Under the pieces are notes generated by a model that ran no database searches, was not told where the DNA came from, and saw only the letters and a program-made list of their open reading frames with translations. 64,000 nucleotides of DNA from Microbulbifer litoralis (GTDB lineage Bacteria > Pseudomonadota > Gammaproteobacteria > Pseudomonadales > Cellvibrionaceae): positions 1-64,000 of the forward strand of contig NZ_JALKCV010000003.1 in NCBI RefSeq assembly GCF_023634065.1. The letters run 5' to 3'. How positions within the stretch are numbered: the stretch's first letter is position 1; each line of letters starts with the position of its first letter. Shown here in pieces: positions 1-64,000 of this stretch. Both the position numbers and the translations under genes were made by a program.

Positions 1-2232
1 AGCATCGCTGGTGCTGGTGGCGGTGTCGATACCGGAGAAGGTTACGGAGCCCGCCGTTACACCACCGGGAGCCCCCGTCAGAGTCCAGGATGCGGCATCG
101 CTGCTGACGCTGTCACCACCTTCCGCACCCGCTCTGGCTTCAACAGCGCCAGTAAAGTCAATACCGAGCACGTTGAGCGTCGTTCCGCTCAAGGTGAAGC
201 TCTCGATGATTCCGTTACTGGCACCATCGACGATCGCGTTGTTAGTATCTACCTGCTCGATATTGGTGAAATCGATACCCGCTGCCGATGCGCTGCCGTC
301 CACAGCGTCTAAAGTCCAGGTGACTCCATCCGCTGTGCCTATCGTATCTGCACCGTCTCCCCCGAATACTGTACCGGAGCCGGAGATCGTCAAGTTCCCC
401 AATGTATTGACCGTATTAGCGCCAGCGTTGCCAACATACAAGGTCAGGTCATCGACAGAAACGCTGCCACTATTGATAAAGGAACCACCCAGATCCAGCG
501 CAAATTCGGAGACGATCACGCTGCCCAGGTTGGTAAAATCACCATCGGCATTCACCGCAAAATGACCCGCGCTGGCACCACTTACCGCATCAATCGTGAC
601 GCCTGAGGCAATTTGTACCTGATTGTGGGAGTTCAGCGATAGAGTCGTGCCGGATCCCCAGGACAGATCGCTGGAGACGAGAATGCCGTTAGAGTAATCC
701 GGGCTGTTCTCATTCAGTACTACATTGCCACTAGCATCGTCCACGCTGGCGCTATCTAAAGCTGAGGTGGTTATAGTGACATTGTTTTCATTCAATGCGT
801 CCATGAGTTTGGCCGCAGAGACGCAATTTTCAATGCAACTGGCATCGTCCATGATTTCCAGCCAGCCCGGATCCAGCAGCCACTCCCCGGTCTGCCCACC
901 TGCGAGACTCAAGGTGGACACAAACATGGTGTCCTCCCCCAGGCGCAGGTTGACCTTGCCTGAGGTCTCGACAAAGCCGCCGTCGCCGCCGAACTCACCG
1001 GACTGGGCGAGGATACTGCCGGCGAAGTCGGTACTTTCGTCGGCCCAGACGATCACCCTGCCGCCATCGCTGTCGCCGATGCCGCTGGCATCTATCCTGG
1101 CCTCCGAGGTCACCTCGGTGGTTTCGGCGTTGCGCACGCGGTCGTTCTTGCCCTGGTAGTCGCCGCCGATCAGCACTTCACCGCCGCCGGCGCGGCCGCG
1201 GGCATCGATATCACCGCTGACGGTGACCTGATCGCCCAGCACCTTGACCTGGCCGCCCTGGCCGCTATTGCCACGCACGGCTATCTGGCCACTATGGCTG
1301 GCGCTGTCACCTTCGATCACAACCTGGCCGCCGGCGCTGCCGGACGCGTCCAGGGTGCCGCTGTTGGCCACGGCACCGCCGGAGCCGGTCAGGCGGATGA
1401 CGCCGCCGCTGGTGTCAATGCCACGCGCGCGCACCGTGCCTTCGTTGTTCACCGCCGAAGTGAACAGGTCGCCGGAAACCCTGGCTTCCATCAGGACCTG
1501 AGTGCCGTCGATATGCCCTTTGTTCAGCACGGCGCTGTCGACGCCGAGCTGGTTTTCCATCACTGTCTTGGTGACCTTGACCCCGATCATGCTGTCGGCA
1601 TCGAAGGTCAGTACCGCCTCGTCGGCGGCGGCGAGACTGACCATTTCGGCGCTGATCAGGCCACTGGACGCATTGGTGACCTGCTTGCCTACCAGCACCG
1701 CGCTGGAAGCATTGATTACACCGCGGTTGACCACGAACCCTGAACTGCCGTCCTCGCCCTTCAGCGAGAAATCGCCGTTCATAAAATCGGCCGGATCCAT
1801 GTCCAGGCCAGCGGCGGTAATGGCGCCGACGTTGACCGTGGCGGTATCGGTGAACAGTACACCGCGGGGATTGGCGAGGATGACGTGGCCGTTGGCTTCG
1901 ATGGCGCCGCGTATTTCACTGGGGCTCTGGTCGAGGATGCGGTTCAGCACGACGGAGGAGGAATCCGGCTGCAGAAACTGGACCAGCTCTTCTTCCGTCA
2001 GGTTAAAAGAGTCCCAGTCGATCGCCATCAGGTCGCTGTTCTGGTTGATGATGGTCGTCAGGTCCTGGGTACTGATGGATCCGTCACCGCCGACAACGAC
2101 ACCGCCCTCCGGTGCCGCCTGCACGCCGTGGCTGACCATCTGTCCTGCAATCAAGCCAGCATATGCCAGGTGGGATACCTTGATGGCAGAAGTCAGTTTT
2201 TTCAGTTTGAGGGTCATTTTTTCTACTTGCAT
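1..2232 (-). CDS. TpsA-family two-partner secretion exoprotein (filamentous haemagglutinin type), 3' end outside window
   Basis: This minus-strand frame stays open for 744 codons and runs off the left edge, so the C-terminus is missing. The ATG at 2232 is preceded by AAAAGG seven bases upstream; a second in-frame ATG lies at 2217. A basic N-terminus leads into an extended signal peptide ending near SHGVQA. The TPS (haemagglutination activity) domain follows, with a NPRGVLF motif in the place of the family's usual NPNGI, and then a Gly/Ser/Asp-rich beta-helix passenger with repeated WTL and FTNI or FSGI strands. The tpsB gene ends 57 bases upstream, so the pair is probably co-transcribed. It is likely a secreted adhesin or contact-dependent toxin; which one cannot be told without the C-terminus. 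Confidence 0.88.
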   Translation of the reverse strand, partial: MQVEKMTLKLKKLTSAIKVSHLAYAGLIAGQMVSHGVQAAPEGGVVVGGDGSISTQDLTTIINQNSDLMAIDWDSFNLTEEELVQFLQPDSSSVVLNRILDQSPSEIRGAIEANGHVILANPRGVLFTDTATVNVGAITAAGLDMDPADFMNGDFSLKGEDGSSGFVVNRGVINASSAVLVGKQVTNASSGLISAEMVSLAAADEAVLTFDADSMIGVKVTKTVMENQLGVDSAVLNKGHIDGTQVLMEARVSGDLFTSAVNNEGTVRARGIDTSGGVIRLTGSGGAVANSGTLDASGSAGGQVVIEGDSASHSGQIAVRGNSGQGGQVKVLGDQVTVSGDIDARGRAGGGEVLIGGDYQGKNDRVRNAETTEVTSEARIDASGIGDSDGGRVIVWADESTDFAGSILAQSGEFGGDGGFVETSGKVNLRLGEDTMFVSTLSLAGGQTGEWLLDPGWLEIMDDASCIENCVSAAKLMDALNENNVTITTSALDSASVDDASGNVVLNENSPDYSNGILVSSDLSWGSGTTLSLNSHNQVQIASGVTIDAVSGASAGHFAVNADGDFTNLGSVIVSEFALDLGGSFINSGSVSVDDLTLYVGNAGANTVNTLGNLTISGSGTVFGGDGADTIGTADGVTWTLDAVDGSASAAGIDFTNIEQVDTNNAIVDGASNGIIESFTLSGTTLNVLGIDFTGAVEARAGAEGGDSVSSDAASWTLTGAPGGVTAGSVTFSGIDTATSTSDA

Positions 2233-2289
2233 GCCGATACCTTTTGGGAGCGTCCTGCTCTGATTCAGCCGTCGATAACTGCGGGTTGA

Positions 2290-4269
2290 TCAGTTAAAAA
2301 AGAAGGAGAAGTCTGCGTAGATGGCCGGGTCGTCCGGATCGTCGCCGGTGCCCTCGATGGATGACTTGGACATGGTGGGCCAGGCAACCGACAGTTGGCT
2401 CGCGAAGGCCTCTTTCCAGTTGAACTTGAACAGCAGGCCGGCACCGGACAGGGTGCCCCAGTCATCGTCGACGTCCGCCTCGTAGTTCGTTATCGCGCCG
2501 TAGGCGCCATCGGCGATCAACGCCACCTGCATGATCTCATTCAGGCTGCTGCCGAAGACTTGGGCGTTGAGCGTCTCGGGCAGGTCGAAGTACCACTCGG
2601 CCGACAGCAGCGCCGCGCGGTCGGCGGAGAAGTCGCGCACATCAAAGGCGCGTACACCATTGGCGCCGCCCAGGGAAAATTGCTCAAAGGCCGGCAGGCT
2701 CTTGTCGCTGTATTGCCAGCGGCTCTTGAAGATCAGGCGCGAATTGTTATCGCTGAACGGCATGGGAATAAATAACAGCGAGCTGGTGTCCGCGGCGAAC
2801 TTGCCGAAATTTGTACCGCGTTCCGGGTCCACTTCGTTCTGGTGCTCGCCGTACTGGATCTTGGCATTCAGGATATTCAGCATCGGCACAGCACCGTTGG
2901 AAAGACTATCCATATTGATACCGAACTCGCCGCCGTAGACCTGGTCACCCGGGTCCAGCACGTTTTGGACGATGGCTTTCAGTTTGGACTCCTTGTCGGT
3001 CAAGCTGAAGGAACCGGTCAGGTTGAAGTCCCGCGAGCGGCGAAACTTGTGATCCACGGTCAGTGCGTAACTTTTATTGACGCCGCTGATCTCCAACTTG
3101 TTGACGACATTGTTTTTGTTCTCAATGTCCTGCAGGGAGAAGTCGTTGTAGTCGGCGGAAAACTGCAGCCTTGTGCGCGGCCCGAACAACGGCAGGCTGT
3201 AGCGGAATTGGCCCAAATCGGAACCGAAATCTGTCTCGGAATCCAGATTTTCCACATTGGAAGACTTCAGGTAGCCGATCGTCAGCGCGTCGCCGATACC
3301 CAGTGGGTTCAGCCAGTCTACCGAGGTGAACATTCGCTGGTCACCGGTAAACAGGGAACCGTGGTTATCGAACCGCGTCACGGCACTCCAGGATTGCTCG
3401 TCCCGCACCCTCAGGTTCAGCCTGGTCTCGCCGGGATTTTTGCCGGCGCTGAAATAGCCGGTAATATTCAGGCTCGGCAGGTCGTTCAGCAGGTAGAGGC
3501 TTTCTTCGATCACCTCGTGGCTGACCAGCTCACCGCGATACCCCTCGAAGGGCTCTGCCAGCTGCTCCAGGGAGTATTTCTGGTTGTTCTCCACTGCCAC
3601 TTGGCCCAGCAGGCCCTCCTGCACCGTCAGCGTGACCACCCCGTCGCTGACCTCCTGCGCCGGAATCAGGACCTGGGCCAGGAACAGGCCCTGCTTGCGG
3701 TAAAAGCGGGTCAATTCCGCGGCGATTTCCTCCAGGTCACCGAAGGTGAGGCCGCGCTCGGCATTCTGCTTTTCCACCATATTGACCAGCCGGCGCAGCT
3801 CGGCGGGGCCCAGCTCCTCCGAGTCGTAGCGGGCGCCGATACCGTCGAGCTGCAGCGCCAGCTGCTCCAGCTCATCGACGGTATAGCCGCTGGCGACCTT
3901 CTGGTCTTCTTTCATGAATTTTGCCCGCAACTCCTCGGCGAGCTGCTCGACTTTTTCCCGGGTAATGCCATATTCCGGGAATTCCTGCAGCCGGTGGAAG
4001 CGGAACTCCTTTACGCTGATCCGCGGCCCCTCCGTACGCTGGGAGATCCCGGGAATATCGGTATCGAGATTGGGGTCGCGCGCCTCGCGCCGGCGCTGCT
4101 CGAACTCCCGGCTTACATCCTGCTCGCTGACAGTGGGAGCATCCTGATCGAAGGCGGCTCGGACGCGGCTGCGAAAGCTCGATTCCTCCTCCTGTGTATA
4201 ACCGGCTTCCGGCAACAGAAGCAGGCCGGCCCCGAAAATGGCCAACGGGCCTTTAAAACGCGCGAGCAT
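2290..4269 (-). CDS. TpsB-family outer-membrane translocator (ShlB/FhaC/HecB type)
   Basis: The 659-residue protein begins with a signal peptide (about residues 1-25) and a charged segment. Two POTRA-like domains follow (about 80-290; the second contains FYRKQGLFLAQVLIPAQ), then a C-terminal 16-strand-type beta-barrel ending in FSFFFN with a terminal aromatic/Asn signature. A VRAFD motif near residue 555 matches the conserved VRG[YF] barrel loop of this family. It would secrete the adjacent TpsA across the outer membrane through POTRA recognition of the TPS domain. The gene is first in a tpsB-tpsA pair. The length is slightly above the usual 550-600 because of the charged N-terminal region. 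The family call is firm; the substrate follows from the neighbour. Confidence 0.92.
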   Translation of the reverse strand: MLARFKGPLAIFGAGLLLLPEAGYTQEEESSFRSRVRAAFDQDAPTVSEQDVSREFEQRRREARDPNLDTDIPGISQRTEGPRISVKEFRFHRLQEFPEYGITREKVEQLAEELRAKFMKEDQKVASGYTVDELEQLALQLDGIGARYDSEELGPAELRRLVNMVEKQNAERGLTFGDLEEIAAELTRFYRKQGLFLAQVLIPAQEVSDGVVTLTVQEGLLGQVAVENNQKYSLEQLAEPFEGYRGELVSHEVIEESLYLLNDLPSLNITGYFSAGKNPGETRLNLRVRDEQSWSAVTRFDNHGSLFTGDQRMFTSVDWLNPLGIGDALTIGYLKSSNVENLDSETDFGSDLGQFRYSLPLFGPRTRLQFSADYNDFSLQDIENKNNVVNKLEISGVNKSYALTVDHKFRRSRDFNLTGSFSLTDKESKLKAIVQNVLDPGDQVYGGEFGINMDSLSNGAVPMLNILNAKIQYGEHQNEVDPERGTNFGKFAADTSSLLFIPMPFSDNNSRLIFKSRWQYSDKSLPAFEQFSLGGANGVRAFDVRDFSADRAALLSAEWYFDLPETLNAQVFGSSLNEIMQVALIADGAYGAITNYEADVDDDWGTLSGAGLLFKFNWKEAFASQLSVAWPTMSKSSIEGTGDDPDDPAIYADFSFFFN

Positions 4270-4311
4270 ATCCCCCCCTCACAAATCCCTGTAATAATCG
4301 TCTGGAAACTT

Positions 4312-4340
4312 GCCCCTCCGCGGCTATTATCGGGAGGGGC
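4312..4340 (-). terminator. hairpin between ppkA-like gene and tpsB
   Basis: An 8-bp perfect stem (GCCCCTCC at 4312-4319 pairing with GGAGGGGC at 4333-4340) lies 35 bases after the kinase stop codon. On the minus strand it is followed only by a short, mixed T stretch, so terminator function is tentative. Confidence 0.4.
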
Positions 4341-4374
4341 GCCGCGGCCGGGTCGGCGCGGCTGGTGTTATCAA

Positions 4375-6948
4375 CTATTTGAGGTTCCGCACGATGCGGA
4401 GGCCTGTCAGCCGGTCGGCCTCACCGCTGTGGAAGCGCTTGGTGGTGGCGAGGCAACGACTCATGGGATCTTCGCGGCTGCCCCCGACCGCCATCAACCG
4501 GCCATCCGTGCCGTAGGCCCACTCCTGCACATTGCCGACCGGGTTGACGAGACCAAACTGGTTGCGGGTTCCCGCCCCAACAGCCACCAGCTCTGCCCCC
4601 TTTTCGATACCGCCATACTTCAGGTGGCAGTTGCGGTCTGCAACCTCCTGCTGGCCACCAGCGCTGGCCGCGGCAAACCATTCGCGCTCGGTGGGCAACC
4701 GGTATTCGTGGCCAGTCTGCGCGCTGAGCCAGTCGATGTAAGCCTCAGCCTTTGCCAGCGGGATATTGTTGACGGGCATATTGTCCGGTCCGAGGGACAA
4801 ACCGCTGCACTGGCCAGTCGCTTCACAGAAGCGTCGGAAATCGCCGTTGCTGACCTCGTATTTGCCCACCACCAGCAATGCGCTGCTGTCCCCCTTGACC
4901 ACCACCATGGTCGGCGCTTCACCGCCGGAAGCAAGGCGATCGGCACAGCTGTAGCGCTCGCCGCGGCCACCGCTGCCCGGGCGCAGGTGACCGCAGAAAT
5001 CCAGCTCGAAGTCCTGTAACGCCTGTTGCGCCGGCAAAAGCGCACGGGCTTCATTCAGCAGCGGCTCTGTACGGATGGGATTTTTGTCGGCGAGCGTGGT
5101 GAAGCAGCCGGCCAGTTCCGTACCGAGCACCGGGCGGATTTTCTGCGCCTTGATGGAATCCAGAGCCGCCAACCGCTGCAATTGTGTGCCGACACCGCCA
5201 ATGTTCATACTGAACCGACAGCGCAGGGCTCCTTCCATATCGTCGAGCACGGCATCGATCTTGCGCTGCTGCGCCAGCGCGGCCTGGCGGCGCTGCTCGC
5301 GCAGTTCCTGCTGGCGCAAGCGCTCGGCCTCCCGTTCGGCCGCCAGGCGCTCCGCCGCCAGGCGCTGGCGCAGCTCCTCGCGCTCGGATTCGACCTGCGA
5401 GCGGATCATCTCTGCCTCGCTGGATTCGCCATCCCAGTTGTCGGCACGCGTCAGCATGTCGTCGGCCTGCTCCAGGTTCCCCAGGTTCAGCTGGCCCGTG
5501 GCCGCGGAGATGAACAGTTCGTAGGTCCGCTGGTTGATCGTTTCGATATAGCTCTGGTCATCCGGATTCAGCCCCGCGTACTCCTGCAACTCCACCTGCA
5601 GGTCCTCCTCCCAGGAGGGCGTCAGCGTACTGAGCTCCACCAGCCGGTCTATCGCCTCCCGCTTGTCGGCAATACGGCTCTGCAGCAGTTCCTGCTCCAG
5701 CTTCTTCTCCAGCTCGACTTTGACCCGCTGCTGCTCCGCCACATTCTCCTTTTCCAGGTAGGTGTAGCCCACGCCGGCACCGACCAGCAGGGTGGCAAAA
5801 ACACCACCGAGCACCCACTTCCAGGTGTTGTTACCGAAGAATTTCTGGACGAACTTGTCGACCGTGGCGGTGCGGTCTTCGCGATGAATGGCGAGGGCGG
5901 ATTCCAGTGCGCGCCACTGGCGCCGGCTCAGGGAGCGGATGCGCTTGGGTTTCAGCTTGCGCTCCGCCGCCTTGTCCGCAGGCACTTTGCCGAAGGGATG
6001 CCGGCCACTGAACAGTTCGTAGGCCACACACGCGAGTGCGTAGACATCGTCACTCGGCGCCGGCTCTCCGCCCTTCAGCATTTCATAGCTGGCGTAGGCG
6101 GGCGTCAGCGCACCCAGGGTACCGGCATCGAACAGGGTTTTCTCGCCGACGTTGCCGATGCTGCCCTCGGATACCGCCCGGGCGATACCGAAGTCGAATA
6201 CCTTCGCACCCTTCTTGCGGGTCACGAAGATATTCCCGGGCTTGAAGTCCGAGTGGACGATCTGGTGGGAGTGGGCGTAGATCAGCGCCTGGGAGATGTT
6301 GTGCAGTACCGAGCAGGCCTGCTCGAACTCCAGCCCCACATCGGCGTGCTCGCGCAGCAACTTGTCCAGCGGAGCGCCCTCCAGGAACTCCATGGTCATG
6401 AAGACGCGATCGCCGTCGCGGTCGAAGTCGTAGACGGTTACGATGTGTGGGTGCGCCAGGGTCTGCGACTTGCGGGACTCCCGCTGCAGGGAGATGAACG
6501 CATCCGGATGCTTCTGGAAGTCGTCGTTGAGCAGTTTGATGGCGACGTAGGGCTCGCTGTCACTGGCTTCCAGCTTGCGGCGGTCGAGCGCCTTGTATAC
6601 GGCCCCCATACCGCCGACCCCGAGCAGCTTGTCGAGCTCGAAGCGCCCCTTGATCACGGTCTTGGTGACCGCTCCGGAGCCGGACGCCGCGGGCTCGAAC
6701 TCGACGGCCTCCCTCGGTGTCGCAGGCGGAGACGCGTCCGCCGGGCGCCGGCTGGGTTTGAGCACGGTGGCATCGGCGGTAAAGTCCGAAGCGGCGGAGG
6801 GAATGAGGCCGGGGTTGGCGCTCACCGGCGGGTGGTCATTGGCTCCGGTATTTTCGTTGCCGACAAAAACGGTAGTATCGCCGTCGTCACACTCCGGCAG
6901 TGCTTCATCCGACTTTTTGACTATGCGCGTTTCGTCGTTCACACCCAC
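4375..6948 (-). CDS. PpkA-like Ser/Thr protein kinase with C-terminal FGE-sulfatase domain, T6SS regulator
   Basis: The protein has 857 residues. After a Thr/Asp-rich N-terminus comes a Hanks-type kinase domain (about 103-369) with glycine loop GVGGMG, ATP-binding Lys138 in VAIK, catalytic segment HSDFKPGN (Asp234; Ser replaces the Arg of HRD) and DFG at 252-254. A transmembrane helix lies at about 377-397, followed by a long Arg/Glu-rich coiled coil. The C-terminal domain (about 700-857) is of the formylglycine-generating-enzyme type, with RLPTEREW and NVQEWAYG motifs. It is therefore a membrane-anchored kinase with a periplasmic sensor-like domain. P. aeruginosa PpkA instead carries a VWA C-terminus. 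The FHA protein and PP2C phosphatase elsewhere in the locus make it the likely kinase of the threonine-phosphorylation pathway. The catalytic state of the FGE-like domain cannot be judged. Confidence 0.88.
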   Translation of the reverse strand: MGVNDETRIVKKSDEALPECDDGDTTVFVGNENTGANDHPPVSANPGLIPSAASDFTADATVLKPSRRPADASPPATPREAVEFEPAASGSGAVTKTVIKGRFELDKLLGVGGMGAVYKALDRRKLEASDSEPYVAIKLLNDDFQKHPDAFISLQRESRKSQTLAHPHIVTVYDFDRDGDRVFMTMEFLEGAPLDKLLREHADVGLEFEQACSVLHNISQALIYAHSHQIVHSDFKPGNIFVTRKKGAKVFDFGIARAVSEGSIGNVGEKTLFDAGTLGALTPAYASYEMLKGGEPAPSDDVYALACVAYELFSGRHPFGKVPADKAAERKLKPKRIRSLSRRQWRALESALAIHREDRTATVDKFVQKFFGNNTWKWVLGGVFATLLVGAGVGYTYLEKENVAEQQRVKVELEKKLEQELLQSRIADKREAIDRLVELSTLTPSWEEDLQVELQEYAGLNPDDQSYIETINQRTYELFISAATGQLNLGNLEQADDMLTRADNWDGESSEAEMIRSQVESEREELRQRLAAERLAAEREAERLRQQELREQRRQAALAQQRKIDAVLDDMEGALRCRFSMNIGGVGTQLQRLAALDSIKAQKIRPVLGTELAGCFTTLADKNPIRTEPLLNEARALLPAQQALQDFELDFCGHLRPGSGGRGERYSCADRLASGGEAPTMVVVKGDSSALLVVGKYEVSNGDFRRFCEATGQCSGLSLGPDNMPVNNIPLAKAEAYIDWLSAQTGHEYRLPTEREWFAAASAGGQQEVADRNCHLKYGGIEKGAELVAVGAGTRNQFGLVNPVGNVQEWAYGTDGRLMAVGGSREDPMSRCLATTKRFHSGEADRLTGLRIVRNLK

Positions 6949-7223
6949 CTCCCTGAAGAATCATTGCAGTACATCCCGTTACTGCCCCGGATAATCGAGT
7001 TCCGTCGATTGTTTCAATGAAAAGCCGTGCCTGGTTGGCACCGGCAAAGGTTATTGAGTCGCGCAGTATAACTGACGGACTTTCAGCCAACAATTGAGTT
7101 GTCGACGCAAAAGCCCGATTTTGTATGTCATTCAATTACACGCTATTGGAATTTTTTCCATTTTCACGGCCAACCCTACACCTGCACCAAAAACCAATAA
7201 TCAAATTTATTCCAAAATAAAAA

Positions 7224-7394
7224 GGTTCCAGAGTGGATAACCACAAAACCTGCCGCCGGACCCACAATCCCACACCAGGTTTACAGGAGTTCGCGGCCTG
7301 TAAAAATGGTGCCAGAGTGAATAAAAACTGAAATATGCGAGGTGAAAGATACCGCCGCAAACGGCACTTTTATTTAGTGCCAGAGTCGATTTAA
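7224..7394 (+). repeat. three spaced direct repeats upstream of hcp
   Basis: Imperfect copies of [GA]GT[GT]CCAGAGT[GC][GA]AT[AT] begin at 7224, 7308 and 7376. The core CCAGAGT is identical in all three. The spacings are 84 and 68 bases, near integral helical turns (8 and 6.5). All are on the same strand and upstream of the candidate hcp promoter, an arrangement typical of activator sites. The binding protein is unknown. Confidence 0.5.
7280..7304. promoter_or_regulatory. perfect palindrome in the ppkA/hcp control region
   Basis: TTTACAGG at 7280-7287 is mirrored by CCTGTAAA at 7297-7304 around a 9-base spacer. An 8-bp perfect dyad of this width resembles a dimeric regulator site rather than a terminator, since no T tract follows. 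It lies between the first and second direct repeats. Confidence 0.4.
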
Positions 7395-7456
7395 AAAACA
7401 GGATTAGAGGTTTTTTTCGGCATTGGCCTCTGGTTAAATGCGCACAGTTGCCGTTA

Positions 7457-7473
7457 CGGCACAGCCTGAGCTA
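7457..7473 (+). promoter_or_regulatory. possible sigma-54 promoter for hcp
   Basis: CGGCACAGCCTGAGCTA keeps GGCAC at the -24 element and GC at the -12 element, with the invariant 10-base spacing between GG and GC. The TT before the -12 GC is replaced by GA, so the match is partial. The site lies about 70 bases before hcp. T6SS hcp operons are sigma-54 dependent in several genera, but this call is tentative. Confidence 0.28.
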
Positions 7474-7540
7474 CTGCATTTCGCGGTGGTAAAGGAAGCA
7501 CCACCCACGCCTGAGTCCATACCAAAATGAGGGATTACCT

Positions 7541-8029
7541 ATGGCTATTTACATGAACTTCAACAGCAACTCTCCGAAAGGCAACGTAACTGCAAAAGGT
7601 TACGAGGACTGGATTGAAGTAGACAGCTTCAACTTTGGTGTCGGCCGCGGCATCAGCATGGAAGCCGGCGCCATGGCCAACCGCGAAGCCACCCGCCCGA
7701 GCATCAGTGAAATTACCGTAACCAAGCGCATCGACGCCGCTTCCGGTGGCCTGTTCAAGGCTTCCGTTTCCGGTGACGAAGGCGTTGTTGCCGAGTTCCA
7801 CGTTGTCCAGACCGGTGCCAACTCCGTAGAGAAGTACGCTGTCTACAAGCTGGAAGATGCCATCATCTCTTCCTACAGCATCAGCGCCTCTTCCGGCGGT
7901 GCGCCGATGGAGTCCATCTCCCTGAGCTTTGCCAAGATCGAGGCGGACCTGAACCACGCCGACAAGACCAACAAGAACCCGAAAAACATGCGTGTGGGGT
8001 ACGACCTTACCACCGCTACCGTCCTGTAA
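7541..8029 (+). CDS. hcp: Hcp (TssD), T6SS inner-tube protein
   Basis: The 162-residue product matches the Hcp1 family: MAIYMNFNS start, FNFGVGRGI, ATRPSISEITVTK and the C-terminal MESISLSFAKIE strand. Hcp forms hexameric rings that stack into the tube propelled by the sheath and can itself carry effectors. The start has GAGGG seven bases upstream. It stands alone as a transcription unit, with a long regulatory region before it and a terminator hairpin after it, consistent with the high separate expression usual for hcp. Confidence 0.97.
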   Translation: MAIYMNFNSNSPKGNVTAKGYEDWIEVDSFNFGVGRGISMEAGAMANREATRPSISEITVTKRIDAASGGLFKASVSGDEGVVAEFHVVQTGANSVEKYAVYKLEDAIISSYSISASSGGAPMESISLSFAKIEADLNHADKTNKNPKNMRVGYDLTTATVL

Positions 8030-8053
8030 GCGGCTTTTCGGTTCTTTCCGCAG

Positions 8054-8104
8054 AGGGCCGGGCCCGCAGTCACAGGCTGTGGCGCCGCGGCCCTTCGGTT
8101 TTTT
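8054..8104 (+). terminator. rho-independent terminator after hcp
   Basis: An outer stem of AGGGCCG (8054-8060) and CGGCCCT (8088-8094) encloses an inner CCGCAG/CTGTGG stem. It is followed by TCGGTTTTTT. It lies 25 bases after the hcp stop and separates hcp from vgrG. Confidence 0.7.
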
Positions 8105-8257
8105 GGCCAAATGCTTTTTTTGAGCACTTCGCCAAAAAACTGCCGGTCGATTCAAGATAACCTGCACCTTCAGAGGGCTCGTTTCACTGCGCCGACAGGC
8201 TTATGCTGCACTTGTGAAACTGCCTGTTGGCACCTATAGGGAAATTGGGGCTGGGAT

Positions 8258-10165
8258 ATGTCTACTCTCAATCAAGATCAACGCATGATCCAAGTCGATA
8301 CCCCAATCGGCAAGGACGCTCTCATCGCGACCACGCTCCAGGGCGAAGAGCATGTGTCAAAGCTCTTCTGCTACCAGGCGGAACTGCTCTCCGACAACCA
8401 TGCCGTCACCCAGCAGGACATTGTCGGCAAGGTGATGACATTTACCGTCCATCACGCCGAGAAGCCGCGTCATATCAGCGGTTATGTGACCAACTTCTCA
8501 ATGCACGATGTGAATGGCGAGGGGATGCGCAGCTACAGCGCGGTCATTCATCCCGGCCTCTGGTTTACCACCCTGGGTGGCAAGAACCGGGTCTTCGAAA
8601 AGAAATCGGCCAAACAGATCCTGGAGGAGGTACTGGGCGAGTACAGCAAGGTAGTCAAGCTGTCGCTGAAGCTCAACGCCGAGTATCTGCCGCGGGAATA
8701 CTGCGTACAGTTCGATGAGAGTGACTTCCAGTTCATCAACCGGCTGATGGCCGAAGAGGGCATCGCCTACTACTTCAAACACTCCGACGGGGACCACGAA
8801 CTGGTTCTCTGTGACGATCCGCAGGATTTCTACGACTGTGAGTCGGACAAGATCGAATACGATGGCGGTGGTAGCCACCCCACAAAAAATACCGTCAGCC
8901 GCTGGAAGCGCAACTTCAATTTCCACGGTGGCGGCTTTGAATTCAAGGATTACAGCGAGTTCACGGCCACCAAGGACAACAAGCAGCAGGTAAACACCAC
9001 CAGCAAGCTGAACGATGTATCCAGTTACATTCGCAGCCTCTACGGCCTGAACCATTTCGAGGCCGACGGCGAGCACAAGCACAAGTTCAAGGACAGCTAC
9101 CACAAGGCGCTGGCGGAACGCGCCATGGAGGCGCAGGAGTCACTGTTCGATATCGCCCACGGCCGCAGTGATTGTCCCGGGTTCGCAGCCGGTGGACGAT
9201 TCGACTTCGACCACACGCTGACAACAGAGAAAGGCAAGTACCTGCTGACATCGGTACAGATGACGGTAACCGACAGCAACAGCGAGGAAACCCATTTCCA
9301 CAACACCTTTACCTGTGTCCCGGCCAAGGCCATGCCGCGTCCGGACCCGTGCTCCTGCAGCAATCGCATTCACGCCCCGCAGGTTGCCAAGGTACAGGAA
9401 GTCAAGGCCACGGCTGCCGACGGATCCCAGGATCCCTACACACAGGTCAAGGTCAAATTCCCCTGGAACTCCGCACAGAACAGCTGCTGGATGCGGGTGA
9501 TGCAGTCCTTTGCCGGCAAGAACTGGGGCGCCAACTTTGTCCCGCGCGTGGGCCAGGAAGTGGTGGTCAGCTATATCAATGGCGACCCGGACCGGCCCCT
9601 GATCACCGGCGCCGTCTACAACGGTGACAACCCGGGCCCCAACTATACGGCTACCCAGAGCGGCTGGAAGACGGAGTACGAGGGTAGCAAGTTCAACGAA
9701 CTTCGCTTTGATGACAAGGGCGGCAAGGAAGAGATCTACATGGAGGCCGGCAAGGACCACAATTTCGTGATCCACAATGACCAGACCGGCAAGATCGAAA
9801 ACAAGCAGACCCTGGAGATCAAGCAGGATCGCTGTGTCACCGTTACCGACGGCAGTGAAAATGTGACCATCGCCAAGGGCGATCAGGTCGTCAATATCGA
9901 TAAAGGCAACCAGAAGACCACCCTCGGTGCCGGCGACCACACCCTGAAGATCAGCCAGGGGAAACAGACCACTGACGCCATGGGGGCCATCAAAATCACC
10001 TCCAATACCTCTATCGAGCTGAAGGTCGGCAGCAGCAGCATCAAACTCAGCCCGAGTGGTATAACCATCAAGGGTATGACCCTGTCGTGCAAGGGCGACG
10101 GCAAAGCCGAAGTCAAGGGTGGCGGTATGCTGACCCTGAAGGGCGGCGTTACCATGATCAATTGA
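8258..10165 (+). CDS. vgrG: VgrG (TssI), T6SS spike protein
   Basis: The 635-residue protein has the full VgrG plan: N-terminal gp27-like part (about 1-370, with phage late-control-like segments VSKLFCYQAELLS and EGIAYYFKHSDGDH), the gp5 OB-fold (about 390-470, with PRVGQEVVVSYINGDPDRPLITGAVYN), and a C-terminal repetitive beta-needle ending GGGMLTLKGGVTMIN. There is no extra effector domain beyond the needle. The start at 8258 has GGGGCTGGG just upstream. It heads a rightward module with a small adaptor-like gene, PAAR and lipase, so cargo is probably loaded through the PAAR tip. Confidence 0.97.
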   Translation: MSTLNQDQRMIQVDTPIGKDALIATTLQGEEHVSKLFCYQAELLSDNHAVTQQDIVGKVMTFTVHHAEKPRHISGYVTNFSMHDVNGEGMRSYSAVIHPGLWFTTLGGKNRVFEKKSAKQILEEVLGEYSKVVKLSLKLNAEYLPREYCVQFDESDFQFINRLMAEEGIAYYFKHSDGDHELVLCDDPQDFYDCESDKIEYDGGGSHPTKNTVSRWKRNFNFHGGGFEFKDYSEFTATKDNKQQVNTTSKLNDVSSYIRSLYGLNHFEADGEHKHKFKDSYHKALAERAMEAQESLFDIAHGRSDCPGFAAGGRFDFDHTLTTEKGKYLLTSVQMTVTDSNSEETHFHNTFTCVPAKAMPRPDPCSCSNRIHAPQVAKVQEVKATAADGSQDPYTQVKVKFPWNSAQNSCWMRVMQSFAGKNWGANFVPRVGQEVVVSYINGDPDRPLITGAVYNGDNPGPNYTATQSGWKTEYEGSKFNELRFDDKGGKEEIYMEAGKDHNFVIHNDQTGKIENKQTLEIKQDRCVTVTDGSENVTIAKGDQVVNIDKGNQKTTLGAGDHTLKISQGKQTTDAMGAIKITSNTSIELKVGSSSIKLSPSGITIKGMTLSCKGDGKAEVKGGGMLTLKGGVTMIN

Positions 10166-10175
10166 TGGAGTAGTG

Positions 10176-10754
10176 ATGACCGACCTGGTAAAAGTCCAAG
10201 CGATAACCGCCGCCGAACTGCTCGAACATTTTGAGGTCAGCGATGAGGCAGAAGAGCACCTGGTGCCGGACACGGCTCCGGAAGTCAGCATCGACAAACT
10301 GATGGAAGCCGGCCTCTACGCGGACGCAATCAAACTGCTTGCCCACGGCCTGCCCAAACGCGAGGCCGTCTGGTGGGCCTGCCTGTCTGCCCGCGACATA
10401 CAGAATCCACAGACCGACGAGGACAACGTCAATGCGTTGATCGCCGCGGAGTCCTGGGTCAAGAAACCCGGTGAAGAGATCCGGCTACGCTGCAAGGCGC
10501 TGGCGGAGAAGACCAAGCACAAGACACCGGCAAGCTGGGCCGCAACGGCCGCCAGCTGGTGTCACGGCAGCCTGGCAAAAGAGGGGGAGCCCCCTATAGA
10601 GCCACCGGAGCACCTCTATGCCCACGCTGTGGCCGGCGCCGTCAACCTGGCGGCCGTATATTCGGATCCGGTAAATCCGGACAAACAATTTACTCGCTAC
10701 CTGGAGCAGGGCCTGAACCTGGCCCGGGGCGGCAACGGCAAAATCGAGGCCTAG
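10176..10754 (+). CDS. VgrG/PAAR-associated protein of unknown function (DUF6931-like)
   Basis: The 192-residue product has no signal peptide or membrane segment. It has a helical, Ala/Glu-rich sequence with a WWACLSARD motif and a C-terminal HAVAGAVNLAAVYSDP segment. I recognise it as the type of small protein often encoded between vgrG and PAAR (annotated DUF6931 as far as I recall). The ATG at 10176 follows GGAG by five bases; a GTG one codon earlier is possible. The position, 10 bases after vgrG and 3 before PAAR, suggests a cytosolic adaptor or chaperone for spike or effector loading, which is inference. Confidence 0.7.
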   Translation: MTDLVKVQAITAAELLEHFEVSDEAEEHLVPDTAPEVSIDKLMEAGLYADAIKLLAHGLPKREAVWWACLSARDIQNPQTDEDNVNALIAAESWVKKPGEEIRLRCKALAEKTKHKTPASWAATAASWCHGSLAKEGEPPIEPPEHLYAHAVAGAVNLAAVYSDPVNPDKQFTRYLEQGLNLARGGNGKIEA

Positions 10755-10757
10755 ACC

Positions 10758-11048
10758 ATGGGAAAACCCGCATCGCGCATCACCGATATGCATGTCTGCC
10801 CGATGGTAACCGGCACCGTCCCCCATGTGGGAGGTCCAATCGTCAGCCCGGGCGGACCGACAGTCCTTATCGGCAGCATGCCATCGGCCACTGTCGGCAG
10901 CACCTGCACCTGCGTCGGGCCGCCCGACACGATTGCCATGGGCAGCACCACCGTGATGATTCAGGGCAAGCCCGCGGCGCGGATGGGGGATAGCACGGCG
11001 CATGGTGGGAAGATTGTGGTTGGGTGTCCAACCGTACTTATAGGATAG
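10758..11048 (+). CDS. PAAR-domain spike tip protein
   Basis: The 96-residue stand-alone PAAR protein begins MGKPASRITDMHVCPM. It has repeated G-G-P-[IV]-[LV] and P-A-A-R-MGD motifs, and Cys/His residues (CTCV, GDSTAHGG) suited to the metal site at the cone tip. It would sharpen the VgrG spike and bridge to the effector encoded just downstream. It lies within the vgrG operon. Base composition drops sharply after its end. Confidence 0.95.
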   Translation: MGKPASRITDMHVCPMVTGTVPHVGGPIVSPGGPTVLIGSMPSATVGSTCTCVGPPDTIAMGSTTVMIQGKPAARMGDSTAHGGKIVVGCPTVLIG

Positions 11049-11059
11049 GAGGTTGAGTA

Positions 11060-11545
11060 TTGAGATATCTTTATCTCCCAATCACTGCTCTTTTAATAGT
11101 CATAGTAAATACAGGCTTCGCGATGTCACTTATCAAGACGAAAGAGGTTGACGCCGTTCTATTCTCGGAAATGTCGGGAATTATTACATATAACGGTGAA
11201 CCTGCAGAGGATGTAGTTTTAGATCTTTCGGTCAAATGGAATGAAGACCAAAGTGTAAATCAAAAATTGCGCACAAACTCTAAAGGTGAATTTTCAATAC
11301 CAAAAATAGAAAAACGTATTGAAACATCACCGCTCGTCCAACTTGTAATCAGTCAAACAATTGTCGCCACGTACAAAGGCGTATCATATGACTTATGGAT
11401 TCGAAGCAAACGCGACACCAATGAATACACAGAAACCGAAGGAAAACCAAAAAATTTTCGTTGCGAGCTAACCGACCCACTTATCAGGATAGAAGTAGAA
11501 AGTGGACAGCTTGGAACCCCGTGTAAATGGGAAATTGCCGACTAA
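11060..11545 (+). CDS. exported DUF6795-like protein, candidate immunity protein for the lipase
   Basis: The 161-residue product starts at TTG 11060, supported by GGAGG seven bases upstream. It has a hydrophobic signal peptide (about 1-21, ending in GFA). The mature part reads as one Ig-like domain, with MSGIITYNGEP and a W...T...G-[EK]-F-S-IP pattern resembling DUF6795/carboxypeptidase-regulatory-like folds. GC content is near 40 percent, well below the vgrG side. An exported protein next to a phospholipase-type effector fits a periplasmic immunity role, but this is inferred from position. It could instead be an effector-folding accessory. Confidence 0.65.
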   Translation: MRYLYLPITALLIVIVNTGFAMSLIKTKEVDAVLFSEMSGIITYNGEPAEDVVLDLSVKWNEDQSVNQKLRTNSKGEFSIPKIEKRIETSPLVQLVISQTIVATYKGVSYDLWIRSKRDTNEYTETEGKPKNFRCELTDPLIRIEVESGQLGTPCKWEIAD

Positions 11546-11556
11546 GGATTAGTGCC

Positions 11557-12732
11557 ATGAATAGACTATCTCCTCTAACTGCTGCCGAACTTGCCCAAGG
11601 GGTATACGATGTCCAGGATGACATGCAGCTAAAACTTTTCATGATGCGTCCGGAATTTGCATCAGACAACAGTAGCAAACAGCATCTCGAAGCCAATGTT
11701 GGCGGGCATCTTATCAGACATGCGGTAGATGGCTTCGGAGTCTGTGCAGCCGGAGGTCAAGGCTACGAAAACGACCTCTTTCTTATGTTTCGAGGGTCCA
11801 CCAGTGCCAACAACGGAGCTGACTGGGTCAGTAACTTTAAAATTGGCCTTGGTTTCACCAGTGCCGGACGCCCGGCTCATTTAGGGTTTCTTAATATCTT
11901 CCGCAGCATGACGGATGATATTGAAAGCTTTTTATCCAGGCAGACAGGTTTTACCGGAACAGTCCACTGCATTGGTCACAGTTTAGGCGGTGCTGTCGCG
12001 AGCCTGGCCGCCGAGTGGATCCGCAGCACCAAAAATTTCGCTAATGTAAAGCTCTACACGTTTGGTGCTCCCAAGCCAGGAATGAGCCTTTTTTCTTCAG
12101 CGATCACCTCTGGACTTGGAACGGAAAGTATTCACAGGGTCTATAACGCTACGGACCCGGTGCCGATGATACCCCTGTTTCCATTTGTGCATCCACCACA
12201 CAGGGATTATGGTCATTTCATCTCTTCCAGTCAGAGTATCTTATCTGCTGAAGCTCATGATATGGGGTTGTACAAGAACAAGGTCGAAGGGCTGGATTGG
12301 CCCGACCTGAAGAGAATGCCACCGCAATTTACGACTGAAAATGCTATCGAAGAGTGGCTTAGCTCTAACATAAAGGTAGACCCAAACAGCTCCAGAACTT
12401 GGGAGTGGCTCAATGAAGCCCTGATCTATATTCTCAAAAAGACCCTTAACTTTTCCCTAACTGTGGCCCAGTCAGGGATAGTCGGCCTTGTCACGGTGGC
12501 CGACAAGCTGGCTTGGATTCTTGCCGGGGCGAAAGATATGATTATCGGTGCTTGGGAAGGATCAAAGTGGGTTCTCCGGTTTATCAGAAGGGCCATGGAA
12601 GCCCTCGGCATGGCCGTAACCGTAAGTCTGAAAGATCTCACCCAGACCTTGATTCGCAACGTTATCGAAAGGCTTATGCGAAGAACACTGGAAGTCGCTA
12701 GACGAGCCGTTCAGATCATATCAAGAGATTAA
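11557..12732 (+). CDS. class-3 lipase, probable T6SS phospholipase effector (Tle type)
   Basis: The 391-residue protein starts at ATG 11557, after AAGGA at 8 bases. It contains a lipase class-3 domain: oxyanion FRGST, nucleophile elbow GHSLGG (Ser142), Asp200 in NATDPVP, and probable His220 in HRDYGHF. The C-terminal 130 residues are helical and amphipathic, rich in Trp, Leu and Arg, and may act on membranes. No signal peptide is present, as expected for spike-delivered cargo. It sits after PAAR and the exported DUF6795-like gene. Placing it in a numbered Tle family would need an alignment; the class-3 fold recalls Tle2. Confidence 0.88.
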   Translation: MNRLSPLTAAELAQGVYDVQDDMQLKLFMMRPEFASDNSSKQHLEANVGGHLIRHAVDGFGVCAAGGQGYENDLFLMFRGSTSANNGADWVSNFKIGLGFTSAGRPAHLGFLNIFRSMTDDIESFLSRQTGFTGTVHCIGHSLGGAVASLAAEWIRSTKNFANVKLYTFGAPKPGMSLFSSAITSGLGTESIHRVYNATDPVPMIPLFPFVHPPHRDYGHFISSSQSILSAEAHDMGLYKNKVEGLDWPDLKRMPPQFTTENAIEEWLSSNIKVDPNSSRTWEWLNEALIYILKKTLNFSLTVAQSGIVGLVTVADKLAWILAGAKDMIIGAWEGSKWVLRFIRRAMEALGMAVTVSLKDLTQTLIRNVIERLMRRTLEVARRAVQIISRD

Positions 12733-12749
12733 ATGGTTGATCCAGGGTT

Positions 12750-12790
12750 GACCTGACAGAGTCAACTGACAATTATTGTTCTGTCAGGTC
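12750..12790. repeat. 11-bp perfect inverted repeat after the lipase gene
   Basis: GACCTGACAGA at 12750-12760 is mirrored at 12780-12790 around a 19-base AT-rich loop. No T tract follows, so it is not a typical terminator. It separates the lipase gene from the membrane-protein gene. Confidence 0.45.
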
Positions 12791-12863
12791 GAGCCTGAGC
12801 CCAGTAATATAAGTCGGCATATCCAGCCGGTCTCAAGCAATCCTTCACCAGCGCCAGCAAACG

Positions 12864-13577
12864 ATGCCGGATATAGCCTCACTAATTCCAATCTTATCAG
12901 CATGCGCCCTGCTGGCTTTGGCAATTGATTGCTACGCTACCGCAAAGCAGGCACAAGGTTCAGGTAACCCCGTTTCCCCCGAAGGCCGTCTCAGTGATTT
13001 TGTCTTTTTCACACCATTTATTGCACTTTATTACCACGATGAGTTCTGGCTCAGTTTACTCTTCACTTTACCGCTTATTCTGGTCACCGTTGCTGCACAG
13101 GCCTTTCTCCGACAAAAAAGCTGGTTAAAGGGCCCTTCGGAAGTATGGGTAATGATACCCGGCCCCTACCTTCTGACCACAATCGGCTATTTCATGTTCT
13201 TCCGTGAGGGAATCCTGGCAGATCCCCCGCCGGATCCGGCTATCGAAATTTCCGGGAAAGCCGGTGATTCCAGTTGGCTGGATTTCTGGCCCTATGCTGT
13301 GGGACTGGCTCTTTTCCTTCTCACGATCGCCGCCAGGCGGACTGACAGTATCTGCCTGGGGCACTTATTTTTTATTCCCGCCATTACCATCCTGCCTTTC
13401 TTTACCGATCATTACTGGTGGACCATGCTTTCGGGATTCGTTTTGTTTCTCGTTTGTGTACATCGAATGTTCAAGGTCATGAACAGCGATCATATCAGTG
13501 CCGCGTCTATCATGAGTGGATATTTTTATATGATGGCGGCATTCGGCAGCCTTGTTGTTTACGCAATTTTCTACTAG
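12864..13577 (+). CDS. multi-pass inner-membrane protein of unknown function at the end of the effector module
   Basis: The 237-residue protein is almost entirely hydrophobic, with about seven or eight predicted membrane helices (for example residues 6-24, 62-82, 96-112, 144-160 and 166-185). A loop rich in Pro and Asp (about 116-128) separates the two halves. I do not recognise a family. The ribosome site is weak. It lies 131 bases after the lipase gene, beyond an inverted repeat, and before a strong hairpin. Position suggests a second candidate for lipase immunity or membrane repair, but it may be unrelated. Confidence 0.6.
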   Translation: MPDIASLIPILSACALLALAIDCYATAKQAQGSGNPVSPEGRLSDFVFFTPFIALYYHDEFWLSLLFTLPLILVTVAAQAFLRQKSWLKGPSEVWVMIPGPYLLTTIGYFMFFREGILADPPPDPAIEISGKAGDSSWLDFWPYAVGLALFLLTIAARRTDSICLGHLFFIPAITILPFFTDHYWWTMLSGFVLFLVCVHRMFKVMNSDHISAASIMSGYFYMMAAFGSLVVYAIFY

Positions 13578-13583
13578 AGAGAC

Positions 13584-13611
13584 AGAACACCCGGCTATTG
13601 CCGGGTGTTCT
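13584..13611. terminator. strong hairpin between convergent gene blocks
   Basis: A 12-bp perfect stem (AGAACACCCGGC and its complement) with a TATT loop lies 7 bases after the membrane-protein stop. It is 100 bases downstream of the tssH stop on the other strand. There is no clear T run on either side; it probably serves as a bidirectional terminator. Confidence 0.55.
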
Positions 13612-13646
13612 CTGGGGGAAGTAACTCGAATACTTGAGTCTTTGGC

Positions 13647-13667
13647 GGTGCGCACGGCGCACCCTAC
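13647..13667 (-). repeat. 21-bp dispersed repeat GTAGGGTGCGCC..., copy 1
   Basis: The reverse complement matches exactly the 21-base elements at 48760-48780 and 63618-63638. The core GGTGCGC..GCGCACC is itself palindromic. All copies lie between genes, as expected of REP-like elements. Confidence 0.7.
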
Positions 13668-13711
13668 ATGGTAGGCCGCCACCAATGTGACGGCCATGGC
13701 CTTATCGGGTT

Positions 13712-16369
13712 TCAAGTGACCTGGTAGCTGAACTCCCCTTCCTCTGTGGCGCCGATATGAATCGCTGAGACTTCCTCGCCCCTCGCCATCCTGTCCAGGC
13801 ATTCACTCGCCAGGGAGGGCAGCAGGGTACGGTTTAGGATCACCTCGATGTTGCGCGCACCGGTATCCGATTCCTGGCAGCGGGCGACGATATTGATCAG
13901 GACATCGTCGTCGTAGCTGAAGTCGGCACCGTAGTGTTCCTTCACCCGCTTCTCGATACGGCGCATATTGATTTTGCAGATTTCCACCATGTTCTCATCG
14001 TCCAATGGGTAATAGGCAATCACATTGGCACGGCCCAGGAAGGCGGGTTTGAACTTCTGCAGCAGGTGCGGGCGGATGTTGTCCATCAGTACATCCGGCT
14101 CCGGTTTCTCCTCGACCTGGTCGAAAATTGCCCGAATGGCATCCTCACCGGCATTGGAGGTCATGATAATAACCGTATTCTTGAAGTCGATATCGCGGCC
14201 TTCACCATCCTTGATACGCCCCTTGTCGAACAGGTTGTAGAAAATATCCTGTACACCCGGGTGTGCCTTTTCCATTTCATCCAGCAGTATCACCGAATAG
14301 GGTTTACGGCGCGCGGCTTCGGTCAGTACGCCACCCTCGCCGTAGCCCACGTAGCCGGGGGGCGAGCCGAGGAGCATCGAGACTTTGTGCTCTTCCTTGA
14401 ACTCGGCCATGCTGATGGTGGTGATATTCTGCTCGCCACCGAACAGTTCATCTGCCAGTGCCAGCGCGGTCTCGGTTTTGCCGACACCACTGGTGCCGCA
14501 GAACATGAATACCCCGACGGGTTTGCGCGGATCGGTCAGCCCGGCGCGGGAAGTGCGGATAGCCTGCGCCACTGCCTCGGTCACATGGGGCTGGCCGATA
14601 ACGCGGCGATTCAACCGCTCCGCCAGGCTCTGCACAGCGACGATTTCGTCGCTGACCATCTTGCCCACGGGAATCCCCGTCCAGTTGGCAATCACCTCCG
14701 CGATGGACTGTTCATCCACGGCCGGCTGCATCAGCGGCGTCTCTCCCTGCACTTCCTGTAACTGCCCGTGCAGTGACTGCAGCTGCGCTTTCAGGTCTGC
14801 CATTGCAGCTTCATCGGGTGCTTCGCCGGCGAGTTGCTGTTGAAACGTCTCGTCGATCTGGTCGCGCAGGCTGTGAATCTGCCCGATCAGTTCGGACTCC
14901 TGCTGTTGCTGGCCCTGCAATGTTTCGAGGCGCTGTTCGGCTTGCGTTTTCTCTTCGGACAATGCCTGCAGCTGTTCCTCATGCGCACCACTGGCGGCAT
15001 TCTCTCGCTGCAGTTTTTCGATAGTAGTGCTCGCCCGGGCAATAATGCGCTGCGCGTCTTCGATAGCGCCCGGTGTTGCGGACTGGGCCAGGGCGACGCG
15101 GGCACAGGCGGTATCCAGCAGGCTGACGGACTTGTCCGGCAGCTGGCGGCCCGGAATATAGCGGTGGGACAGTTTGACCGATGCGACCACAGCCTCATCG
15201 AGAATCCGTACTCGGTGGTGTTCTTCGAGCGTGGTGGCAATGCCACGCATCATATCGATGGCCTTGTCTTCAGCGGGCTCCTCCACTTTGACCACCTGGA
15301 AGCGGCGTGTCAGTGCCGGATCGCGCTCGAAGTATTTCTTGTATTCCGCCCAGGTAGTGGCGGCGACGGTGCGCAGTTCACCGCGGGCCAGCGCGGGTTT
15401 CAGCAGGTTCGCGGCGTCGCCCTGCCCCTCCTTGCCGCCAGCGCCGATCATGGTGTGCGCCTCGTCGATAAACAGGATGATCGGTGTCGCGGACGCGCGC
15501 ACTTCCTCAATCACCGACTTCAGGCGATTCTCGAACTCACCCTTGACGCTGGCACCGGCCTGCAGCAATCCGAGATCCAGCGTGCGTACAGCCACATCCC
15601 GCAGCGGCGCGGGCACGTCGCCGCTGGCGATGCGCAACGCGAAGCCCTCCACGACGGCTGTCTTGCCGACGCCGGCTTCACCGGTCAGTATCGGGTTGTT
15701 CTGGCGGCGGCGCGTCAGGATATCGATACACTGGCGGATTTCGTCGTCGCGTCCCAGTACCGGGTCGATTTCGCCATTGCGCGCCCGCTCGGTCAGGTTG
15801 ACCGTGTACTTGTCCAGTGCCGGGGCCTTGCTCGCAGCAGCGGCGACAGCCGCAGCCCCTTCATCTCCGGAGGCGGCGCCAAGGTGGCTCGACTCACCGC
15901 TCTGGCCATACATGGCGCGGGCCGTTTCGCGGATGGATTCCGGGGCGATGCTTTTCAACTCCGGGCAGGATTCCAGCAACTGGCGCCGCGAGGTCTCGTC
16001 CAGCAACAGCGCCGCCAGCAGGTGACCGGAACTGATGGCGCGGTGGCCGTAGTCGATAGACGCCAGCATCCAGGCATTCTTGGCCCCCTCGACAATGGAC
16101 GGGGACAGCGCCGCCGGCCTGCTGCTGCCGGACTTGAACTTGGCGATGGTGGTCGCGAGCTGCTTGGCCAGGCTGGAGGGATTGGCATCGTGCTTTTCCA
16201 GCAGGTGGTAGAGATCGGTATCCGACTGGTCGAGCAATTTCAACAACCAGTGCTCCAGCTCCACGTTGTACTGGCTCTGGGCCAGGCACAGACCGGCGGC
16301 CCCTTCGAGGGAGTCGCGCATGTGCGGTGTCATGGTATCCACCAGCCGCTTGAGATCGATGTTGATCAT
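13712..16369 (-). CDS. tssH: TssH (ClpV), sheath-disassembly AAA+ ATPase
   Basis: The 885-residue protein shows the ClpV architecture: an N-terminal Clp-N repeat domain (about 1-160), first AAA+ module with Walker A GEAGVGKT at 230-237, a middle coiled coil rich in Gln/Glu (about 440-540), second AAA+ with GTSGVGKTE at about 625-633, and a C-terminal D2-small domain. It unfolds contracted TssB/TssC sheath to recycle subunits in the cytosol. It is the last gene of T6SS block B, 29 bases after tssG. Confidence 0.96.
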   Translation of the reverse strand: MINIDLKRLVDTMTPHMRDSLEGAAGLCLAQSQYNVELEHWLLKLLDQSDTDLYHLLEKHDANPSSLAKQLATTIAKFKSGSSRPAALSPSIVEGAKNAWMLASIDYGHRAISSGHLLAALLLDETSRRQLLESCPELKSIAPESIRETARAMYGQSGESSHLGAASGDEGAAAVAAAASKAPALDKYTVNLTERARNGEIDPVLGRDDEIRQCIDILTRRRQNNPILTGEAGVGKTAVVEGFALRIASGDVPAPLRDVAVRTLDLGLLQAGASVKGEFENRLKSVIEEVRASATPIILFIDEAHTMIGAGGKEGQGDAANLLKPALARGELRTVAATTWAEYKKYFERDPALTRRFQVVKVEEPAEDKAIDMMRGIATTLEEHHRVRILDEAVVASVKLSHRYIPGRQLPDKSVSLLDTACARVALAQSATPGAIEDAQRIIARASTTIEKLQRENAASGAHEEQLQALSEEKTQAEQRLETLQGQQQQESELIGQIHSLRDQIDETFQQQLAGEAPDEAAMADLKAQLQSLHGQLQEVQGETPLMQPAVDEQSIAEVIANWTGIPVGKMVSDEIVAVQSLAERLNRRVIGQPHVTEAVAQAIRTSRAGLTDPRKPVGVFMFCGTSGVGKTETALALADELFGGEQNITTISMAEFKEEHKVSMLLGSPPGYVGYGEGGVLTEAARRKPYSVILLDEMEKAHPGVQDIFYNLFDKGRIKDGEGRDIDFKNTVIIMTSNAGEDAIRAIFDQVEEKPEPDVLMDNIRPHLLQKFKPAFLGRANVIAYYPLDDENMVEICKINMRRIEKRVKEHYGADFSYDDDVLINIVARCQESDTGARNIEVILNRTLLPSLASECLDRMARGEEVSAIHIGATEEGEFSYQVT

Positions 16370-16398
16370 GGAAAAATTCCTTTTCAGGGTTGTGAAAA

Positions 16399-17529
16399 TC
16401 AGGCCGCGGGCAGCGCTTCATCGGGAGAAACCCGGTCTGCACTCAGGGTGATCTCCACCCGCTGTTCCTGCTGTTGTCCGCCAGTCATATGGGCATTCCA
16501 GCCGAGCAGCGGCTGGTTATCGGGTTCGTCGACCAGTTGTACCGGCGCCACCTGGCTGGTCGACAGCGTCACCGAGATTTCAAAATCCATCTCGACACCG
16601 GCACTGAGCTGGATAAAAGACTTGAGGGCTTCCAGCTTGTCGCTGCCGGGAGAGATGGTCATAAACTGCTCGTAAGCGAGCGGCTCCACCACCACCCGGA
16701 ACTTGTTCTGTGCCTGGAAGCAGTGGGTCCCCAGAATCGTATTGGTGCCCAGGCGATTATTGACCCCCTGGGGATAATCGGGCCCCGGCAGGCGGCAGAG
16801 CACATCCTCGGGCAACTCATCCCACTGGCCGCGAAACTGCTCGATGGTGACGTTGAGGCCGAAGTACTGGCGGATCATGCTCGCCAGTGCCGCGGCAGAG
16901 CAATGCTGCCGGCTCAGGTGGCCGGCCATACCCAACAGCGACTCGTCCGGCATCGGCATGCGGTAGCGCATCTCGCTGGTGCCCAGGCCGGACAGGGATG
17001 CCAGCGCGTGACTGAACAGATCCGGCTCGCGTTCCTGCCGCAGATGCTGGCGCTCGTAATTCACCGGTAACTGGTATTTGTGCCAGGCCTGGTAGAGCAG
17101 CGAGATATGGCGGTGGTTGAAGATATCGAGGAAATCCCGCAGCGCGGTATTTTTTTCACGCAGCTCTTTCAACACCACTTCGGTCAGGTAGTAGGGCATT
17201 ACACCCTGGCTGCCCGCCAGGCCGGCAAAGCCCACCTCCATCTGCCACTGCTTGAGCGACGCGCCGCTGTGTTCAGTATCCAGTGTATCGGCCTGTTCAA
17301 TTTTCAGGACATCGGAACCGACAAACGACAGCGACGACTGCGCGCGAAAGCGCACCATCTCCCGGGACGGCGGCGCAGAACTGGCCACGGTCTCCCGGGC
17401 ACAGCCGTCACCACTGATGGCGGCGGCGCGCTCGAGCAACCGCACCGACTGGAAAAAATCGAAACGGCTGGGCTCGCGACGCAGTCGCTCGATTACAGTA
17501 AAGCTTTGTCGCCGGCGCGAGGTGGCCAT
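16399..17529 (-). CDS. tssG: TssG, T6SS baseplate subunit
   Basis: The 376-residue product starts at ATG 17529 (MATSRRRQSF), overlapping the tssF stop by 37 bases; the open frame extends further upstream but within tssF. Family features are FDFFQSVRLLE near the N-terminus, the FFGL motif-like MIRQYFGLNV, and the LGTNTILG segment of the DUF1305 family. TssG forms the baseplate wedge with TssE, TssF and TssK. Confidence 0.94.
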   Translation of the reverse strand: MATSRRRQSFTVIERLRREPSRFDFFQSVRLLERAAAISGDGCARETVASSAPPSREMVRFRAQSSLSFVGSDVLKIEQADTLDTEHSGASLKQWQMEVGFAGLAGSQGVMPYYLTEVVLKELREKNTALRDFLDIFNHRHISLLYQAWHKYQLPVNYERQHLRQEREPDLFSHALASLSGLGTSEMRYRMPMPDESLLGMAGHLSRQHCSAAALASMIRQYFGLNVTIEQFRGQWDELPEDVLCRLPGPDYPQGVNNRLGTNTILGTHCFQAQNKFRVVVEPLAYEQFMTISPGSDKLEALKSFIQLSAGVEMDFEISVTLSTSQVAPVQLVDEPDNQPLLGWNAHMTGGQQQEQRVEITLSADRVSPDEALPAA

Positions 17530-19322
17530 CGCTTCAGCTCTCCATCTCGGCCACTCAGGGTGGCAATCAGTCGGGTAAAGGAATTCAGTGAACAGTAGAG
17601 GCCCAGGAAGCGCTCTATCACACTGGCAAACAACAGCGGACTGGAACCGGTCAACATCATCGAATCCAGTTCGACAGTAACCTCGGTGCCGCGGCACAGC
17701 ACCACACTGTCATCAATCTGGATGGGCGCGGTGATCGGGCGGGTATCCAGTTTCAGCAGTGACTCGATCAGGTTGCGGGTACTGGCCGAATCGCGGAAGT
17801 CGTAGAGGCGTAGTATTTCCTTCAGCGCGTCGCAACCGCCGTTGCCGGACAGCGACAGGTGGTTCAGGTTCAGGTGCGAGATCAGCCGCCAGTAACCGCG
17901 CTCGCGGCGCGGCGGCCGAAGCGTGGCCGAGGGTGCAACAATACAGCTGATCCGGCTCGCCGGCGCATCGCCATCGACGACAGACAGGTAGGGCTGGCCA
18001 TTGCCGGTCGGCAGCTTCTTCGGCAGGTTGCGATTGCAGCAGGTCAGGCGCAGGTCGAGCGTCTGATCGCTGATCCGGTGCGGATTGAAATCCAGGTCCA
18101 CCAGGGAAATATCCAATTCCGACGCCTGTTCATTGCGGTGGTCACCCTCGATCACATCGCGCCGGCGGCTGAACCAGAAGGCGGACTGGCGCGCCTGGTG
18201 ACGACTGTGCTGTATGCCGTAGAACGGGCGGTAGTGCGTGGTTTCACCACTGCCGTCGGTGGCCGCAACCGCATCGATCGAGTAGACCTCCAGGCCCTGG
18301 CTGCGACGCGCATCCGGCACCACCGGATAACTGTAACGGGTATGACTCAGGGGAATCGGGTCGGCCGTCTGCGGGAACAGGTTTACCGCCGGCGTGCACC
18401 CCAACGCGAACATGCTCGCAGCAATCTGCTTTTCCAACTCGTCGTGGGACTCTGACAGGTAGAAATAGAGGTTCAGCGTATCGCCATAACTGTCGTTAAA
18501 CACCCTGTCCAACCCGCAGATATCGATAAACTGGAACTTCTCCGGGAAGGCGAAGTATTCAGTCAGCAGTCGATAGCCGATAAAGGCGGTGTCCGGATAC
18601 GGCAACAGCCCCTCTTCCGGCTCAAGACCCACCTGGCGAACATTGTCCGCATCGAGATAGACCGGTTTCGGGTCGCCCTCGCTGCTGGCTGCGACCACGC
18701 GCACACACTTGCTCAGCAGCAGGTCGTACAGCGCATAGGTGTGGCTGGCCTGGCCGCGCAGGAAAAAGCGCAGCTTCTCCGGTGTCAGCTCGGCGAAACT
18801 CAGGTCTGCAGAGAGAGTCTTGAGAGAAAGCTTTAGGACCGCATTGGCCCCCTGGATATCGTTGCAACCGGGCGCGATAAAAGGCCGCGGCATCAGGCTG
18901 GCGCTCTCTACCTGGAAAGGACAGATATCCACCGGGTAGCGGCTGGTAAATCGACAGGTCTGCCCCTGGAAACTGTCGCTCTCGAGCAGCGTATCCGCAT
19001 CGATGCGGGTAATCGCATCCAGATCCGGCTCCGGTTCGAACTGCACGATCGCGCAGGACGGGATCGGGCGCAGGTAATGCGGATAGAGGGTTTCCAGCAT
19101 GGCATCGGTGAGCTCCGGGAAATCGTCGCTCAGTTTCTGCTGGACCCGCGCGTTCATATAGGCAAAGCCGGACAACAGACGCCCGACCAGCGGGTCGTCC
19201 ACCGTATCTGCATCCAGCTGCAGCCGCGAGGCAGCCGCCGGATGCATGCGCGCGAATTCCGACGCCGTCTGCTGGACAAACGCCAGTTCGCGCTCGTAGA
19301 GATCAATCAGCTTTTCACTCAT
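17493..19322 (-). CDS. tssF: TssF, T6SS baseplate subunit
   Basis: The 609-residue protein begins MSEKLIDLYERELAFV and contains EFARMHPAAASRL, DPLVGRLLSGFAYMNARV and LYPHYLRPIPS, the hallmark N-terminal motifs of the DUF879/TssF family. Length is normal. Its ATG overlaps the tssE stop codon (TAATG), implying translational coupling. It is the central wedge component, binding TssG and the VgrG hub. Confidence 0.96.
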   Translation of the reverse strand: MSEKLIDLYERELAFVQQTASEFARMHPAAASRLQLDADTVDDPLVGRLLSGFAYMNARVQQKLSDDFPELTDAMLETLYPHYLRPIPSCAIVQFEPEPDLDAITRIDADTLLESDSFQGQTCRFTSRYPVDICPFQVESASLMPRPFIAPGCNDIQGANAVLKLSLKTLSADLSFAELTPEKLRFFLRGQASHTYALYDLLLSKCVRVVAASSEGDPKPVYLDADNVRQVGLEPEEGLLPYPDTAFIGYRLLTEYFAFPEKFQFIDICGLDRVFNDSYGDTLNLYFYLSESHDELEKQIAASMFALGCTPAVNLFPQTADPIPLSHTRYSYPVVPDARRSQGLEVYSIDAVAATDGSGETTHYRPFYGIQHSRHQARQSAFWFSRRRDVIEGDHRNEQASELDISLVDLDFNPHRISDQTLDLRLTCCNRNLPKKLPTGNGQPYLSVVDGDAPASRISCIVAPSATLRPPRRERGYWRLISHLNLNHLSLSGNGGCDALKEILRLYDFRDSASTRNLIESLLKLDTRPITAPIQIDDSVVLCRGTEVTVELDSMMLTGSSPLLFASVIERFLGLYCSLNSFTRLIATLSGRDGELKRWPPRAGDKALL

Positions 19323-19795
19323 TACATAATCTCCGACACATCGACGGTCTGCGTAACCGGGTTCAGCGCGGAATCGAACACGATCACTTCCGCGGCGGGG
19401 TTGATATGCAGAACCGCTTCCACCCGAAAGCGGATACTGGGATCCTCCACATCGATTCGGTCCTGGGTGGAGACCTTCACCGAGCGGATGCGGGGCTCGA
19501 AACGCAGGATGGTTTTTTCGATATCCCGGCAGAAGCGCTTGCGGCTGTCGATGGATGACAGGTTGACGGTCGACAGGTCGGGCAGGCCGTAATTGATATT
19601 GGAATCCTCCAGGTGTTCGTGGCTTTCCGGCGCCGAGATACAGCGGAAACGGGTGTTGAACAGGTATTCCAGGTCGCGCCTGACGCCCTCGCGCAACTGC
19701 TTCAGTACCTGGTGTGGCTGGTGCATATCCATATTGCGCGAGGATTCCAACAGTCGGTCCAGTACCGGCGCCAACAAACGTTTCTCCCTGGCCAT
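19322..19795 (-). CDS. tssE: TssE, gp25-like baseplate subunit
   Basis: The 157-residue protein matches the gp25/lysozyme-like T6SS family. It has LLDRLL at the N-terminus, the REGVRRDLEYLFNTR segment, YGLPDLS, and a C-terminal RFEPRIRSVKVS strand. It initiates sheath polymerisation at the baseplate. It lies 2 bases after the second tssC, with stop overlapping the tssF start. Confidence 0.95.
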   Translation of the reverse strand: MAREKRLLAPVLDRLLESSRNMDMHQPHQVLKQLREGVRRDLEYLFNTRFRCISAPESHEHLEDSNINYGLPDLSTVNLSSIDSRKRFCRDIEKTILRFEPRIRSVKVSTQDRIDVEDPSIRFRVEAVLHINPAAEVIVFDSALNPVTQTVDVSEIM

Positions 19796-19797
19796 GA

Positions 19798-21327
19798 TCA
19801 GTTGACGGCCCCCACCCCGATTTGCGCCAGCGCTGTGGTCAGCTTCAGTTCGGAAACCAGGTGATCCACGGTGTAGTGGCTCTTCAGGTGGATCACACTC
19901 TGGTAGCTGCCCGGCTTACCCGGTTCGTCCATCACCGAAACCCGGGCCTCGCGCAGTGGATAGCGCGCGAGCATTTCCCAGGACAGGTCGTCGCGACCGG
20001 TGGTGTAGCGATCCAGCCACTGCTGCAGTTGCCGCTCGCAATCCTTGGCGTTCATATAGGCACCGACCTTGTCGCGGATCATGACCTTGATGTAGTGGGC
20101 GAAGCGCGATGCACAGAGAATCTGTTGCAGCATGGAACTGATACGCGCATTGGCGGTGGCCGCCTTGCTGGTGTACTGCTTGGGCCGCTGCATGGAGGGC
20201 ACACTGTTGAAGGCGCTATAAGCCGTGTCGTAGCAGTGGCACAGGCAGGTAAAACCCAGCTCGCTCAGTTCGCGCTCGGCGAAGTCGGTCACCAGTATCG
20301 ATGTCGACATCCGCACCTGCTGCGGGCTGCTGTCCGCCCGATAGGGCACCGCCGGCAACTGGCTGACCAGCCCGCCGCCGATATGGTCGCGGGCCACACC
20401 ACGGATATGCGAGAACCAGCCCACCTCGCTGAATTCCCGGATCAATACCGTGCCCAGCGCAAAACAGGCATTGCCCCACAGGTACTTGCGACTGTCGCGC
20501 CCGGCGACATCCTCGGCAAAGCGCAGGCCGCGATAGCTGCTGAAATCGGTATCGTAGGGTTGCCGCATCAATACCTGCGGCAGGGTGACAGCGATAAAGC
20601 GGCTGTCCTCCATATCCCGCAGGCCGTTCCAGCGGATGTACTGCTTCTGCCGAAAGACTTCCGCAAAGTCGATCGGCCGCGCCATATCGTCGAAATGATC
20701 CACACCAAACAGCTGCGGTGTCACCCCGCAGACGAAGGGCGCAAAGGCCGCCGCCGCGGTATGCGCGATCCCCTGCAGCGTAAAGACGTCGTCGTACGGG
20801 TGGTCGGCGAAGGGGCGGTGGGCCACGCGATAGTCACCGAGAATCAGGCCGAAAGGCTGGCCGCCGGGTGTGCCGAACTCCTCGTTGTAAATCAGGTGGA
20901 AGAGCCCGGACTGATCGAAGTCCGGCGCCCGCTCGATATCCTTGCTGAGATCGCGCCAGCTGACATCCAGCAGCTTCACCTGGATGTTGTCGGAGTGCGG
21001 TGTGCTGTGCACCAGCATCGACAGGCCCCGCCAGCTGGCTTCCAGCTGCTGGAAGCGCGGGTGATGCAGGATGCTGTTGATCTGGTCGCAGATCAGCTCG
21101 TCCAGTTCCGCCACCAGGCGGTTGAGCCACTGGCGCAGGGAATAGTTTTCCCGCTGCGGACAGGGGCAGATCTCCGTCAGCCAGTACTCGAACGCAAAGA
21201 GGTCATCCGGCTCGCGCAGGAATTTCTGCAACGGCGACATGCGCTGCAGCAGCTGCGGCGGCAACAGGGACTCTGTATCAGTGCGCTTGTCGGCGGATTG
21301 GGCGGCGGGCACAGCGTGTACTCCCAC
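19798..21327 (-). CDS. second TssC-type sheath protein
   Basis: The 509-residue protein is a full-length TssC paralogue: LEASWRGLSMLV, YNEEFGTPGGQPFGLILGDY, a YLWGNACFALG segment, ASRFAHYIKVMIRDKVG and the C-terminal EARVSV...YQSVIHLKSH strands all align with the neighbouring tssC product. It has its own Pro/Ser-rich N-terminus. The start read is GTG at 21327 with a weak ribosome site. It sits between tssC and tssE. Tandem TssC proteins are known (impC/impD in Rhizobiaceae). A role in a specialised sheath ring or in baseplate contact is inference. Confidence 0.9.
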   Translation of the reverse strand: MGVHAVPAAQSADKRTDTESLLPPQLLQRMSPLQKFLREPDDLFAFEYWLTEICPCPQRENYSLRQWLNRLVAELDELICDQINSILHHPRFQQLEASWRGLSMLVHSTPHSDNIQVKLLDVSWRDLSKDIERAPDFDQSGLFHLIYNEEFGTPGGQPFGLILGDYRVAHRPFADHPYDDVFTLQGIAHTAAAAFAPFVCGVTPQLFGVDHFDDMARPIDFAEVFRQKQYIRWNGLRDMEDSRFIAVTLPQVLMRQPYDTDFSSYRGLRFAEDVAGRDSRKYLWGNACFALGTVLIREFSEVGWFSHIRGVARDHIGGGLVSQLPAVPYRADSSPQQVRMSTSILVTDFAERELSELGFTCLCHCYDTAYSAFNSVPSMQRPKQYTSKAATANARISSMLQQILCASRFAHYIKVMIRDKVGAYMNAKDCERQLQQWLDRYTTGRDDLSWEMLARYPLREARVSVMDEPGKPGSYQSVIHLKSHYTVDHLVSELKLTTALAQIGVGAVN

Positions 21328-21430
21328 GGAATTGAATGGATCAATCGGTCCGTCGATTGCCTGGAAAGCCGCTCAGAGCCGGGCGCCCGACAGGCACTGG
21401 CAAAGGCGGCTTCCAGGGGAAGAGCCTGCG

Positions 21431-21451
21431 CGGCCCGCTGCGAGCGGGCCG
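21431..21451. other. GC-rich hairpin in the tssC/tssC2 gap
   Basis: A 9-bp perfect stem (CGGCCCGCT paired with AGCGGGCCG, 3-base loop) lies 11 bases after the tssC stop on the minus strand. No T tract follows. It may protect the 3' end of tssBC mRNA, whose products are needed in large amounts, or attenuate read-through. Confidence 0.35.
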
Positions 21452-21461
21452 CCGGCGGCAA

Positions 21462-22949
21462 TTATCCCGCGGTGGGGATATTCGCCACCATGCGCATGGA
21501 AGTGGTGAGCTCTTCCATCTGCAGCCAGGGCTTGAGATAGGCGACGGCACTGTAACAACCGGGCTGGCCGGGAATTTCCTTCACCTCGACACGCGCCTCC
21601 GCCAGCGGATACTTGGCCTTCATCTCGGGGCTGGCATCCGGGTTGGAGTTGGTGTACTGGGTGATCCACTTGTTCAGCCAACGCTCGCAGTCGCTCGCTT
21701 CCATGAAGGAACCCACTTTGTCCCGCGCCATCACTTTCAGGTAATGGGCGATGCGCGAGGTGGCCATCAGGTACGGCAGGCGCGCGGAGATGGCGGCGTT
21801 GGAGGTGGCATCCGGGTCGTCGAACATCTTGGGTTTCTGCGAGGTCTGCGAACCGAAGAATACGGAGTAATCGGTATTCTTGTAGTGGCACAGCGGCAGG
21901 AAGCCCTGGGAGCTGAGCTCGGCCTCACGGCGGTCGGTGATGCCGATCTCGGTGGGGCACTTCTGGTCCAGGTCGCCGTCGTCACTCTTGAACAGGTGCG
22001 TGGGCAGGCCCTCGACTTTACCGCCGCCCTCGGCACCGCGGATGGCGGTACACCAGGAGTTTTCGGCGAAGGCCTTGGTCATGGTGGTGCCCATCACGTA
22101 GGAGGCATTCATCCAGCAGTACTGGTTGTGCTCCGCCGGGCGGGAGACACCGTCCTCGTCCACTTCGAACTCTTCGAAGTCGAAGGACTCGATCGGCTTG
22201 GTGTTGGCGCCGTATGGGGTGCGCGCCAGGCTGCGCGGCATCACCAGGGTCACGAAGCGGGAGTCGTCGCTGTCGCGGAAACTGCGCCACTTGATGTACT
22301 CGCCGGATTCAAAGATACCGCCCAGGTCGCGCGGCTTGGACAGTTCGGTGAAATCATTGAAACCGAACATGCCGGCACCGGCGGCGGAGATGAACGGACA
22401 GAAACCGGCCGCAGCCACGTTGGACATCTTGCTCAGCAGCTCGATATCTTCCGGGTGACTGGTGAACTCGAAATCGCCGATCATGCAGCCGAACGGCTCG
22501 CCACCGGCGGTCCCGAATTCCTCTTCGTAGATCTTCTTGAACGTCTGGCTCTGGTCGAATTCCACCGCCTTGTCGAGATCGCGAAACAGCTCCCGCTTGG
22601 TGAGGTTCATCATGCGGATTTTCAGGGTGGCCCCGGTTTCGCTGTTCATCACCAGGTGGTGCAGCCCGCGCCAGGAGCCTTCCAGCTTCTGGAATTTCTC
22701 GTCGTGCAGGACTGCAGAAAGCTGCTTGGACATGGCCGCGTCGATGGCCTGCACGGCCTTGTTGATGGTCTGGGTCAGATTGCGATCCCAGGTGACGGTG
22801 CCTTTCAAGACCTGCTGCGTCAGGTTCGCGAGCAGGTCCTGGGCCTCGTCGGGCTCGGTCTGCTTGGTGGCGGAAATGGCCTGTTCCAGCAGGTTGACCG
22901 ACTGCTCTTCCGCTTCGCCCTCTGCTACATTTTCGACTTCGGTGCTCAT
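21462..22949 (-). CDS. tssC: TssC (VipB), T6SS sheath large subunit
   Basis: The 495-residue protein has the canonical features [63 protein letters not shown] and a C-terminal [16 protein letters not shown] strand. It pairs with TssB to form the contractile sheath. Its ATG overlaps the tssB stop in an ATGA junction. Of the three TssC-type proteins in this locus, this one is paired with tssB and is closest to the consensus, so it is the likely main sheath subunit. Confidence 0.96.
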
Positions 22950-23467
22950 TCTTTATCCTCTCCTTTCTCTTCACCGAGACCCAGCTGTTCGGAAATGGCG
23001 CCGACGTTTTCGGTGCTCTTCAGGATATTCTCCAGCACTTTCTCCAGCTCTTCGGAGCGATCTGCCTTGCTCAGCAGGTCGCGCAGTTTACTGCGCGCTT
23101 CCAGCAGTTGCTTCAGCGGCTCTACCTGCTCGACGATCTGCTCCGGCGAGAAGTCATCCATGTTGTTGAAATCGAGATCCACGCCCATCTTGCTGCCGTC
23201 ACCGGCCAGGGTGTTCTCCACCTGCAGGTTCAGCTTCGGATTGACCTTGGACATGACATCGTTGAAGTTGTCGCGATCTATCTGCACGAACTTGCGCTCT
23301 TTCAGCGACTTGCGGTTTTCCTGGTTGTCACCGGAGTAGTCACCCATCACACCGGTGACAAAGGGCAGCTCCTTCTTGACCTCGGCACCGTTGGTCTCTA
23401 CGTCGTAGGTGATATGGACGCGCGGTTTGCGAACGCGCTTCAGCTTGCTGTGGATGCTCTCGGACAT
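22946..23467 (-). CDS. tssB: TssB (VipA), T6SS sheath small subunit
   Basis: The 173-residue product has [15 protein letters not shown] near the N-terminus, [24 protein letters not shown] and [13 protein letters not shown], all diagnostic for the family. It has a Glu/Lys-rich C-terminus. It forms the sheath protomer with TssC. AAAGGAG precedes the start. Confidence 0.96.
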
Positions 23468-23512
23468 CTCGGGTCTCCTTTCCTCAAATAGGAATTACAA
23501 TTTACGGAACAG

Positions 23513-24787
23513 TTACCAGCCGGTTTCGGCTTCGGCCTGGGGCTCTTCATTCCAGCTGGAGTCGGCGGGTGCCGATTCCTGTGGTGCGGCGGGGGCGGAC
23601 TCCGCCGCGGGGGCGCTCGCTGCCGGCGCGGCCGGGGGCGCGACATAGCGCTGGGTATCCGAGCCATCCAGCCTGACCCCGGTCAGCTGGGAATAGACCG
23701 CGCGGGACTGGTCGTCGGGCAGCAGCTCAGTCATCAACTCGGACACTGTCATACGACCCCAGCCGATCAGGCGCTCGAGCCCGGGGGCCAGGGGAGTATG
23801 GGGTTCGTAGGTACGGAAATACTTCGCCGCCTGCTCCAGCAGCCGGAGCGCGTCCTCGCGCGAGGACACTGGCCCGGCAACCACCGCCGGGCCGGCCGCT
23901 GCCGCGGCGGGTGCAGAGGCCGCACCGCCGGTGTCGGCGGCTTCTGCAGGCGCATCGGCGGCCTCTTGTTCGGCGGCCAGCGTGTCCAGCTGCGCCTTGT
24001 ACACGAAGCGGGTCGTGCGCAGTACCTCGTCCAGCAGCGAGCTGATATTGGTGAATGGCGGCGCATCGCTTCCGCAATGGCCGCGCAGCGCGTCGTTGAA
24101 ACTCCTGTAGTGGCCGATGGCCTCCTCGAGCGTCTCGACCAGGTTTTGCACCCACTCTCCGCTGGCGCCGTTCACACAGGTATCGATATCCGCGAGGCTG
24201 TAGCCGAGTGTCTCAATACGGGCGGCCTTGGCGTCGTCGTCGGCAATGCGGTCGGCATCGCGCGCCTGCTGGTGCTGGAAAAAGGAAAAGGCCCCGTAAT
24301 CGCCTTCCGGCGTAACATCGGCACTGCGAATCGGCAGCATCAGTGTGCCGTCGCCGCCATCGCCATTCAGGCCGGTCAGCGGCGCCACTTTGGTTTCCAC
24401 ACCGTCTTCGTCCGGCTCCGGGTAGAGACCGTCCCAGTGATCGGCCACCAGTCGGTCGATCAGGGCGAAGCCGTCGCGCAGGCCGGCAAATCCGTGCAGC
24501 CGGATCAGCGCCTCTGTGTACCAGGCCGCCACCTCCAGATCCTTGCTCTGACCGGACAGGATTTTCTGTGCCGACTTGGCCACATCGCGCCAGGGCGCCA
24601 GCAGGTCGGTGTCGCTGTCATCGAACAGCGCCGAACGCTCCGCGGCGCGGGCACTGTTGCGCGCGTCCTTGATGGTGTAGTAGTCCGAGGTGGGCGAACG
24701 ATCCTCGCGGATATCGGCCCCGGTCGGCTGGTCGCCGTCGAGGGCCGAGGCCAGTTCCTCGACCTGAATTACATTGGGAAATGCCAT
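23513..24787 (-). CDS. tssA: TssA, T6SS assembly/cap protein
   Basis: The 424-residue protein has the ImpA_N domain (about 10-130): residues IREDRSPTSDYYTIKDARN, then DLEVAAWYTEALIRLHGFAGL and DHWDGLYPEPDEDG. A helical middle and a C-terminal region (about 290-370) with EDALRLLEQAAKYFRTYEPHTPL and GWGRMTVSELMTELLPD follow. The tail is Ala/Pro-rich. The last portion matches the short-CTD class rather than the VasJ type. TssA coordinates baseplate assembly and tube/sheath polymerisation. AAGGA precedes the start. Confidence 0.93.
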   Translation of the reverse strand: MAFPNVIQVEELASALDGDQPTGADIREDRSPTSDYYTIKDARNSARAAERSALFDDSDTDLLAPWRDVAKSAQKILSGQSKDLEVAAWYTEALIRLHGFAGLRDGFALIDRLVADHWDGLYPEPDEDGVETKVAPLTGLNGDGGDGTLMLPIRSADVTPEGDYGAFSFFQHQQARDADRIADDDAKAARIETLGYSLADIDTCVNGASGEWVQNLVETLEEAIGHYRSFNDALRGHCGSDAPPFTNISSLLDEVLRTTRFVYKAQLDTLAAEQEAADAPAEAADTGGAASAPAAAAAGPAVVAGPVSSREDALRLLEQAAKYFRTYEPHTPLAPGLERLIGWGRMTVSELMTELLPDDQSRAVYSQLTGVRLDGSDTQRYVAPPAAPAASAPAAESAPAAPQESAPADSSWNEEPQAEAETGW

Positions 24788-24852
24788 GAAGCGTCCTTAT
24801 TGTGTATTCCCTGTCTGTTTCACTCATTTCGGCCGGCGGTTGCGGAAATCAA

Positions 24853-25635
24853 TCAGCTCCCCACCAGTTCGCCCTGCGCGGATTCCACCGCGTCGTGCGG
24901 CGCCCGGGGATTGAAGGCGGCGACAATCTCCGAAAAACACACGCGCTGCCGCTCGAACGCCTCCCGCTCACACCAGAGAAACAGGGTGTAGAAGCGGTCC
25001 GCCGACTGCAGGCAGGCGATCAGGTAGCGAATTTCCACTTCCCCCAGCAGCGCGGCAATCTCCCCGGCGTAGGCCGGCAGCCGGCACTCCAGCAGCGGTG
25101 CCGCCGGCGCGCAGAGACGGCCATCCGCCACCTTGTCGACACACTGCTGCAGCTGCGCATCGCAGTAGTCCGCCAGGGCCAGGGTCTCGGGCAGTTCTGC
25201 CACCGACTGCGCGAGCGCCATCAGGTAGTGGTGGTTGCGCGCATCGCCCACCTGCAGCAACGCCTGGGGATTGAGGTCCTCGCAATACTGCCAGCCTGCC
25301 GGAACCGAGACGGAAAAACTGCCGTCAACCGCCGTCAGGGTTTGCCGGCTGTCGACTTCGCCCGTGGGCGCATCCGCCCGCTCCGGCCGGTTGGTGCGAA
25401 ACAGCACGCGACCGTTTCGCACCAGCTCTGAATGCCAACCTCCGCCCCAGAGGGCGCGGACGATCCTCTCCGCCTGCTGTCGGCTGTCCGCAGACTTGAC
25501 CGTCTGGCGATTGCCGGTCAGCAAACGCTTGATCTCCTCGAAACCGAGGTTGAAGCGCTGCGCCAGGGACTCTATTCCCCGCCGCCGGCTGAAACCCTCG
25601 CGCAACTCCCCCGTAAACACCACCCGAAATGACAT
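24853..25635 (-). CDS. T6SS-linked protein with DcrB/DUF1795-like C-terminal part
   Basis: The 260-residue protein starts at ATG 25635 (MSFRVVFTGEL), preceded by GAGG; a longer frame upstream lacks support. Residues 1-75 form a small alpha/beta unit (FRVVFTGELREGF...EEIKRLLTG) seen at the N-terminus of various unrelated bacterial proteins. Residues about 105-250 (DGSFSVSVPAGW to FSEIVAAF) resemble PsbP/DcrB-type folds, the group that includes Eag effector chaperones (DUF1795). It is the first gene of block B, 65 bases before tssA. A chaperone role is a guess from that resemblance; no catalytic motif is visible. Confidence 0.6.
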   Translation of the reverse strand: MSFRVVFTGELREGFSRRRGIESLAQRFNLGFEEIKRLLTGNRQTVKSADSRQQAERIVRALWGGGWHSELVRNGRVLFRTNRPERADAPTGEVDSRQTLTAVDGSFSVSVPAGWQYCEDLNPQALLQVGDARNHHYLMALAQSVAELPETLALADYCDAQLQQCVDKVADGRLCAPAAPLLECRLPAYAGEIAALLGEVEIRYLIACLQSADRFYTLFLWCEREAFERQRVCFSEIVAAFNPRAPHDAVESAQGELVGS

Positions 25636-26081
25636 CCCTGTGCCTCGTGTTGTTTTCCACTCCCCGCGCACTCGGCGCAGTCATATTACGGGGAGTCAAC
25701 CAGACCCGCTCATCCACTGAGCGGGCGTGCCCGATAAACATTCGAGCACCAAAATCTTTAATGAAAAATATTCCAATAATACTTTTCACACCCTGAAAGC
25801 AAGCGCTAATTCTAACGAATATTTTTATCGATTGAATACAAATCGCCAGTCTAATTGCCAAAGGATGCACAGCATTTATACAGATTCAGTAAAAAAACAA
25901 AAAGCTTTCCAGACCGGTCGGGGCTGAGCATCAAATTACAGAAAATTACACCGCAGCGGACTCGATAACGGCAGGCGCACACCGCACAAATATTCTCCGC
26001 AGCCACCCAATAATAAAAAATTATCGACTAAAAAGTTCCGCTTCCCCGGAAAACGCCGTTGAGTTGTCATGCCCACAGGGA
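25636..26081. promoter_or_regulatory. 446-bp AT-rich gap between T6SS blocks A and B
   Basis: No gene is supported here. The sequence is far richer in A+T than its neighbours, especially 25740-26040. It should carry the promoter of the DcrB-like-tssA-tssH block. I found no clear sigma-70 or correctly spaced sigma-54 site on the minus strand. A perfect 8-bp hairpin lies at 25705-25725 (CCCGCTCA/TGAGCGGG, 5-base loop), 70 bases before the first gene; it may be a leader hairpin or the end of the upstream transcript. Confidence 0.5.
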
Positions 26082-26822
26082 TCAGTGAAGGTTTTCCCTG
26101 CGCTGCCGGGCGTGCAACCGGCTCAGGTTGTCGACCCGGCGCAGGGAGTGCAGGTGTGCATAGATTGGCGACAGGTAGCCGCGCCTGCGCAACTCGATAA
26201 ACCTTTCCTCTGGAAGCGCCTGCAGCGCTGTTTCATCGACACGGAACACACCGTTCAGTCGGTGATTCACACCGCCCTGTAACCTGACCTGGATAACCTG
26301 CTCTTCAAGCAACCGCTCCGCCTGCAGATAGCGGACGAACGTATCCGTCAATGTGCCCTGTCGCTGGAGTTGCACAAGCAGGTGGGCCATGTTGTCCAGA
26401 TACTCGGTACGCCCCCCGCCGGGCTCGAAAAGCGGTTCGCCGGACTCCCCGCCGGCAAGCAGCAGTGGCGAGCTCTCGTCGACACAGACCGCCATTTGCT
26501 TTCCGCTTTCGCCGATGCGAGCCATCGCGAATGGCCGGGCGCGGAGATGGCAGGGGACATAGCGCCCCCGCCAGCGACTGTTCTGCCAAAAGAGATTGTG
26601 ACCCGGCGTCACGCCCAGCATCGCCACGCAGCACAGGGCACCGCCCTCTTCGGATCGCACAAAAAGAATCGGGCACTCCGCGGACACTTCGGCAAATTCA
26701 CCCAACAGTACCGGGCAGGTCTGTTGTTGCGCGGCATGGCCGTAACTGCCACGGGCGATGCGATAACTGCGATGCCGGTTCCTGTCGAGAGGGACCAGGC
26801 GCCTGCCGCTGGATGGCTCCAC
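26082..26822 (-). CDS. SapC-family protein
   Basis: The 246-residue protein starts best at GTG 26822, with GGAG seven bases upstream, 22 bases after tagF; the frame upstream lies over tagF and is not used. The sequence follows the SapC (PF07277) pattern: LGEFAEVSAECPILFV, AMLGVTPGHNLF, WRGRYVPCHLRARPFAMA, MAVCVDESSPLL, GEPLFEPGG and the C-terminal VDETALQALPEERFIEL with a final Ser-Leu segment. SapC genes are usually found beside TonB-dependent receptors or halogenases in marine bacteria, with no settled function. Here it is the last gene of a T6SS operon, which is unusual. Confidence 0.8.
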   Translation of the reverse strand: MEPSSGRRLVPLDRNRHRSYRIARGSYGHAAQQQTCPVLLGEFAEVSAECPILFVRSEEGGALCCVAMLGVTPGHNLFWQNSRWRGRYVPCHLRARPFAMARIGESGKQMAVCVDESSPLLLAGGESGEPLFEPGGGRTEYLDNMAHLLVQLQRQGTLTDTFVRYLQAERLLEEQVIQVRLQGGVNHRLNGVFRVDETALQALPEERFIELRRRGYLSPIYAHLHSLRRVDNLSRLHARQRRENLH

Positions 26823-26844
26823 GATCGTTCTCCGTAAATTCTGG

Positions 26845-27510
26845 CTACCAGTGCCTTGCCTGCGCGCCGAGCATGGCGCAGTAGAGCGTCGGTTCCGGCA
26901 GCCCCGGACTGACCAGGGTCGTCGGGGCCAGGTGTTGGGAACCGGCGCACCACCACAGGCTGTAGCTGGGGTACTGCTGTCGGTACAGCTGGTTGAGCAG
27001 CCCCGGATAGCTGCCGGAGATGGCGTCGCCGTCACCGGTGGCGATATGCGCCTCGGAGACCACCGACACCTGATCGGCCACCGCGGCGAACGCGGGCTGC
27101 GGGAAACGCTCACTCAATTGATCCGCCTGCAGCGCACTCTGCAGCGCCTCTATGGCCAGCTCCGACAGCTGCCGGTACCAGTCGGTCGCCGCCACCTGCA
27201 GCGCGAAGGGATTGCCCTGCGGTGTCGGCACCGCCATGGTCAGCGGGAAGTAGCGCCCGACACTGTCCACGCTGGGTACCAGGATACCGGCCCAGCCCTG
27301 CTCATCCAGCACGCCGGGCGACAGGGCAAAGCGCCAGATGGGGCTCGTCAGGTAGTAGTCGAGCCAGGGTTCGCCGATCAGTTCGCGCGAACCGTGCACG
27401 GCCCGCTGCAGCCACTCGTCCCACGGCGTGACGAAACTGGCCGGCAACTCGCGCTGGATAAAGTCGCCGTGTCCCGGCAACTTGCCGAACAGGCCCTTGC
27501 TGTCTGTCAC
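26845..27510 (-). CDS. tagF: TagF, T6SS post-translational regulator (ImpM family)
   Basis: The 221-residue product begins GLFGKLPGHGDFIQRELP, the signature of the family, followed by WLDYYLTSPIWRFALSPG and a Ser-Val-Asp-Ser-Val-Gly-Arg motif (SVDSVGRYFPL). Start is GTG 27510 behind GGAGG. TagF represses T6SS assembly in P. aeruginosa, through Fha, independently of PpkA. It is the single-domain form, not fused to PppA, whose gene lies at 38522-39385. Confidence 0.93.
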   Translation of the reverse strand: MTDSKGLFGKLPGHGDFIQRELPASFVTPWDEWLQRAVHGSRELIGEPWLDYYLTSPIWRFALSPGVLDEQGWAGILVPSVDSVGRYFPLTMAVPTPQGNPFALQVAATDWYRQLSELAIEALQSALQADQLSERFPQPAFAAVADQVSVVSEAHIATGDGDAISGSYPGLLNQLYRQQYPSYSLWWCAGSQHLAPTTLVSPGLPEPTLYCAMLGAQARHW

Positions 27511-27535
27511 AGTCTTGTTTCCTCCCGGCTCTGGA

Positions 27536-30500
27536 CTAGAGCGTCTGCGGACAGCGATAGCCGCCCAGCAGGCTGTCGTCGAACGGGTTGTAGACGCCGG
27601 CCGTGGACAACCTGAACTCGGCTTTGCGCCCCTCCTCCTCGAAGGTCACCAAGTACTCGGTGCTGCTGCGGCCGCGCCGCAGTTCGGAGTTTTCCAACAG
27701 CCGGTACCAGGCCCAGTCGCCCTCGAAATGACGGCGGTGCACCGTTTCGTTCAGGTCCTCGAATATGATCCGCACCCGATTGGTCTCGCCACCGCGCCAG
27801 TCGACTTTTTTCGTCGTGCGCGGGCCGTGGGAATACGGCACCCGCTGGCTGCCGACTTCCAGCGCGAACAACCTGACACCGGAATCCAGCTTGGTGGGCT
27901 CGATGCGGAAGGAGTAGGCCGCCTGCTCACCGGCGCTGAAGAAGGTGTTACGGATACGCTGTGCGCGGCGCATCTGCGCCAGCGCCGTCTGCGACACGCC
28001 CAGGCTCTGCCCCTCCAGGGATTTGGCCCGCCAGTTGCGCGTATCGATAAACGGTTTCAGGTACTGGTTGATGAATTTCTGCTCGACACCGCCCGGCTTG
28101 AAGTACTGGTTGAACTCCATCACCGGCACTTCCTGGTCGCGGTTGCGGCGCAGCGGATAGCGGTTGGCCAGGCTGCGGCTGTAGGTGCTGTAGACCTGTT
28201 CGCGCCAGATGCGGTCGACGTGCAGCTTGGATTTGGCCATCACCAGGCCCCAGGTGCTGTCGGCGATCTCGTTCAGCCATTTCTTGAATGGCGCCGGGGC
28301 GTTGGCGGCCTTGATACGCAGCTGCTTGATGGCGTCGCCACCACCGCCGGCAAAGCGCGACTTGGCGCTGTTGAAGGCCGCCTCGTTGGGATCCGGCGCG
28401 CTGTCGATCTCGGTCAGGTATTCCTGCACTCCGGTGATTGCGGACAGGTATTCCTGCACCCGCGCCGGCCGTCCCTTCTCGCTCTGGGTGATACGGTGCA
28501 GCTCCTCGAAGCGCAGGTCGACACTGGTGGGCTGGAACTTCTCCTGCAGTTTGCCGGCCGCACCACTGGCCGCCAGCTCGCCCGCCTTGCGGGTGTTGCT
28601 GGAAACCGGCAGGGACACACCGGACGCATCCACCGGGATCTTCGGGCGCGGTGTCAGGCGCGTGTTGTCTGCGGTGATCTCGGCCACCGCCAACAGCGGC
28701 GAGTAGACCGGGTCCGCCAGTTTCGACAGTGTATCCAGGGCCTGGCTGGTACTGCGGAAATCGCGGATCGAGAAACCGCGCAGGAAGCCCTGCCAGCGCT
28801 GCTGGTATTCACCCAGGTAGATGCGCTTGACCTCCTCGCCCAGCTGTTCGCGATCCGTCTCGCTGAAGTCCTCGCCGCTGATCTCGCCACCGTAGATCCA
28901 GCGCTCTTCGGACAGCTGGCTCATCAGCGCGGAGTCCGCGCCGAAATCCATTTCCTTGTAGCCGGCCTTGGTATACAGGTAGGGAATGCTGAAGCGCGGG
29001 TCGCTGGCGGCGACACCGAACAGCTGCTCGGTGTCGCCGCCGATCTCACCGTAGAGATCCACCGGTGTCACCCCCAGGTCACTGCGCTGCATCTGCGCAT
29101 AGAGGCGCTGCGGTACCGGAATGCGGCGCAGTTGCTGTCGCGCCCGGGCGACCACGCGCTCGTTCGGCTGCAGGTCCGCGGGCAGTGGCTGTGCAAACAG
29201 GCGCTGCATATGCGCGACCAGCTGCTCCTGCTGCTGGGCCTCGCCCGGCAGTTGTCGCTCCCAGGCAGCCCGGAAGTATTCTGCCAGCACCTCGGGATCG
29301 CGCTTGTCCGGGGTGAAGAACATCAGGTAGTTGCGCAGTGTCGGCGCCAGCGCCGGATCGTCGGCGCCCATGCGCGCCAGGTCGCGCTCGACGGCGCGGA
29401 TCAGCGACGGCAGGAAAACGTTGCGCAGCTCCCGGCGATAGAGTTTGTCGGCGGCGCTGTCGACGCGATCGTCATAGAGGCCCAGGTTGTTGAGCCACGG
29501 GTGCTCCTCCTTCTGGTAGACCTGCGACGCGCCGTAGAGCGGCTGCAGTAACTGCAGCGTCTCATCCGGCCGCAGGGACCGGTCGCCGAGCGCCGCCCGG
29601 TTGTCGCGGTACTCGGCCACCCTGTCCCGCACTTCGCCCATATACAGTTTGTTCTGGGCGATGCTGCCGGTCCACAGCACCAGGGCGCCGATAAAGATCG
29701 CCGCCGAGGCGGCGTAGACGCCGCGCCGCAGCCAGACAGTGGCCGTCTCTATCTTGCGGTTGACCCCTACCAGTTCCGCCTCGGGGAAAATCACATCCTT
29801 GAGCAGGCGGTGCAGGAAGAAGCTCTTGCCGGCGCCCTGGAACTTCTGGCCCATATCCCGCTCGAGACCGAAGTCGGCACTGACCGTGGCCATCATGCGA
29901 TCGATCGGGCTGCCCTCCTGGGTGCCGCTGGTGAAGTAGACACCGCGCACCATCGGCACCGTCTCGTAGCGGTTGGGACCGAAGGTCTGTTTGACGAAAT
30001 CCGTCAGCACCGACTGCAGGCTCTCCATGCGCGCCGGGAAGCCCTGCAGCATGCCGCGCTTCTCGACATTGCGCTCTTGGTGTACGCGCCACAGCACGCG
30101 CTGGTTGAGACGCTCGATCAGCTGGCGGAACTCCTCGTCAAAGGAGTCCAGCGGCGCACCGGCGGCGGGGCTGGTCTCCGCCGGGAAGCTCACGCCCCAG
30201 ACCTGCTCCCGCTCCGCCTGGGACAGGTTGTCGAAAAACTCGCTGAAGCCGGCCACCAGGTCGCACTTGGTGAAGGTCAGGTAGATCGGGAAGCGGATAC
30301 CCAACTGCTGTTGCAGTTCGTTGATGCGCTGGCGCAGGGTCTTCGCCTGGTGCAGGCGCTGCTCGGCGGTCTGCACCATCAGGTCCTGCAGGCTGATGGC
30401 CACCAGCGCGCCGTTGATCGGACGGCGGCGGCGATAGCGTTTGAGCAGGCCCAGGAATGCCTGCCAGGCGCTGTTGTCGTAGACACGGTGGCTGTCCTGG

Positions 30501-31078
30501 GTGGTGTAGCGGCCGGCGGTGTCGATCAGCACCGCGTCGTTGGTAAACCACCAGTCGCAGTTGCGCGTACCGCCGACGCCGCCCAGCGCCTCCTTGCCGT
30601 GGCTCTGCGCCAGCGGGAACTCGAGGCCGGAATTGACCAGCGCCGTGGTTTTGCCGGAGCCGGGCGGGCCGATGATGATGTACCAGGGCAACTGGTACAG
30701 GGAGACATTGCCGCGATCGGACTTGAAGCGCGCCTTGCGCAGCACTTCCATCGCCTCGCGGAAGCGGCCGGACAGCGCGCTCAGCTCCTCGCGGCTGCGC
30801 TCCTGATCCGGATCGACGCTGTCCTGCTGGGACTCCTCGATCTCGTCGATCAGCGCCTTGTTCTGGCGCCGCTCCACCAGCCACTGGCTCAGGTGCCACA
30901 CCAGCCAGATGGCGAACAGGAAAACGATGATGGTGAGCCGCACGCCGTGGGGCAGTGTGGCGTTGTCGCTGCCGAACTTGATGTAATCGGCACCGAACCA
31001 GATCAACAGCGACAGGGCCGTCAGGCCGATCAGCCCCAGGACCCATTTGTTGGTAAAGAAATTGCGCAAGCGTCTCAT
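27536..31078 (-). CDS. tssM: TssM (IcmF), T6SS membrane-complex ATP-binding subunit
   Basis: The 1180-residue protein starts at ATG 31078 (MRRLRNFFTNKW). It has two N-terminal membrane helices (about 12-29 and 48-66), a cytoplasmic NTPase domain with Walker A GPPGSGKT at 137-144, a third helix near 455-475, and a long periplasmic C-terminal part with the FFLHRLLKDVIFPE motif just before the third helix and the ImcF-related domain. It anchors the system across the envelope with TssL and TssJ. It is separated from tssL by 151 bases that hold a palindromic repeat. Confidence 0.96.
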   Translation of the reverse strand: MRRLRNFFTNKWVLGLIGLTALSLLIWFGADYIKFGSDNATLPHGVRLTIIVFLFAIWLVWHLSQWLVERRQNKALIDEIEESQQDSVDPDQERSREELSALSGRFREAMEVLRKARFKSDRGNVSLYQLPWYIIIGPPGSGKTTALVNSGLEFPLAQSHGKEALGGVGGTRNCDWWFTNDAVLIDTAGRYTTQDSHRVYDNSAWQAFLGLLKRYRRRRPINGALVAISLQDLMVQTAEQRLHQAKTLRQRINELQQQLGIRFPIYLTFTKCDLVAGFSEFFDNLSQAEREQVWGVSFPAETSPAAGAPLDSFDEEFRQLIERLNQRVLWRVHQERNVEKRGMLQGFPARMESLQSVLTDFVKQTFGPNRYETVPMVRGVYFTSGTQEGSPIDRMMATVSADFGLERDMGQKFQGAGKSFFLHRLLKDVIFPEAELVGVNRKIETATVWLRRGVYAASAAIFIGALVLWTGSIAQNKLYMGEVRDRVAEYRDNRAALGDRSLRPDETLQLLQPLYGASQVYQKEEHPWLNNLGLYDDRVDSAADKLYRRELRNVFLPSLIRAVERDLARMGADDPALAPTLRNYLMFFTPDKRDPEVLAEYFRAAWERQLPGEAQQQEQLVAHMQRLFAQPLPADLQPNERVVARARQQLRRIPVPQRLYAQMQRSDLGVTPVDLYGEIGGDTEQLFGVAASDPRFSIPYLYTKAGYKEMDFGADSALMSQLSEERWIYGGEISGEDFSETDREQLGEEVKRIYLGEYQQRWQGFLRGFSIRDFRSTSQALDTLSKLADPVYSPLLAVAEITADNTRLTPRPKIPVDASGVSLPVSSNTRKAGELAASGAAGKLQEKFQPTSVDLRFEELHRITQSEKGRPARVQEYLSAITGVQEYLTEIDSAPDPNEAAFNSAKSRFAGGGGDAIKQLRIKAANAPAPFKKWLNEIADSTWGLVMAKSKLHVDRIWREQVYSTYSRSLANRYPLRRNRDQEVPVMEFNQYFKPGGVEQKFINQYLKPFIDTRNWRAKSLEGQSLGVSQTALAQMRRAQRIRNTFFSAGEQAAYSFRIEPTKLDSGVRLFALEVGSQRVPYSHGPRTTKKVDWRGGETNRVRIIFEDLNETVHRRHFEGDWAWYRLLENSELRRGRSSTEYLVTFEEEGRKAEFRLSTAGVYNPFDDSLLGGYRCPQTL

Positions 31079-31092
31079 GCAGTGCTCCGTTG

Positions 31093-31112
31093 CCCGGCCG
31101 CCTTCGGCCGGG
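31093..31112. other. hairpin in the tssL-tssM gap
   Basis: An 8-bp perfect stem, CCCGGCCG/CGGCCGGG with a CCTT loop, lies 15 bases before the tssM start, covering the normal ribosome-site area in part. It could affect translation initiation of tssM. Confidence 0.4.
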
Positions 31113-31121
31113 GGCATAAAC

Positions 31122-31215
31122 ACTCAAGTTTCGGGGTTGAATTCGGGGCGCCGGGTGGGGCAGCGCCACCCGGCTCTGTGCCAATTCCCAACACTTCGAA
31201 CTCCGAAACTCGAGT
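31122..31215. repeat. palindromic dispersed element, short copy, inside the T6SS operon
   Basis: Outer arms at 31122-31136 and 31201-31215 match at 13 of 15 positions (core GTTTCGG/CCGAAAC). The inner arms GCCGGGTGG/CCACCCGGC (31150-31158 and 31166-31174) are perfect. The same border and inner motifs, in the same order, occur in the larger element at 58750-58913, so this appears to be an internally deleted relative. It fills the tssL-tssM gap. Confidence 0.65.
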
Positions 31216-31229
31216 AAACAGTCCGAACG

Positions 31230-32114
31230 TCAGCGGTTGGTAGCCGCTGCCCCGTTATCCTTTTTTTCCGCCGTCGGCGCTTCTTCCCCCACCAGCGCGG
31301 TGATCTCGGCGGCCACCGGCGTCGCACCCTGGTAGAGCCACCAGCGGTAGCCGCTGTAGGTGGCCGCCAACACGCCGAACACGACACTGGCGATGACCCA
31401 CAGCGGCACATACTGGATCAGTCGCGTCTTGCGCTCGACACAACCCTGCCAGTGCGGAGACAGGTCGCGCTCCATGGCCGGACGGTGGCGCTCGATGGTC
31501 TGGTACAGATTGTCGCGGATCTGCTCCAGCTGTTCGTGGCCGCGCTGCACCAGCCGGTATTTGCCCTGGAAACCGAGGCTCAGGCACAGGTAAAACAGCT
31601 CCAGGGTCTCCAGGTGCGAGGCCGGCGCCTCCAGCATGCGCTGCAGGATGTGGAAACACTTCTCGCCGCCGAAGGTCTCCTTGTGGAACAGGCTCAGCAG
31701 TGAGTGCTGGCTCCAGCCACTGGAACTGCCCCAGGGGGTGGACAGCACCACTTCATCCACTACCGTGCACAGCAGGTAGCGCGCAGTCAGTACCGTCTCC
31801 GGCGACAGCGACAACTGTTTGGCCTCGCGCTCGAACCCCTGGATCTCGCGCGTCAGCCGCTTGTGCAGGTCCGGCACATTGGCGTGGTTCATGGTGGTGC
31901 GCAGCTTGATGATTGCGCCCAGCAGTTTGGACGAGGCCGCCACCAGCGGGTTGAGGCTGTTGCGGATACGGATATCCTGCTGCAACTCCGCGGGATTGAA
32001 GGCAGACGGCTCCGGGGCCGGCCGGCTCGGGCTGGCGGCGCCGGGTGTCGGCACCACCACGGTGCGGTCACCGGCAGTGGGCGCGCCCGGCGGGGTGAAG
32101 TTGTCGTTGCTCAT
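31230..32114 (-). CDS. tssL: TssL (DotU/IcmH), T6SS inner-membrane subunit
   Basis: The 294-residue protein has a Pro-rich N-terminus, the DotU cytoplasmic hook domain (about 45-225: LNPLVAASSKLLGAI, LCTVVDEVVLSTPWG, FYLCLSLGFQGKYRL) and one membrane helix at about 240-262. It ends soon after, so it lacks the peptidoglycan-binding OmpA-like extension of some TssL proteins. ATG 32114 is used; an upstream in-frame TTG overlaps the tssK stop. Confidence 0.95.
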   Translation of the reverse strand: MSNDNFTPPGAPTAGDRTVVVPTPGAASPSRPAPEPSAFNPAELQQDIRIRNSLNPLVAASSKLLGAIIKLRTTMNHANVPDLHKRLTREIQGFEREAKQLSLSPETVLTARYLLCTVVDEVVLSTPWGSSSGWSQHSLLSLFHKETFGGEKCFHILQRMLEAPASHLETLELFYLCLSLGFQGKYRLVQRGHEQLEQIRDNLYQTIERHRPAMERDLSPHWQGCVERKTRLIQYVPLWVIASVVFGVLAATYSGYRWWLYQGATPVAAEITALVGEEAPTAEKKDNGAAATNR

Positions 32115-32116
32115 GC

Positions 32117-33454
32117 TCAATTATTCCTTATTGCCCAGAGCTCCATGGTCAGGCCCGGGAACTCGGCCGCCAGATGCACGGCAAAACCGCCGGATTTCTG
32201 CATCGCGTTCCACAGTTCGCCGCTGCGCTCCAGCTCGAAATAGGTAAAGCCGGCGTGATAGGGAATCTGCCGCGGCGCCACCGGCAGCGGGCGCAGTTGC
32301 AGGCCCGGCAGCTGCGCCGAGATCAGTTCGCGGATGGCCTCCACCGGTGCCACCTTGGCCTGGCCCGGGAAGCGGCTGCGCAGCAGGTCGCCGGGCATAT
32401 CCGCCTTGGCGGCCATGACGAAACTGGCGGACTTGATCAGCGACGGATCGGTTACCGGCGCCACGTAGATGCCGTACTTGCGCTGCACCAGCTCCATGGC
32501 GATGGCGGTCTGCTCCAGCACCGTGGACAGGCACTGGCGCAGGGCGGAGAACAGCCCGGCGTAACTCTGCTGCAGGCTTTCGTGCCCGTACTGGGGAATT
32601 TCCGGCGGCCGCTTGCTGGATGCGGTAAACGTCGACAGTTCCCCGGCCAGTTGCAAAAGCTCCAGGTAGAGGCTGTGCGGGTGCAGGCGCGGCTGCGCGG
32701 TAATCTGGCGCAGCAGCGGCTCGAAGCGGTTGATCACCTGCAGCAGCAGGTAGTCCGCGATCTCCGCCGAGCCACTGCGACCGCTGTCGCTCAACCGGTG
32801 GCCGAGGGCCGAGCCGCGGTGGTCCAGCAGCCCCTTGATCTCCTCGATATACGCCTTGATCACCGGTGACGCCTCGGCGTTCAGCAGCGGCGGTATATAT
32901 TCCGCATCCAGCTCCGCCGGCTTCTCCGGCTGGCGCTCGCGGATACGGGCGATGCCGATGGCGGCATAGCCGCTCAGGTCGTCGCTGCCGAGTTTCAGGC
33001 AGGCGCGCAGCTTGCCCACCTGGATGCGCGCCGATTCACCGGAGGCGGAGGCGCTGTTGCGGGCGTCGAAGTTGGTGGCCTGGTAGCGCGCCTGGGGGAA
33101 ATCCTCCTGGTCGCGCACGGATTCCTGGCTGCCGGGCCGCTTCATCGGGATACAGAGGAACACCTCTTCGTCGCGGGTGTTGACCGGCACCTCCAGCACC
33201 TCCGGCAACAGCTCGTTCTCCGGCGCCAGCATCGGCGTGCCGTCGGGGAAGATGGCGCTGATGCGCGACAGGGAAATCTTGCCCATGGCCAGCGGCTCGC
33301 TGTCGATGGCAATTTCCACCAGCCCCCAGGTGTAGGGCCCCAGTGATGCGGTGCGCGCCTCCACCAGGTGTTCCAGGTAGCGATCCTGCTGCTGGAAGTG
33401 CTGCGGGCGCAGGAACATGCCCTCGCCCCAGATGACCTTGTTGTTCGCCGACAT
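32117..33454 (-). CDS. tssK: TssK, T6SS baseplate-membrane adaptor
   Basis: The 445-residue protein begins with NNKVIWGEGMFLRPQHFQQQDRY, the diagnostic TssK opening that resembles phage receptor-binding shoulders. FPDGTPM and the C-terminal FTYFELERSGELWNAM head domain follow. It connects TssF/TssG wedges to TssL and TssM. It is tightly packed with tssL, with 2 bases between. Confidence 0.96.
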   Translation of the reverse strand: MSANNKVIWGEGMFLRPQHFQQQDRYLEHLVEARTASLGPYTWGLVEIAIDSEPLAMGKISLSRISAIFPDGTPMLAPENELLPEVLEVPVNTRDEEVFLCIPMKRPGSQESVRDQEDFPQARYQATNFDARNSASASGESARIQVGKLRACLKLGSDDLSGYAAIGIARIRERQPEKPAELDAEYIPPLLNAEASPVIKAYIEEIKGLLDHRGSALGHRLSDSGRSGSAEIADYLLLQVINRFEPLLRQITAQPRLHPHSLYLELLQLAGELSTFTASSKRPPEIPQYGHESLQQSYAGLFSALRQCLSTVLEQTAIAMELVQRKYGIYVAPVTDPSLIKSASFVMAAKADMPGDLLRSRFPGQAKVAPVEAIRELISAQLPGLQLRPLPVAPRQIPYHAGFTYFELERSGELWNAMQKSGGFAVHLAAEFPGLTMELWAIRNN

Positions 33455-33503
33455 AGTTTTTCCTTTTCGAAGCGCGGGGCTCTGCCGACCGCGGTCCGTA
33501 TTG

Positions 33504-34091
33504 CTATTTATCCTGTTTGAGTTGCTGCAGGCGCTCGTACTCTTCGCTGGAGATGGTCACCGAGCCCTCCCGCGACTCGTCGCGCGAAAGCGACGCGCGG
33601 CGGCGCATATTCAGCGCCTCGGTCGACGCGATCTGGGTGCCGGTCAGCGTAATCTGGTATTCGTTGTCGGTGTGGTCGGTGATCGGCAACAGCATCAGCG
33701 CGTCGGCATCCTGGTAGCGCACGAATTCCGCCAGCAGGCCGATATAGCGGACTTCCGGTGAGAGCTGCAGGGTCTCGAGGCGCTGTTCGCCGGGGGCGAA
33801 CTCCTTCAGCACCACGGTATCGATCAGGTCCTTGCCCAGGCGCGATTCGGCATTCTCGTACAGGTTGAGAAAGTCCTCGCGCGAGAACTGGCGGTCGTCG
33901 GCGAGCATGAAAACGCGCACGACCACCGGCGAGGCGCGGCCGTCGCTGTCCGGGTTGACGTCCTGCTCGATATCCACCGCCAGCTCCACACTGGTATCGA
34001 AGTTGAGGGTGCGCCGGGTCGCCTGGCAGGCGGCGACGGTCAGCACCAGTAGGCCGATCAGGGTCAGTTGCAGAATTTTTTTGGGCGACAC
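33504..34091 (-). CDS. tssJ: TssJ, T6SS outer-membrane lipoprotein
   Basis: The 195-residue protein starts at GTG 34091 behind AGGAG. It has a type II signal peptide with lipobox LTVAAC (Cys22). The mature region carries the TssJ transthyretin-like pattern (SPVVVRVFML, DDRQFSREDFLNLYE, YIGLLAEFVRYQDA). It binds the periplasmic end of TssM. The C-terminal 30 residues are charged and extend beyond the usual fold. Confidence 0.93.
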   Translation of the reverse strand: MSPKKILQLTLIGLLVLTVAACQATRRTLNFDTSVELAVDIEQDVNPDSDGRASPVVVRVFMLADDRQFSREDFLNLYENAESRLGKDLIDTVVLKEFAPGEQRLETLQLSPEVRYIGLLAEFVRYQDADALMLLPITDHTDNEYQITLTGTQIASTEALNMRRRASLSRDESREGSVTISSEEYERLQQLKQDK

Positions 34092-34140
34092 GGTTGGCTC
34101 CTGTTTTTTATCAATCGGGCTTCGAAACCCTTTGCCTGGC

Positions 34141-35928
34141 TTATCGTTGTTGGTTCAGACTGCGCGCGTTCTTCAGCTCGGACAGCTGGCTCTCGTATGT
34201 GGAGGCGAATTCCTCGCCGAACAGCCGCCGGTAACAGGCGTCGGGATCGCGCAGCAGTTCCCGGTACATTTCCACATACCCCTCCCAGTTCTTCGCGCTC
34301 TTGCTGGCGAAGACACCGCCGCCGCCACTGCCGGCGCGGCGCTCGATGCTGTCCGGATTGAAGAACCTGAGCATGGCGTCGTAGCCGGCCCGCATACCGG
34401 CGAGCACAGCCACCTGGTGGTCGGACAGGTCGTCGAAGCTGTCGCGTACCGCCTGCTGCGGCGACATGAAAGCGCCGTTGCCGGCGAACATCGCGTTCAA
34501 GGCATCGCGGGCGCTGGCACTGAACTTGAGCGGGTTGTTGGCCTCGGTCTGGATCATGGTGCGCTGCACGCGCAATTCGTTCTTGATACTGGTGCGCGCG
34601 CGCAGCAGGTCGATCAATCGCGCCACCGACTCCTCGACGATGGCCGCCGCCTGCTGGTCCAGTTGCTGCAGTTGCTCCGGCGAGAGCTGCAGCCCCAGCC
34701 CCGCCGCCAGCGCATTGGCGGCCGGCGCCGCGCCGGGCTGTTGTGGCGGCACGGCCTGGGCTTGGGGTTGCGGTTGTGGCTCCGGCGAGGGTTGCTGCGG
34801 GGGCACCGGTTCCGGCGGCGGCGCGGCCGGCTGCTGTGGCTGCAACTGGGAGAATCCCTGCGAGGCGCCGGAAAAGCCCGGTTCGGCGGGCGGCTGCGGC
34901 GCACTGGCAAAGCCCGGCACACGGTTTTCAAACCCGGGCGCTGCATTGCCGGGCGCCGCTGCGCCGCTGTCGAACCCCGGGGCACCGTCCACCTGTTGCC
35001 CTTCCATCGCGGCAAAGGAATCGGCAAACGGATTGTCCGCGGGGGATGGCTGCGGGGCCCTCTGCTGCGGCGCGGGTTGCGGCGCCACCGGCTGCTGCGG
35101 GGCGGGCGGCTGCGGTGGTGGCGCCATCGGCGGTGGCTCCGGCGCCACCGGGTCGGCAACCGGTGCCTGTTGCTGGGTGGCGAACTGCATGGCGTGGCGA
35201 TCGGCCGGCGCGTGGTCCTGCTCGCTGCCATCTTTCCACCAGTCATCGTCGTCCCACTGGCCGACACCCGGCGACTGGGGGGCGCCGCCGAAGCCGGACA
35301 GTGGGTCCTGGCTGCCACCACCGCCGGCGCCCCGGTCGAAGGCCGCCAGCGGATCCTCAGCGCCCTGCTCGCCCCCGAGGAAACTGTCGACGGAATCCGG
35401 CTGCTGGGCGGAGCCGGAGACATAGCCCCATTCGCCGGTGTTGGAACTGCCACCGGCGGCGCCCGGCTCCAGCCAGCTGTCCAGCTGCCGCGCCTCCTCC
35501 CGGTTCTGCATTTTTGCCGCCGCCGCGGGGCTGAACGTGGTGCGGTCGGAGCTGTCGAGAAAATCCGCCTCGCCGACCCCCTTCGGCAGGCCGCTGTCGG
35601 CCTGCGGGCGGCGGATGGAAACCCTCAGCTGGTAGTCGCCCACGACAACGGTATCGCCGTCCTTCAGCGGTACCCGGTTGCCCTTGCCGATCGGCTCGGC
35701 AGACTGGTTGTGGTAACTGCCGTTGGTACTCAGGTCTGTCAGGAAGTACTGGTTTTCACTGAAGGAAATCTGCGCATGCTGCGACGAGACCACCCGCTCC
35801 GGATCCGGCAGTACCCAGTCGTTGCTGTCGGCGCGCCCGAGACTGCCGCCCTCCGGCGTGAACAGTTTGGTGTGCTTGAGCATGTTGGCGCCCTCGGGGT
35901 CGGCCAACACGGAGAGAACTAAATCCAT
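34141..35928 (-). CDS. FHA-domain T6SS protein (TagH/Fha type)
   Basis: The 595-residue protein has an N-terminal FHA domain (about 20-105) with GSLGRADSNDWVLPDP, VVSSQHAQI and TDLSTNGSYHN, so the phosphothreonine-binding Arg, Ser and Asn are intact. A long Pro/Gln/Gly-rich linker (about 150-395) follows. The C-terminal domain (about 400-595) holds the TagH signature: FKSRTSIKNELR-like RARTSIKNELRVQRT, FNAMFAGNGAFMSPQQAV and the closing ESQLSELKNAR. Fha proteins are the target of the PpkA/PppA switch. Gene order tssJ next to fha is typical. Confidence 0.93.
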   Translation of the reverse strand: MDLVLSVLADPEGANMLKHTKLFTPEGGSLGRADSNDWVLPDPERVVSSQHAQISFSENQYFLTDLSTNGSYHNQSAEPIGKGNRVPLKDGDTVVVGDYQLRVSIRRPQADSGLPKGVGEADFLDSSDRTTFSPAAAAKMQNREEARQLDSWLEPGAAGGSSNTGEWGYVSGSAQQPDSVDSFLGGEQGAEDPLAAFDRGAGGGGSQDPLSGFGGAPQSPGVGQWDDDDWWKDGSEQDHAPADRHAMQFATQQQAPVADPVAPEPPPMAPPPQPPAPQQPVAPQPAPQQRAPQPSPADNPFADSFAAMEGQQVDGAPGFDSGAAAPGNAAPGFENRVPGFASAPQPPAEPGFSGASQGFSQLQPQQPAAPPPEPVPPQQPSPEPQPQPQAQAVPPQQPGAAPAANALAAGLGLQLSPEQLQQLDQQAAAIVEESVARLIDLLRARTSIKNELRVQRTMIQTEANNPLKFSASARDALNAMFAGNGAFMSPQQAVRDSFDDLSDHQVAVLAGMRAGYDAMLRFFNPDSIERRAGSGGGGVFASKSAKNWEGYVEMYRELLRDPDACYRRLFGEEFASTYESQLSELKNARSLNQQR

Positions 35929-35992
35929 TTCACACTGACTCGCGCTTTGTCGTTATCGGTTTCCGCCGGATGCTCTCCGTACGGTTGTCACA

Positions 35993-37492
35993 TCAGCTCC
36001 AGGGGCCCCGCAGCTCACCACCGGACAGGGCCTGCAAGCGGGGCAGCAGTATCTGGTCCCTGCCCTGCACCGAACGCAGTGTGCTGAAGCCGGCCGCATT
36101 GAATTGCGCCGCGGCCCGGTCGCTCAACTGCGCCTCCGCGCAGGGTGTCATCCACTGCCCCTGTGGCAGCTTGCGCAGGTGCAGGGGCAGGTTTTCATAG
36201 CTGGCGGAGGCCACCGGCGCGGGGCGCCCCTCACGCACAAACTGTTCGCACAGGGACAATGCCAGCAGGTAGGCGCCGTTGCCCCAGAGGTAGTATTGGT
36301 GGCCGTGCTCCGCGGTCAGTTCCTCGAACCCGAAGCAGTCGGTGGTGGCGGAGTCGGCACCGTAGGGCAGCCGCAGCATGAAGCGCGGGCCCGCCAGGGC
36401 GATGTGGCCACTGGCAGAGTATTCGCGCACCGCCTGCCAGCCACTGGCGAAAGTGTCGGACAGCGGGTAGTGCCAGTCGTCGGGATCGAGGGATCCCGCC
36501 AGGGTCGGGCAACCCGCCAGGCGGCTGTCGCCCCCCAGTACCACGGCGCTGCCCGCGGCCTCGGCGATGGTGGCCAGGTCGATCAGCAGGTGCAGGTCCC
36601 GCTCGTCGTCGGCAACGGTGAAATCGCCCAGGATCAGGTTGTAGGGCAGGCCGCCGGCCACTGTCTCACGCTCCACCAGGCACTTGAACAGTTGCGACTG
36701 CTCCAGGTCGTCCTCCGCGTGAGCGAAATCCGCCAGGACCTCTTCCTTGCTGACATCGATCAGGTGCAGCTGCAGCCCGGGGTGATCCTCGAGGCGGCGC
36801 AGCAGCAGGTGCAGGCTGCGCCAGCTGGCTTCCAGCTGGCGGAAGTCGCTGTGGTGCATGATCTTGCGCATCGCCTCGGAGGAGGCCTCTGCCAGCGCCT
36901 GCAGGTAGGCCGCCTGCTGTGCATCGGGCTTCTCCTGTACATAGGGCGCGACGATATCCTTGATCAGCCGGTCTATCTGCCCCTCGGGACTGGACGCATA
37001 GGCCTCCCGGTAGCCACTCCCGGACAGGATGGCGTCCAGCATCGACTCGCCGCCGGTCTGCGACTGCAGGCCGGCCGGCTGCAGCTCGGGCCGCCACTGG
37101 CGTATTTCCTCGGCGGCGCCGGCAAACTGCGAGGGATTCAGCAGGCGCTTTTCCAGCTCGATAAACTGCCGGAAGAGCGGCACGCGGCTGTACAGGTAAT
37201 CCGGGTGCAGGTCATCGAACTCGAGCAGCGACAGCGGTTCGTCCATGACCGGAAGTTGCAGTCGCACACCCAGTTGCTCGAACAACGCTTCAAAATTGTC
37301 TTTCCCGAGCCGGTATGCCGGGCGCTGCGCCAGGGATTCCGGCTCGCACTGCCGCCGGCTGGCGCGACCGCTGAAATCCCCAAGCACAGCCACCTTGAGA
37401 ATCCCGGCGCCGGCGGCGATGGTTTCCTCCCCGGCGCCGTCTTCGCCACTGCGGAAAATGGTACTGTCGGTATTGATGCTCGCTCGGCTCAA
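35993..37492 (-). CDS. TssB-TssC fusion, truncated sheath-like protein
   Basis: The 499-residue protein starts at TTG 37492, with GGAG 8 bases upstream. Residues about 31-135 follow TssB (VAVLGDFSG, YRLGKDNFEALFEQLGVRL, LLEFDDLHPDYLYSRVPLFRQFIELEKRLL), but the N-terminal TssB strand is absent. Residues about 173-480 follow TssC (LEASWRSLHLLL, YNLILGDF, FMLRLPYGADS, YYLWGNGAYLLALSL), yet the protein stops where TssC would still have about 100 residues, including the RIAHYLKVM helix and the last strands. It is co-transcribed with the transposase homologue, 2 bases after it. It may form a sheath-end ring or baseplate piece; the function is not known to me. Confidence 0.85.
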   Translation of the reverse strand: MSRASINTDSTIFRSGEDGAGEETIAAGAGILKVAVLGDFSGRASRRQCEPESLAQRPAYRLGKDNFEALFEQLGVRLQLPVMDEPLSLLEFDDLHPDYLYSRVPLFRQFIELEKRLLNPSQFAGAAEEIRQWRPELQPAGLQSQTGGESMLDAILSGSGYREAYASSPEGQIDRLIKDIVAPYVQEKPDAQQAAYLQALAEASSEAMRKIMHHSDFRQLEASWRSLHLLLRRLEDHPGLQLHLIDVSKEEVLADFAHAEDDLEQSQLFKCLVERETVAGGLPYNLILGDFTVADDERDLHLLIDLATIAEAAGSAVVLGGDSRLAGCPTLAGSLDPDDWHYPLSDTFASGWQAVREYSASGHIALAGPRFMLRLPYGADSATTDCFGFEELTAEHGHQYYLWGNGAYLLALSLCEQFVREGRPAPVASASYENLPLHLRKLPQGQWMTPCAEAQLSDRAAAQFNAAGFSTLRSVQGRDQILLPRLQALSGGELRGPWS

Positions 37493-37494
37493 GA

Positions 37495-38316
37495 TCAGCT
37501 CTCCATGGCGGCAATTTCGCCGGCTTTCTTATTGTTCACGTTGTCGCTTACGCTTTTGTGACCCGCGACCCCTTCCTGCTTGTCGAATTTTTTCGATGAA
37601 AGTCGATCCACATCGGCGGCGGAATCCTTATTGTCTTTTTTCGGGCGCCCGCGTTTCAGCGGGCGGACACGCTGGTTGGCGATCTGCTCGATCTTGTCCT
37701 TGAAGGTATCCCCGCCCAGCACATGGCCGAGCTTGATAGTCTCGGCAATATACTCCAACAGGCGGCGATCGAAACTGTAACGGAACAGTTTTCGATAGGC
37801 CTCGGCCCGCTCGCGGCCCGTCTCCCCCAGCTGCAGGTAGAGGCGGTGGTCGGTAATGACTTCACTGCGCACCACACTGGCGTGGTGATTGAAACTGGAC
37901 CACGGATAATCACCGAGGGATTCCGCCAGCCCCAGGTACATGGGGCGCAGCTCCACGTAGCGATAGCAGGTCAGCAGGTAGGCGTCCGAGTCGATCAGGC
38001 TGGACTTATAGCGACCCGCCCAGAGCGTACCGGAACGCTTGTAGCGATGGTTCACATACTGCACGTAGCGCCGCCCAAGGGACTGCATCATGGAAGAGAT
38101 ACCGTTGGGCACCCGCGGCGAGGCGATGATCTGTACCATGTTGGGCAACAGCACATAGGCGTGAACGTCGACGCTGTACTGGTCGGCCGCATTGCGCAGA
38201 CTGATCAGGTAGAACTGGTAGTCCTCGTCGTCGAAGAAGCACGGCAGGTTATTGTGCCCTACCTGGACAATGTGCTGGGGGATATCGATCAGGTTGAGTC
38301 GGGGTAGACGGGGCAT
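37495..38316 (-). CDS. REP-associated transposase homologue (Y1/TnpA_REP family) with lost HUH motif, first gene of T6SS block A
   Basis: The 273-residue protein starts at ATG 38316 (MPRLPRLNLIDIPQHIVQ). It matches the COG1943 family along its length: FFDDEDYQFYL, VDVHAYVLLPN, LGRRYVQYVNHRYKRSGTLWAGRYKS, DAYLLTCYRYVELRPMYLGL, YPWSSF and a C-terminal KRGRPKK. The HUH metal site, normally PNHVH in this family, reads PNMVQ, so both histidines are gone. Strand nicking is therefore unlikely; nucleic-acid binding may remain. No terminal repeats flank it, and the reading frame is intact. It lies 2 bases before the sheath-fusion gene. This points to domestication as a T6SS-linked regulator, by inference. 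Confidence 0.85.
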   Translation of the reverse strand: MPRLPRLNLIDIPQHIVQVGHNNLPCFFDDEDYQFYLISLRNAADQYSVDVHAYVLLPNMVQIIASPRVPNGISSMMQSLGRRYVQYVNHRYKRSGTLWAGRYKSSLIDSDAYLLTCYRYVELRPMYLGLAESLGDYPWSSFNHHASVVRSEVITDHRLYLQLGETGRERAEAYRKLFRYSFDRRLLEYIAETIKLGHVLGGDTFKDKIEQIANQRVRPLKRGRPKKDNKDSAADVDRLSSKKFDKQEGVAGHKSVSDNVNNKKAGEIAAMES

Positions 38317-38338
38317 CGCGCCGATAAATCCTTTTCCG

Positions 38339-38360
38339 GCCCGGGCGGGATAGCCCGGGC
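38339..38360. other. GC-rich hairpin in the leader of T6SS block A
   Basis: GCCCGGGC occurs twice (38339-38346 and 38353-38360) around GGGATA. Since the octamer is its own complement, an 8-bp stem can form in the 5' leader of the transposase-homologue transcript, 23 bases before its start codon. Confidence 0.4.
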
Positions 38361-38380
38361 TCCATCCGGTGAGTCGAGGC

Positions 38381-38410
38381 ATTATCGCAAATGAATCAAA
38401 AAAATTTCAA
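38381..38410 (-). promoter_or_regulatory. sigma-70-like promoter for T6SS block A
   Basis: On the minus strand TTGAAA (38410-38405) and GATAAT (38386-38381) are separated by 18 bases in an AT-rich stretch. Transcription would begin near 38374 and yield a leader of about 58 bases before the transposase-homologue gene. The divergent pppA-like gene starts 112 bases to the right of the -35 element. Confidence 0.45.
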
Positions 38411-38521
38411 ACCAATGCTGCTACCAAGTTAACATTAATGGCTGGTTACGAGGAGCTTCGGCTTCTTTCCAACCCGGCAATTATTCAAAAAAATATGATT
38501 ATGAGGGGAGTTGCGGCTGAC

Positions 38522-39385
38522 ATGGAGGCAATCAGGCTGGCAGTCAACGGACGGACCGATATCGGGCAGATACGCGAGGAGAACGAAGACTGCATTCGCT
38601 GGTACGGCGATCGCGAACAGCCCTTCGCCTACATTGTTGTAGCCGATGGCATGGGCGGCTACAGTGGCGGCGCCACCGCCAGCCGCATCGCGGTGGAAAC
38701 GCTCGAGCGCCATCTCGGCAAGCTGCCCGACGGAATTTTTCTTTCCTGCTCACCGGAACAGCAGCAGCTGATGTTGCGCGCCACGCTGATCGACGCCATC
38801 GACAGCGCCAACCGGGAAATCCTGGAAACCCGGCATTCACACCCGCAGCTTTCGCAGATGGGGACCACACTGGTGGTCGCGGTCATCTGGAATGATTTCC
38901 TGATCGTGGCACATATCGGCGACTCGCGCGCCTACCTGTGGAACAACTACGGCCTGCAGCGTCTTACACGGGATCACAGCGTGGTCCAGGAAATGGTGGA
39001 CCAGGGGAAAATCACTGAGCAGCAGGCCCAGGAATCCAATATCCGCAACCATATCACCCGCGCGCTGGGGGTGTCGGACCAGGTCGAACCGACCATCAAC
39101 AGCTGGACGCTGACCGAGAGTGCACTGCTGTTGCTCTGCAGCGACGGTCTCACGGAATATCTCGACGACCACACCATTGAACGCGTCCTGGCGACACACC
39201 GCCCGGCACTGGAGTGCGTCTACCGGTTTATCGACGACGCCAATCAGCTGGGCGGCAGGGACAATATCAGCGCCGGCATCATGGAGTTTTCCACTATGCC
39301 GGACACTGTCACGGAAGCTTCCAACGAAGCCATTACACTCAAGCCCAGGAAGGAAGACGTCACCGTACGCAAGGAACAACGATAA
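38522..39385 (+). CDS. PppA-type PP2C Ser/Thr protein phosphatase
   Basis: The 287-residue protein starts best at ATG 38522, since the PP2C fold begins at once (TDIGQIREENEDC); GGGGAG lies 11 bases before it. Motifs are VADGMGGYSGG (metal-binding Asp42), MGTTLVVAV, HIGDSRAYLW, SDGLTEYLDD and GGRDNISAGI. It would reverse the phosphorylation made by the PpkA-like kinase and so lower T6SS activity. Earlier in-frame ATGs at 38495 and 38501 have no ribosome site. It is divergent from T6SS block A and 12 bases upstream of the Rhs gene, with which it is likely co-transcribed. Confidence 0.93.
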   Translation: MEAIRLAVNGRTDIGQIREENEDCIRWYGDREQPFAYIVVADGMGGYSGGATASRIAVETLERHLGKLPDGIFLSCSPEQQQLMLRATLIDAIDSANREILETRHSHPQLSQMGTTLVVAVIWNDFLIVAHIGDSRAYLWNNYGLQRLTRDHSVVQEMVDQGKITEQQAQESNIRNHITRALGVSDQVEPTINSWTLTESALLLLCSDGLTEYLDDHTIERVLATHRPALECVYRFIDDANQLGGRDNISAGIMEFSTMPDTVTEASNEAITLKPRKEDVTVRKEQR

Positions 39386-39397
39386 GGATATCGAAGC

Positions 39398-42300
39398 ATG
39401 ACACCGGATCGTCTGGCCAATTTTGTTTCACTAAAACTGTCGGAAATCCACCCCCCGGGGATCGATTTTCACCCCGGTGACCCGATTGCCGCCTGCGACT
39501 GGATCAACCGCTTTTGCGCTTCCCCGACCATCGAAACGGAGATCGAACCGCGTCTCGGCGACTGGTGGCCACAGCTACCCGGCATTTCGGCAAACCACTA
39601 CAGCCTTGCCCGGGCGCCCCAGCCGGACCTGCTGTACACCCACGGTTGCGGTCCTGTCAGTTTCTGTAACGGTCCCGGCCGGGACACCAGCGGCGATGCG
39701 CTGCCAGCGCTCGCCCGGTGCCAACAGGTCGTCGGCCATGTAATTGCCTGTAATGGCGCGGTGGCATTTTCCCGCACCGATTTTGTCTTTCCCGGCCCCA
39801 TTCCCTTCCAGTGGCAGCGCCACTACCGCCAGCACCAGAGCGGGGAAACGGCGGGCGCCTGGCGCCACAGCCTGGATGAATACCTGCAGATAGACCAGGG
39901 CGGGGAAGAGCGGCAGCCGGGTGCCGCCCTGCATACCGCCGACGGCAGGAGAGTCGCCTTCACACTGCCCGCCATCGGTCACAGCAGCTTCAACCGATTC
40001 GAGCGGCTGCTGCTGCACCGGCAGAGCCTGCACAGCTTTCGCCTGCTCGGCTTCGGCCGCGCTGCAAAGACCTTTCGCGCAGACGGCACCGGGCAATCGC
40101 TTCCGCTCACGGAAATCCGCGATCCCAGCGGCAATACCCTGACCATCGATTACTACCGGGGCCAGCCGAGCAGGATTGTCAGCTCCTGGGGCCGCGCACT
40201 CGAATTCGAATACAGCGGCGACAAACTGGTCGCCGTACTCGACCGCCAGGCTCCCGAGGGCACACAGCGCCTGTGTCACTATGAATACAGCGACAGTGAC
40301 GACCAGCTGCTCGCAGCCCAGGGGCTCGCGCGGCGGGAAACCTACCACTACGACGACACCGGCAGGCTGGCCGCTATCTCGTCCGGCGGAAACCGGGCAA
40401 TCACCTTTTCCTACGACGGGCGCCAGCGCTGCAATCGCCTGCAGGTCGACGGTCTCGAATACCGCCTGCACTGGAGCCGTTCACAACAGGCCTGTCGCCT
40501 GGAGCGGCCGGGAGAGGACGCCGTCCACTGGAAATTCAATGCCTGTGGCCAGTTGCTGCGCGAACAGCAGGGCGAGGTGCAGCAGCGCTTTTTCTACGAC
40601 CACTACGGCAACCTGTGCCAGGTCAGCGCCGCCGATGGCCGCCGCGAGATTTTTCGCAGCGACGAATTCGGCCGGCTGTTGCGCCGCAGTTGCGACGGCG
40701 CCAGCGACCGCTACCTGTACGACGCCGACGGCCTGTTGCAGGCGGCCCAGCGGCGCGGTGAACAAAGCTGGCACTATCACTACAATGAGGCGGCACTGCT
40801 GCGGGAAATTGTCGATCCATCCGGCGCGCACTGGTGCTGCAGTTACGACAGTCGCGGACTGCTGGAGGAACTGACGGATCCCGAGGGCGGCCGCGTGGCC
40901 CTGCACTGGGATGGGCAGGCGCAACTGCGGGGCCTGAACCGGGGCGATCGGCGCTGGGCCCTCGACTACAACCACTGGCAACAGCTGTGCGAGCTGACCG
41001 TCGATGACGAGGCCCATGGCCAGTGGCAATACGACGAACACGGCCAGCTGCACAGCGCGCAACTCGCGGGCGCGTCGCTGGCGCTCGACTACGACGACAG
41101 CGGCAACCCCTGCCGCATCCGCTGCGACGAAAAAGCACAATTGCAGTGGCAACGCGACAGCGCCGGCAGGATCTGCGCCATTACCTTTGCCGGCGGCGAA
41201 CACTGGCACCTCGATTACGACCACTGCGGCAGACCCTCGCAACTGCATACCGGCAGCGACACATTCACCTGGCGCTACGACCGCTTCGGGCGCGCGACGA
41301 ATTTCGACAGCGATGACGGCTTCCACCGCCAATGGCAATACCGGCACAGCGGCCAGCTGAGCGAGTATCGCGATGGCGACAGCCACTGGTACCTGAGCTA
41401 CGACAGCGCCGGGCAACTGCAGCGGGTGCGCAACAACAGCGGCCAGCAGTGCGAGTTCCACTACGACCGCCACGGGCGCCTGATCCAGGCCAGCAACGAG
41501 CACAGTCACCTGCGGTTCCAGTACGACAGTCGCGGTCTGCTGCTGGCTGAACACTGCGATGGCAGCGACGGCAACCAGCTCAGCGTCAACCACCGCTACG
41601 ACACTCGCGGCTGGCTCAGGGACTCCAGTTCCGACAGCCTGGACGTCGGCTGCCTGTTCGCGCCCGGCGGCGACCTCTACGGCGTCGACGCCAACGGCGA
41701 AAGCGTGCTGCGCATCGAGCGGGACGGCAGCCGGCAAACCCATCACCGGGGCGACAACCGCTGCCAGCTCGGCTTCCGCCTCGGCCGGCTGGCCACCATC
41801 GAGCTGTCCCCCGAGCTGGCCTGGGAGCTGCCGAACCGCGATCGCCCCGATCTCCAGCTGGCGCAGGTACCGCGCCCCCCACATGCGGTGCAGTGGGACA
41901 AACGCGGCAACGTCATCCGCGAATTCCGTCCCGGCAAACGGTCGCGCGAATACTTTTACCAACACGACGGCTGGGGGCTGATGAGCAGCGCGGAATGCGG
42001 CGATTTCAAAACACTTTTCCGCTACGATCCCTTCGGTCGACGCCTGGCAAAAGTCACCACCCACCGCCGATCCAGCCGCAAGCGGCGACTGCTGACACAA
42101 TGGACAGCCACGGGACTCTGGCGCGAGAGAGCCCTGGTGGACGATGCCGAGAAGGCAACCTGGCACTACCTGCACCATCCCGTCGACGGCAGCCCTGTCG
42201 CGCGCCTCGGCGACGGCGCGCTGGAACACTTTGTCGCGGATGCCTGCGGCAACCTCCTCGCACTGATCGACGCCAGCGGGGACTTGCTGTGGCGGCGCGA

Positions 42301-42526
42301 CAGCCTCGCCGACGATTCACCGAGACAGGGCCCGGGCAACTACCGCGGCAACGAGGGCCTGTTCGATGGCGAAACCGGTCTTTTCTACCAACGCCGGGGC
42401 TATCACTACGCCGGTGTTCCGCTGGCCCAGTCGATGCAACGGCCACCGACCGGTGGTATCGGCGATGCGCCGGAAACCGGACACCGGGATATGGCGGAGC
42501 GGGAGCGCGCGCTCGCGGCCCTGTAG
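39398..42526 (+). CDS. Rhs/YD-repeat protein without recognisable toxin domain
   Basis: The 1042-residue protein has an N-terminal region with a DUF6531-like segment (about 112-145, with AFSRTDFVFPGPIPFQWQRHY). At least 20 YD-type repeats follow (forms of Y-D-x-x-G-[RQN]-L) across about 230-890. The C-terminal part has an RGNEGLFDGETGLFYQRRGY segment that matches the Rhs hyperconserved region. Where Rhs proteins have R-Y-[YF]-DP-x-x-GR, this one reads GYHYAGVPLAQ, and only about 25 residues remain. There is no PAAR, no signal peptide and no toxin. It may be an empty cocoon, a structural accessory or a remnant. It follows pppA by 12 bases. Confidence 0.85.
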   Translation: MTPDRLANFVSLKLSEIHPPGIDFHPGDPIAACDWINRFCASPTIETEIEPRLGDWWPQLPGISANHYSLARAPQPDLLYTHGCGPVSFCNGPGRDTSGDALPALARCQQVVGHVIACNGAVAFSRTDFVFPGPIPFQWQRHYRQHQSGETAGAWRHSLDEYLQIDQGGEERQPGAALHTADGRRVAFTLPAIGHSSFNRFERLLLHRQSLHSFRLLGFGRAAKTFRADGTGQSLPLTEIRDPSGNTLTIDYYRGQPSRIVSSWGRALEFEYSGDKLVAVLDRQAPEGTQRLCHYEYSDSDDQLLAAQGLARRETYHYDDTGRLAAISSGGNRAITFSYDGRQRCNRLQVDGLEYRLHWSRSQQACRLERPGEDAVHWKFNACGQLLREQQGEVQQRFFYDHYGNLCQVSAADGRREIFRSDEFGRLLRRSCDGASDRYLYDADGLLQAAQRRGEQSWHYHYNEAALLREIVDPSGAHWCCSYDSRGLLEELTDPEGGRVALHWDGQAQLRGLNRGDRRWALDYNHWQQLCELTVDDEAHGQWQYDEHGQLHSAQLAGASLALDYDDSGNPCRIRCDEKAQLQWQRDSAGRICAITFAGGEHWHLDYDHCGRPSQLHTGSDTFTWRYDRFGRATNFDSDDGFHRQWQYRHSGQLSEYRDGDSHWYLSYDSAGQLQRVRNNSGQQCEFHYDRHGRLIQASNEHSHLRFQYDSRGLLLAEHCDGSDGNQLSVNHRYDTRGWLRDSSSDSLDVGCLFAPGGDLYGVDANGESVLRIERDGSRQTHHRGDNRCQLGFRLGRLATIELSPELAWELPNRDRPDLQLAQVPRPPHAVQWDKRGNVIREFRPGKRSREYFYQHDGWGLMSSAECGDFKTLFRYDPFGRRLAKVTTHRRSSRKRRLLTQWTATGLWRERALVDDAEKATWHYLHHPVDGSPVARLGDGALEHFVADACGNLLALIDASGDLLWRRDSLADDSPRQGPGNYRGNEGLFDGETGLFYQRRGYHYAGVPLAQSMQRPPTGGIGDAPETGHRDMAERERALAAL

Positions 42527-42581
42527 AGGACCGGCAGACAAGAGCTACAATCCCGGTTAGTCTTCCGCTTTTTACAGTTTT

Positions 42582-43598
42582 ATGGACAACCTATTCGAGA
42601 TTGGCGGCATCGCCGTGGCGCGCGGGGAGACCCGCCGTATCGACCTGCCGGTGGTGCGCCTCTATACGGACACGGAAATGGCCATTCCGGTCTATGTGCA
42701 GCGCGGCAAGAAACCCGGCCCCACCATGTTCGTGTGCGCGGCGATTCACGGCGACGAGCTGAACGGTATCGAAATCATCAGCCGGCTGATCCGCAGCCGC
42801 GCACTGAAAACCCTGCGCGGCACCCTGATCGCCGTCCCCATCGTCAATGTGTACGGCGTACTGGAACAGTCCCGCTACCTACCGGACCGCCGCGACCTGA
42901 ACCGGTCCTTCCCCGGCTCCGCCAAGGGCTCACTGGCGGCGCGTATGGCACACGTCTTCCAGACTGAAATCGTGTCCAAGTGCGACTATGGTATCGACCT
43001 GCACACCGGTGCCATTCACCGCAGCAACCTGCCGCAGATCCGCGCCAACCTCGACGATGACGAGACTCGCGCCATGGCCGGCGCCTTCGGCGTGCCGGTG
43101 CTGCTGAACGCGACCCTGCGCGACGGTTCACTGCGCGCATCGGCGGCGGACCTGGGGGTGCGCATCCTGCTGTACGAGGCCGGCGAGGCGCTGCGCTTCG
43201 ATGAAGTGTGTATTCGCGCCGGGGTACGCGGCATCCTCAACGTGCTGCGACACCTGAAAATGCTCCCGGCCTCGCGGCGCAAACACAGCTACGAGCCCTA
43301 TGTGGCCCGCCGCAGCGGCTGGCTGCGGGCCGGCGACAGCGGCATCGTCAATCACAGGAAAAGGCTTGGCGACCATGTAAAAAACGGCGACCTGCTGGCC
43401 ACCATCGCCGATCCCTACGGCCACGAACTGGACCGGGTGGAGTGCAACGCCGACGGTATCATTATCGGCAGACAGAATATCCCGCTGGTTCAGGAGGGCG
43501 AGGCCATGTACCACATTGCCTATTTTCGCGAACTGGACGAGGTCGCGGAGAACCTGGGGCAGTGGCAGGACAGCCTGTTACCGGACGAAAATTTCTGA
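42582..43598 (+). CDS. succinylglutamate desuccinylase/aspartoacylase-family zinc hydrolase
   Basis: The 338-residue protein belongs to the AstE/AspA branch of the M14 carboxypeptidase-like family. AAIHGDELNG gives zinc ligands His56 and Glu59; IDLHTG gives His141. NRSFPG binds the substrate carboxylate. The C-terminal 100 residues form a beta-rich, biotinyl-lipoyl-like domain (ADGIIIGRQNIPLVQEGEAMYHIAYF). It hydrolyses an N-acyl amino acid or peptide amide, exact substrate unknown. It follows the Rhs gene by 55 bases, but nothing links it to T6SS. Related genes elsewhere lie near rimK, which is not present here. Confidence 0.85.
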   Translation: MDNLFEIGGIAVARGETRRIDLPVVRLYTDTEMAIPVYVQRGKKPGPTMFVCAAIHGDELNGIEIISRLIRSRALKTLRGTLIAVPIVNVYGVLEQSRYLPDRRDLNRSFPGSAKGSLAARMAHVFQTEIVSKCDYGIDLHTGAIHRSNLPQIRANLDDDETRAMAGAFGVPVLLNATLRDGSLRASAADLGVRILLYEAGEALRFDEVCIRAGVRGILNVLRHLKMLPASRRKHSYEPYVARRSGWLRAGDSGIVNHRKRLGDHVKNGDLLATIADPYGHELDRVECNADGIIIGRQNIPLVQEGEAMYHIAYFRELDEVAENLGQWQDSLLPDENF

Positions 43599-43603
43599 GG
43601 GAG

Positions 43604-43637
43604 GGAGTCGGCCGGCAAACATCCGCCGGCCGACTCC
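43604..43637. terminator. bidirectional terminator hairpin
   Basis: A 13-bp perfect GC-rich stem (GGAGTCGGCCGGC and complement) with an 8-base loop begins 5 bases after the aspartoacylase-like stop. The converging CARDB gene ends 75 bases further on. No T run is present on either strand. Confidence 0.6.
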
Positions 43638-43711
43638 AGAGACCCGGGGAAACAGACCGCTCAACAAAAAGGTCCGTCCCCAAAATACGGGCACTCAATT
43701 AAAAACGGATT

Positions 43712-44449
43712 TCAGCCCAGGCCGTAATACCGCAGCTCGTTATTCTCCTCATTGCACTCCTCGACATCACTTTTATAGTCCACCTTGGCCAACAGCTCTG
43801 CATTGGGATCAAAAACCCAGTAGCTGAAGGTAAAAGTGAGTACGATACTGGCACCCGCGGCAAGGCTGGAAACAGACTGGACATCGACCGCGCCGGTACC
43901 GGGGTCGGCCAGTTCGGTAGCGAAACTGCCGGCAGCCACACCGCCGATATTGCTGATGGTGACCTGGACTTCGGAAATGCCGGCGGCGCTGTTCCAGACC
44001 GGATCGGCGATATCGGCAACCACCAGGTCCGGCTGGTCGCAGGCACTACCCTGCACACACTCGCACATGAACAGCTCGCTCTTGAAAGGCTCATAGCCGG
44101 CCGGATAGACGAAACAGGTCGGGTAGTCATCGAACTGGTTGCCGTACAGCCAGTGCGATTTGGGATCGTCGATCGGTTCCAGGATGATTTTTTCGCTGGC
44201 AGTCACTTTGCAGACATTGGTTCTTCTCGTCTGCTCATCCATATTGGCACTTGCCTCACTTTCCGATGGCGCCGCCACCCAGGCCTCACAGGTTTTCGGA
44301 CAGGTCAGCGGCCCCTGGCCCTCGAAAAAATTCGGATACCAGCCTACGGAGTGATTGTTCATGGAAAGATCCTGCACCGGATCGGCGTGAAGCACCGGTA
44401 CAGCAGCGGTTACGGTAAAAATGAAAATTGTTGCAATAGACTTCAACAT
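43712..44449 (-). CDS. secreted Cys-rich protein with CARDB-type domain
   Basis: The 245-residue protein has a signal peptide (about 1-22, ending VLHADP). The N-terminal half (about 25-140) is unfamiliar and rich in cysteine (CPKTC, FMCECVQGSACDQ), suggesting disulfides in the periplasm or outside. Residues about 143-240 form a CARDB-like Ig fold (DLVVADI, VTISNIGGVAAGSF, KVDYKSDVEECNEENNELRY), common in secreted adhesins and carbohydrate enzymes. It stands alone between hairpins. The function is unknown; substrate binding is the usual role of the domain. Confidence 0.75.
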   Translation of the reverse strand: MLKSIATIFIFTVTAAVPVLHADPVQDLSMNNHSVGWYPNFFEGQGPLTCPKTCEAWVAAPSESEASANMDEQTRRTNVCKVTASEKIILEPIDDPKSHWLYGNQFDDYPTCFVYPAGYEPFKSELFMCECVQGSACDQPDLVVADIADPVWNSAAGISEVQVTISNIGGVAAGSFATELADPGTGAVDVQSVSSLAAGASIVLTFTFSYWVFDPNAELLAKVDYKSDVEECNEENNELRYYGLG

Positions 44450-44680
44450 AGGGAATCCCTCTCCTGTTATTGAATTTTCACTGATTCGAGTTCAGTTCAC
44501 ACAGAGTCCGATCACCTCCTTTGCTACGATCGAAACCCGCGCGAACAGCCCTGCATAACCGACAGGAGAAAATAAATCAAGCGAGGGAGTTTCCTACGCC
44601 AAGAGGGAGGATTTTCCCGATGAACCGGCAGGCAACACCTACGGGGGAAATCGAATCTGGCGAGAGGCGGGGGAATTGTC

Positions 44681-44702
44681 GGCCGCCGGATGACCGGCGG
44701 CC
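44681..44702 (-). terminator. hairpin after the lytic transglycosylase gene
   Basis: A 9-bp stem GGCCGCCGG/CCGGCGGCC with a 4-base loop lies 6 bases beyond the stop of the transglycosylase gene. The T tract is weak. The remaining gap to 44450 holds nothing else I can identify. Confidence 0.5.
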
Positions 44703-44708
44703 GCGCCG

Positions 44709-45938
44709 TCAGTGTTTACGCAACTGTTCCAATACTTCCTTGCTCGGATAACCCTGCACTTCGACACCGATACTCTTCTCGAACGCTTCGATCGCCCCGC
44801 GGGTACCGGAACCCGCCTTGCCATCGATCTCGCCCTTGTAGAGCCCCTTGGCTTTCAGGATTTTCTGCATTTCCTCGACCTGGGTACTGTCGATCGGCGT
44901 AAACGGCCGCTCCCAGTCGTGTACCAGCCCGCTGCCGCCACCGATCCGGTCCGCCAGCAGCCCCACCGCCGTCGCGTAGCGATCGGAGTTGTTGTAGCGC
45001 TTGATCACGAAAAAGTTTTTCAGCATCAGGAACGCGGGCCCATCGCGACCGGCGGGCAGTTTCAGTTCCGCCTTGTCATTCGGGCGCGGGAAAGGTTTAC
45101 CGTTGGCGCGCTTGACGCCCCACTTGTTTTGCCAGTCCGCCAGCGTCAACTCCCCAGCCGGCAGTTTGCGATCGGGGATGGTGACTTCATAACCCCAGGT
45201 CTCGCCGCGGCGCCAGCCGTTTTTCGACAGCAGGCTCGCCGCCGTGGCCAGGGCATCCGGCACCGAATTCCAGATATCGCGACGACCGTCGCCATCGATA
45301 TCGACGGCGTAGGCCAAGTAGCTGGTGGGAATAAACTGGGTATGGCCCATGGCGCCGGCCCAGGAGCCCATCAGGTGGCTCTCGTCGATATCGCCGCTCT
45401 GCAGGATTTCCAGTGCCGCCAATAACTGCTGGCGACCAAATTTACTGCGCTGCGGATCCGCGTAGGCCAGTGTCGCCAGCGAGCGGATCACATTGCGCAT
45501 GACCGTGTCGTTATCGAGGATGGCGCCGAAGCTGGATTCGATCGACCAGATCGCCAACAGGATATTCGGGTTGACGCCAAAGCGCTGCTCGATCTTGTCG
45601 AGCCACGGCTGCAATTCCTTTTTCTTCGCCTGGCCGCGCCGCACCGCGCCCTTGGTCACACGGTTGTCGAAGTACTGCCACACCGGCGCCTTGAACTCCG
45701 GTTGGTAGCTGGCCTTGTCCAGCACCCACTGGTCCGGGGAGGTAATGCCCTTGAAGGCGCGGTCGAATACTTCCGGGGAAATGCCCTCGGCGATGGCGGT
45801 CTTGCGGAATTCCCTGATCCAGTCCTGGAATCCGCGGTCGTCGGCCCGGGCGGTCGGCGCGGACAGGAACGAGAGACACAGCAACAGGCTGGCGCAGAGG
45901 ACGGCGATATCCCGGCGCAGGGCGAGCGGGCTGAACAT
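44709..45938 (-). CDS. lytic murein transglycosylase, MltB-type with peptidoglycan-binding domain
   Basis: The 409-residue protein has a signal peptide (about 1-32, no lipobox) and an SLT_2 transglycosylase domain (about 35-330). The latter shows AIWSIESSFG (catalytic Glu134), GSWAGAMGHTQFIPTSY and DIDGDGRRDIWNS. A C-terminal PG_binding_1 domain (about 345-409) carries EMQKILKAKGLYKGEIDGKAG. It cleaves peptidoglycan to 1,6-anhydro-muropeptides in the periplasm. The two-domain form matches the MltB_2 subgroup of Pseudomonas. It is not obviously a T6SS-dedicated enzyme, since it lies outside the operons. Confidence 0.92.
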   Translation of the reverse strand: MFSPLALRRDIAVLCASLLLCLSFLSAPTARADDRGFQDWIREFRKTAIAEGISPEVFDRAFKGITSPDQWVLDKASYQPEFKAPVWQYFDNRVTKGAVRRGQAKKKELQPWLDKIEQRFGVNPNILLAIWSIESSFGAILDNDTVMRNVIRSLATLAYADPQRSKFGRQQLLAALEILQSGDIDESHLMGSWAGAMGHTQFIPTSYLAYAVDIDGDGRRDIWNSVPDALATAASLLSKNGWRRGETWGYEVTIPDRKLPAGELTLADWQNKWGVKRANGKPFPRPNDKAELKLPAGRDGPAFLMLKNFFVIKRYNNSDRYATAVGLLADRIGGGSGLVHDWERPFTPIDSTQVEEMQKILKAKGLYKGEIDGKAGSGTRGAIEAFEKSIGVEVQGYPSKEVLEQLRKH

Positions 45939-46049
45939 GGCAACTCCTTCGGCAGTTCGTTAGCTCGCTCAAGGGTAGAGCGGAATCCGCCGTTCGGAAA
46001 GGCGGATTGCCGGAAGCGTGACGGAATGCGGACTACGGCGCCGGCACGT

Positions 46050-46697
46050 TCAGGGGATCACATAAAAGAGCACGGCAAAGAAATGCAGTGCGCCGCCGGC
46101 GAGCACGAACAGGTGCCAGATGGCATGGTGGAAGCGCAGGCTGCGCCACAGGTAAAAGGCGATGCCGCCGGTGTAGCAGAGGCCGCCCGCCACCAGCAGC
46201 CACAGGCCGCCGCTCTCGAGGCTGTCCATCAGCGGCTTGATCGCGGCGATCACCACCCAGCCCATCAGCGCGCTCAGGGTAATCGACAGGGCGCGGATTC
46301 TCTTCAGCGGCGTAAACTGGATCACCAGCCCTGCCAGTGCCAGCCCCCAGATAATGCCGAACAGCCACCAGCCCCAGGGCCCGCGCAGGGTCACGAGGGT
46401 AAAAGGGGTGTAAGTGCCCGCTATCAGCAGGAAAATGGCCGAGTGGTCGAGGGTGCGCAGCACTTCCTTGGCGCGAATATGGCTGATGCTGTGGTACAGG
46501 GTCGAGGAACCGAAACACAGGATCAGCGTGGCGGCGTACACACTGGAGCTGACAATATGCCAGGCGTCGCCGCGCAGCGCGGCGAAACCGCAGAGGACCC
46601 CGAGACCGGCGATGGCCAGCAGCGCGCCCACGCCGTGGGTGATGCTGTTGGCGAGTTCCTCGGCAAAGCTGTAGCGGGCGGCGATGGTGGATGGCAT
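46050..46697 (-). CDS. haemolysin-III/PAQR-family membrane protein (YqfA type)
   Basis: The 215-residue protein starts at ATG 46697 (MPSTIAARYSFAEELANS). Seven hydrophobic helices and the family motifs SSTLYHSISH, LDHSAIFLLIAGTYTPF and FHHAIWHLFVLAGGALHFF are present; these carry the Ser/Asp/His residues of the PAQR metal site. The family is probably an amidase-like ceramidase-fold membrane enzyme; its bacterial substrate is not settled. It lies divergent from recQ with 155 bases between starts. Confidence 0.9.
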   Translation of the reverse strand: MPSTIAARYSFAEELANSITHGVGALLAIAGLGVLCGFAALRGDAWHIVSSSVYAATLILCFGSSTLYHSISHIRAKEVLRTLDHSAIFLLIAGTYTPFTLVTLRGPWGWWLFGIIWGLALAGLVIQFTPLKRIRALSITLSALMGWVVIAAIKPLMDSLESGGLWLLVAGGLCYTGGIAFYLWRSLRFHHAIWHLFVLAGGALHFFAVLFYVIP

Positions 46698-46852
46698 GGA
46701 TACCCCGACTTCTTTAAGCTGGCGAGCCGTGACGATGGAACCAGCTTGGCAACACTTTGTGACTGGTTGATTAAAGATAGTCCACATCATCACGGCAGTG
46801 GCCCCGCGACGCAAGGATTGATTGGGACTGCCGATCCAGAGGAGAGGAATCT

Positions 46853-48763
46853 ATGACCGCGAATCCACAGGAAATACTGCAAAGCCATTTTCACCTGCAG
46901 GCGTTCCGCCCCGGCCAGCGGGCCGTGATCGAGCGGCTGCTGGCCGGCGAATCGGCGCTGGCCATCTTTCCCACCGGCGGCGGCAAGAGCCTCTGCTACC
47001 AGTTGCCGGCACTGGCGATCGATGGCCTGACGCTGGTGATCTCGCCGCTGATCGCACTGATGCAGGACCAGGTGGACACGCTGCAATCCCTGGGCATCGC
47101 CGCCGCGCGCCTCGACTCCAGCCGCAGCGGCGATGAGGTGCGCGATATCTACCGGCAACTGCGCGGCGGCGAACTCAAGCTGCTGTATATCGCCCCGGAA
47201 CGGTTGCAGAACGAGCGCTTCCTGCAGCTGCTGCGCGACCTGCGGATCGGCCTGATGGCGGTGGACGAGGCCCACTGTATTTCCGAGTGGGGCCACAACT
47301 TCCGCCCCGACTACCTCAAGCTCGCACAATTGGCGCGCGAACTCGGCGCCGAGCGGATACTGGCCCTGACCGCCACCGCCACACCGGAGGTGGCCGCCGA
47401 TATCCGCCGCCAGTTCGATATCGCCGATACGGCCCAGGTACAGACCGGTTTCTACCGCGAAAACCTGCAACTGCTGGTCACGCCCTGCGGCGAGGCGCAG
47501 AAGCTGCCGCGGCTGAGCGAGCGGCTGCTGGCGGAACCCGGCGCGCCGGCAATCGTCTATGTGACCCTGCAGCAGACCGCGGAAACCGTGGCCGGACAAC
47601 TGGCTGCGGCCGGCGTCCGCGCCACCGCCTACCACGCCGGCATGAAACCCGAACAGCGCGAGCGGGTACAGAACGCCTTTATGGCCGGCGAGATCAGCGC
47701 GGTGGTGGCCACCATCGCCTTCGGTATGGGGATCGACAAGGCGGATATCCGCGCGGTCTACCACTACAACCTGCCCAAGTCACTGGAAAACTACATGCAG
47801 GAAATCGGCCGCGCCGGGCGCGACGGCAAAGCGGCCCGCTGCGAACTGCTGGCCTGTGCCGACGACAGGCGCGTGCTGGAAAACTTTACCTACGGCGATA
47901 CGCCCATCAACGAGCACCTGCAGGCACTGCTGCACCACTTGCTGGAGCGCGGCGAGGAATTCGATATTTCCGTCTACCAGCTGTCGGCAGAATTCGATAT
48001 CCGCCAGCTGGTGGTCAACACCGCGCTGACCTACCTGGAACTGGAAAAAGTGATCCGCGCCACCGGCCCCTTCTACAGCAGCTACCAGATACAGTTCCTG
48101 CAGCCGGTGGCGGAGATACTGACGCGCTTCGACCCGGCGCGCGCGGATTTCCTGCAGCGGTTGTTCGACGCCGGCAAAATGGGCCGCACCTGGCTCACCA
48201 TCGACGTGCAGAACGCGGAACAACAACTCGGCGAGCCGCGCACGCGCATCCTCAAGGCACTGCAATTCCTGGAGGAAAACGGCTGTATCGAGACCCGCGC
48301 CAAGGGCGTGCGCCAGGGCTACCGGCGCCTGCAGCAGCCGGACCTGCCCACCCTCTGCGCACGCCTGGGGCAACTGTTCGCGCGCCGCGAGCAGCAGGAC
48401 CTGGCGCGGCTGCAGCTGGTACTGGACTACGCTGTCAGCCCGGACTGCCTGCCGGCACAACTTTGCGGCTATTTCGGCGAGACGCTGGCGCAGCCCTGTG
48501 GCCACTGCAGCAGTTGCCTCGAACCCCGCCCCCGCGAGTTGCCGGGCGCGGCGCCGGCACAGATCGGTGCGCGCGAACGGGGGCAAGTCGAAGCGCTGGT
48601 CGCTGAGGCCAACCCGGCGCTGGCGCACCCGCGGCAACTGGCGCGCTTCCTGTGCGGCCTCGCCAGCCCCGCCACCGTGCGCCTGCGCAAACACCCGCAG
48701 TTCGGCAGCCTGGCGAGCCAGCCCTTCCAGCAGGTGCTGGCGCTGACGGAGCAGGTTTCGTAG
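46853..48763 (+). CDS. recQ: RecQ-family ATP-dependent DNA helicase
   Basis: The 636-residue protein has motif 0 FRPGQ, Walker A FPTGGGKS (39-46), DEAHCISEWGHNFRPDY (about 138-154), motif III TATA, and motifs V-VI ATIAFGMGIDKADIR and QEIGRAGRDG. A C-terminal zinc-binding winged-helix part carries QPCGHCSSC. A typical HRDC domain is not evident; the last 80 residues are of a different, Arg/Ala-rich type. It unwinds recombination and replication intermediates. GGAGAGG precedes the start. Confidence 0.92.
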   Translation: MTANPQEILQSHFHLQAFRPGQRAVIERLLAGESALAIFPTGGGKSLCYQLPALAIDGLTLVISPLIALMQDQVDTLQSLGIAAARLDSSRSGDEVRDIYRQLRGGELKLLYIAPERLQNERFLQLLRDLRIGLMAVDEAHCISEWGHNFRPDYLKLAQLARELGAERILALTATATPEVAADIRRQFDIADTAQVQTGFYRENLQLLVTPCGEAQKLPRLSERLLAEPGAPAIVYVTLQQTAETVAGQLAAAGVRATAYHAGMKPEQRERVQNAFMAGEISAVVATIAFGMGIDKADIRAVYHYNLPKSLENYMQEIGRAGRDGKAARCELLACADDRRVLENFTYGDTPINEHLQALLHHLLERGEEFDISVYQLSAEFDIRQLVVNTALTYLELEKVIRATGPFYSSYQIQFLQPVAEILTRFDPARADFLQRLFDAGKMGRTWLTIDVQNAEQQLGEPRTRILKALQFLEENGCIETRAKGVRQGYRRLQQPDLPTLCARLGQLFARREQQDLARLQLVLDYAVSPDCLPAQLCGYFGETLAQPCGHCSSCLEPRPRELPGAAPAQIGARERGQVEALVAEANPALAHPRQLARFLCGLASPATVRLRKHPQFGSLASQPFQQVLALTEQVS

Positions 48764-48827
48764 GGTGCGCCGTGCGCACCGACTGAAATCGGGGCCAATC
48801 GACGCCCGGCGGTGCGCACAGCGCACC
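48760..48827. repeat. dispersed repeat GTAGGGTGCGCC..., copy 2, as an inverted doublet
   Basis: The 21-base element at 48760-48780 equals the copies at 63618-63638 and (reverse) 13647-13667. A near-complement (GGTGCGCACAGCGCACC at 48811-48827) follows 30 bases later, so the pair can fold into a long hairpin in the manner of REP doublets. It lies right at the recQ stop. Confidence 0.65.
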
Positions 48828-48847
48828 CCGCCACCTGCCGCAAACAA

Positions 48848-48873
48848 AAACGGCGTCCCGAGGGACGCCGTTT
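48848..48873 (-). terminator. rho-independent terminator of purA
   Basis: An 11-bp stem AAACGGCGTCC/GGACGCCGTTT with a 4-base loop is followed on the minus strand by GTTTTTGTTTG. It lies 16 bases after the purA stop. Confidence 0.85.
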
Positions 48874-48888
48874 CCGCAAATATGCCGA

Positions 48889-50235
<1,347 letters not shown>

Positions 50236-50241
50236 TCATCA

Positions 50242-50370
50242 GTAGGATGGGCAAAAGGGAGCGTAGCGACCGTGCCCATCAACCGGCCTTGATGGGCACG
50301 ACCCCGCCATGGATGGCGGGGATGCAGAAAACGCAGGAGCAGTTTTCTGCCTGCGCTTTGCCCATCCTAC
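50242..50370. repeat. 129-bp element with 14-bp terminal inverted repeats and three internal hairpins
   Basis: The terminal arms GTAGGATGGGCAAA (50242-50255) and its exact complement (50357-50370) enclose three perfect hairpins. The stems are 12 bp (50271-50282/50289-50300), 9 bp (50302-50310/50313-50321) and 9 bp (50324-50332/50342-50350). Nearly the whole purA-hisZ gap is this element. It has no coding frame. It resembles a MITE or complex REP element. Confidence 0.7.
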
Positions 50371-50410
50371 GAATTCGCCCAAGCACCGGGCCTGTTAATC
50401 TTAGTTCGGG

Positions 50411-51610
50411 TCAGCCGCGTGGTTTCACCACCCAGTCGTCGCCCTCGCGCACCAGTTCCCGGTCGCAGCGCGCCAGGGTTTCCCCTTCGTCGCCGTCCGG
50501 CAGTGCGCCGATCACCACTTCGCCGGCGCTGCGCAGCCTGTCCACTGCGCGCCACAGGGAGGCCGCGTCGCCGCTGGAATCGTCGAGCAGCGGCGCCAGG
50601 ATGGCGCCGGACAGGGATTCGACGGCACTGCCGAGGGTGTTCAGGGCCACTAGGTCGGTACTGAAACCGGTGGCCGCGCGCTCGCGCCCGAACACGGCGC
50701 CGATGCCGTTGTAGCGGCCGCCGTTGGCCAGCGCCTGGCCGTGGCCGGGTGTGTAGGCGGCGAATACCAGTCCGGTCTCGTAGTCGTAGCCGCGCACTTC
50801 CGACAGGTCAAAGAACAGCTCCACTGCCGGGTAGCGCTGCACCAGCAGTTCCGCTACGCGCTGCAGGTCCGCCAGCGCCGCCAGCAGTGCGCCGGGGGCG
50901 CCGGCGAACAGGTCGCGGGCCCGGGCAAGGCAGTCGCGACCGCCGGCCAGGCGCGGCAGCGCACGCAGCCAGCCGGCCACCTGCGGATCGCTGACATTGT
51001 CCTCGACCCAGCGCTGCACATCGGCACTGGCCTTGCTCTGCAGCAGTGCAAACAGCTCCCGCTGTTGCTCGCCGTCGAGGCCCGCGGCCTTCGCGAGACC
51101 GCGGTAAATGGCCACGTGGCCGAGGTCCAGGTGTATCTGCTCGACGCCGGCCAGCAGCAGCGTCTCCAGCATCAGCGAGATGACTTCGATATCCGCGTGC
51201 AGGCTGTCGACACCGTACAGCTCGGCACCGATCTGGATCGGCGAGCGCGAGCCCATGGCCGTGCGCGGGCGGGTGTGCAGTACCTGGCCGGCGTAGCAGA
51301 GGCGGTTGGCGCCGGCGCGGGGGAAACTGTGGGCGTCGATACGGGCGGCTTGGGGGGTGATATCGGCGCGGATGCCGAGGGTGCGGCCGGACAGCTGGTC
51401 GGTGACCTTGAAGGTGCTGAGGTCGATATCCCGGCCCATGCCGATCAGCAGGGAGTCGGTGAATTCCACCATCGGCGGGATGATCAGCTCGTAACCCCAG
51501 CTGTGGTAGAGGTCCAGCAGGCGGCGGCGCAGGGTTTCAATGCGTACGGCGTCCGCGGGCAGGATTTCCGCGATGCCGTCGGGCAGCATCCAGCGATCGG
51601 CTCTAGTCAT
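50411..51610 (-). CDS. hisZ: ATP phosphoribosyltransferase regulatory subunit
   Basis: The 399-residue protein is a HisRS-like paralogue: MLPDGIAEILP, LLDLYHSWGYELIIPPMVEF, FKVTDQLSGRTLGIRADITPQAARIDAH and the truncated catalytic core with EVRGYDYETGLVFAAY and GGRYN. It lacks the anticodon-binding domain. HisZ activates short-form HisG in histidine synthesis. The hflKC-hisZ-purA order is common in pseudomonad-like gammaproteobacteria, so its presence here is ordinary. Confidence 0.95.
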   Translation of the reverse strand: MTRADRWMLPDGIAEILPADAVRIETLRRRLLDLYHSWGYELIIPPMVEFTDSLLIGMGRDIDLSTFKVTDQLSGRTLGIRADITPQAARIDAHSFPRAGANRLCYAGQVLHTRPRTAMGSRSPIQIGAELYGVDSLHADIEVISLMLETLLLAGVEQIHLDLGHVAIYRGLAKAAGLDGEQQRELFALLQSKASADVQRWVEDNVSDPQVAGWLRALPRLAGGRDCLARARDLFAGAPGALLAALADLQRVAELLVQRYPAVELFFDLSEVRGYDYETGLVFAAYTPGHGQALANGGRYNGIGAVFGRERAATGFSTDLVALNTLGSAVESLSGAILAPLLDDSSGDAASLWRAVDRLRSAGEVVIGALPDGDEGETLARCDRELVREGDDWVVKPRG

Positions 51611-51702
51611 GGTAAAAAAGCTGTATCAACGTCTCGGTTGAGAGGGGCGGCGCGCTCGGCCGGCTCTGGCCGGCCCGAAGGGTGAAGCCGGAAACGCGCC
51701 TC

Positions 51703-51729
51703 ACAAAAAAACCGGGCGACGCCCGGTTT
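51703..51729 (-). terminator. rho-independent terminator of the hfl operon
   Basis: AAACCGGGC/GCCCGGTTT with a 3-base loop (51709-51729) is followed on the minus strand by a run of T (GGTTTTTTTGTG). It lies 143 bases after the hflC stop and 93 bases before the hisZ start, so hisZ has its own promoter region at about 51611-51700. Confidence 0.85.
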
Positions 51730-51871
51730 GCGTGATTTTACCACCAAGTGGCTGCGGGAAGGTAGGGGTTTAGGAACCGGGTCTCCGCTGTCCCACAGGG
51801 AGACCCGCTGCTCCATTCAGGAGACCCGGGGACGGCCCCGCCGCTGGAAGCTGTTCGGACCCCGAATCAGC

Positions 51872-52744
51872 CTACTCCCCTTTCGCATCCTTCAGGTAGC
51901 GGAAGAATTCGCTGTCCGGCTCGATCACGAGCATATCGGCGCGGTCGTTGAAGGACTCCTCGTAGGCTTTGAGGCTGCGGGTGAAACGGTAGAACTCCGG
52001 GTCCCTGCTGAAGGCCCCGGCGTAGATGGCGGCCGCCTCGGCATCGCCGGCACCGCGTGTTTCCTCCGCCTCGCGCTGGGCCTTGGCCACTTCCTCCACA
52101 ACCTGGCGATCGGCGCCAGCGCGGATGCGTTCCGCGGCTTCCTCACCCTTGGCGCGGTGATCGCGGGCCTCCATTTCGCGGTCGGCGCGCATGCGCTGGA
52201 ACACCGATTCCGACACTTCCGGCGGCAGGTCGATACGCTTGACCCTTACGTCGATCACTTCCAGGCCGAAGCGCTCCTGGGCGACTTTGTTCAGGTTCTT
52301 GGTAATTTCCGACATCAGCTCGTCGCGCTGGCCACTGACCACCTCGTGCAGGTTGCGCACACCGAACTGGTCGCGCAGGCGGTCGTTGATCTGCTCTGCC
52401 AGCAACCGCACCGCATTGCGCTCGTCGCCGCGGGTGGCGACGTAGAAGCGCTCCGCGTTGAAGATACGGTACTTGGCGTAGGAGTCCACCACCATGAACT
52501 TGTTTTCGCTGTTGAGCATCCGCACCGGGGTGGAATCCACCGTCTGGATACGGGCGTCGAACTTGCGCAGCGTGTGCACCAGCGGCACCTTGAAGTAGAG
52601 CCCGGGCTCGTAATCGCTGCGTACCACTTCACCGAAGCGCAGCAGCACGGCCTTTTCGGTTTCCTTGACCACGAAGGCGCTGCTGGAGATCACCAGCACC
52701 CCCACCAGCAACAGTGCGACTATCAGCAGGTTTCTGTTGTTCAT
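51872..52744 (-). CDS. hflC: HflC, FtsH protease modulator
   Basis: The 290-residue protein has one N-terminal membrane helix (about 6-26) and an SPFH/band-7 domain with VLLRFGEVVRSDYEPGLYFKVP and FDARIQTVDSTP. Its C-terminal part shows RADREMEARDHRAKGEEAAERIRA and SRDPEFYRFTRSLKAYEES, as in E. coli HflC. It complexes with HflK in the membrane and restrains FtsH. hflK ends 9 bases upstream. Confidence 0.97.
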   Translation of the reverse strand: MNNRNLLIVALLLVGVLVISSSAFVVKETEKAVLLRFGEVVRSDYEPGLYFKVPLVHTLRKFDARIQTVDSTPVRMLNSENKFMVVDSYAKYRIFNAERFYVATRGDERNAVRLLAEQINDRLRDQFGVRNLHEVVSGQRDELMSEITKNLNKVAQERFGLEVIDVRVKRIDLPPEVSESVFQRMRADREMEARDHRAKGEEAAERIRAGADRQVVEEVAKAQREAEETRGAGDAEAAAIYAGAFSRDPEFYRFTRSLKAYEESFNDRADMLVIEPDSEFFRYLKDAKGE

Positions 52745-52753
52745 CGATTCCCC

Positions 52754-53905
52754 CTAGCGCACGGTGCCGCGGTTGCGGCGATTGTTGGAGACCTCGGTGC
52801 GGATGCGCTCCATGACCCGGTCGGAGACCTCCTCGATCACCGCCGGCGATACATGCTTGCGCTGGATCGCGCTGTCGGCGCCACCCTGGGCCAGCTTGTC
52901 CAGCGGCAGGTACATCATGTTGTTGCCGCCCTCGACGTCGACCATCACCTTGGAGGTGTTGCTCATCACTGTCTGCACCGTATCCAGGTACAGGCGCTCG
53001 CGGGTCACTTCCGGCGCGCGCTGGTATTCCTGCAGCAGCTTTTCGAAGCGCACCGTCTCACCGTGGGCCAGTTCCACCACCTTGGTCTTGTAGGCCTCGG
53101 CCTCCTCCTTGATGCGCTGGGCGCGACCGCGCGCCACCGGGATCACCTCGTTGGCGTAGGCCTGGGCTTCGTTCTGCAGGCGCACCTCGTCCTCGCGGGC
53201 CTTGGTGACATCGTCGAACGCGTCCTGCACTTCCGGCGGCGCCTTGGCCTCGGTCAGGTTGACCACGTTGATCTGGATACCGGTCTGGTACATGTCCAGG
53301 TACTCCTGCAGCCGCTCCTGGGTATCGTTGGCCACTTTACCCCGGCTCTTGGAGATGACGCCGTCCAGGGACTCGGAGCCGACCACGTGGCGCAGGGCGC
53401 TGTCGGTGGCCTCCTGCAGGCTCTTGAGGGGATCGGCGACGCGCAGCACATAGGCCTCGGCGTCGTCGATATACCACTGCACCTGCAGGATGATATCGAC
53501 AATATTGGCATCCTCGGTCAGCATCTGTCCGGTGGTGCGCTCGGTGCGCACCTCGGTCATGTTCACCTTGGTAACGCTGTCGATCAACGGCGGGTTCCAG
53601 TGCAGGCCGGACGCTTCGGTAGAGTGATATTTCCCCAGGCGCAACACCACCGCGGATTCGTTCGCATCCACCTGGTAAAAGCCCAGCAGGCCGTACAGCA
53701 CGGCCGCGACGATCGCGATCAGTGCCCAGGGAAACTTGCCCGGCTCGCCGCCACCGGCGCCGGAGCGGCCACCGAACAGGCCGCCCAGTTTCCGCTGCAG
53801 CTTGCGCAGGATTTCATCGAGATCCGGCGGACCACCGCCGTTGCGGTTGCCGCCGCCTCCGCCCCAGGGATCCTTGTCGTTACCACCCGGTTCATTCCAG
53901 GCCAT
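52754..53905 (-). CDS. hflK: HflK, FtsH protease modulator
   Basis: The 383-residue protein opens MAWNEPGGNDKDPWGGG, the typical Gly/Asn-rich cytoplasmic stretch. One membrane helix (about 60-78) and the band-7 domain (VVLRLGKYHSTEASGLHWNPP) follow, with a coiled C-terminal region ending in R-N-N-R-R-N-R. GGAG precedes the start by 7 bases. Order hflX-hflK-hflC is conserved. Confidence 0.97.
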   Translation of the reverse strand: MAWNEPGGNDKDPWGGGGGNRNGGGPPDLDEILRKLQRKLGGLFGGRSGAGGGEPGKFPWALIAIVAAVLYGLLGFYQVDANESAVVLRLGKYHSTEASGLHWNPPLIDSVTKVNMTEVRTERTTGQMLTEDANIVDIILQVQWYIDDAEAYVLRVADPLKSLQEATDSALRHVVGSESLDGVISKSRGKVANDTQERLQEYLDMYQTGIQINVVNLTEAKAPPEVQDAFDDVTKAREDEVRLQNEAQAYANEVIPVARGRAQRIKEEAEAYKTKVVELAHGETVRFEKLLQEYQRAPEVTRERLYLDTVQTVMSNTSKVMVDVEGGNNMMYLPLDKLAQGGADSAIQRKHVSPAVIEEVSDRVMERIRTEVSNNRRNRGTVR

Positions 53906-53983
53906 CTAAATACTCCAACTCTGATCAGTAATCGTTATCATGCTGGCGAATTCTAGCATTCTTCGCCACCGAAATGCCGGGGA

Positions 53984-55297
53984 TCAGCCCGGTTCGGGCT
54001 CATCCTGTGGCAGCCAGCGAGGCGCCCCGTCCACATCTTTATACGGCGCCAGCATCCGGCGCAGATCGGCTCTCGGCAACAGCACCTGCAGCACGCAGTC
54101 GCCGTTGTCACGGTATTCTTCCGCCTGTACCGCATTCATTTCAAACAGCTGCGCGCGCAGGCGCGCATGCCGCGGCGCAATCACCAACTGGCCGCGCACC
54201 ATCTGCTCGCCCAGGCGCTCGGCAACAGCCTCCACCAGCAGGTCGCAACCGGCACCGGTGGCGGCGGACAGCCACACGGCCCGCGGGACGCCGTCGGCAT
54301 CCCGGTCGATGCGCGGCTGCATATCCTGCAGCAGGTCGATCTTGTTGTAGACCAGCAGTTGCGGCAGTTCCGCCGCGCCGATCTCCTCGAGCACCAGTTG
54401 CACCTCTTCCATCAGCGCCTGCCGGTCATCGGCGGCGGCGTCCACCACGTGCAGCAGCAGCGTCGCGTTGGCGGCCTCCTCCAGCGTGGCGCGGAAAGCT
54501 TCCACCAGCCGGTGCGGCAGGTGGGAGACGAACCCCACCGTATCGGCGAGGATCATCTGCCCGACATTGGGCAGCTCGACCCGGCGCATGGTCGGGTCCA
54601 GGGTCGCAAATAACTGGTCGCGCACATAGACGTCGGCATCGGAGACGCGATTGAACAGTGTGGACTTGCCGGCGTTGGTGTAGCCCACCAGCGATACCGT
54701 GGCAAGCTCGCTGCGGGAGCGCGAGCGGCGGCCCTGCTCACGCTGGCGGCGGACCTTCTCCAGCTTCTTCTCGATGGAGTCGATGCGCGCGCGCAGCAGC
54801 CGGCGGTCGGTCTCCAGCTGGGTCTCCCCGGGGCCGCGCAGGCCGATACCGCCCTTCTGACGCTCCAGGTGGGTCCAGCCGCGCACCAGGCGCGTGGCCA
54901 TATGGCGCAGCTGTGCCAGTTCCACCTGCAGCTTGCCCTCGTGGGTGCGGGCGCGCTGGGCGAAGATATCCAGGATCAGGCCGGTGCGGTCCAGCACCCG
55001 GCATTGGAGTTCGCGCTCGATGTTGCGTTCCTGGGAGGGCGACAGGTTGTGGTCGAAGATCACCAGCTGTGCGCCGTGCTCCTTGACCGTCCGCTGGATT
55101 TCCTCGAGCTTGCCGCGACCGACAAAGGTCTTGGGGTCGGGAGATGAGCGCTGGCCGAAGATAAAGGCCACGGGGTCGGCGCCGGCAGACAACGCCAGTT
55201 CTTCAAATTCCCGCGGGTCGTCGGGACTGTCTATGGCGGACAATTCCAGGTGCACCAGCACTGCCAGTTCACCGGATTCCGGTCGGTCGAAAAACAA
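53984..55297 (-). CDS. hflX: HflX, ribosome-splitting GTPase
   Basis: The 437-residue protein most likely starts at TTG 55297 (FFDRPESGELAVLVHL). An upstream in-frame ATG would be encoded within a GC-rich hairpin and gives non-family residues. The HflX N-terminal domain has GRGKLEEI and FDHNLSPSQERNIER. A coiled linker with KGGIGLRGPGETQLETDRR follows, then the G domain with GYTNAGKST, DTVGFVSHLPH and NKIDLL. It rescues stalled ribosomes, notably under heat stress. The start is the least certain point. Confidence 0.93.
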   Translation of the reverse strand: MFFDRPESGELAVLVHLELSAIDSPDDPREFEELALSAGADPVAFIFGQRSSPDPKTFVGRGKLEEIQRTVKEHGAQLVIFDHNLSPSQERNIERELQCRVLDRTGLILDIFAQRARTHEGKLQVELAQLRHMATRLVRGWTHLERQKGGIGLRGPGETQLETDRRLLRARIDSIEKKLEKVRRQREQGRRSRSRSELATVSLVGYTNAGKSTLFNRVSDADVYVRDQLFATLDPTMRRVELPNVGQMILADTVGFVSHLPHRLVEAFRATLEEAANATLLLHVVDAAADDRQALMEEVQLVLEEIGAAELPQLLVYNKIDLLQDMQPRIDRDADGVPRAVWLSAATGAGCDLLVEAVAERLGEQMVRGQLVIAPRHARLRAQLFEMNAVQAEEYRDNGDCVLQVLLPRADLRRMLAPYKDVDGAPRWLPQDEPEPG

Positions 55298-55320
55298 TGG
55301 AAAATCTCTTGTATTGGCCG

Positions 55321-55379
55321 GGCGCCGGTCTCGCAAACAACCGGCGCCAAACCACAGGCGCCCCGGCAAGCCGGGGCGC
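55321..55379 (-). other. two hairpins between hfq and hflX
   Basis: GCGCCCCGGC/GCCGGGGCGC (55358-55379) and GGCGCCGG/CCGGCGCC (55321-55328 and 55341-55348) lie in the 107-base gap after hfq. Neither has a T tract. They may act as partial terminators or mRNA-processing sites that set hfq above hflX expression. Confidence 0.45.
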
Positions 55380-55404
55380 TGCTCATAATCGTGAAGCGGG
55401 AAGT

Positions 55405-55692
55405 TTAACCGAAGGTATCCTGACCACCGCTTTCACCTGCACCTTCGCCGGTACCCTGCTGGGCAGCCGGGTTCAGCAGCGGTACGCGCACCGCGCGGGA
55501 CGGAACCACCGTGGAAATAGCGTGCTTGTAAACCATCTGGCTGACGGTGTTTTTCAGCAGGACCACGAACTGATCGAAGGATTCGACCTGCCCCTGAAGC
55601 TTGATGCCGTTCACCAGATAGATGGAAACCGGGATACGCTCTTTGCGCAATACGTTGAGGTAAGGGTCTTGTAAGCTGTGCCCTTTTGACAT
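55405..55692 (-). CDS. hfq: Hfq RNA chaperone
   Basis: The 95-residue protein starts at ATG 55692, with AAGGAG seven bases upstream. It has the Sm1 motif ([28 protein letters not shown]), Sm2 with YKHAIST, and a short Gly/Gln-rich C-terminal tail. It forms hexamers that pair small RNAs with mRNA. It follows miaA in the usual order. Confidence 0.98.
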
Positions 55693-55879
55693 CTTTTTTC
55701 TCCTTGTCAAAAGCTGGGTGCGAATGCTGGCCGCAACCGCGCCCGCGAAATGCGCGGACTGAAGGAACGATCGGGGTCGAAAACGCGACTATAAAAGTCC
55801 GGAGGTGCCGGATTATGTGTTTCAAACTGACTGAGCGGGCCCGAACCGTCTGTCAATGGCCCAACCACGTTATGGATGC

Positions 55880-56887
55880 TCAGCCGAGAAATTTCAAGGC
55901 TTCCGCCAATATTTCGTCATTTTTGCGTACTCTGCCGTCGACATCCTGTGCATAAATCCCCGCCAGCTCCTGCCAGCGGCGCAGCCACGTCAGCTGGCGC
56001 TTGGCCAGTTGCCGGGTGGCGGCGATCCCCGCCTCGAGCATCTGCCCGTAATCGAGTTCTCCGTCCAGGTACTGCCAGACCTGGCGATAACCCACGGCGC
56101 GAATCGCCGGCAGGTCCGGATGCAGGTCGCCGCGCGCGCGCAGCGCCTTCACTTCGTCGACAAAGCCCCGCTCGAGCATCTGCCGGAAGCGCAGCGCAAT
56201 ACGCTCGTGCAACAGCGAGCGGTCCCGCGGCAGCAGCGCCAGCTGGCGCACATCGTAGTGCTCCAGTACCGAGTCCCGCGACTGTTCGCGGCGCAGCTCC
56301 GACAGCGGCCGGCCGGTGAGGCGGTAGACTTCCAGCCCGCGTTCGATACGCACCGAGTGATTGGGGTGCAATTCGGAGGCCAGCTGTGGATCCACCTGTG
56401 CGAGTTCCGCATGCAGCGCCGGCCAGCCCTCGCGTTCGGCGCGGGCTTCCAGCTCCGCGCGGAGCGCCGGGTCCGCCTGTGGCAGTTCGGCCATTCCCTC
56501 CAATAGAGCGCGGAAATAGAGCATGGTTCCGCCCACCAACAGCGGAATTCTGCCGGCGGCGACAATCTCGGCCATGGCTACCAGCGCGTCCTGGCGAAAC
56601 CGGCCGGCGGAATAGGATTCGGACGGGTCGCAGATATCGATCAGCCGGTGTGGGTATCGGGCCAGCTCCTCCGCGGAGGGCTTGGCCGAACCGATATCCA
56701 GCCCACGGTAGACCAGCGCCGAGTCGACACTGACCAGCTCCACCGGCAGCCGCCCGGCCAGTGCCATGGCCAGGTCGGTTTTGCCGGAGGCCGTCGGCCC
56801 CATCAGGAAGATGGCACGGGGTTTGGCGTCGCTCCCCGGGTCCCGAGTCCCGAGTCCCGAGTCCCGTCTGTTCAACTCACTGCCCAC
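55880..56887 (-). CDS. miaA: tRNA dimethylallyltransferase
   Basis: The 335-residue product carries [15 protein letters not shown] (P-loop), [19 protein letters not shown], and [14 protein letters not shown]. It adds the isopentenyl group to A37 of UNN-reading tRNAs. The start is unusual. The only possible start codons before the P-loop are GTG 56887 or nearby TTG, inside the mutL end (11-base overlap). The first 20 residues ([14 protein letters not shown]) are made by a CCCGAGT-type heptamer array at 56835-56869. A change of one repeat unit between start and P-loop would shift the frame. Confidence 0.95.
56835..56869 (+). repeat. heptanucleotide tandem repeat at the start of miaA
   Basis: Five consecutive 7-base units read CCCGGGT, CCCGAGT three times, and CCCGTCT. 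The array lies in the coding region between the miaA start codon and its P-loop. Confidence 0.9.
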
Positions 56888-58733
56888 GCAGAAACCACTT
56901 GTCCATATCCGCGAGCTTCACCTGCGTCCAGGTGGGGCGGCCGTGGTTGCACTGGCCGCTGCGCTCGGTGCGCTCCATATCCCGCAGCAGCGCATTCATC
57001 TCCGGCACCGTCAGCTTGCGATTGGCGCGCACCGAACCGTGGCAGGCCATGGTGGACAGGATTTCGTTGATGCGCTCGGCGATGCGGTCGCTGCCGCCCT
57101 GCCCCAGCAGGTCCGACAGCACGTCGCGCACCAGCTGCTCCACCTCGGCACCGTGCAGCACGGTCGGCACCTGGCGCACCAACAGCGTCTCGGGGCCGGC
57201 CCGCTGCAGCACGAAACCGAGAGAGGTAAACACCTCGCTGCGCTCCTCGAAACAGTCCGCTTCGCGCTGGCTCACCGCCAGGCTTACCGGAACCAACAGC
57301 GGCTGCGCCTGGATACCGCCGGCGGCGTGGGCGGTTTTCATCTGCTCGTAGACGATACGCTCGTGGGCCGCGTGCATATCCACCACGATCAGGCCCTGCT
57401 CGTTCTGCGCCAGGATGTAGATACCGTGCAGTTGGGCCAGCGCGAATCCCAGTGGTGGGGCTTCGGTTGTGTCGGGACTCGGGACTCGGGACTCGGGACT
57501 CGGGGGCGGGGCTTCGGCGATGCCGCTGTACGGTTGATGGAGCGCTCCGTAATTCTGCATCTGCTGTTGCAAATCGCCGGGCAAAGGCCTGGAGGTCAGC
57601 GGCATCTTCTGCTGCCCGGTGAACTCGCCCACGGCAATGCCGCTAACGGCTCCCCTCTCCCCCGAGTCCCGAGTCCCGAGTCCCGAGTCCCGGCTTTCTA
57701 GTCCCGAGTCCCTCTCTCCATCCCCGGGCCGCACCGCTGCCAAGGCCCGGTGCAGGCTGCCGAACAGGAAATCGTGCACCAGGCGGCTGTCGCGGAAGCG
57801 CACCTCGTGCTTGGTCGGGTGCACATTCACATCCACCGACGCTGGATCCAGTTCCAGGTAGAGTACGAACGCCGGGTGACGGCCGTGGTAGAGCACATCG
57901 GCGAAGGCGCGGCGCACCGCGTGGCTGACCACTTTGTCGCGGATGGCACGGCCGTTGACGTAGAAGAACTGCAGGTCCGCCTGGGAGCGGGAGAAAGCCG
58001 GCTCGGCCACCCAGCCCCACAGGCGCAGGCCGTTGCGCTCCACGTCGATATGCAGCGCATTCTGCATGAACGCCGGGCCGCATACCTGCGCCACGCGCCG
58101 CTCCTTTTCCACCCGACCACTGCCGGCGCGCAGGTTGTGCACGCCCTTGTTGTTGTGACGCAGGGTAATGGAGACATCGAAACGGGACAGCGCCAGCCGC
58201 TTGATGGTGTCGTCGACGCGGTTGAACTCGGTTTTCTCGGTACGCAGGAACTTGCGCCGCGCCGGGGTGTTGAAGAACAGGTCGCGCACATCCACGGTGG
58301 TCCCGCGCGGATGCGCCGCCGGCGCCAGCTGTGCGTTCATATCGCGGCCCTCGGCACTCACCTGCCAGCCCTTGCCGCTCTCGTCGCGGCTGCTGGTCAG
58401 GTTCAGGCGCGCCACCGAGGAGATGCTGGCCAGCGCCTCGCCGCGAAAGCCCAGGGTGGCGACCGCCTCAAGGTCTTCCAGCACGTGGATCTTGGATGTC
58501 GCGTGGCGGGCCAGCGCCATCGGCAGGTCGTCCTTGTCGATACCCTTGCCGTTGTCGCGCACCTTGATGCGCTTGATACCGCCGTTGTCGATTTCCACTT
58601 CCAGGCGGCTGGCGCCGGCATCCAGGGCGTTTTCCAGCAGTTCCTTGATCACGGATGCCGGGCGCTCGACCACCTCGCCGGCGGCAATCTGGTTGGCGAG
58701 GCGGGGGGAGAGTTGCTGGATTCTGTCGGACAT
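56877..58733 (-). CDS. mutL: DNA mismatch repair protein MutL
   Basis: The 618-residue protein has the GHKL ATPase domain ([45 protein letters not shown]) and the [16 protein letters not shown] segment. The S5-like fold has [14 protein letters not shown], and the C-terminal dimerisation domain has [12 protein letters not shown] and ACHGSVRAN. It lacks an obvious endonuclease DQHA-E-X2-E-X4-E motif. The flexible linker (about 335-435) contains two heptanucleotide arrays in opposite orientation, giving peptides such as [11 protein letters not shown] and SPESRVPSP. The protein is intact as read. Confidence 0.96.
57473..57504 (-). repeat. heptanucleotide tandem repeat in the mutL linker, block 1
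   Basis: Four perfect CGGGACT units and a partial fifth on the plus strand lie in frame with mutL. Translated, a 21-base cycle gives a 7-residue peptide period. Orientation is opposite to block 2, 157 bases away. Confidence 0.9.
57661..57709 (+). repeat. heptanucleotide tandem repeat in the mutL linker, block 2
   Basis: Seven consecutive 7-base units are present: CCCGAGT four times, CCCGGCT, TTCTAGT and CCCGAGT again. The repeat is open in all reading frames because no stop occurs in the cycle, but a unit gain or loss shifts the downstream mutL frame. Confidence 0.9.
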
Positions 58734-58749
58734 AACAATTTACGAATCA

Positions 58750-58913
58750 GGTTTCGGGGCACCCAATGTGGCGCCGGGTGGGGTGGCCCTTTGCGGGACA
58801 CGCTGTGAATACATCCCTGTACGCTCGTAATCGACATCCCTGTCTCATACGGTCCCGCAAAGGGCCACCCCACCCGGCTTCGTGCCCACAGCCGGATCTC
58901 TCCAGCTCCGAAA
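58750..58913. repeat. palindromic dispersed element, long copy, between mutL and amiB
   Basis: Two 27-bp perfect inverted arms (58773-58799 and 58852-58878, beginning GCCGGGTGGGG) enclose a 52-base centre with short CATCCCTGT motifs. Outer borders GTTTCGG (58751-58757) and CCGAAA (58908-58913) mirror each other. The element fills the mutL-amiB gap and shares borders and inner motif with 31122-31215. Confidence 0.75.
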
Positions 58914-58921
58914 TGGTCATT

Positions 58922-60244
58922 TCAGCCTGAAGGGATCGTCAGGGTCTGGCCAACGCGGATCACCGAGGAATCGATCCCGTTCAGCCGCTTCAGCGCCGAC
59001 ACCGACACATTGTACCGCGCCGCGATGCCCGACAGGGTATCCCCGCGGCCAATGGTATGGCGGCGCTCGCCCTTGCCGGGATTGGCGGCCAGCCAGGTAC
59101 CGGCCGGCGGCCGGCTGCTGAAGTGCGCCACTATACCGTCGCTGAGCGCCCTTGCCATCTTGCGCTGGAACGATGGGTCACGCAGGTGCCTGGCCTCGCG
59201 GGGATTGGTGATAAACCCGGTTTCCACCAGGATCGACGGTACGTCCGGCGAGCGCAGCACGGAGAAATTGGCCTGCTCCACCTGTTTCTTGTGCAGGTGG
59301 GTAATACCGCCGATCCTCGACAGCACACTGGCGCCGATATCGAGACTGGCGTTCATGGTCGCGGTCATGGATAGATCCAGCAACACACCGGCGAGGGTAT
59401 CGTCCTTGTCGCCGATATTGAGGCTGCCGGCCCCGCCGATCAGGTCGGATTCATTTTCCCGCTGGGCCAGGAAGCGCGCCGTCTCACTGGTGGCACCGCG
59501 CGAGGAAACCGCATAGACGCCGGCCCCGCGGGCGTCCTTGCGATGGAATGCATCCGCGTGGATGGAGACAAACAGGTCGGCACGCATCTCGCGCCCTTTC
59601 TTTACCCGGCCGCGCAGCGGAATGTAGTAGTCACCGCTGCGCACCAGCCTGGCCGCGAAGCCGGGCTGTTTTTCCAGGGCGGCTTTCAGTTTTTTGCTGA
59701 TGGCCAGCACTACATCCTTCTCGCGCAGGCCGCCGGGCCCGGAGGCCCCGGGATCCTCGCCGCCGTGACCGGCGTCGATGGCAATGACGATGTCCCGCTC
59801 GCCGCCAACCTGCTGCAGGGTTTTCTCCTCACTCTGCACTCGGTCGTGCAGGTCGATCACCAGCCGATCCGGCAGGTCCTCGTGGCGACGCAGGGCGAAG
59901 CTGCGGGGTTTGACCTGCTGTTTCAGGTCCAGCACCACGCGCAGGTCTTTCTTGTTGTGGCGGCCGTGGCGCACCCGCGCGATCGGAGTATTGTCCAGCT
60001 CCAGGTCGTCGAACTGCGCCGCCAGCCTGGTATCCGCCACGTCGATCACGACCCGGTGCGGCCCACTCAGGGTGAACAGCTTGTGCTCCGCCGGGCCGCT
60101 CAGGTCGAACACCAGGCGCGTGTGGTCCGGCGCGCGCCACAGGCGCACGCCTTCCACTTCTGCCGACTGTGCCGGCAGGGACAGCAGTAACATAGCCACT
60201 GATATGTAGAACGGACCGAACACTCGGCGCCACACTGATTTCAT
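58922..60244 (-). CDS. amiB: N-acetylmuramoyl-L-alanine amidase AmiB
   Basis: The 440-residue protein starts at ATG 60244. It has a signal peptide (about 1-28), an AMIN domain (about 30-130), an Amidase_3 zinc domain (about 170-390, with IDAGHGGEDPGASGP and SIHADAFHRKDARGAGVY), and one C-terminal LysM (about 396-438, TIGRGDTLSGIAARYNVS). It splits septal peptidoglycan during daughter-cell separation. The frame continues upstream, but the ATG with GGAAG fits a signal peptide best. Confidence 0.96.
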   Translation of the reverse strand: MKSVWRRVFGPFYISVAMLLLSLPAQSAEVEGVRLWRAPDHTRLVFDLSGPAEHKLFTLSGPHRVVIDVADTRLAAQFDDLELDNTPIARVRHGRHNKKDLRVVLDLKQQVKPRSFALRRHEDLPDRLVIDLHDRVQSEEKTLQQVGGERDIVIAIDAGHGGEDPGASGPGGLREKDVVLAISKKLKAALEKQPGFAARLVRSGDYYIPLRGRVKKGREMRADLFVSIHADAFHRKDARGAGVYAVSSRGATSETARFLAQRENESDLIGGAGSLNIGDKDDTLAGVLLDLSMTATMNASLDIGASVLSRIGGITHLHKKQVEQANFSVLRSPDVPSILVETGFITNPREARHLRDPSFQRKMARALSDGIVAHFSSRPPAGTWLAANPGKGERRHTIGRGDTLSGIAARYNVSVSALKRLNGIDSSVIRVGQTLTIPSG

Positions 60245-60304
60245 TCTTCCGCCCTGTCGATTATTTTTTCCCGCACTTCCCTGCTGCAATTTAGCCGAGT
60301 TTTC

Positions 60305-60787
60305 TTACAACAATTTCTGCATCGCCCGGATCGCGGTCTCACCGGCAGACGAGTGCGCCATCAGCTGCAATTGTCGACCGCTGTCCGGCACCTGCAGTTC
60401 AATTTCCAGGTCCGGCTCCGGCAACACACCGGCACCGCGCTCCGGCCACTCCACCAGGCTCAGGCTGCCGGGCGCAAAATAGTCCCGCACCCCCATAAAC
60501 TCCAGTTCCTCCGCATCGCCGAGGCGATACAGATCGAAGTGAAACACCCGCTGCGCACCCAGCTCGTAGGGCTCCACCAGCGTATAGGTGGGGCTCTTGA
60601 CCGCACCGCTGTGGCCGAAAGCGCGCAGTACACCGCGGCAGAAAGTGGTCTTGCCAGCACCCAGCTGGCCGTGCAGGTAGAGGGTTAGCCCCTCCGCCAG
60701 GCCGGTCGCCAGGCAGGCGCGGCCCAGTTGCTCGCCGGCGGCGACCGTCGCCTCCTCGTCGACCAGGTGCAGGGTCAGCTCGCTCAC
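60305..60787 (-). CDS. tsaE: TsaE, tRNA t6A-synthesis ATPase
   Basis: The 160-residue product has [20 protein letters not shown] (P-loop), [11 protein letters not shown] and [17 protein letters not shown], diagnostic of the YjeE family. It supports TsaB/TsaD in making t6A37. GTG 60787 is the start, 2 bases after the nnr stop. Confidence 0.96.
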
Positions 60788-60789
60788 GA

Positions 60790-62271
60790 TCAGTCCACCA
60801 GCTTGCGGATATACGGCAACAGGTCCGTGGCCAGCAAACCGCGCTGGCCGTCACCGGCGGCACAGTTGCCGGCCTCGCCGTGCAGCCACACCGCCAGCCG
60901 CGCCGCCTCCAGCGGCGACAGGTGCTGGCCGATCAGCGCCGCAATCACACCGGTGAGCAGGTCGCCCATACCACCGGAGGCCATACCCGGGTTGCCGCTG
61001 TTGATCAGGTCCACACCGGCGTCGTGGGCGATCAGGGTACCCGCGCCTTTAAGTACCACCACGCCGCTGAATTTCTGCTGAACTGCCAGCGCCGCCGCGC
61101 GCGGGTCGTCGAGCACCTCGGCGGTATCCCAGCCGAGCAGTCGCGCCGCCTCGCCGATATGGGGCGTCAGCACCCAGTCGTCGCGCCGGACACCGGCCAG
61201 CACGCGGCCGCCGGCGAGAATATTCAGCGCATCCGCATCCAGCACCAGCGGCACCTCCGCGCGGCCGGCACGGGCCAGCAGCTGCTCGCCCCAGGGCGCG
61301 CGGCCGAGACCGGGCCCCACGGCGATCACATCGGGGCCCTCCAGCAGCGGCTCCAGCTCCTGGCCGGAGATCACCGGGTGTGCCATTACTTCCGGGCAGC
61401 GGGTCAGCGCCGCCGGCAGGTGCTGCGGATGGGTCGCCAGGGAAATCAGGCCGGCACCGCTGCGCGCCGCGGATTCCGAGGCCATCAGCGCGGCGCCGCC
61501 AAAGCCGCTGTCGCCGCCGACAACCAGCACGTGTCCGAACTGGTTCTTGTAGCTGTCCGCGGCGCGCGGCGGCAGGCGCCTGATGCTGGCGCCATCAAAG
61601 CGCCTTGCCAGCGACTCCAGCCCGCCGTGCACTTCCACCGGCGCGCCCAGGCTCTCGAAGATAACCTCGCCGCACAGGGCCGGACCGCGCCCGCAGTAGA
61701 GACCGAGCTTGCGGCCGATAAAAGTCACCGTGGTATCGGCGCGTACGGCATCCGCCGCGGCGCCGCTGTCGGCACTCAGTCCGGAAGGAATATCGACTGC
61801 CAGCACCGGGCCGGGCGATCTGTTGATACGCTCCACCGCGTGCCCGATGGGCTCGCGCAGTTCGCCCTCGAAACCGGTGCCCAGCAGCGCGTCCACCACT
61901 GCGGTGTCGCCGTCGGCGTCGTCCAGTCCGGTTGGGGATGTCACTATCTGCACACCTTCGCGGCGGGCGTAGTCGCAGGCTTCGAGTGCGTCGCCTTTCA
62001 GCTTCTGTGGATCGACACAGGCGCAGACGGTCACCGGGATCTGCTTCTGTGCCGCCAGCGCGGCGATCACGTAGCCGTCGCCACCGTTGTTGCCGCCGCC
62101 GCAGAATACCTGGATGCGCCGCACATCCGGCCAGCGCCGCAGCAACTGGTTGAAGGCCGCGCGGCCGGCGCGCTTCATCAGTGCGATGGAGGGAATTTTC
62201 AGCGCCGCGATGGTGCGGCTGTCCAGCTCGCGAACCGATTCGGCGCTGTAGAGAGGTTGAGGCGTGTCCAT
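60790..62271 (-). CDS. nnr: bifunctional NAD(P)HX epimerase/dehydratase
   Basis: The 493-residue protein starts at ATG 62271 ([17 protein letters not shown]). The N-terminal YjeF_N epimerase domain (about 1-215) has [13 protein letters not shown] and [12 protein letters not shown]. The C-terminal ribokinase-like dehydratase (about 230-490) has [17 protein letters not shown] and [15 protein letters not shown]. It repairs hydrated NAD(P)H. It is divergent from queG. Confidence 0.96.
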
Positions 62272-62418
62272 TCGACTCCCGCGATTCGACCAGAATTGGT
62301 GCTCAAAATTTAATCTGTGGCAGAATACACGGCCACAGTGCCGCCGTATTCCATCGAGAGACCACAGTATACCGCCCCGGGCGCGCATTTTGCTCCCGCG
62401 GGGCCGCTTCAGAATGCC

Positions 62419-63519
62419 ATGACCGAAACATCACTCGCCGCGCTGGCAGGCCAGATCAGGATCTGGGGCCGCGAGCTCGGCTTCCAACAGATCGGGATTA
62501 CCGACTGCCAGCTGGAAGAGCACGGCGAGCGCCTGCGCGCCTGGCTGGCGGCCGGTTACAACGGCGATATGGAATGGATGGGCGCCCACGGGGAAAAGCG
62601 CTGGCGACCGGACCTGCTGCAACCGGGGACACTGCGGGCGATCAGTGTGCGGCTGGACTACCTGCCGCCGGACACCGAACCGGTGCGGGTGCTGAAGGAT
62701 GCCGACAAGGCCTATGTGTCCCGCTACGCCAATGGGCGCGACTACCACAAGCTGATCCGCAAGCGGCTCGCGCAACTGGCGCAGAAGATCGATGCCTGGT
62801 GCGACGAGCGCGGTATCGAGTCCTCCGGCCGCGCCTTTACCGACAGCGCACCGGTCATGGAGCGGGCGCTGGCGGAAAAGGCCGGCCTGGGCTGGATCGG
62901 CAAGAACTGTATGGTGATCAATTCCGGCGCCGGTTCCTGGTTCTTCCTCGGCGAGATCTACACCAACCTGGCACTGCCGGTGGACCGGCCCCAGGAGATC
63001 AACCAGTGCGGCGACTGCAGCGCCTGCCTGAAGGTCTGCCCCACCGACGCCTTTGTCGGCCCCTACCAGCTGGATGCGCGCCGCTGTATTTCCTACCTGA
63101 CGATCGAGAACAAGGGCCCGATTCCGGAGCAGTTCCGCGAGCCCATGGGCAACCGCGTGTTCGGCTGCGACGATTGCCAGATCATCTGCCCCTGGAACAG
63201 GTTCGCCAAGCCCACCGCAGAGAAGGATTTCCACCCACGGCACGGACTCGACGACGGCGAGCTGCTGGCACTATTCGGTTGGACGGAACAGGAATTTCTG
63301 GACAGGACCGCCGGCTCCGCAATCCGGCGTATCGGTTACGAGCGCTGGCGGCGGAATCTGGCGGTGGCGCTGGGAAACAGTACCCCCGGGCCGGAAGTGA
63401 TTGCGGCGCTGGAAAATGCGCTGGTGGATGCGACACCGCTGGTGGCGGAGCATATCGAATGGTCGCTGGGGCGGTTGCGCAGTGGGCGCAGACGCAAGCG
63501 GAAGATCAGGCGGGCATAG
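62419..63519 (+). CDS. queG: epoxyqueuosine reductase QueG
   Basis: The 366-residue protein starts at ATG 62419 (MTETSLAALAGQIRIWG). Conserved parts are YNGDMEWM, SGRAFTDSAPVMERALAEKAGLGWIGKN, and two 4Fe-4S motifs, CGDCSACLKVCP and CDDCQIICPWN. A HEAT-like C-terminal part with RRIGYERWRRNLAVALGN binds tRNA. It makes queuosine with cobalamin. The ribosome site is weak. Confidence 0.96.
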   Translation: MTETSLAALAGQIRIWGRELGFQQIGITDCQLEEHGERLRAWLAAGYNGDMEWMGAHGEKRWRPDLLQPGTLRAISVRLDYLPPDTEPVRVLKDADKAYVSRYANGRDYHKLIRKRLAQLAQKIDAWCDERGIESSGRAFTDSAPVMERALAEKAGLGWIGKNCMVINSGAGSWFFLGEIYTNLALPVDRPQEINQCGDCSACLKVCPTDAFVGPYQLDARRCISYLTIENKGPIPEQFREPMGNRVFGCDDCQIICPWNRFAKPTAEKDFHPRHGLDDGELLALFGWTEQEFLDRTAGSAIRRIGYERWRRNLAVALGNSTPGPEVIAALENALVDATPLVAEHIEWSLGRLRSGRRRKRKIRRA

Positions 63520-63617
63520 CTATCGCCGGGTCCCAGGAGGTCGCCCGCAAGCCCGCTTTCGGGACGGCAGTAGGGCCTTCGCATTGAGCCTCAATATTCT
63601 TTTCGATCGTGCAGTGC

Positions 63618-63657
63618 GTAGGGTGCGCCGTGCGCACCTTGTCCGAGTCCCGAGTCC
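63618..63657 (+). repeat. dispersed repeat GTAGGGTGCGCC..., copy 3, followed by CCCGAGT-type units
   Basis: The 21-base element at 63618-63638 equals copy 2, and copy 1 in reverse. It is followed after 6 bases by two CCGAGTC heptamers, so two of the repeat families of this window meet here, between queG and orn. Confidence 0.65.
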
Positions 63658-63664
63658 CCAAACA

Positions 63665-64000
63665 CTACAGCCGGAAAAAATGCTCCCGGTAGTGAATCAA
63701 CTCATTGATCGAATCGCGGATATCGTCCAGCGCCAGGTGGCTGCTCTCCTTTTTCACGCCCTCCAATACATCCGGCCGCCAGCGGCGCGCCAGCTCCTTG
63801 ACCGAGCTGACATCCAGGTTGCGGTAGTGAAAGTAGGCCTCGAGCCTGGGCATGTACCTGACCAGGAAACGGCGATCCTGGCCGATGGAGTTGCCACACA
63901 TGGGCGAGGCGCCCTCCGGCACCCACTGCTGCAGGAACTCGATCGTCTCGCGCTCCGCGTCGCGCTCGCCGATGGTCGACTCGCGCACCCGCTTGACCAG
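63665..64000 (-). CDS. orn: oligoribonuclease, C-terminal part; 5' end outside window
   Basis: The 111 residues visible match the end of Orn: [83 protein letters not shown]. The exonuclease-III motif with the catalytic His/Asp (HLALDDI) is intact. It degrades 2-5-nt RNAs, including pGpG. The N-terminal third lies beyond the right edge. Confidence 0.96.

Follow-up and report, generated by a model that had tools for sequence, protein, structure and literature searches.

The window (the whole stretch of DNA analyzed, 64,000 nucleotides from Microbulbifer litoralis) contains a T6SS cluster. Within this cluster lies a gene for a metal-null Y1 (HUH-superfamily) transposase homologue, referred to here as the null gene. 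The surrounding genes encode a PpkA-like kinase, Hcp, VgrG, a DUF6931 protein, a class 3 lipase, a ClpV-like ATPase, TssF, TssC, an ImpA_N (TssA-like) protein, TssM, TssL, TssK, TssJ, the FHA protein TagH, and a TssB/TssC-like fusion (Table 1). The cluster also contains a SapC-family gene (26082-27113, minus strand), and a ShlB/FhaC-type two-partner secretion gene adjoins it (2290-4269, minus strand). Provided that its TTG start is correct, the VipA/VipB-like fusion gene starts 2 bases beyond the null gene. In other Microbulbifer, the pair commonly overlaps or is almost contiguous. The fusion had no match to the gpW/gp25-like sheath domain. In addition to the fusion, a full TssC is encoded at 19798-21327. 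The fusion is kept in the Microbulbifer clusters that were read and is present in L141 and L160.

Table 1. Features of the null gene, its upstream region, and the hcp region, with an element of a metal-intact relative for comparison
Feature	Position	Strand	Basis or remark
Metal-null Y1 (HUH-superfamily) transposase homologue	37495..38316	-	273 aa; core (~1-232) constrained, tail fast-evolving
Former HUH site, codons M60 V61 Q62	38131..38139	-	Alignment of 214 proteins
YVELR; Tyr120 kept, R124 replaces third metal ligand Asn	37945..37959	-	Alignment
AT-hook-like KRGRPKK	37636..37656	-	RGRP enrichment in null proteins; PF02178, 11.8 bits (cutoff, 17.4)
TssB-like + TssC N-domain fusion	35993..37492	-	Next operon gene after the null gene; Pfam
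Leader palindrome GCCCGGGC-6-GCCCGGGC	38339..38360	-	Genus-limited
Null-gene promoter TTGAAA-18-GATAAT	38381..38410	-	Sigma-70-like, A/T tract in spacer; promoter scan
AATGTTAACTTG	38425..38436	-	Upstream of -35; conserved in most Microbulbifer
PP2C-type phosphatase gene	38522..39385	+	Divergent from the null gene; Pfam
PpkA-like Ser/Thr kinase (kinase + FGE-sulfatase domain)	4375..6948	-	Divergent from hcp across the boxes
Box 3 AAAAGGTTCCAGAGTGGATAA	7220..7240	+	
Box 2 AATGGTGCCAGAGTGAATAAAA	7305..7326	+	
Box 1 (proximal) TTTAGTGCCAGAGTCGATTTAA	7373..7394	+	
TTAAAT, -10-like hexamer before hcp	7434..7439	+	Consensus of 40 loci; ~54 bp past the box 1 center
hcp (T6SS tube)	7541..8029	+	
vgrG	8258..10165	+	
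DUF6931 gene after vgrG	10173..10754	+	
Element of a metal-intact relative GGGGTCAGA			

The null protein contains a Y1_Tnp domain (PF01797; E, 4e-7). Its match to NF047646 (REP_Tyr_transpos) scored 47.2 bits, under the model cutoff of 80. The predicted model has the Y1 fold (mean pLDDT, 88.1). Its best fold match is TnpAREP bound to a REP hairpin, and it also matches IS608-type transposases. A phmmer search of the PDB with the single protein gave no match; 4er8 was found with an alignment instead. In that profile alignment, the Y---NP stretch of E. coli TnpAREP falls in the Y120/R124 columns. Across the 214 aligned proteins, M60 and Q62 align to the HUH histidines, Y120 to the nucleophile, and R124 to the third ligand. 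The null protein reads PNMVQ where metal-intact relatives read NHVH. The histidine pair that marks Y1 transposases and TIRYTs is therefore absent (M60, Q62), and so is the third metal ligand, the Asn of the class 2 Y---N (R124); these ligand roles follow the cited part of PMC6006769. The nucleophilic tyrosine is present, and 140 of the 145 proteins with at least 60% identity have a Tyr there. With all three metal ligands gone, the protein is predicted to be incapable of cutting DNA. Although a Y1 transposase by descent, it falls outside the catalytic definition of these enzymes.

Helices are predicted beyond residue 140, where Pfam shows no HTH family. KRGRPKK has the RGRP core and basic flanks of an AT-hook and falls below the PF02178 cutoff. 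RGRP occurs in 159 of 162 null proteins versus 6 of 40 metal-intact proteins. No inverted repeats of at least 12 bases bracket the null gene in the window, and the terminal inverted repeats expected around a TIRYT gene are absent from it. Two inverted-repeat pairs lie near the gene. One is internal, and the other runs from the gene interior into the fusion gene.

These results confirm the observation in the original prediction, which had described a TnpA_REP-type homologue with a lost HUH site, no terminal repeats, a sheath-like gene 2 bases away, and a promoter-like site upstream. The family assignment agrees with PF01797 and with the subthreshold match to NF047646. Both histidines are gone as described, and the loss of the third ligand is an addition. 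The absence of terminal repeats was confirmed, and the 2-base spacing holds if the TTG start does. The promoter scan found a site upstream of the gene (Table 1) with a -10 that is also seen in other genera.

The H/H pair was present in 0 of 144 readable proteins with at least 60% identity, and one further fragment was gapped there. H/H/Y/N was present in 34 of 34 relatives at 38 to 50% identity and in 10 of 10 below 38%. The 25 relatives at 50 to 60% identity comprised 10 with E/H/Y/L, 7 that kept H/H, and 8 nulls. A tree was built from 117 of the 214 aligned rows, which were thinned by hand, with the catalytic columns masked. The null proteins fell in one clade (SH-aLRT, 99), whose 77 rows were 68 nulls and 9 E/H/L proteins. 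One H/H/D protein sits among the metal-intact proteins of this tree, outside the null clade. The metal site was therefore lost in a single event or close to it. Such a loss is not a matter of chance, given the breadth of the clade and the constraint on it. An order-wide search of 390 genomes gave 30 matches at E 1e-60, some of them metal-intact relatives. With the Oleiphilus protein P0100 as the query against 369 genomes, matches came from 4 genomes, the window's own included. A Mangrovitalea relative of the E/H/L type (L129) lies directly behind TssF, TssG, and ClpV genes, and the E/H/L sister group (Mangrovitalea, Oleiphilus) is in a T6SS cluster too at this one locus.

A T6SS gene was found within 3 kb at 61 of 70 distinct null loci versus 0 of 46 loci of other relatives, with identical proteins counted once. 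The comparison loci had shorter flanks, mostly 3 to 6 kb, which makes 3 kb the fair distance. A PP2C gene was found within 1.5 kb at 54 of the 70 null loci, on the opposite strand in all 54, and at 0 of the 46 other loci. Within Microbulbifer, the null gene is present in 39 of 48 genomes and TssK in 37, and all 37 TssK-positive genomes have the null gene. The two carriers without TssK are G021 and G037; the contig of the latter stops inside the cluster, and the sheath gene is present. Across the family, 54 of 144 genomes carry the null gene (39 Microbulbifer and 15 others, the latter defined as matches above 370 bits). TssK is present in 51 of these 54 carriers versus 42 of 90 noncarriers. Related genomes are not independent, so Fisher values overstate the certainty of these counts and of those for the box below.

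The usual order outside Microbulbifer is PP2C, null gene, hcp, vgrG, and DUF6931. A DUF6931 gene follows vgrG at most loci of this order (e.g., L117, 9120-9701). In one genus (G126 to G129), the null gene and PP2C adjoin recA-mutS, TssK is elsewhere in the genome, and no T6SS gene is near the null gene within the stretch read. G126 is Simiduia aestuariiviva (twin record, L110). In two more genomes (L112/L143 and L142), neither T6SS nor PP2C genes are near the null gene, and TssK is elsewhere. G114, a genome with no match to TssK or the sheath, still has the null gene, PP2C, hcp, vgrG, and a DUF6931-like gene (L148).

The core of the null gene has a median dN/dS of 0.059 (96 of 741 Microbulbifer pairs, those with dS of 0.02 to 1.5). 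The tail past residue 232 has a dN/dS of 0.72 (41 pairs). G021 has the null gene and lacks TssK and the sheath gene. Its null-gene end branch is 0.19 versus about 0.03 in its sisters, and its dN/dS to the nearest relative is about 0.10. This looks like one case of apparent relaxation after T6SS loss. AATGTTAACTTG is eroded in G021 but also in L049, which has a T6SS.

Domestication of the gene had been suggested at the outset, with HUH loss and placement before the TssB-TssC fusion expected to recur and dN/dS expected not to be neutral. The loss recurs across genera, and selection is strongly purifying. The placement before the fusion characterizes Microbulbifer, and in other genera the null gene mostly precedes hcp-vgrG. 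Domestication is well supported because HUH loss and T6SS linkage both recur and purifying selection is strong.

A search for words common to the Y1 promoter and the region upstream of hcp gave none that were recurrent. It exposed a conserved block amid diverged sequence between the null gene and hcp at Thalassolituus-like loci. This block, AATTnGTGYCAGAGTCrATT, is called the box. A relaxed box pattern, sought on both strands of the window, matched at three sites only (7220-7394), before hcp and about 30 kb from the null gene. The box is absent from the null gene's own promoter and from the PP2C side.

In Microbulbifer, with at most one mismatch, the box was found in 34 of 48 genomes and in 0 of the 10 without the sheath gene. 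The reversed control word occurred once. Four T6SS-positive Microbulbifer genomes were missed at this setting and have relaxed boxes before hcp. Across the 144 family genomes, the exact box was present in 44 of 54 carriers versus 4 of 90 noncarriers, and the reversed control of the exact pattern occurred once. Among TssK-positive genomes, it was present in 42 of 51 carriers versus 2 of 42 noncarriers. Eight of the nine TssK-positive carriers without an exact box have a relaxed box before hcp; in the ninth, G104, the contig is too short. The exact box precedes hcp in one of the four noncarriers that have it (G074) and not in the other three. G021, which lacks the T6SS, has one exact match, and this does not precede a recognizable T6SS gene. 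In G126 to G129, the null gene is not linked to the T6SS, yet boxes precede hcp.

A relaxed box was found within 450 bp before hcp in 63 of 63 distinct hcp upstream regions from carriers. Thirty-two of these came from loci that had been retrieved for reasons other than the box (the window, 24 null-gene loci, and L244 to L247, L289, L290, and L292). The counts are partly circular, because loci that had served to define the box and its relaxed pattern were counted as well (24 of the 32; the box itself was defined on many of these). The cleaner tests of the box are the seven pattern-missed genomes (L244 to L247, L289, L290, and L292) and the genus search. The count excludes Hcp matches weaker than 1e-15 or starting beyond residue 12. 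The full table has 64 rows, and the noncarrier L258 (G074) was left out of the 63. As a control, the box was sought within 500 bp before hcp in TssK-positive noncarriers and was found in 2 of 30 (30 of 41 listed matches, one each from 30 of 42 genomes). One of the two is G074, whose assembly is 77% complete and may not include the null gene. The control Hcp proteins are 38 to 58% identical to the window's, versus 70% or more for most carriers. The box might track an Hcp subtype because the control genes are more distant than most carrier genes. The few carriers with Hcp at 51 to 60% identity all have the box (4 of 4). Judged from these counts, the box appears to depend on the presence of the null clade and not on the T6SS alone.

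The proximal box lies 155 to 170 bp before hcp at 40 of 64 loci. When these 40 were aligned on it, a TTAAAT -10 with a TG ahead and a poor -35 appeared at a near-fixed distance. This putative hcp promoter was not among the sites that the promoter scan listed for the window. A start about 7 bp beyond TTAAAT would put the box center near -64, which is a usual activator position. None of the 64 loci has an opposite-strand box before hcp. The box arms pair only in part. Further boxes stand before effector-like genes, including Amidase_2, Peptidase_C58, and a subthreshold Scabin-like match, as well as before some genes of no known family. One of these further boxes precedes a fliE gene, probably by chance. 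Several other exact boxes precede nothing T6SS-like.

The metal-intact relatives suggest where the box may have come from. Among metal-intact relatives at 38 to 50% identity, 29 of 33 have GGGTCAGA no more than 250 bp from their gene, compared with 0 of 13 more distant relatives. The reversed word was found in 0 of 46 relatives. The motif words for these counts and for the hcp upstream counts were chosen after earlier box alignments had been seen. GGGTCAGA was upstream on the coding strand in 26 cases and downstream and inverted in 15; 8 had both (stricter test). According to the cited parts of the literature, TIRYT genes have terminal inverted repeats (TIRs) with a common GGGGWSAS (De Nocera et al. 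2013, PMC3733652), and 20 of 26 TIRYT genes belong to subclass 2.1 (TnpAY1), whose C-terminal extension is helix-turn-helix-like (Quentin et al. 2018, PMC6006769). GGGGTCAG of the metal-intact relatives fits this published consensus. At null loci, the repeat element lay no farther than 250 bp from the gene in 20 of 68, with 19 on the coding strand in the downstream, hcp-side spacer. GGGGTCAGAGTC is still present before hcp at three null loci (L126, L127, and L156), and these forms bridge the box and the GGGTCAGA element. The box resembles that element, and from this likeness we infer that it may descend from an ancestral terminal repeat.

We consider it likely, from comparative sequence evidence, that the null protein is a DNA-binding regulator of a T6SS regulon and acts through GTGYCAGAGTC boxes before hcp and scattered effector-like genes. 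In the proposed mechanism, a TIRYT-like transposase homologue would have lost the ability to cut along with its three metal ligands. The null protein would recognize the box before hcp, and the AT-hook-like motif may add minor-groove contacts in the A/T-rich box arms. Binding would activate hcp rather than repress it. Activation is preferred because the proximal box is near-fixed in position and has one orientation, about 64 bp upstream of the predicted start at 40 of 64 loci, with a poor -35 and a TG-preceded -10. On balance, and with less assurance, the data favor the exaptation of the transposase together with its own terminal repeat. The cutting site would have been lost, the AT-hook gained, and the repeat turned into an operator, giving a T6SS regulon across marine gammaproteobacteria. 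The original prediction had suggested a DNA- or RNA-binding regulator of its own operon or of nearby palindromic repeats. The DNA-binding regulatory role has indirect support. The suggested targets hold up only in part. The palindrome is genus-limited and forms no repeat family, the box is missing from the promoter of the null gene itself, and the hcp box is the best candidate.

Another regulator could bind the box while the null protein merely travels with the T6SS/Hcp lineage and has some other function. In favor of this, the null gene is physically linked to the T6SS in most of these nonindependent genomes, and the control Hcp proteins are more distant than those of carriers. We nevertheless find this unlikely. 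The box follows the null gene and not the T6SS as such (42 of 51 versus 2 of 42), and it is present both where the null gene is unlinked and in all four carriers with a distant Hcp. Its likeness to the element beside metal-intact relatives also argues for the null protein as the factor that binds it.

The null protein could instead bind RNA or a hairpin and regulate itself through its own leader palindrome. Some pair-keeping changes are present among 21 distinct Microbulbifer leaders, and the mean folding z is -1.5 for 36 Microbulbifer leaders versus -0.3 for 29 from other genera, where no such leader is seen. A reading of the aligned rows showed the palindrome broken in L048, L068, and L072, and no further leader copies were found near the null gene, so that autoregulation of this kind is improbable. 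The leader hairpin was rejected as a family-wide trait. The palindrome was also rejected as a REP family, with only 2 perfect copies in the genome and 269 copies at up to three mismatches versus 192 for the control. Farther upstream, AATGTTAACTTG may serve the divergent PP2C promoter as its -10 region. It was rejected as a T6SS-wide operator, with one site in the window and one more match in the scanned Microbulbifer loci. The back-to-back null-gene and PP2C promoters (38381-38436) may share a TTTGAAA/TTTCAAA -35 region.

The frequent divergent PP2C gene (54 of 70 null loci) would fit a partner in a T6SS phosphorylation pathway with PP2C, PpkA, and TagH and with no role in nucleic acid binding. 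This is highly improbable given the fold match to hairpin-bound TnpAREP and IS608-type transposases and the enrichment of RGRP in the null clade, and it leaves the box unexplained. A decaying or dormant transposase would have lost its metal site too, but this is scarcely credible for a gene conserved in 39 of 48 genomes of the genus and in other genera, with a dN/dS of 0.059 and no bracketing inverted repeats.

The preferred reading, a box-binding regulator derived from a transposase, can be set beside known systems. Like TIRYTs, the null protein has a Y1 core and a C-terminal extension, and its metal-intact relatives carry the TIR-like GGGGTCAG. It differs in lacking the three metal ligands, in the added RGRP, and in a gene without TIRs and with a box before hcp. 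It differs from E. coli TnpAREP/RAYT (4er8) in its lost catalytic site, its T6SS association, and a box unlike GTAG-tagged REPs. AT-hook proteins (PF02178) share the RGRP core and basic flanks, but the null-protein match is under the Pfam cutoff, single copy, and joined to a Y1 fold. TldR proteins are nuclease-dead. Like them, the null protein would be a relative of transposon nucleases from the IS200/IS605 world that turned regulator, and such exaptation is already known from TldR. The cited part of the TldR report describes TnpB-related, RNA-guided transcription factors linked to flagellin (PMC13418256), whereas the null protein is related to TnpA/Y1 and tied to the T6SS.

A literature search, largely of titles and abstract beginnings, found no report on the null gene, its T6SS link, or the box. 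In the cited part of their survey, Quentin et al. selected only HuH + Y proteins (722 of 924) and took missing core motifs to indicate nonfunction (PMC6006769). The null clade is a whole group of such motif-less Y1 members, a kind that the survey excluded, and it is strongly selected and tied to a weapon system. If the preferred reading is true, the path of both halves of a transposon, the protein and its recognition site, to a regulator and its operator can be followed, and the metal-intact relatives with their repeats remain for comparison. It would also offer a handle on how the T6SS is switched on in Microbulbifer and its relatives. The box may help to find candidate effector genes by pattern search. 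At L225, L226, L232, L235, L238, and L249, boxes distant from the T6SS cluster precede effector-like genes and look-alikes.
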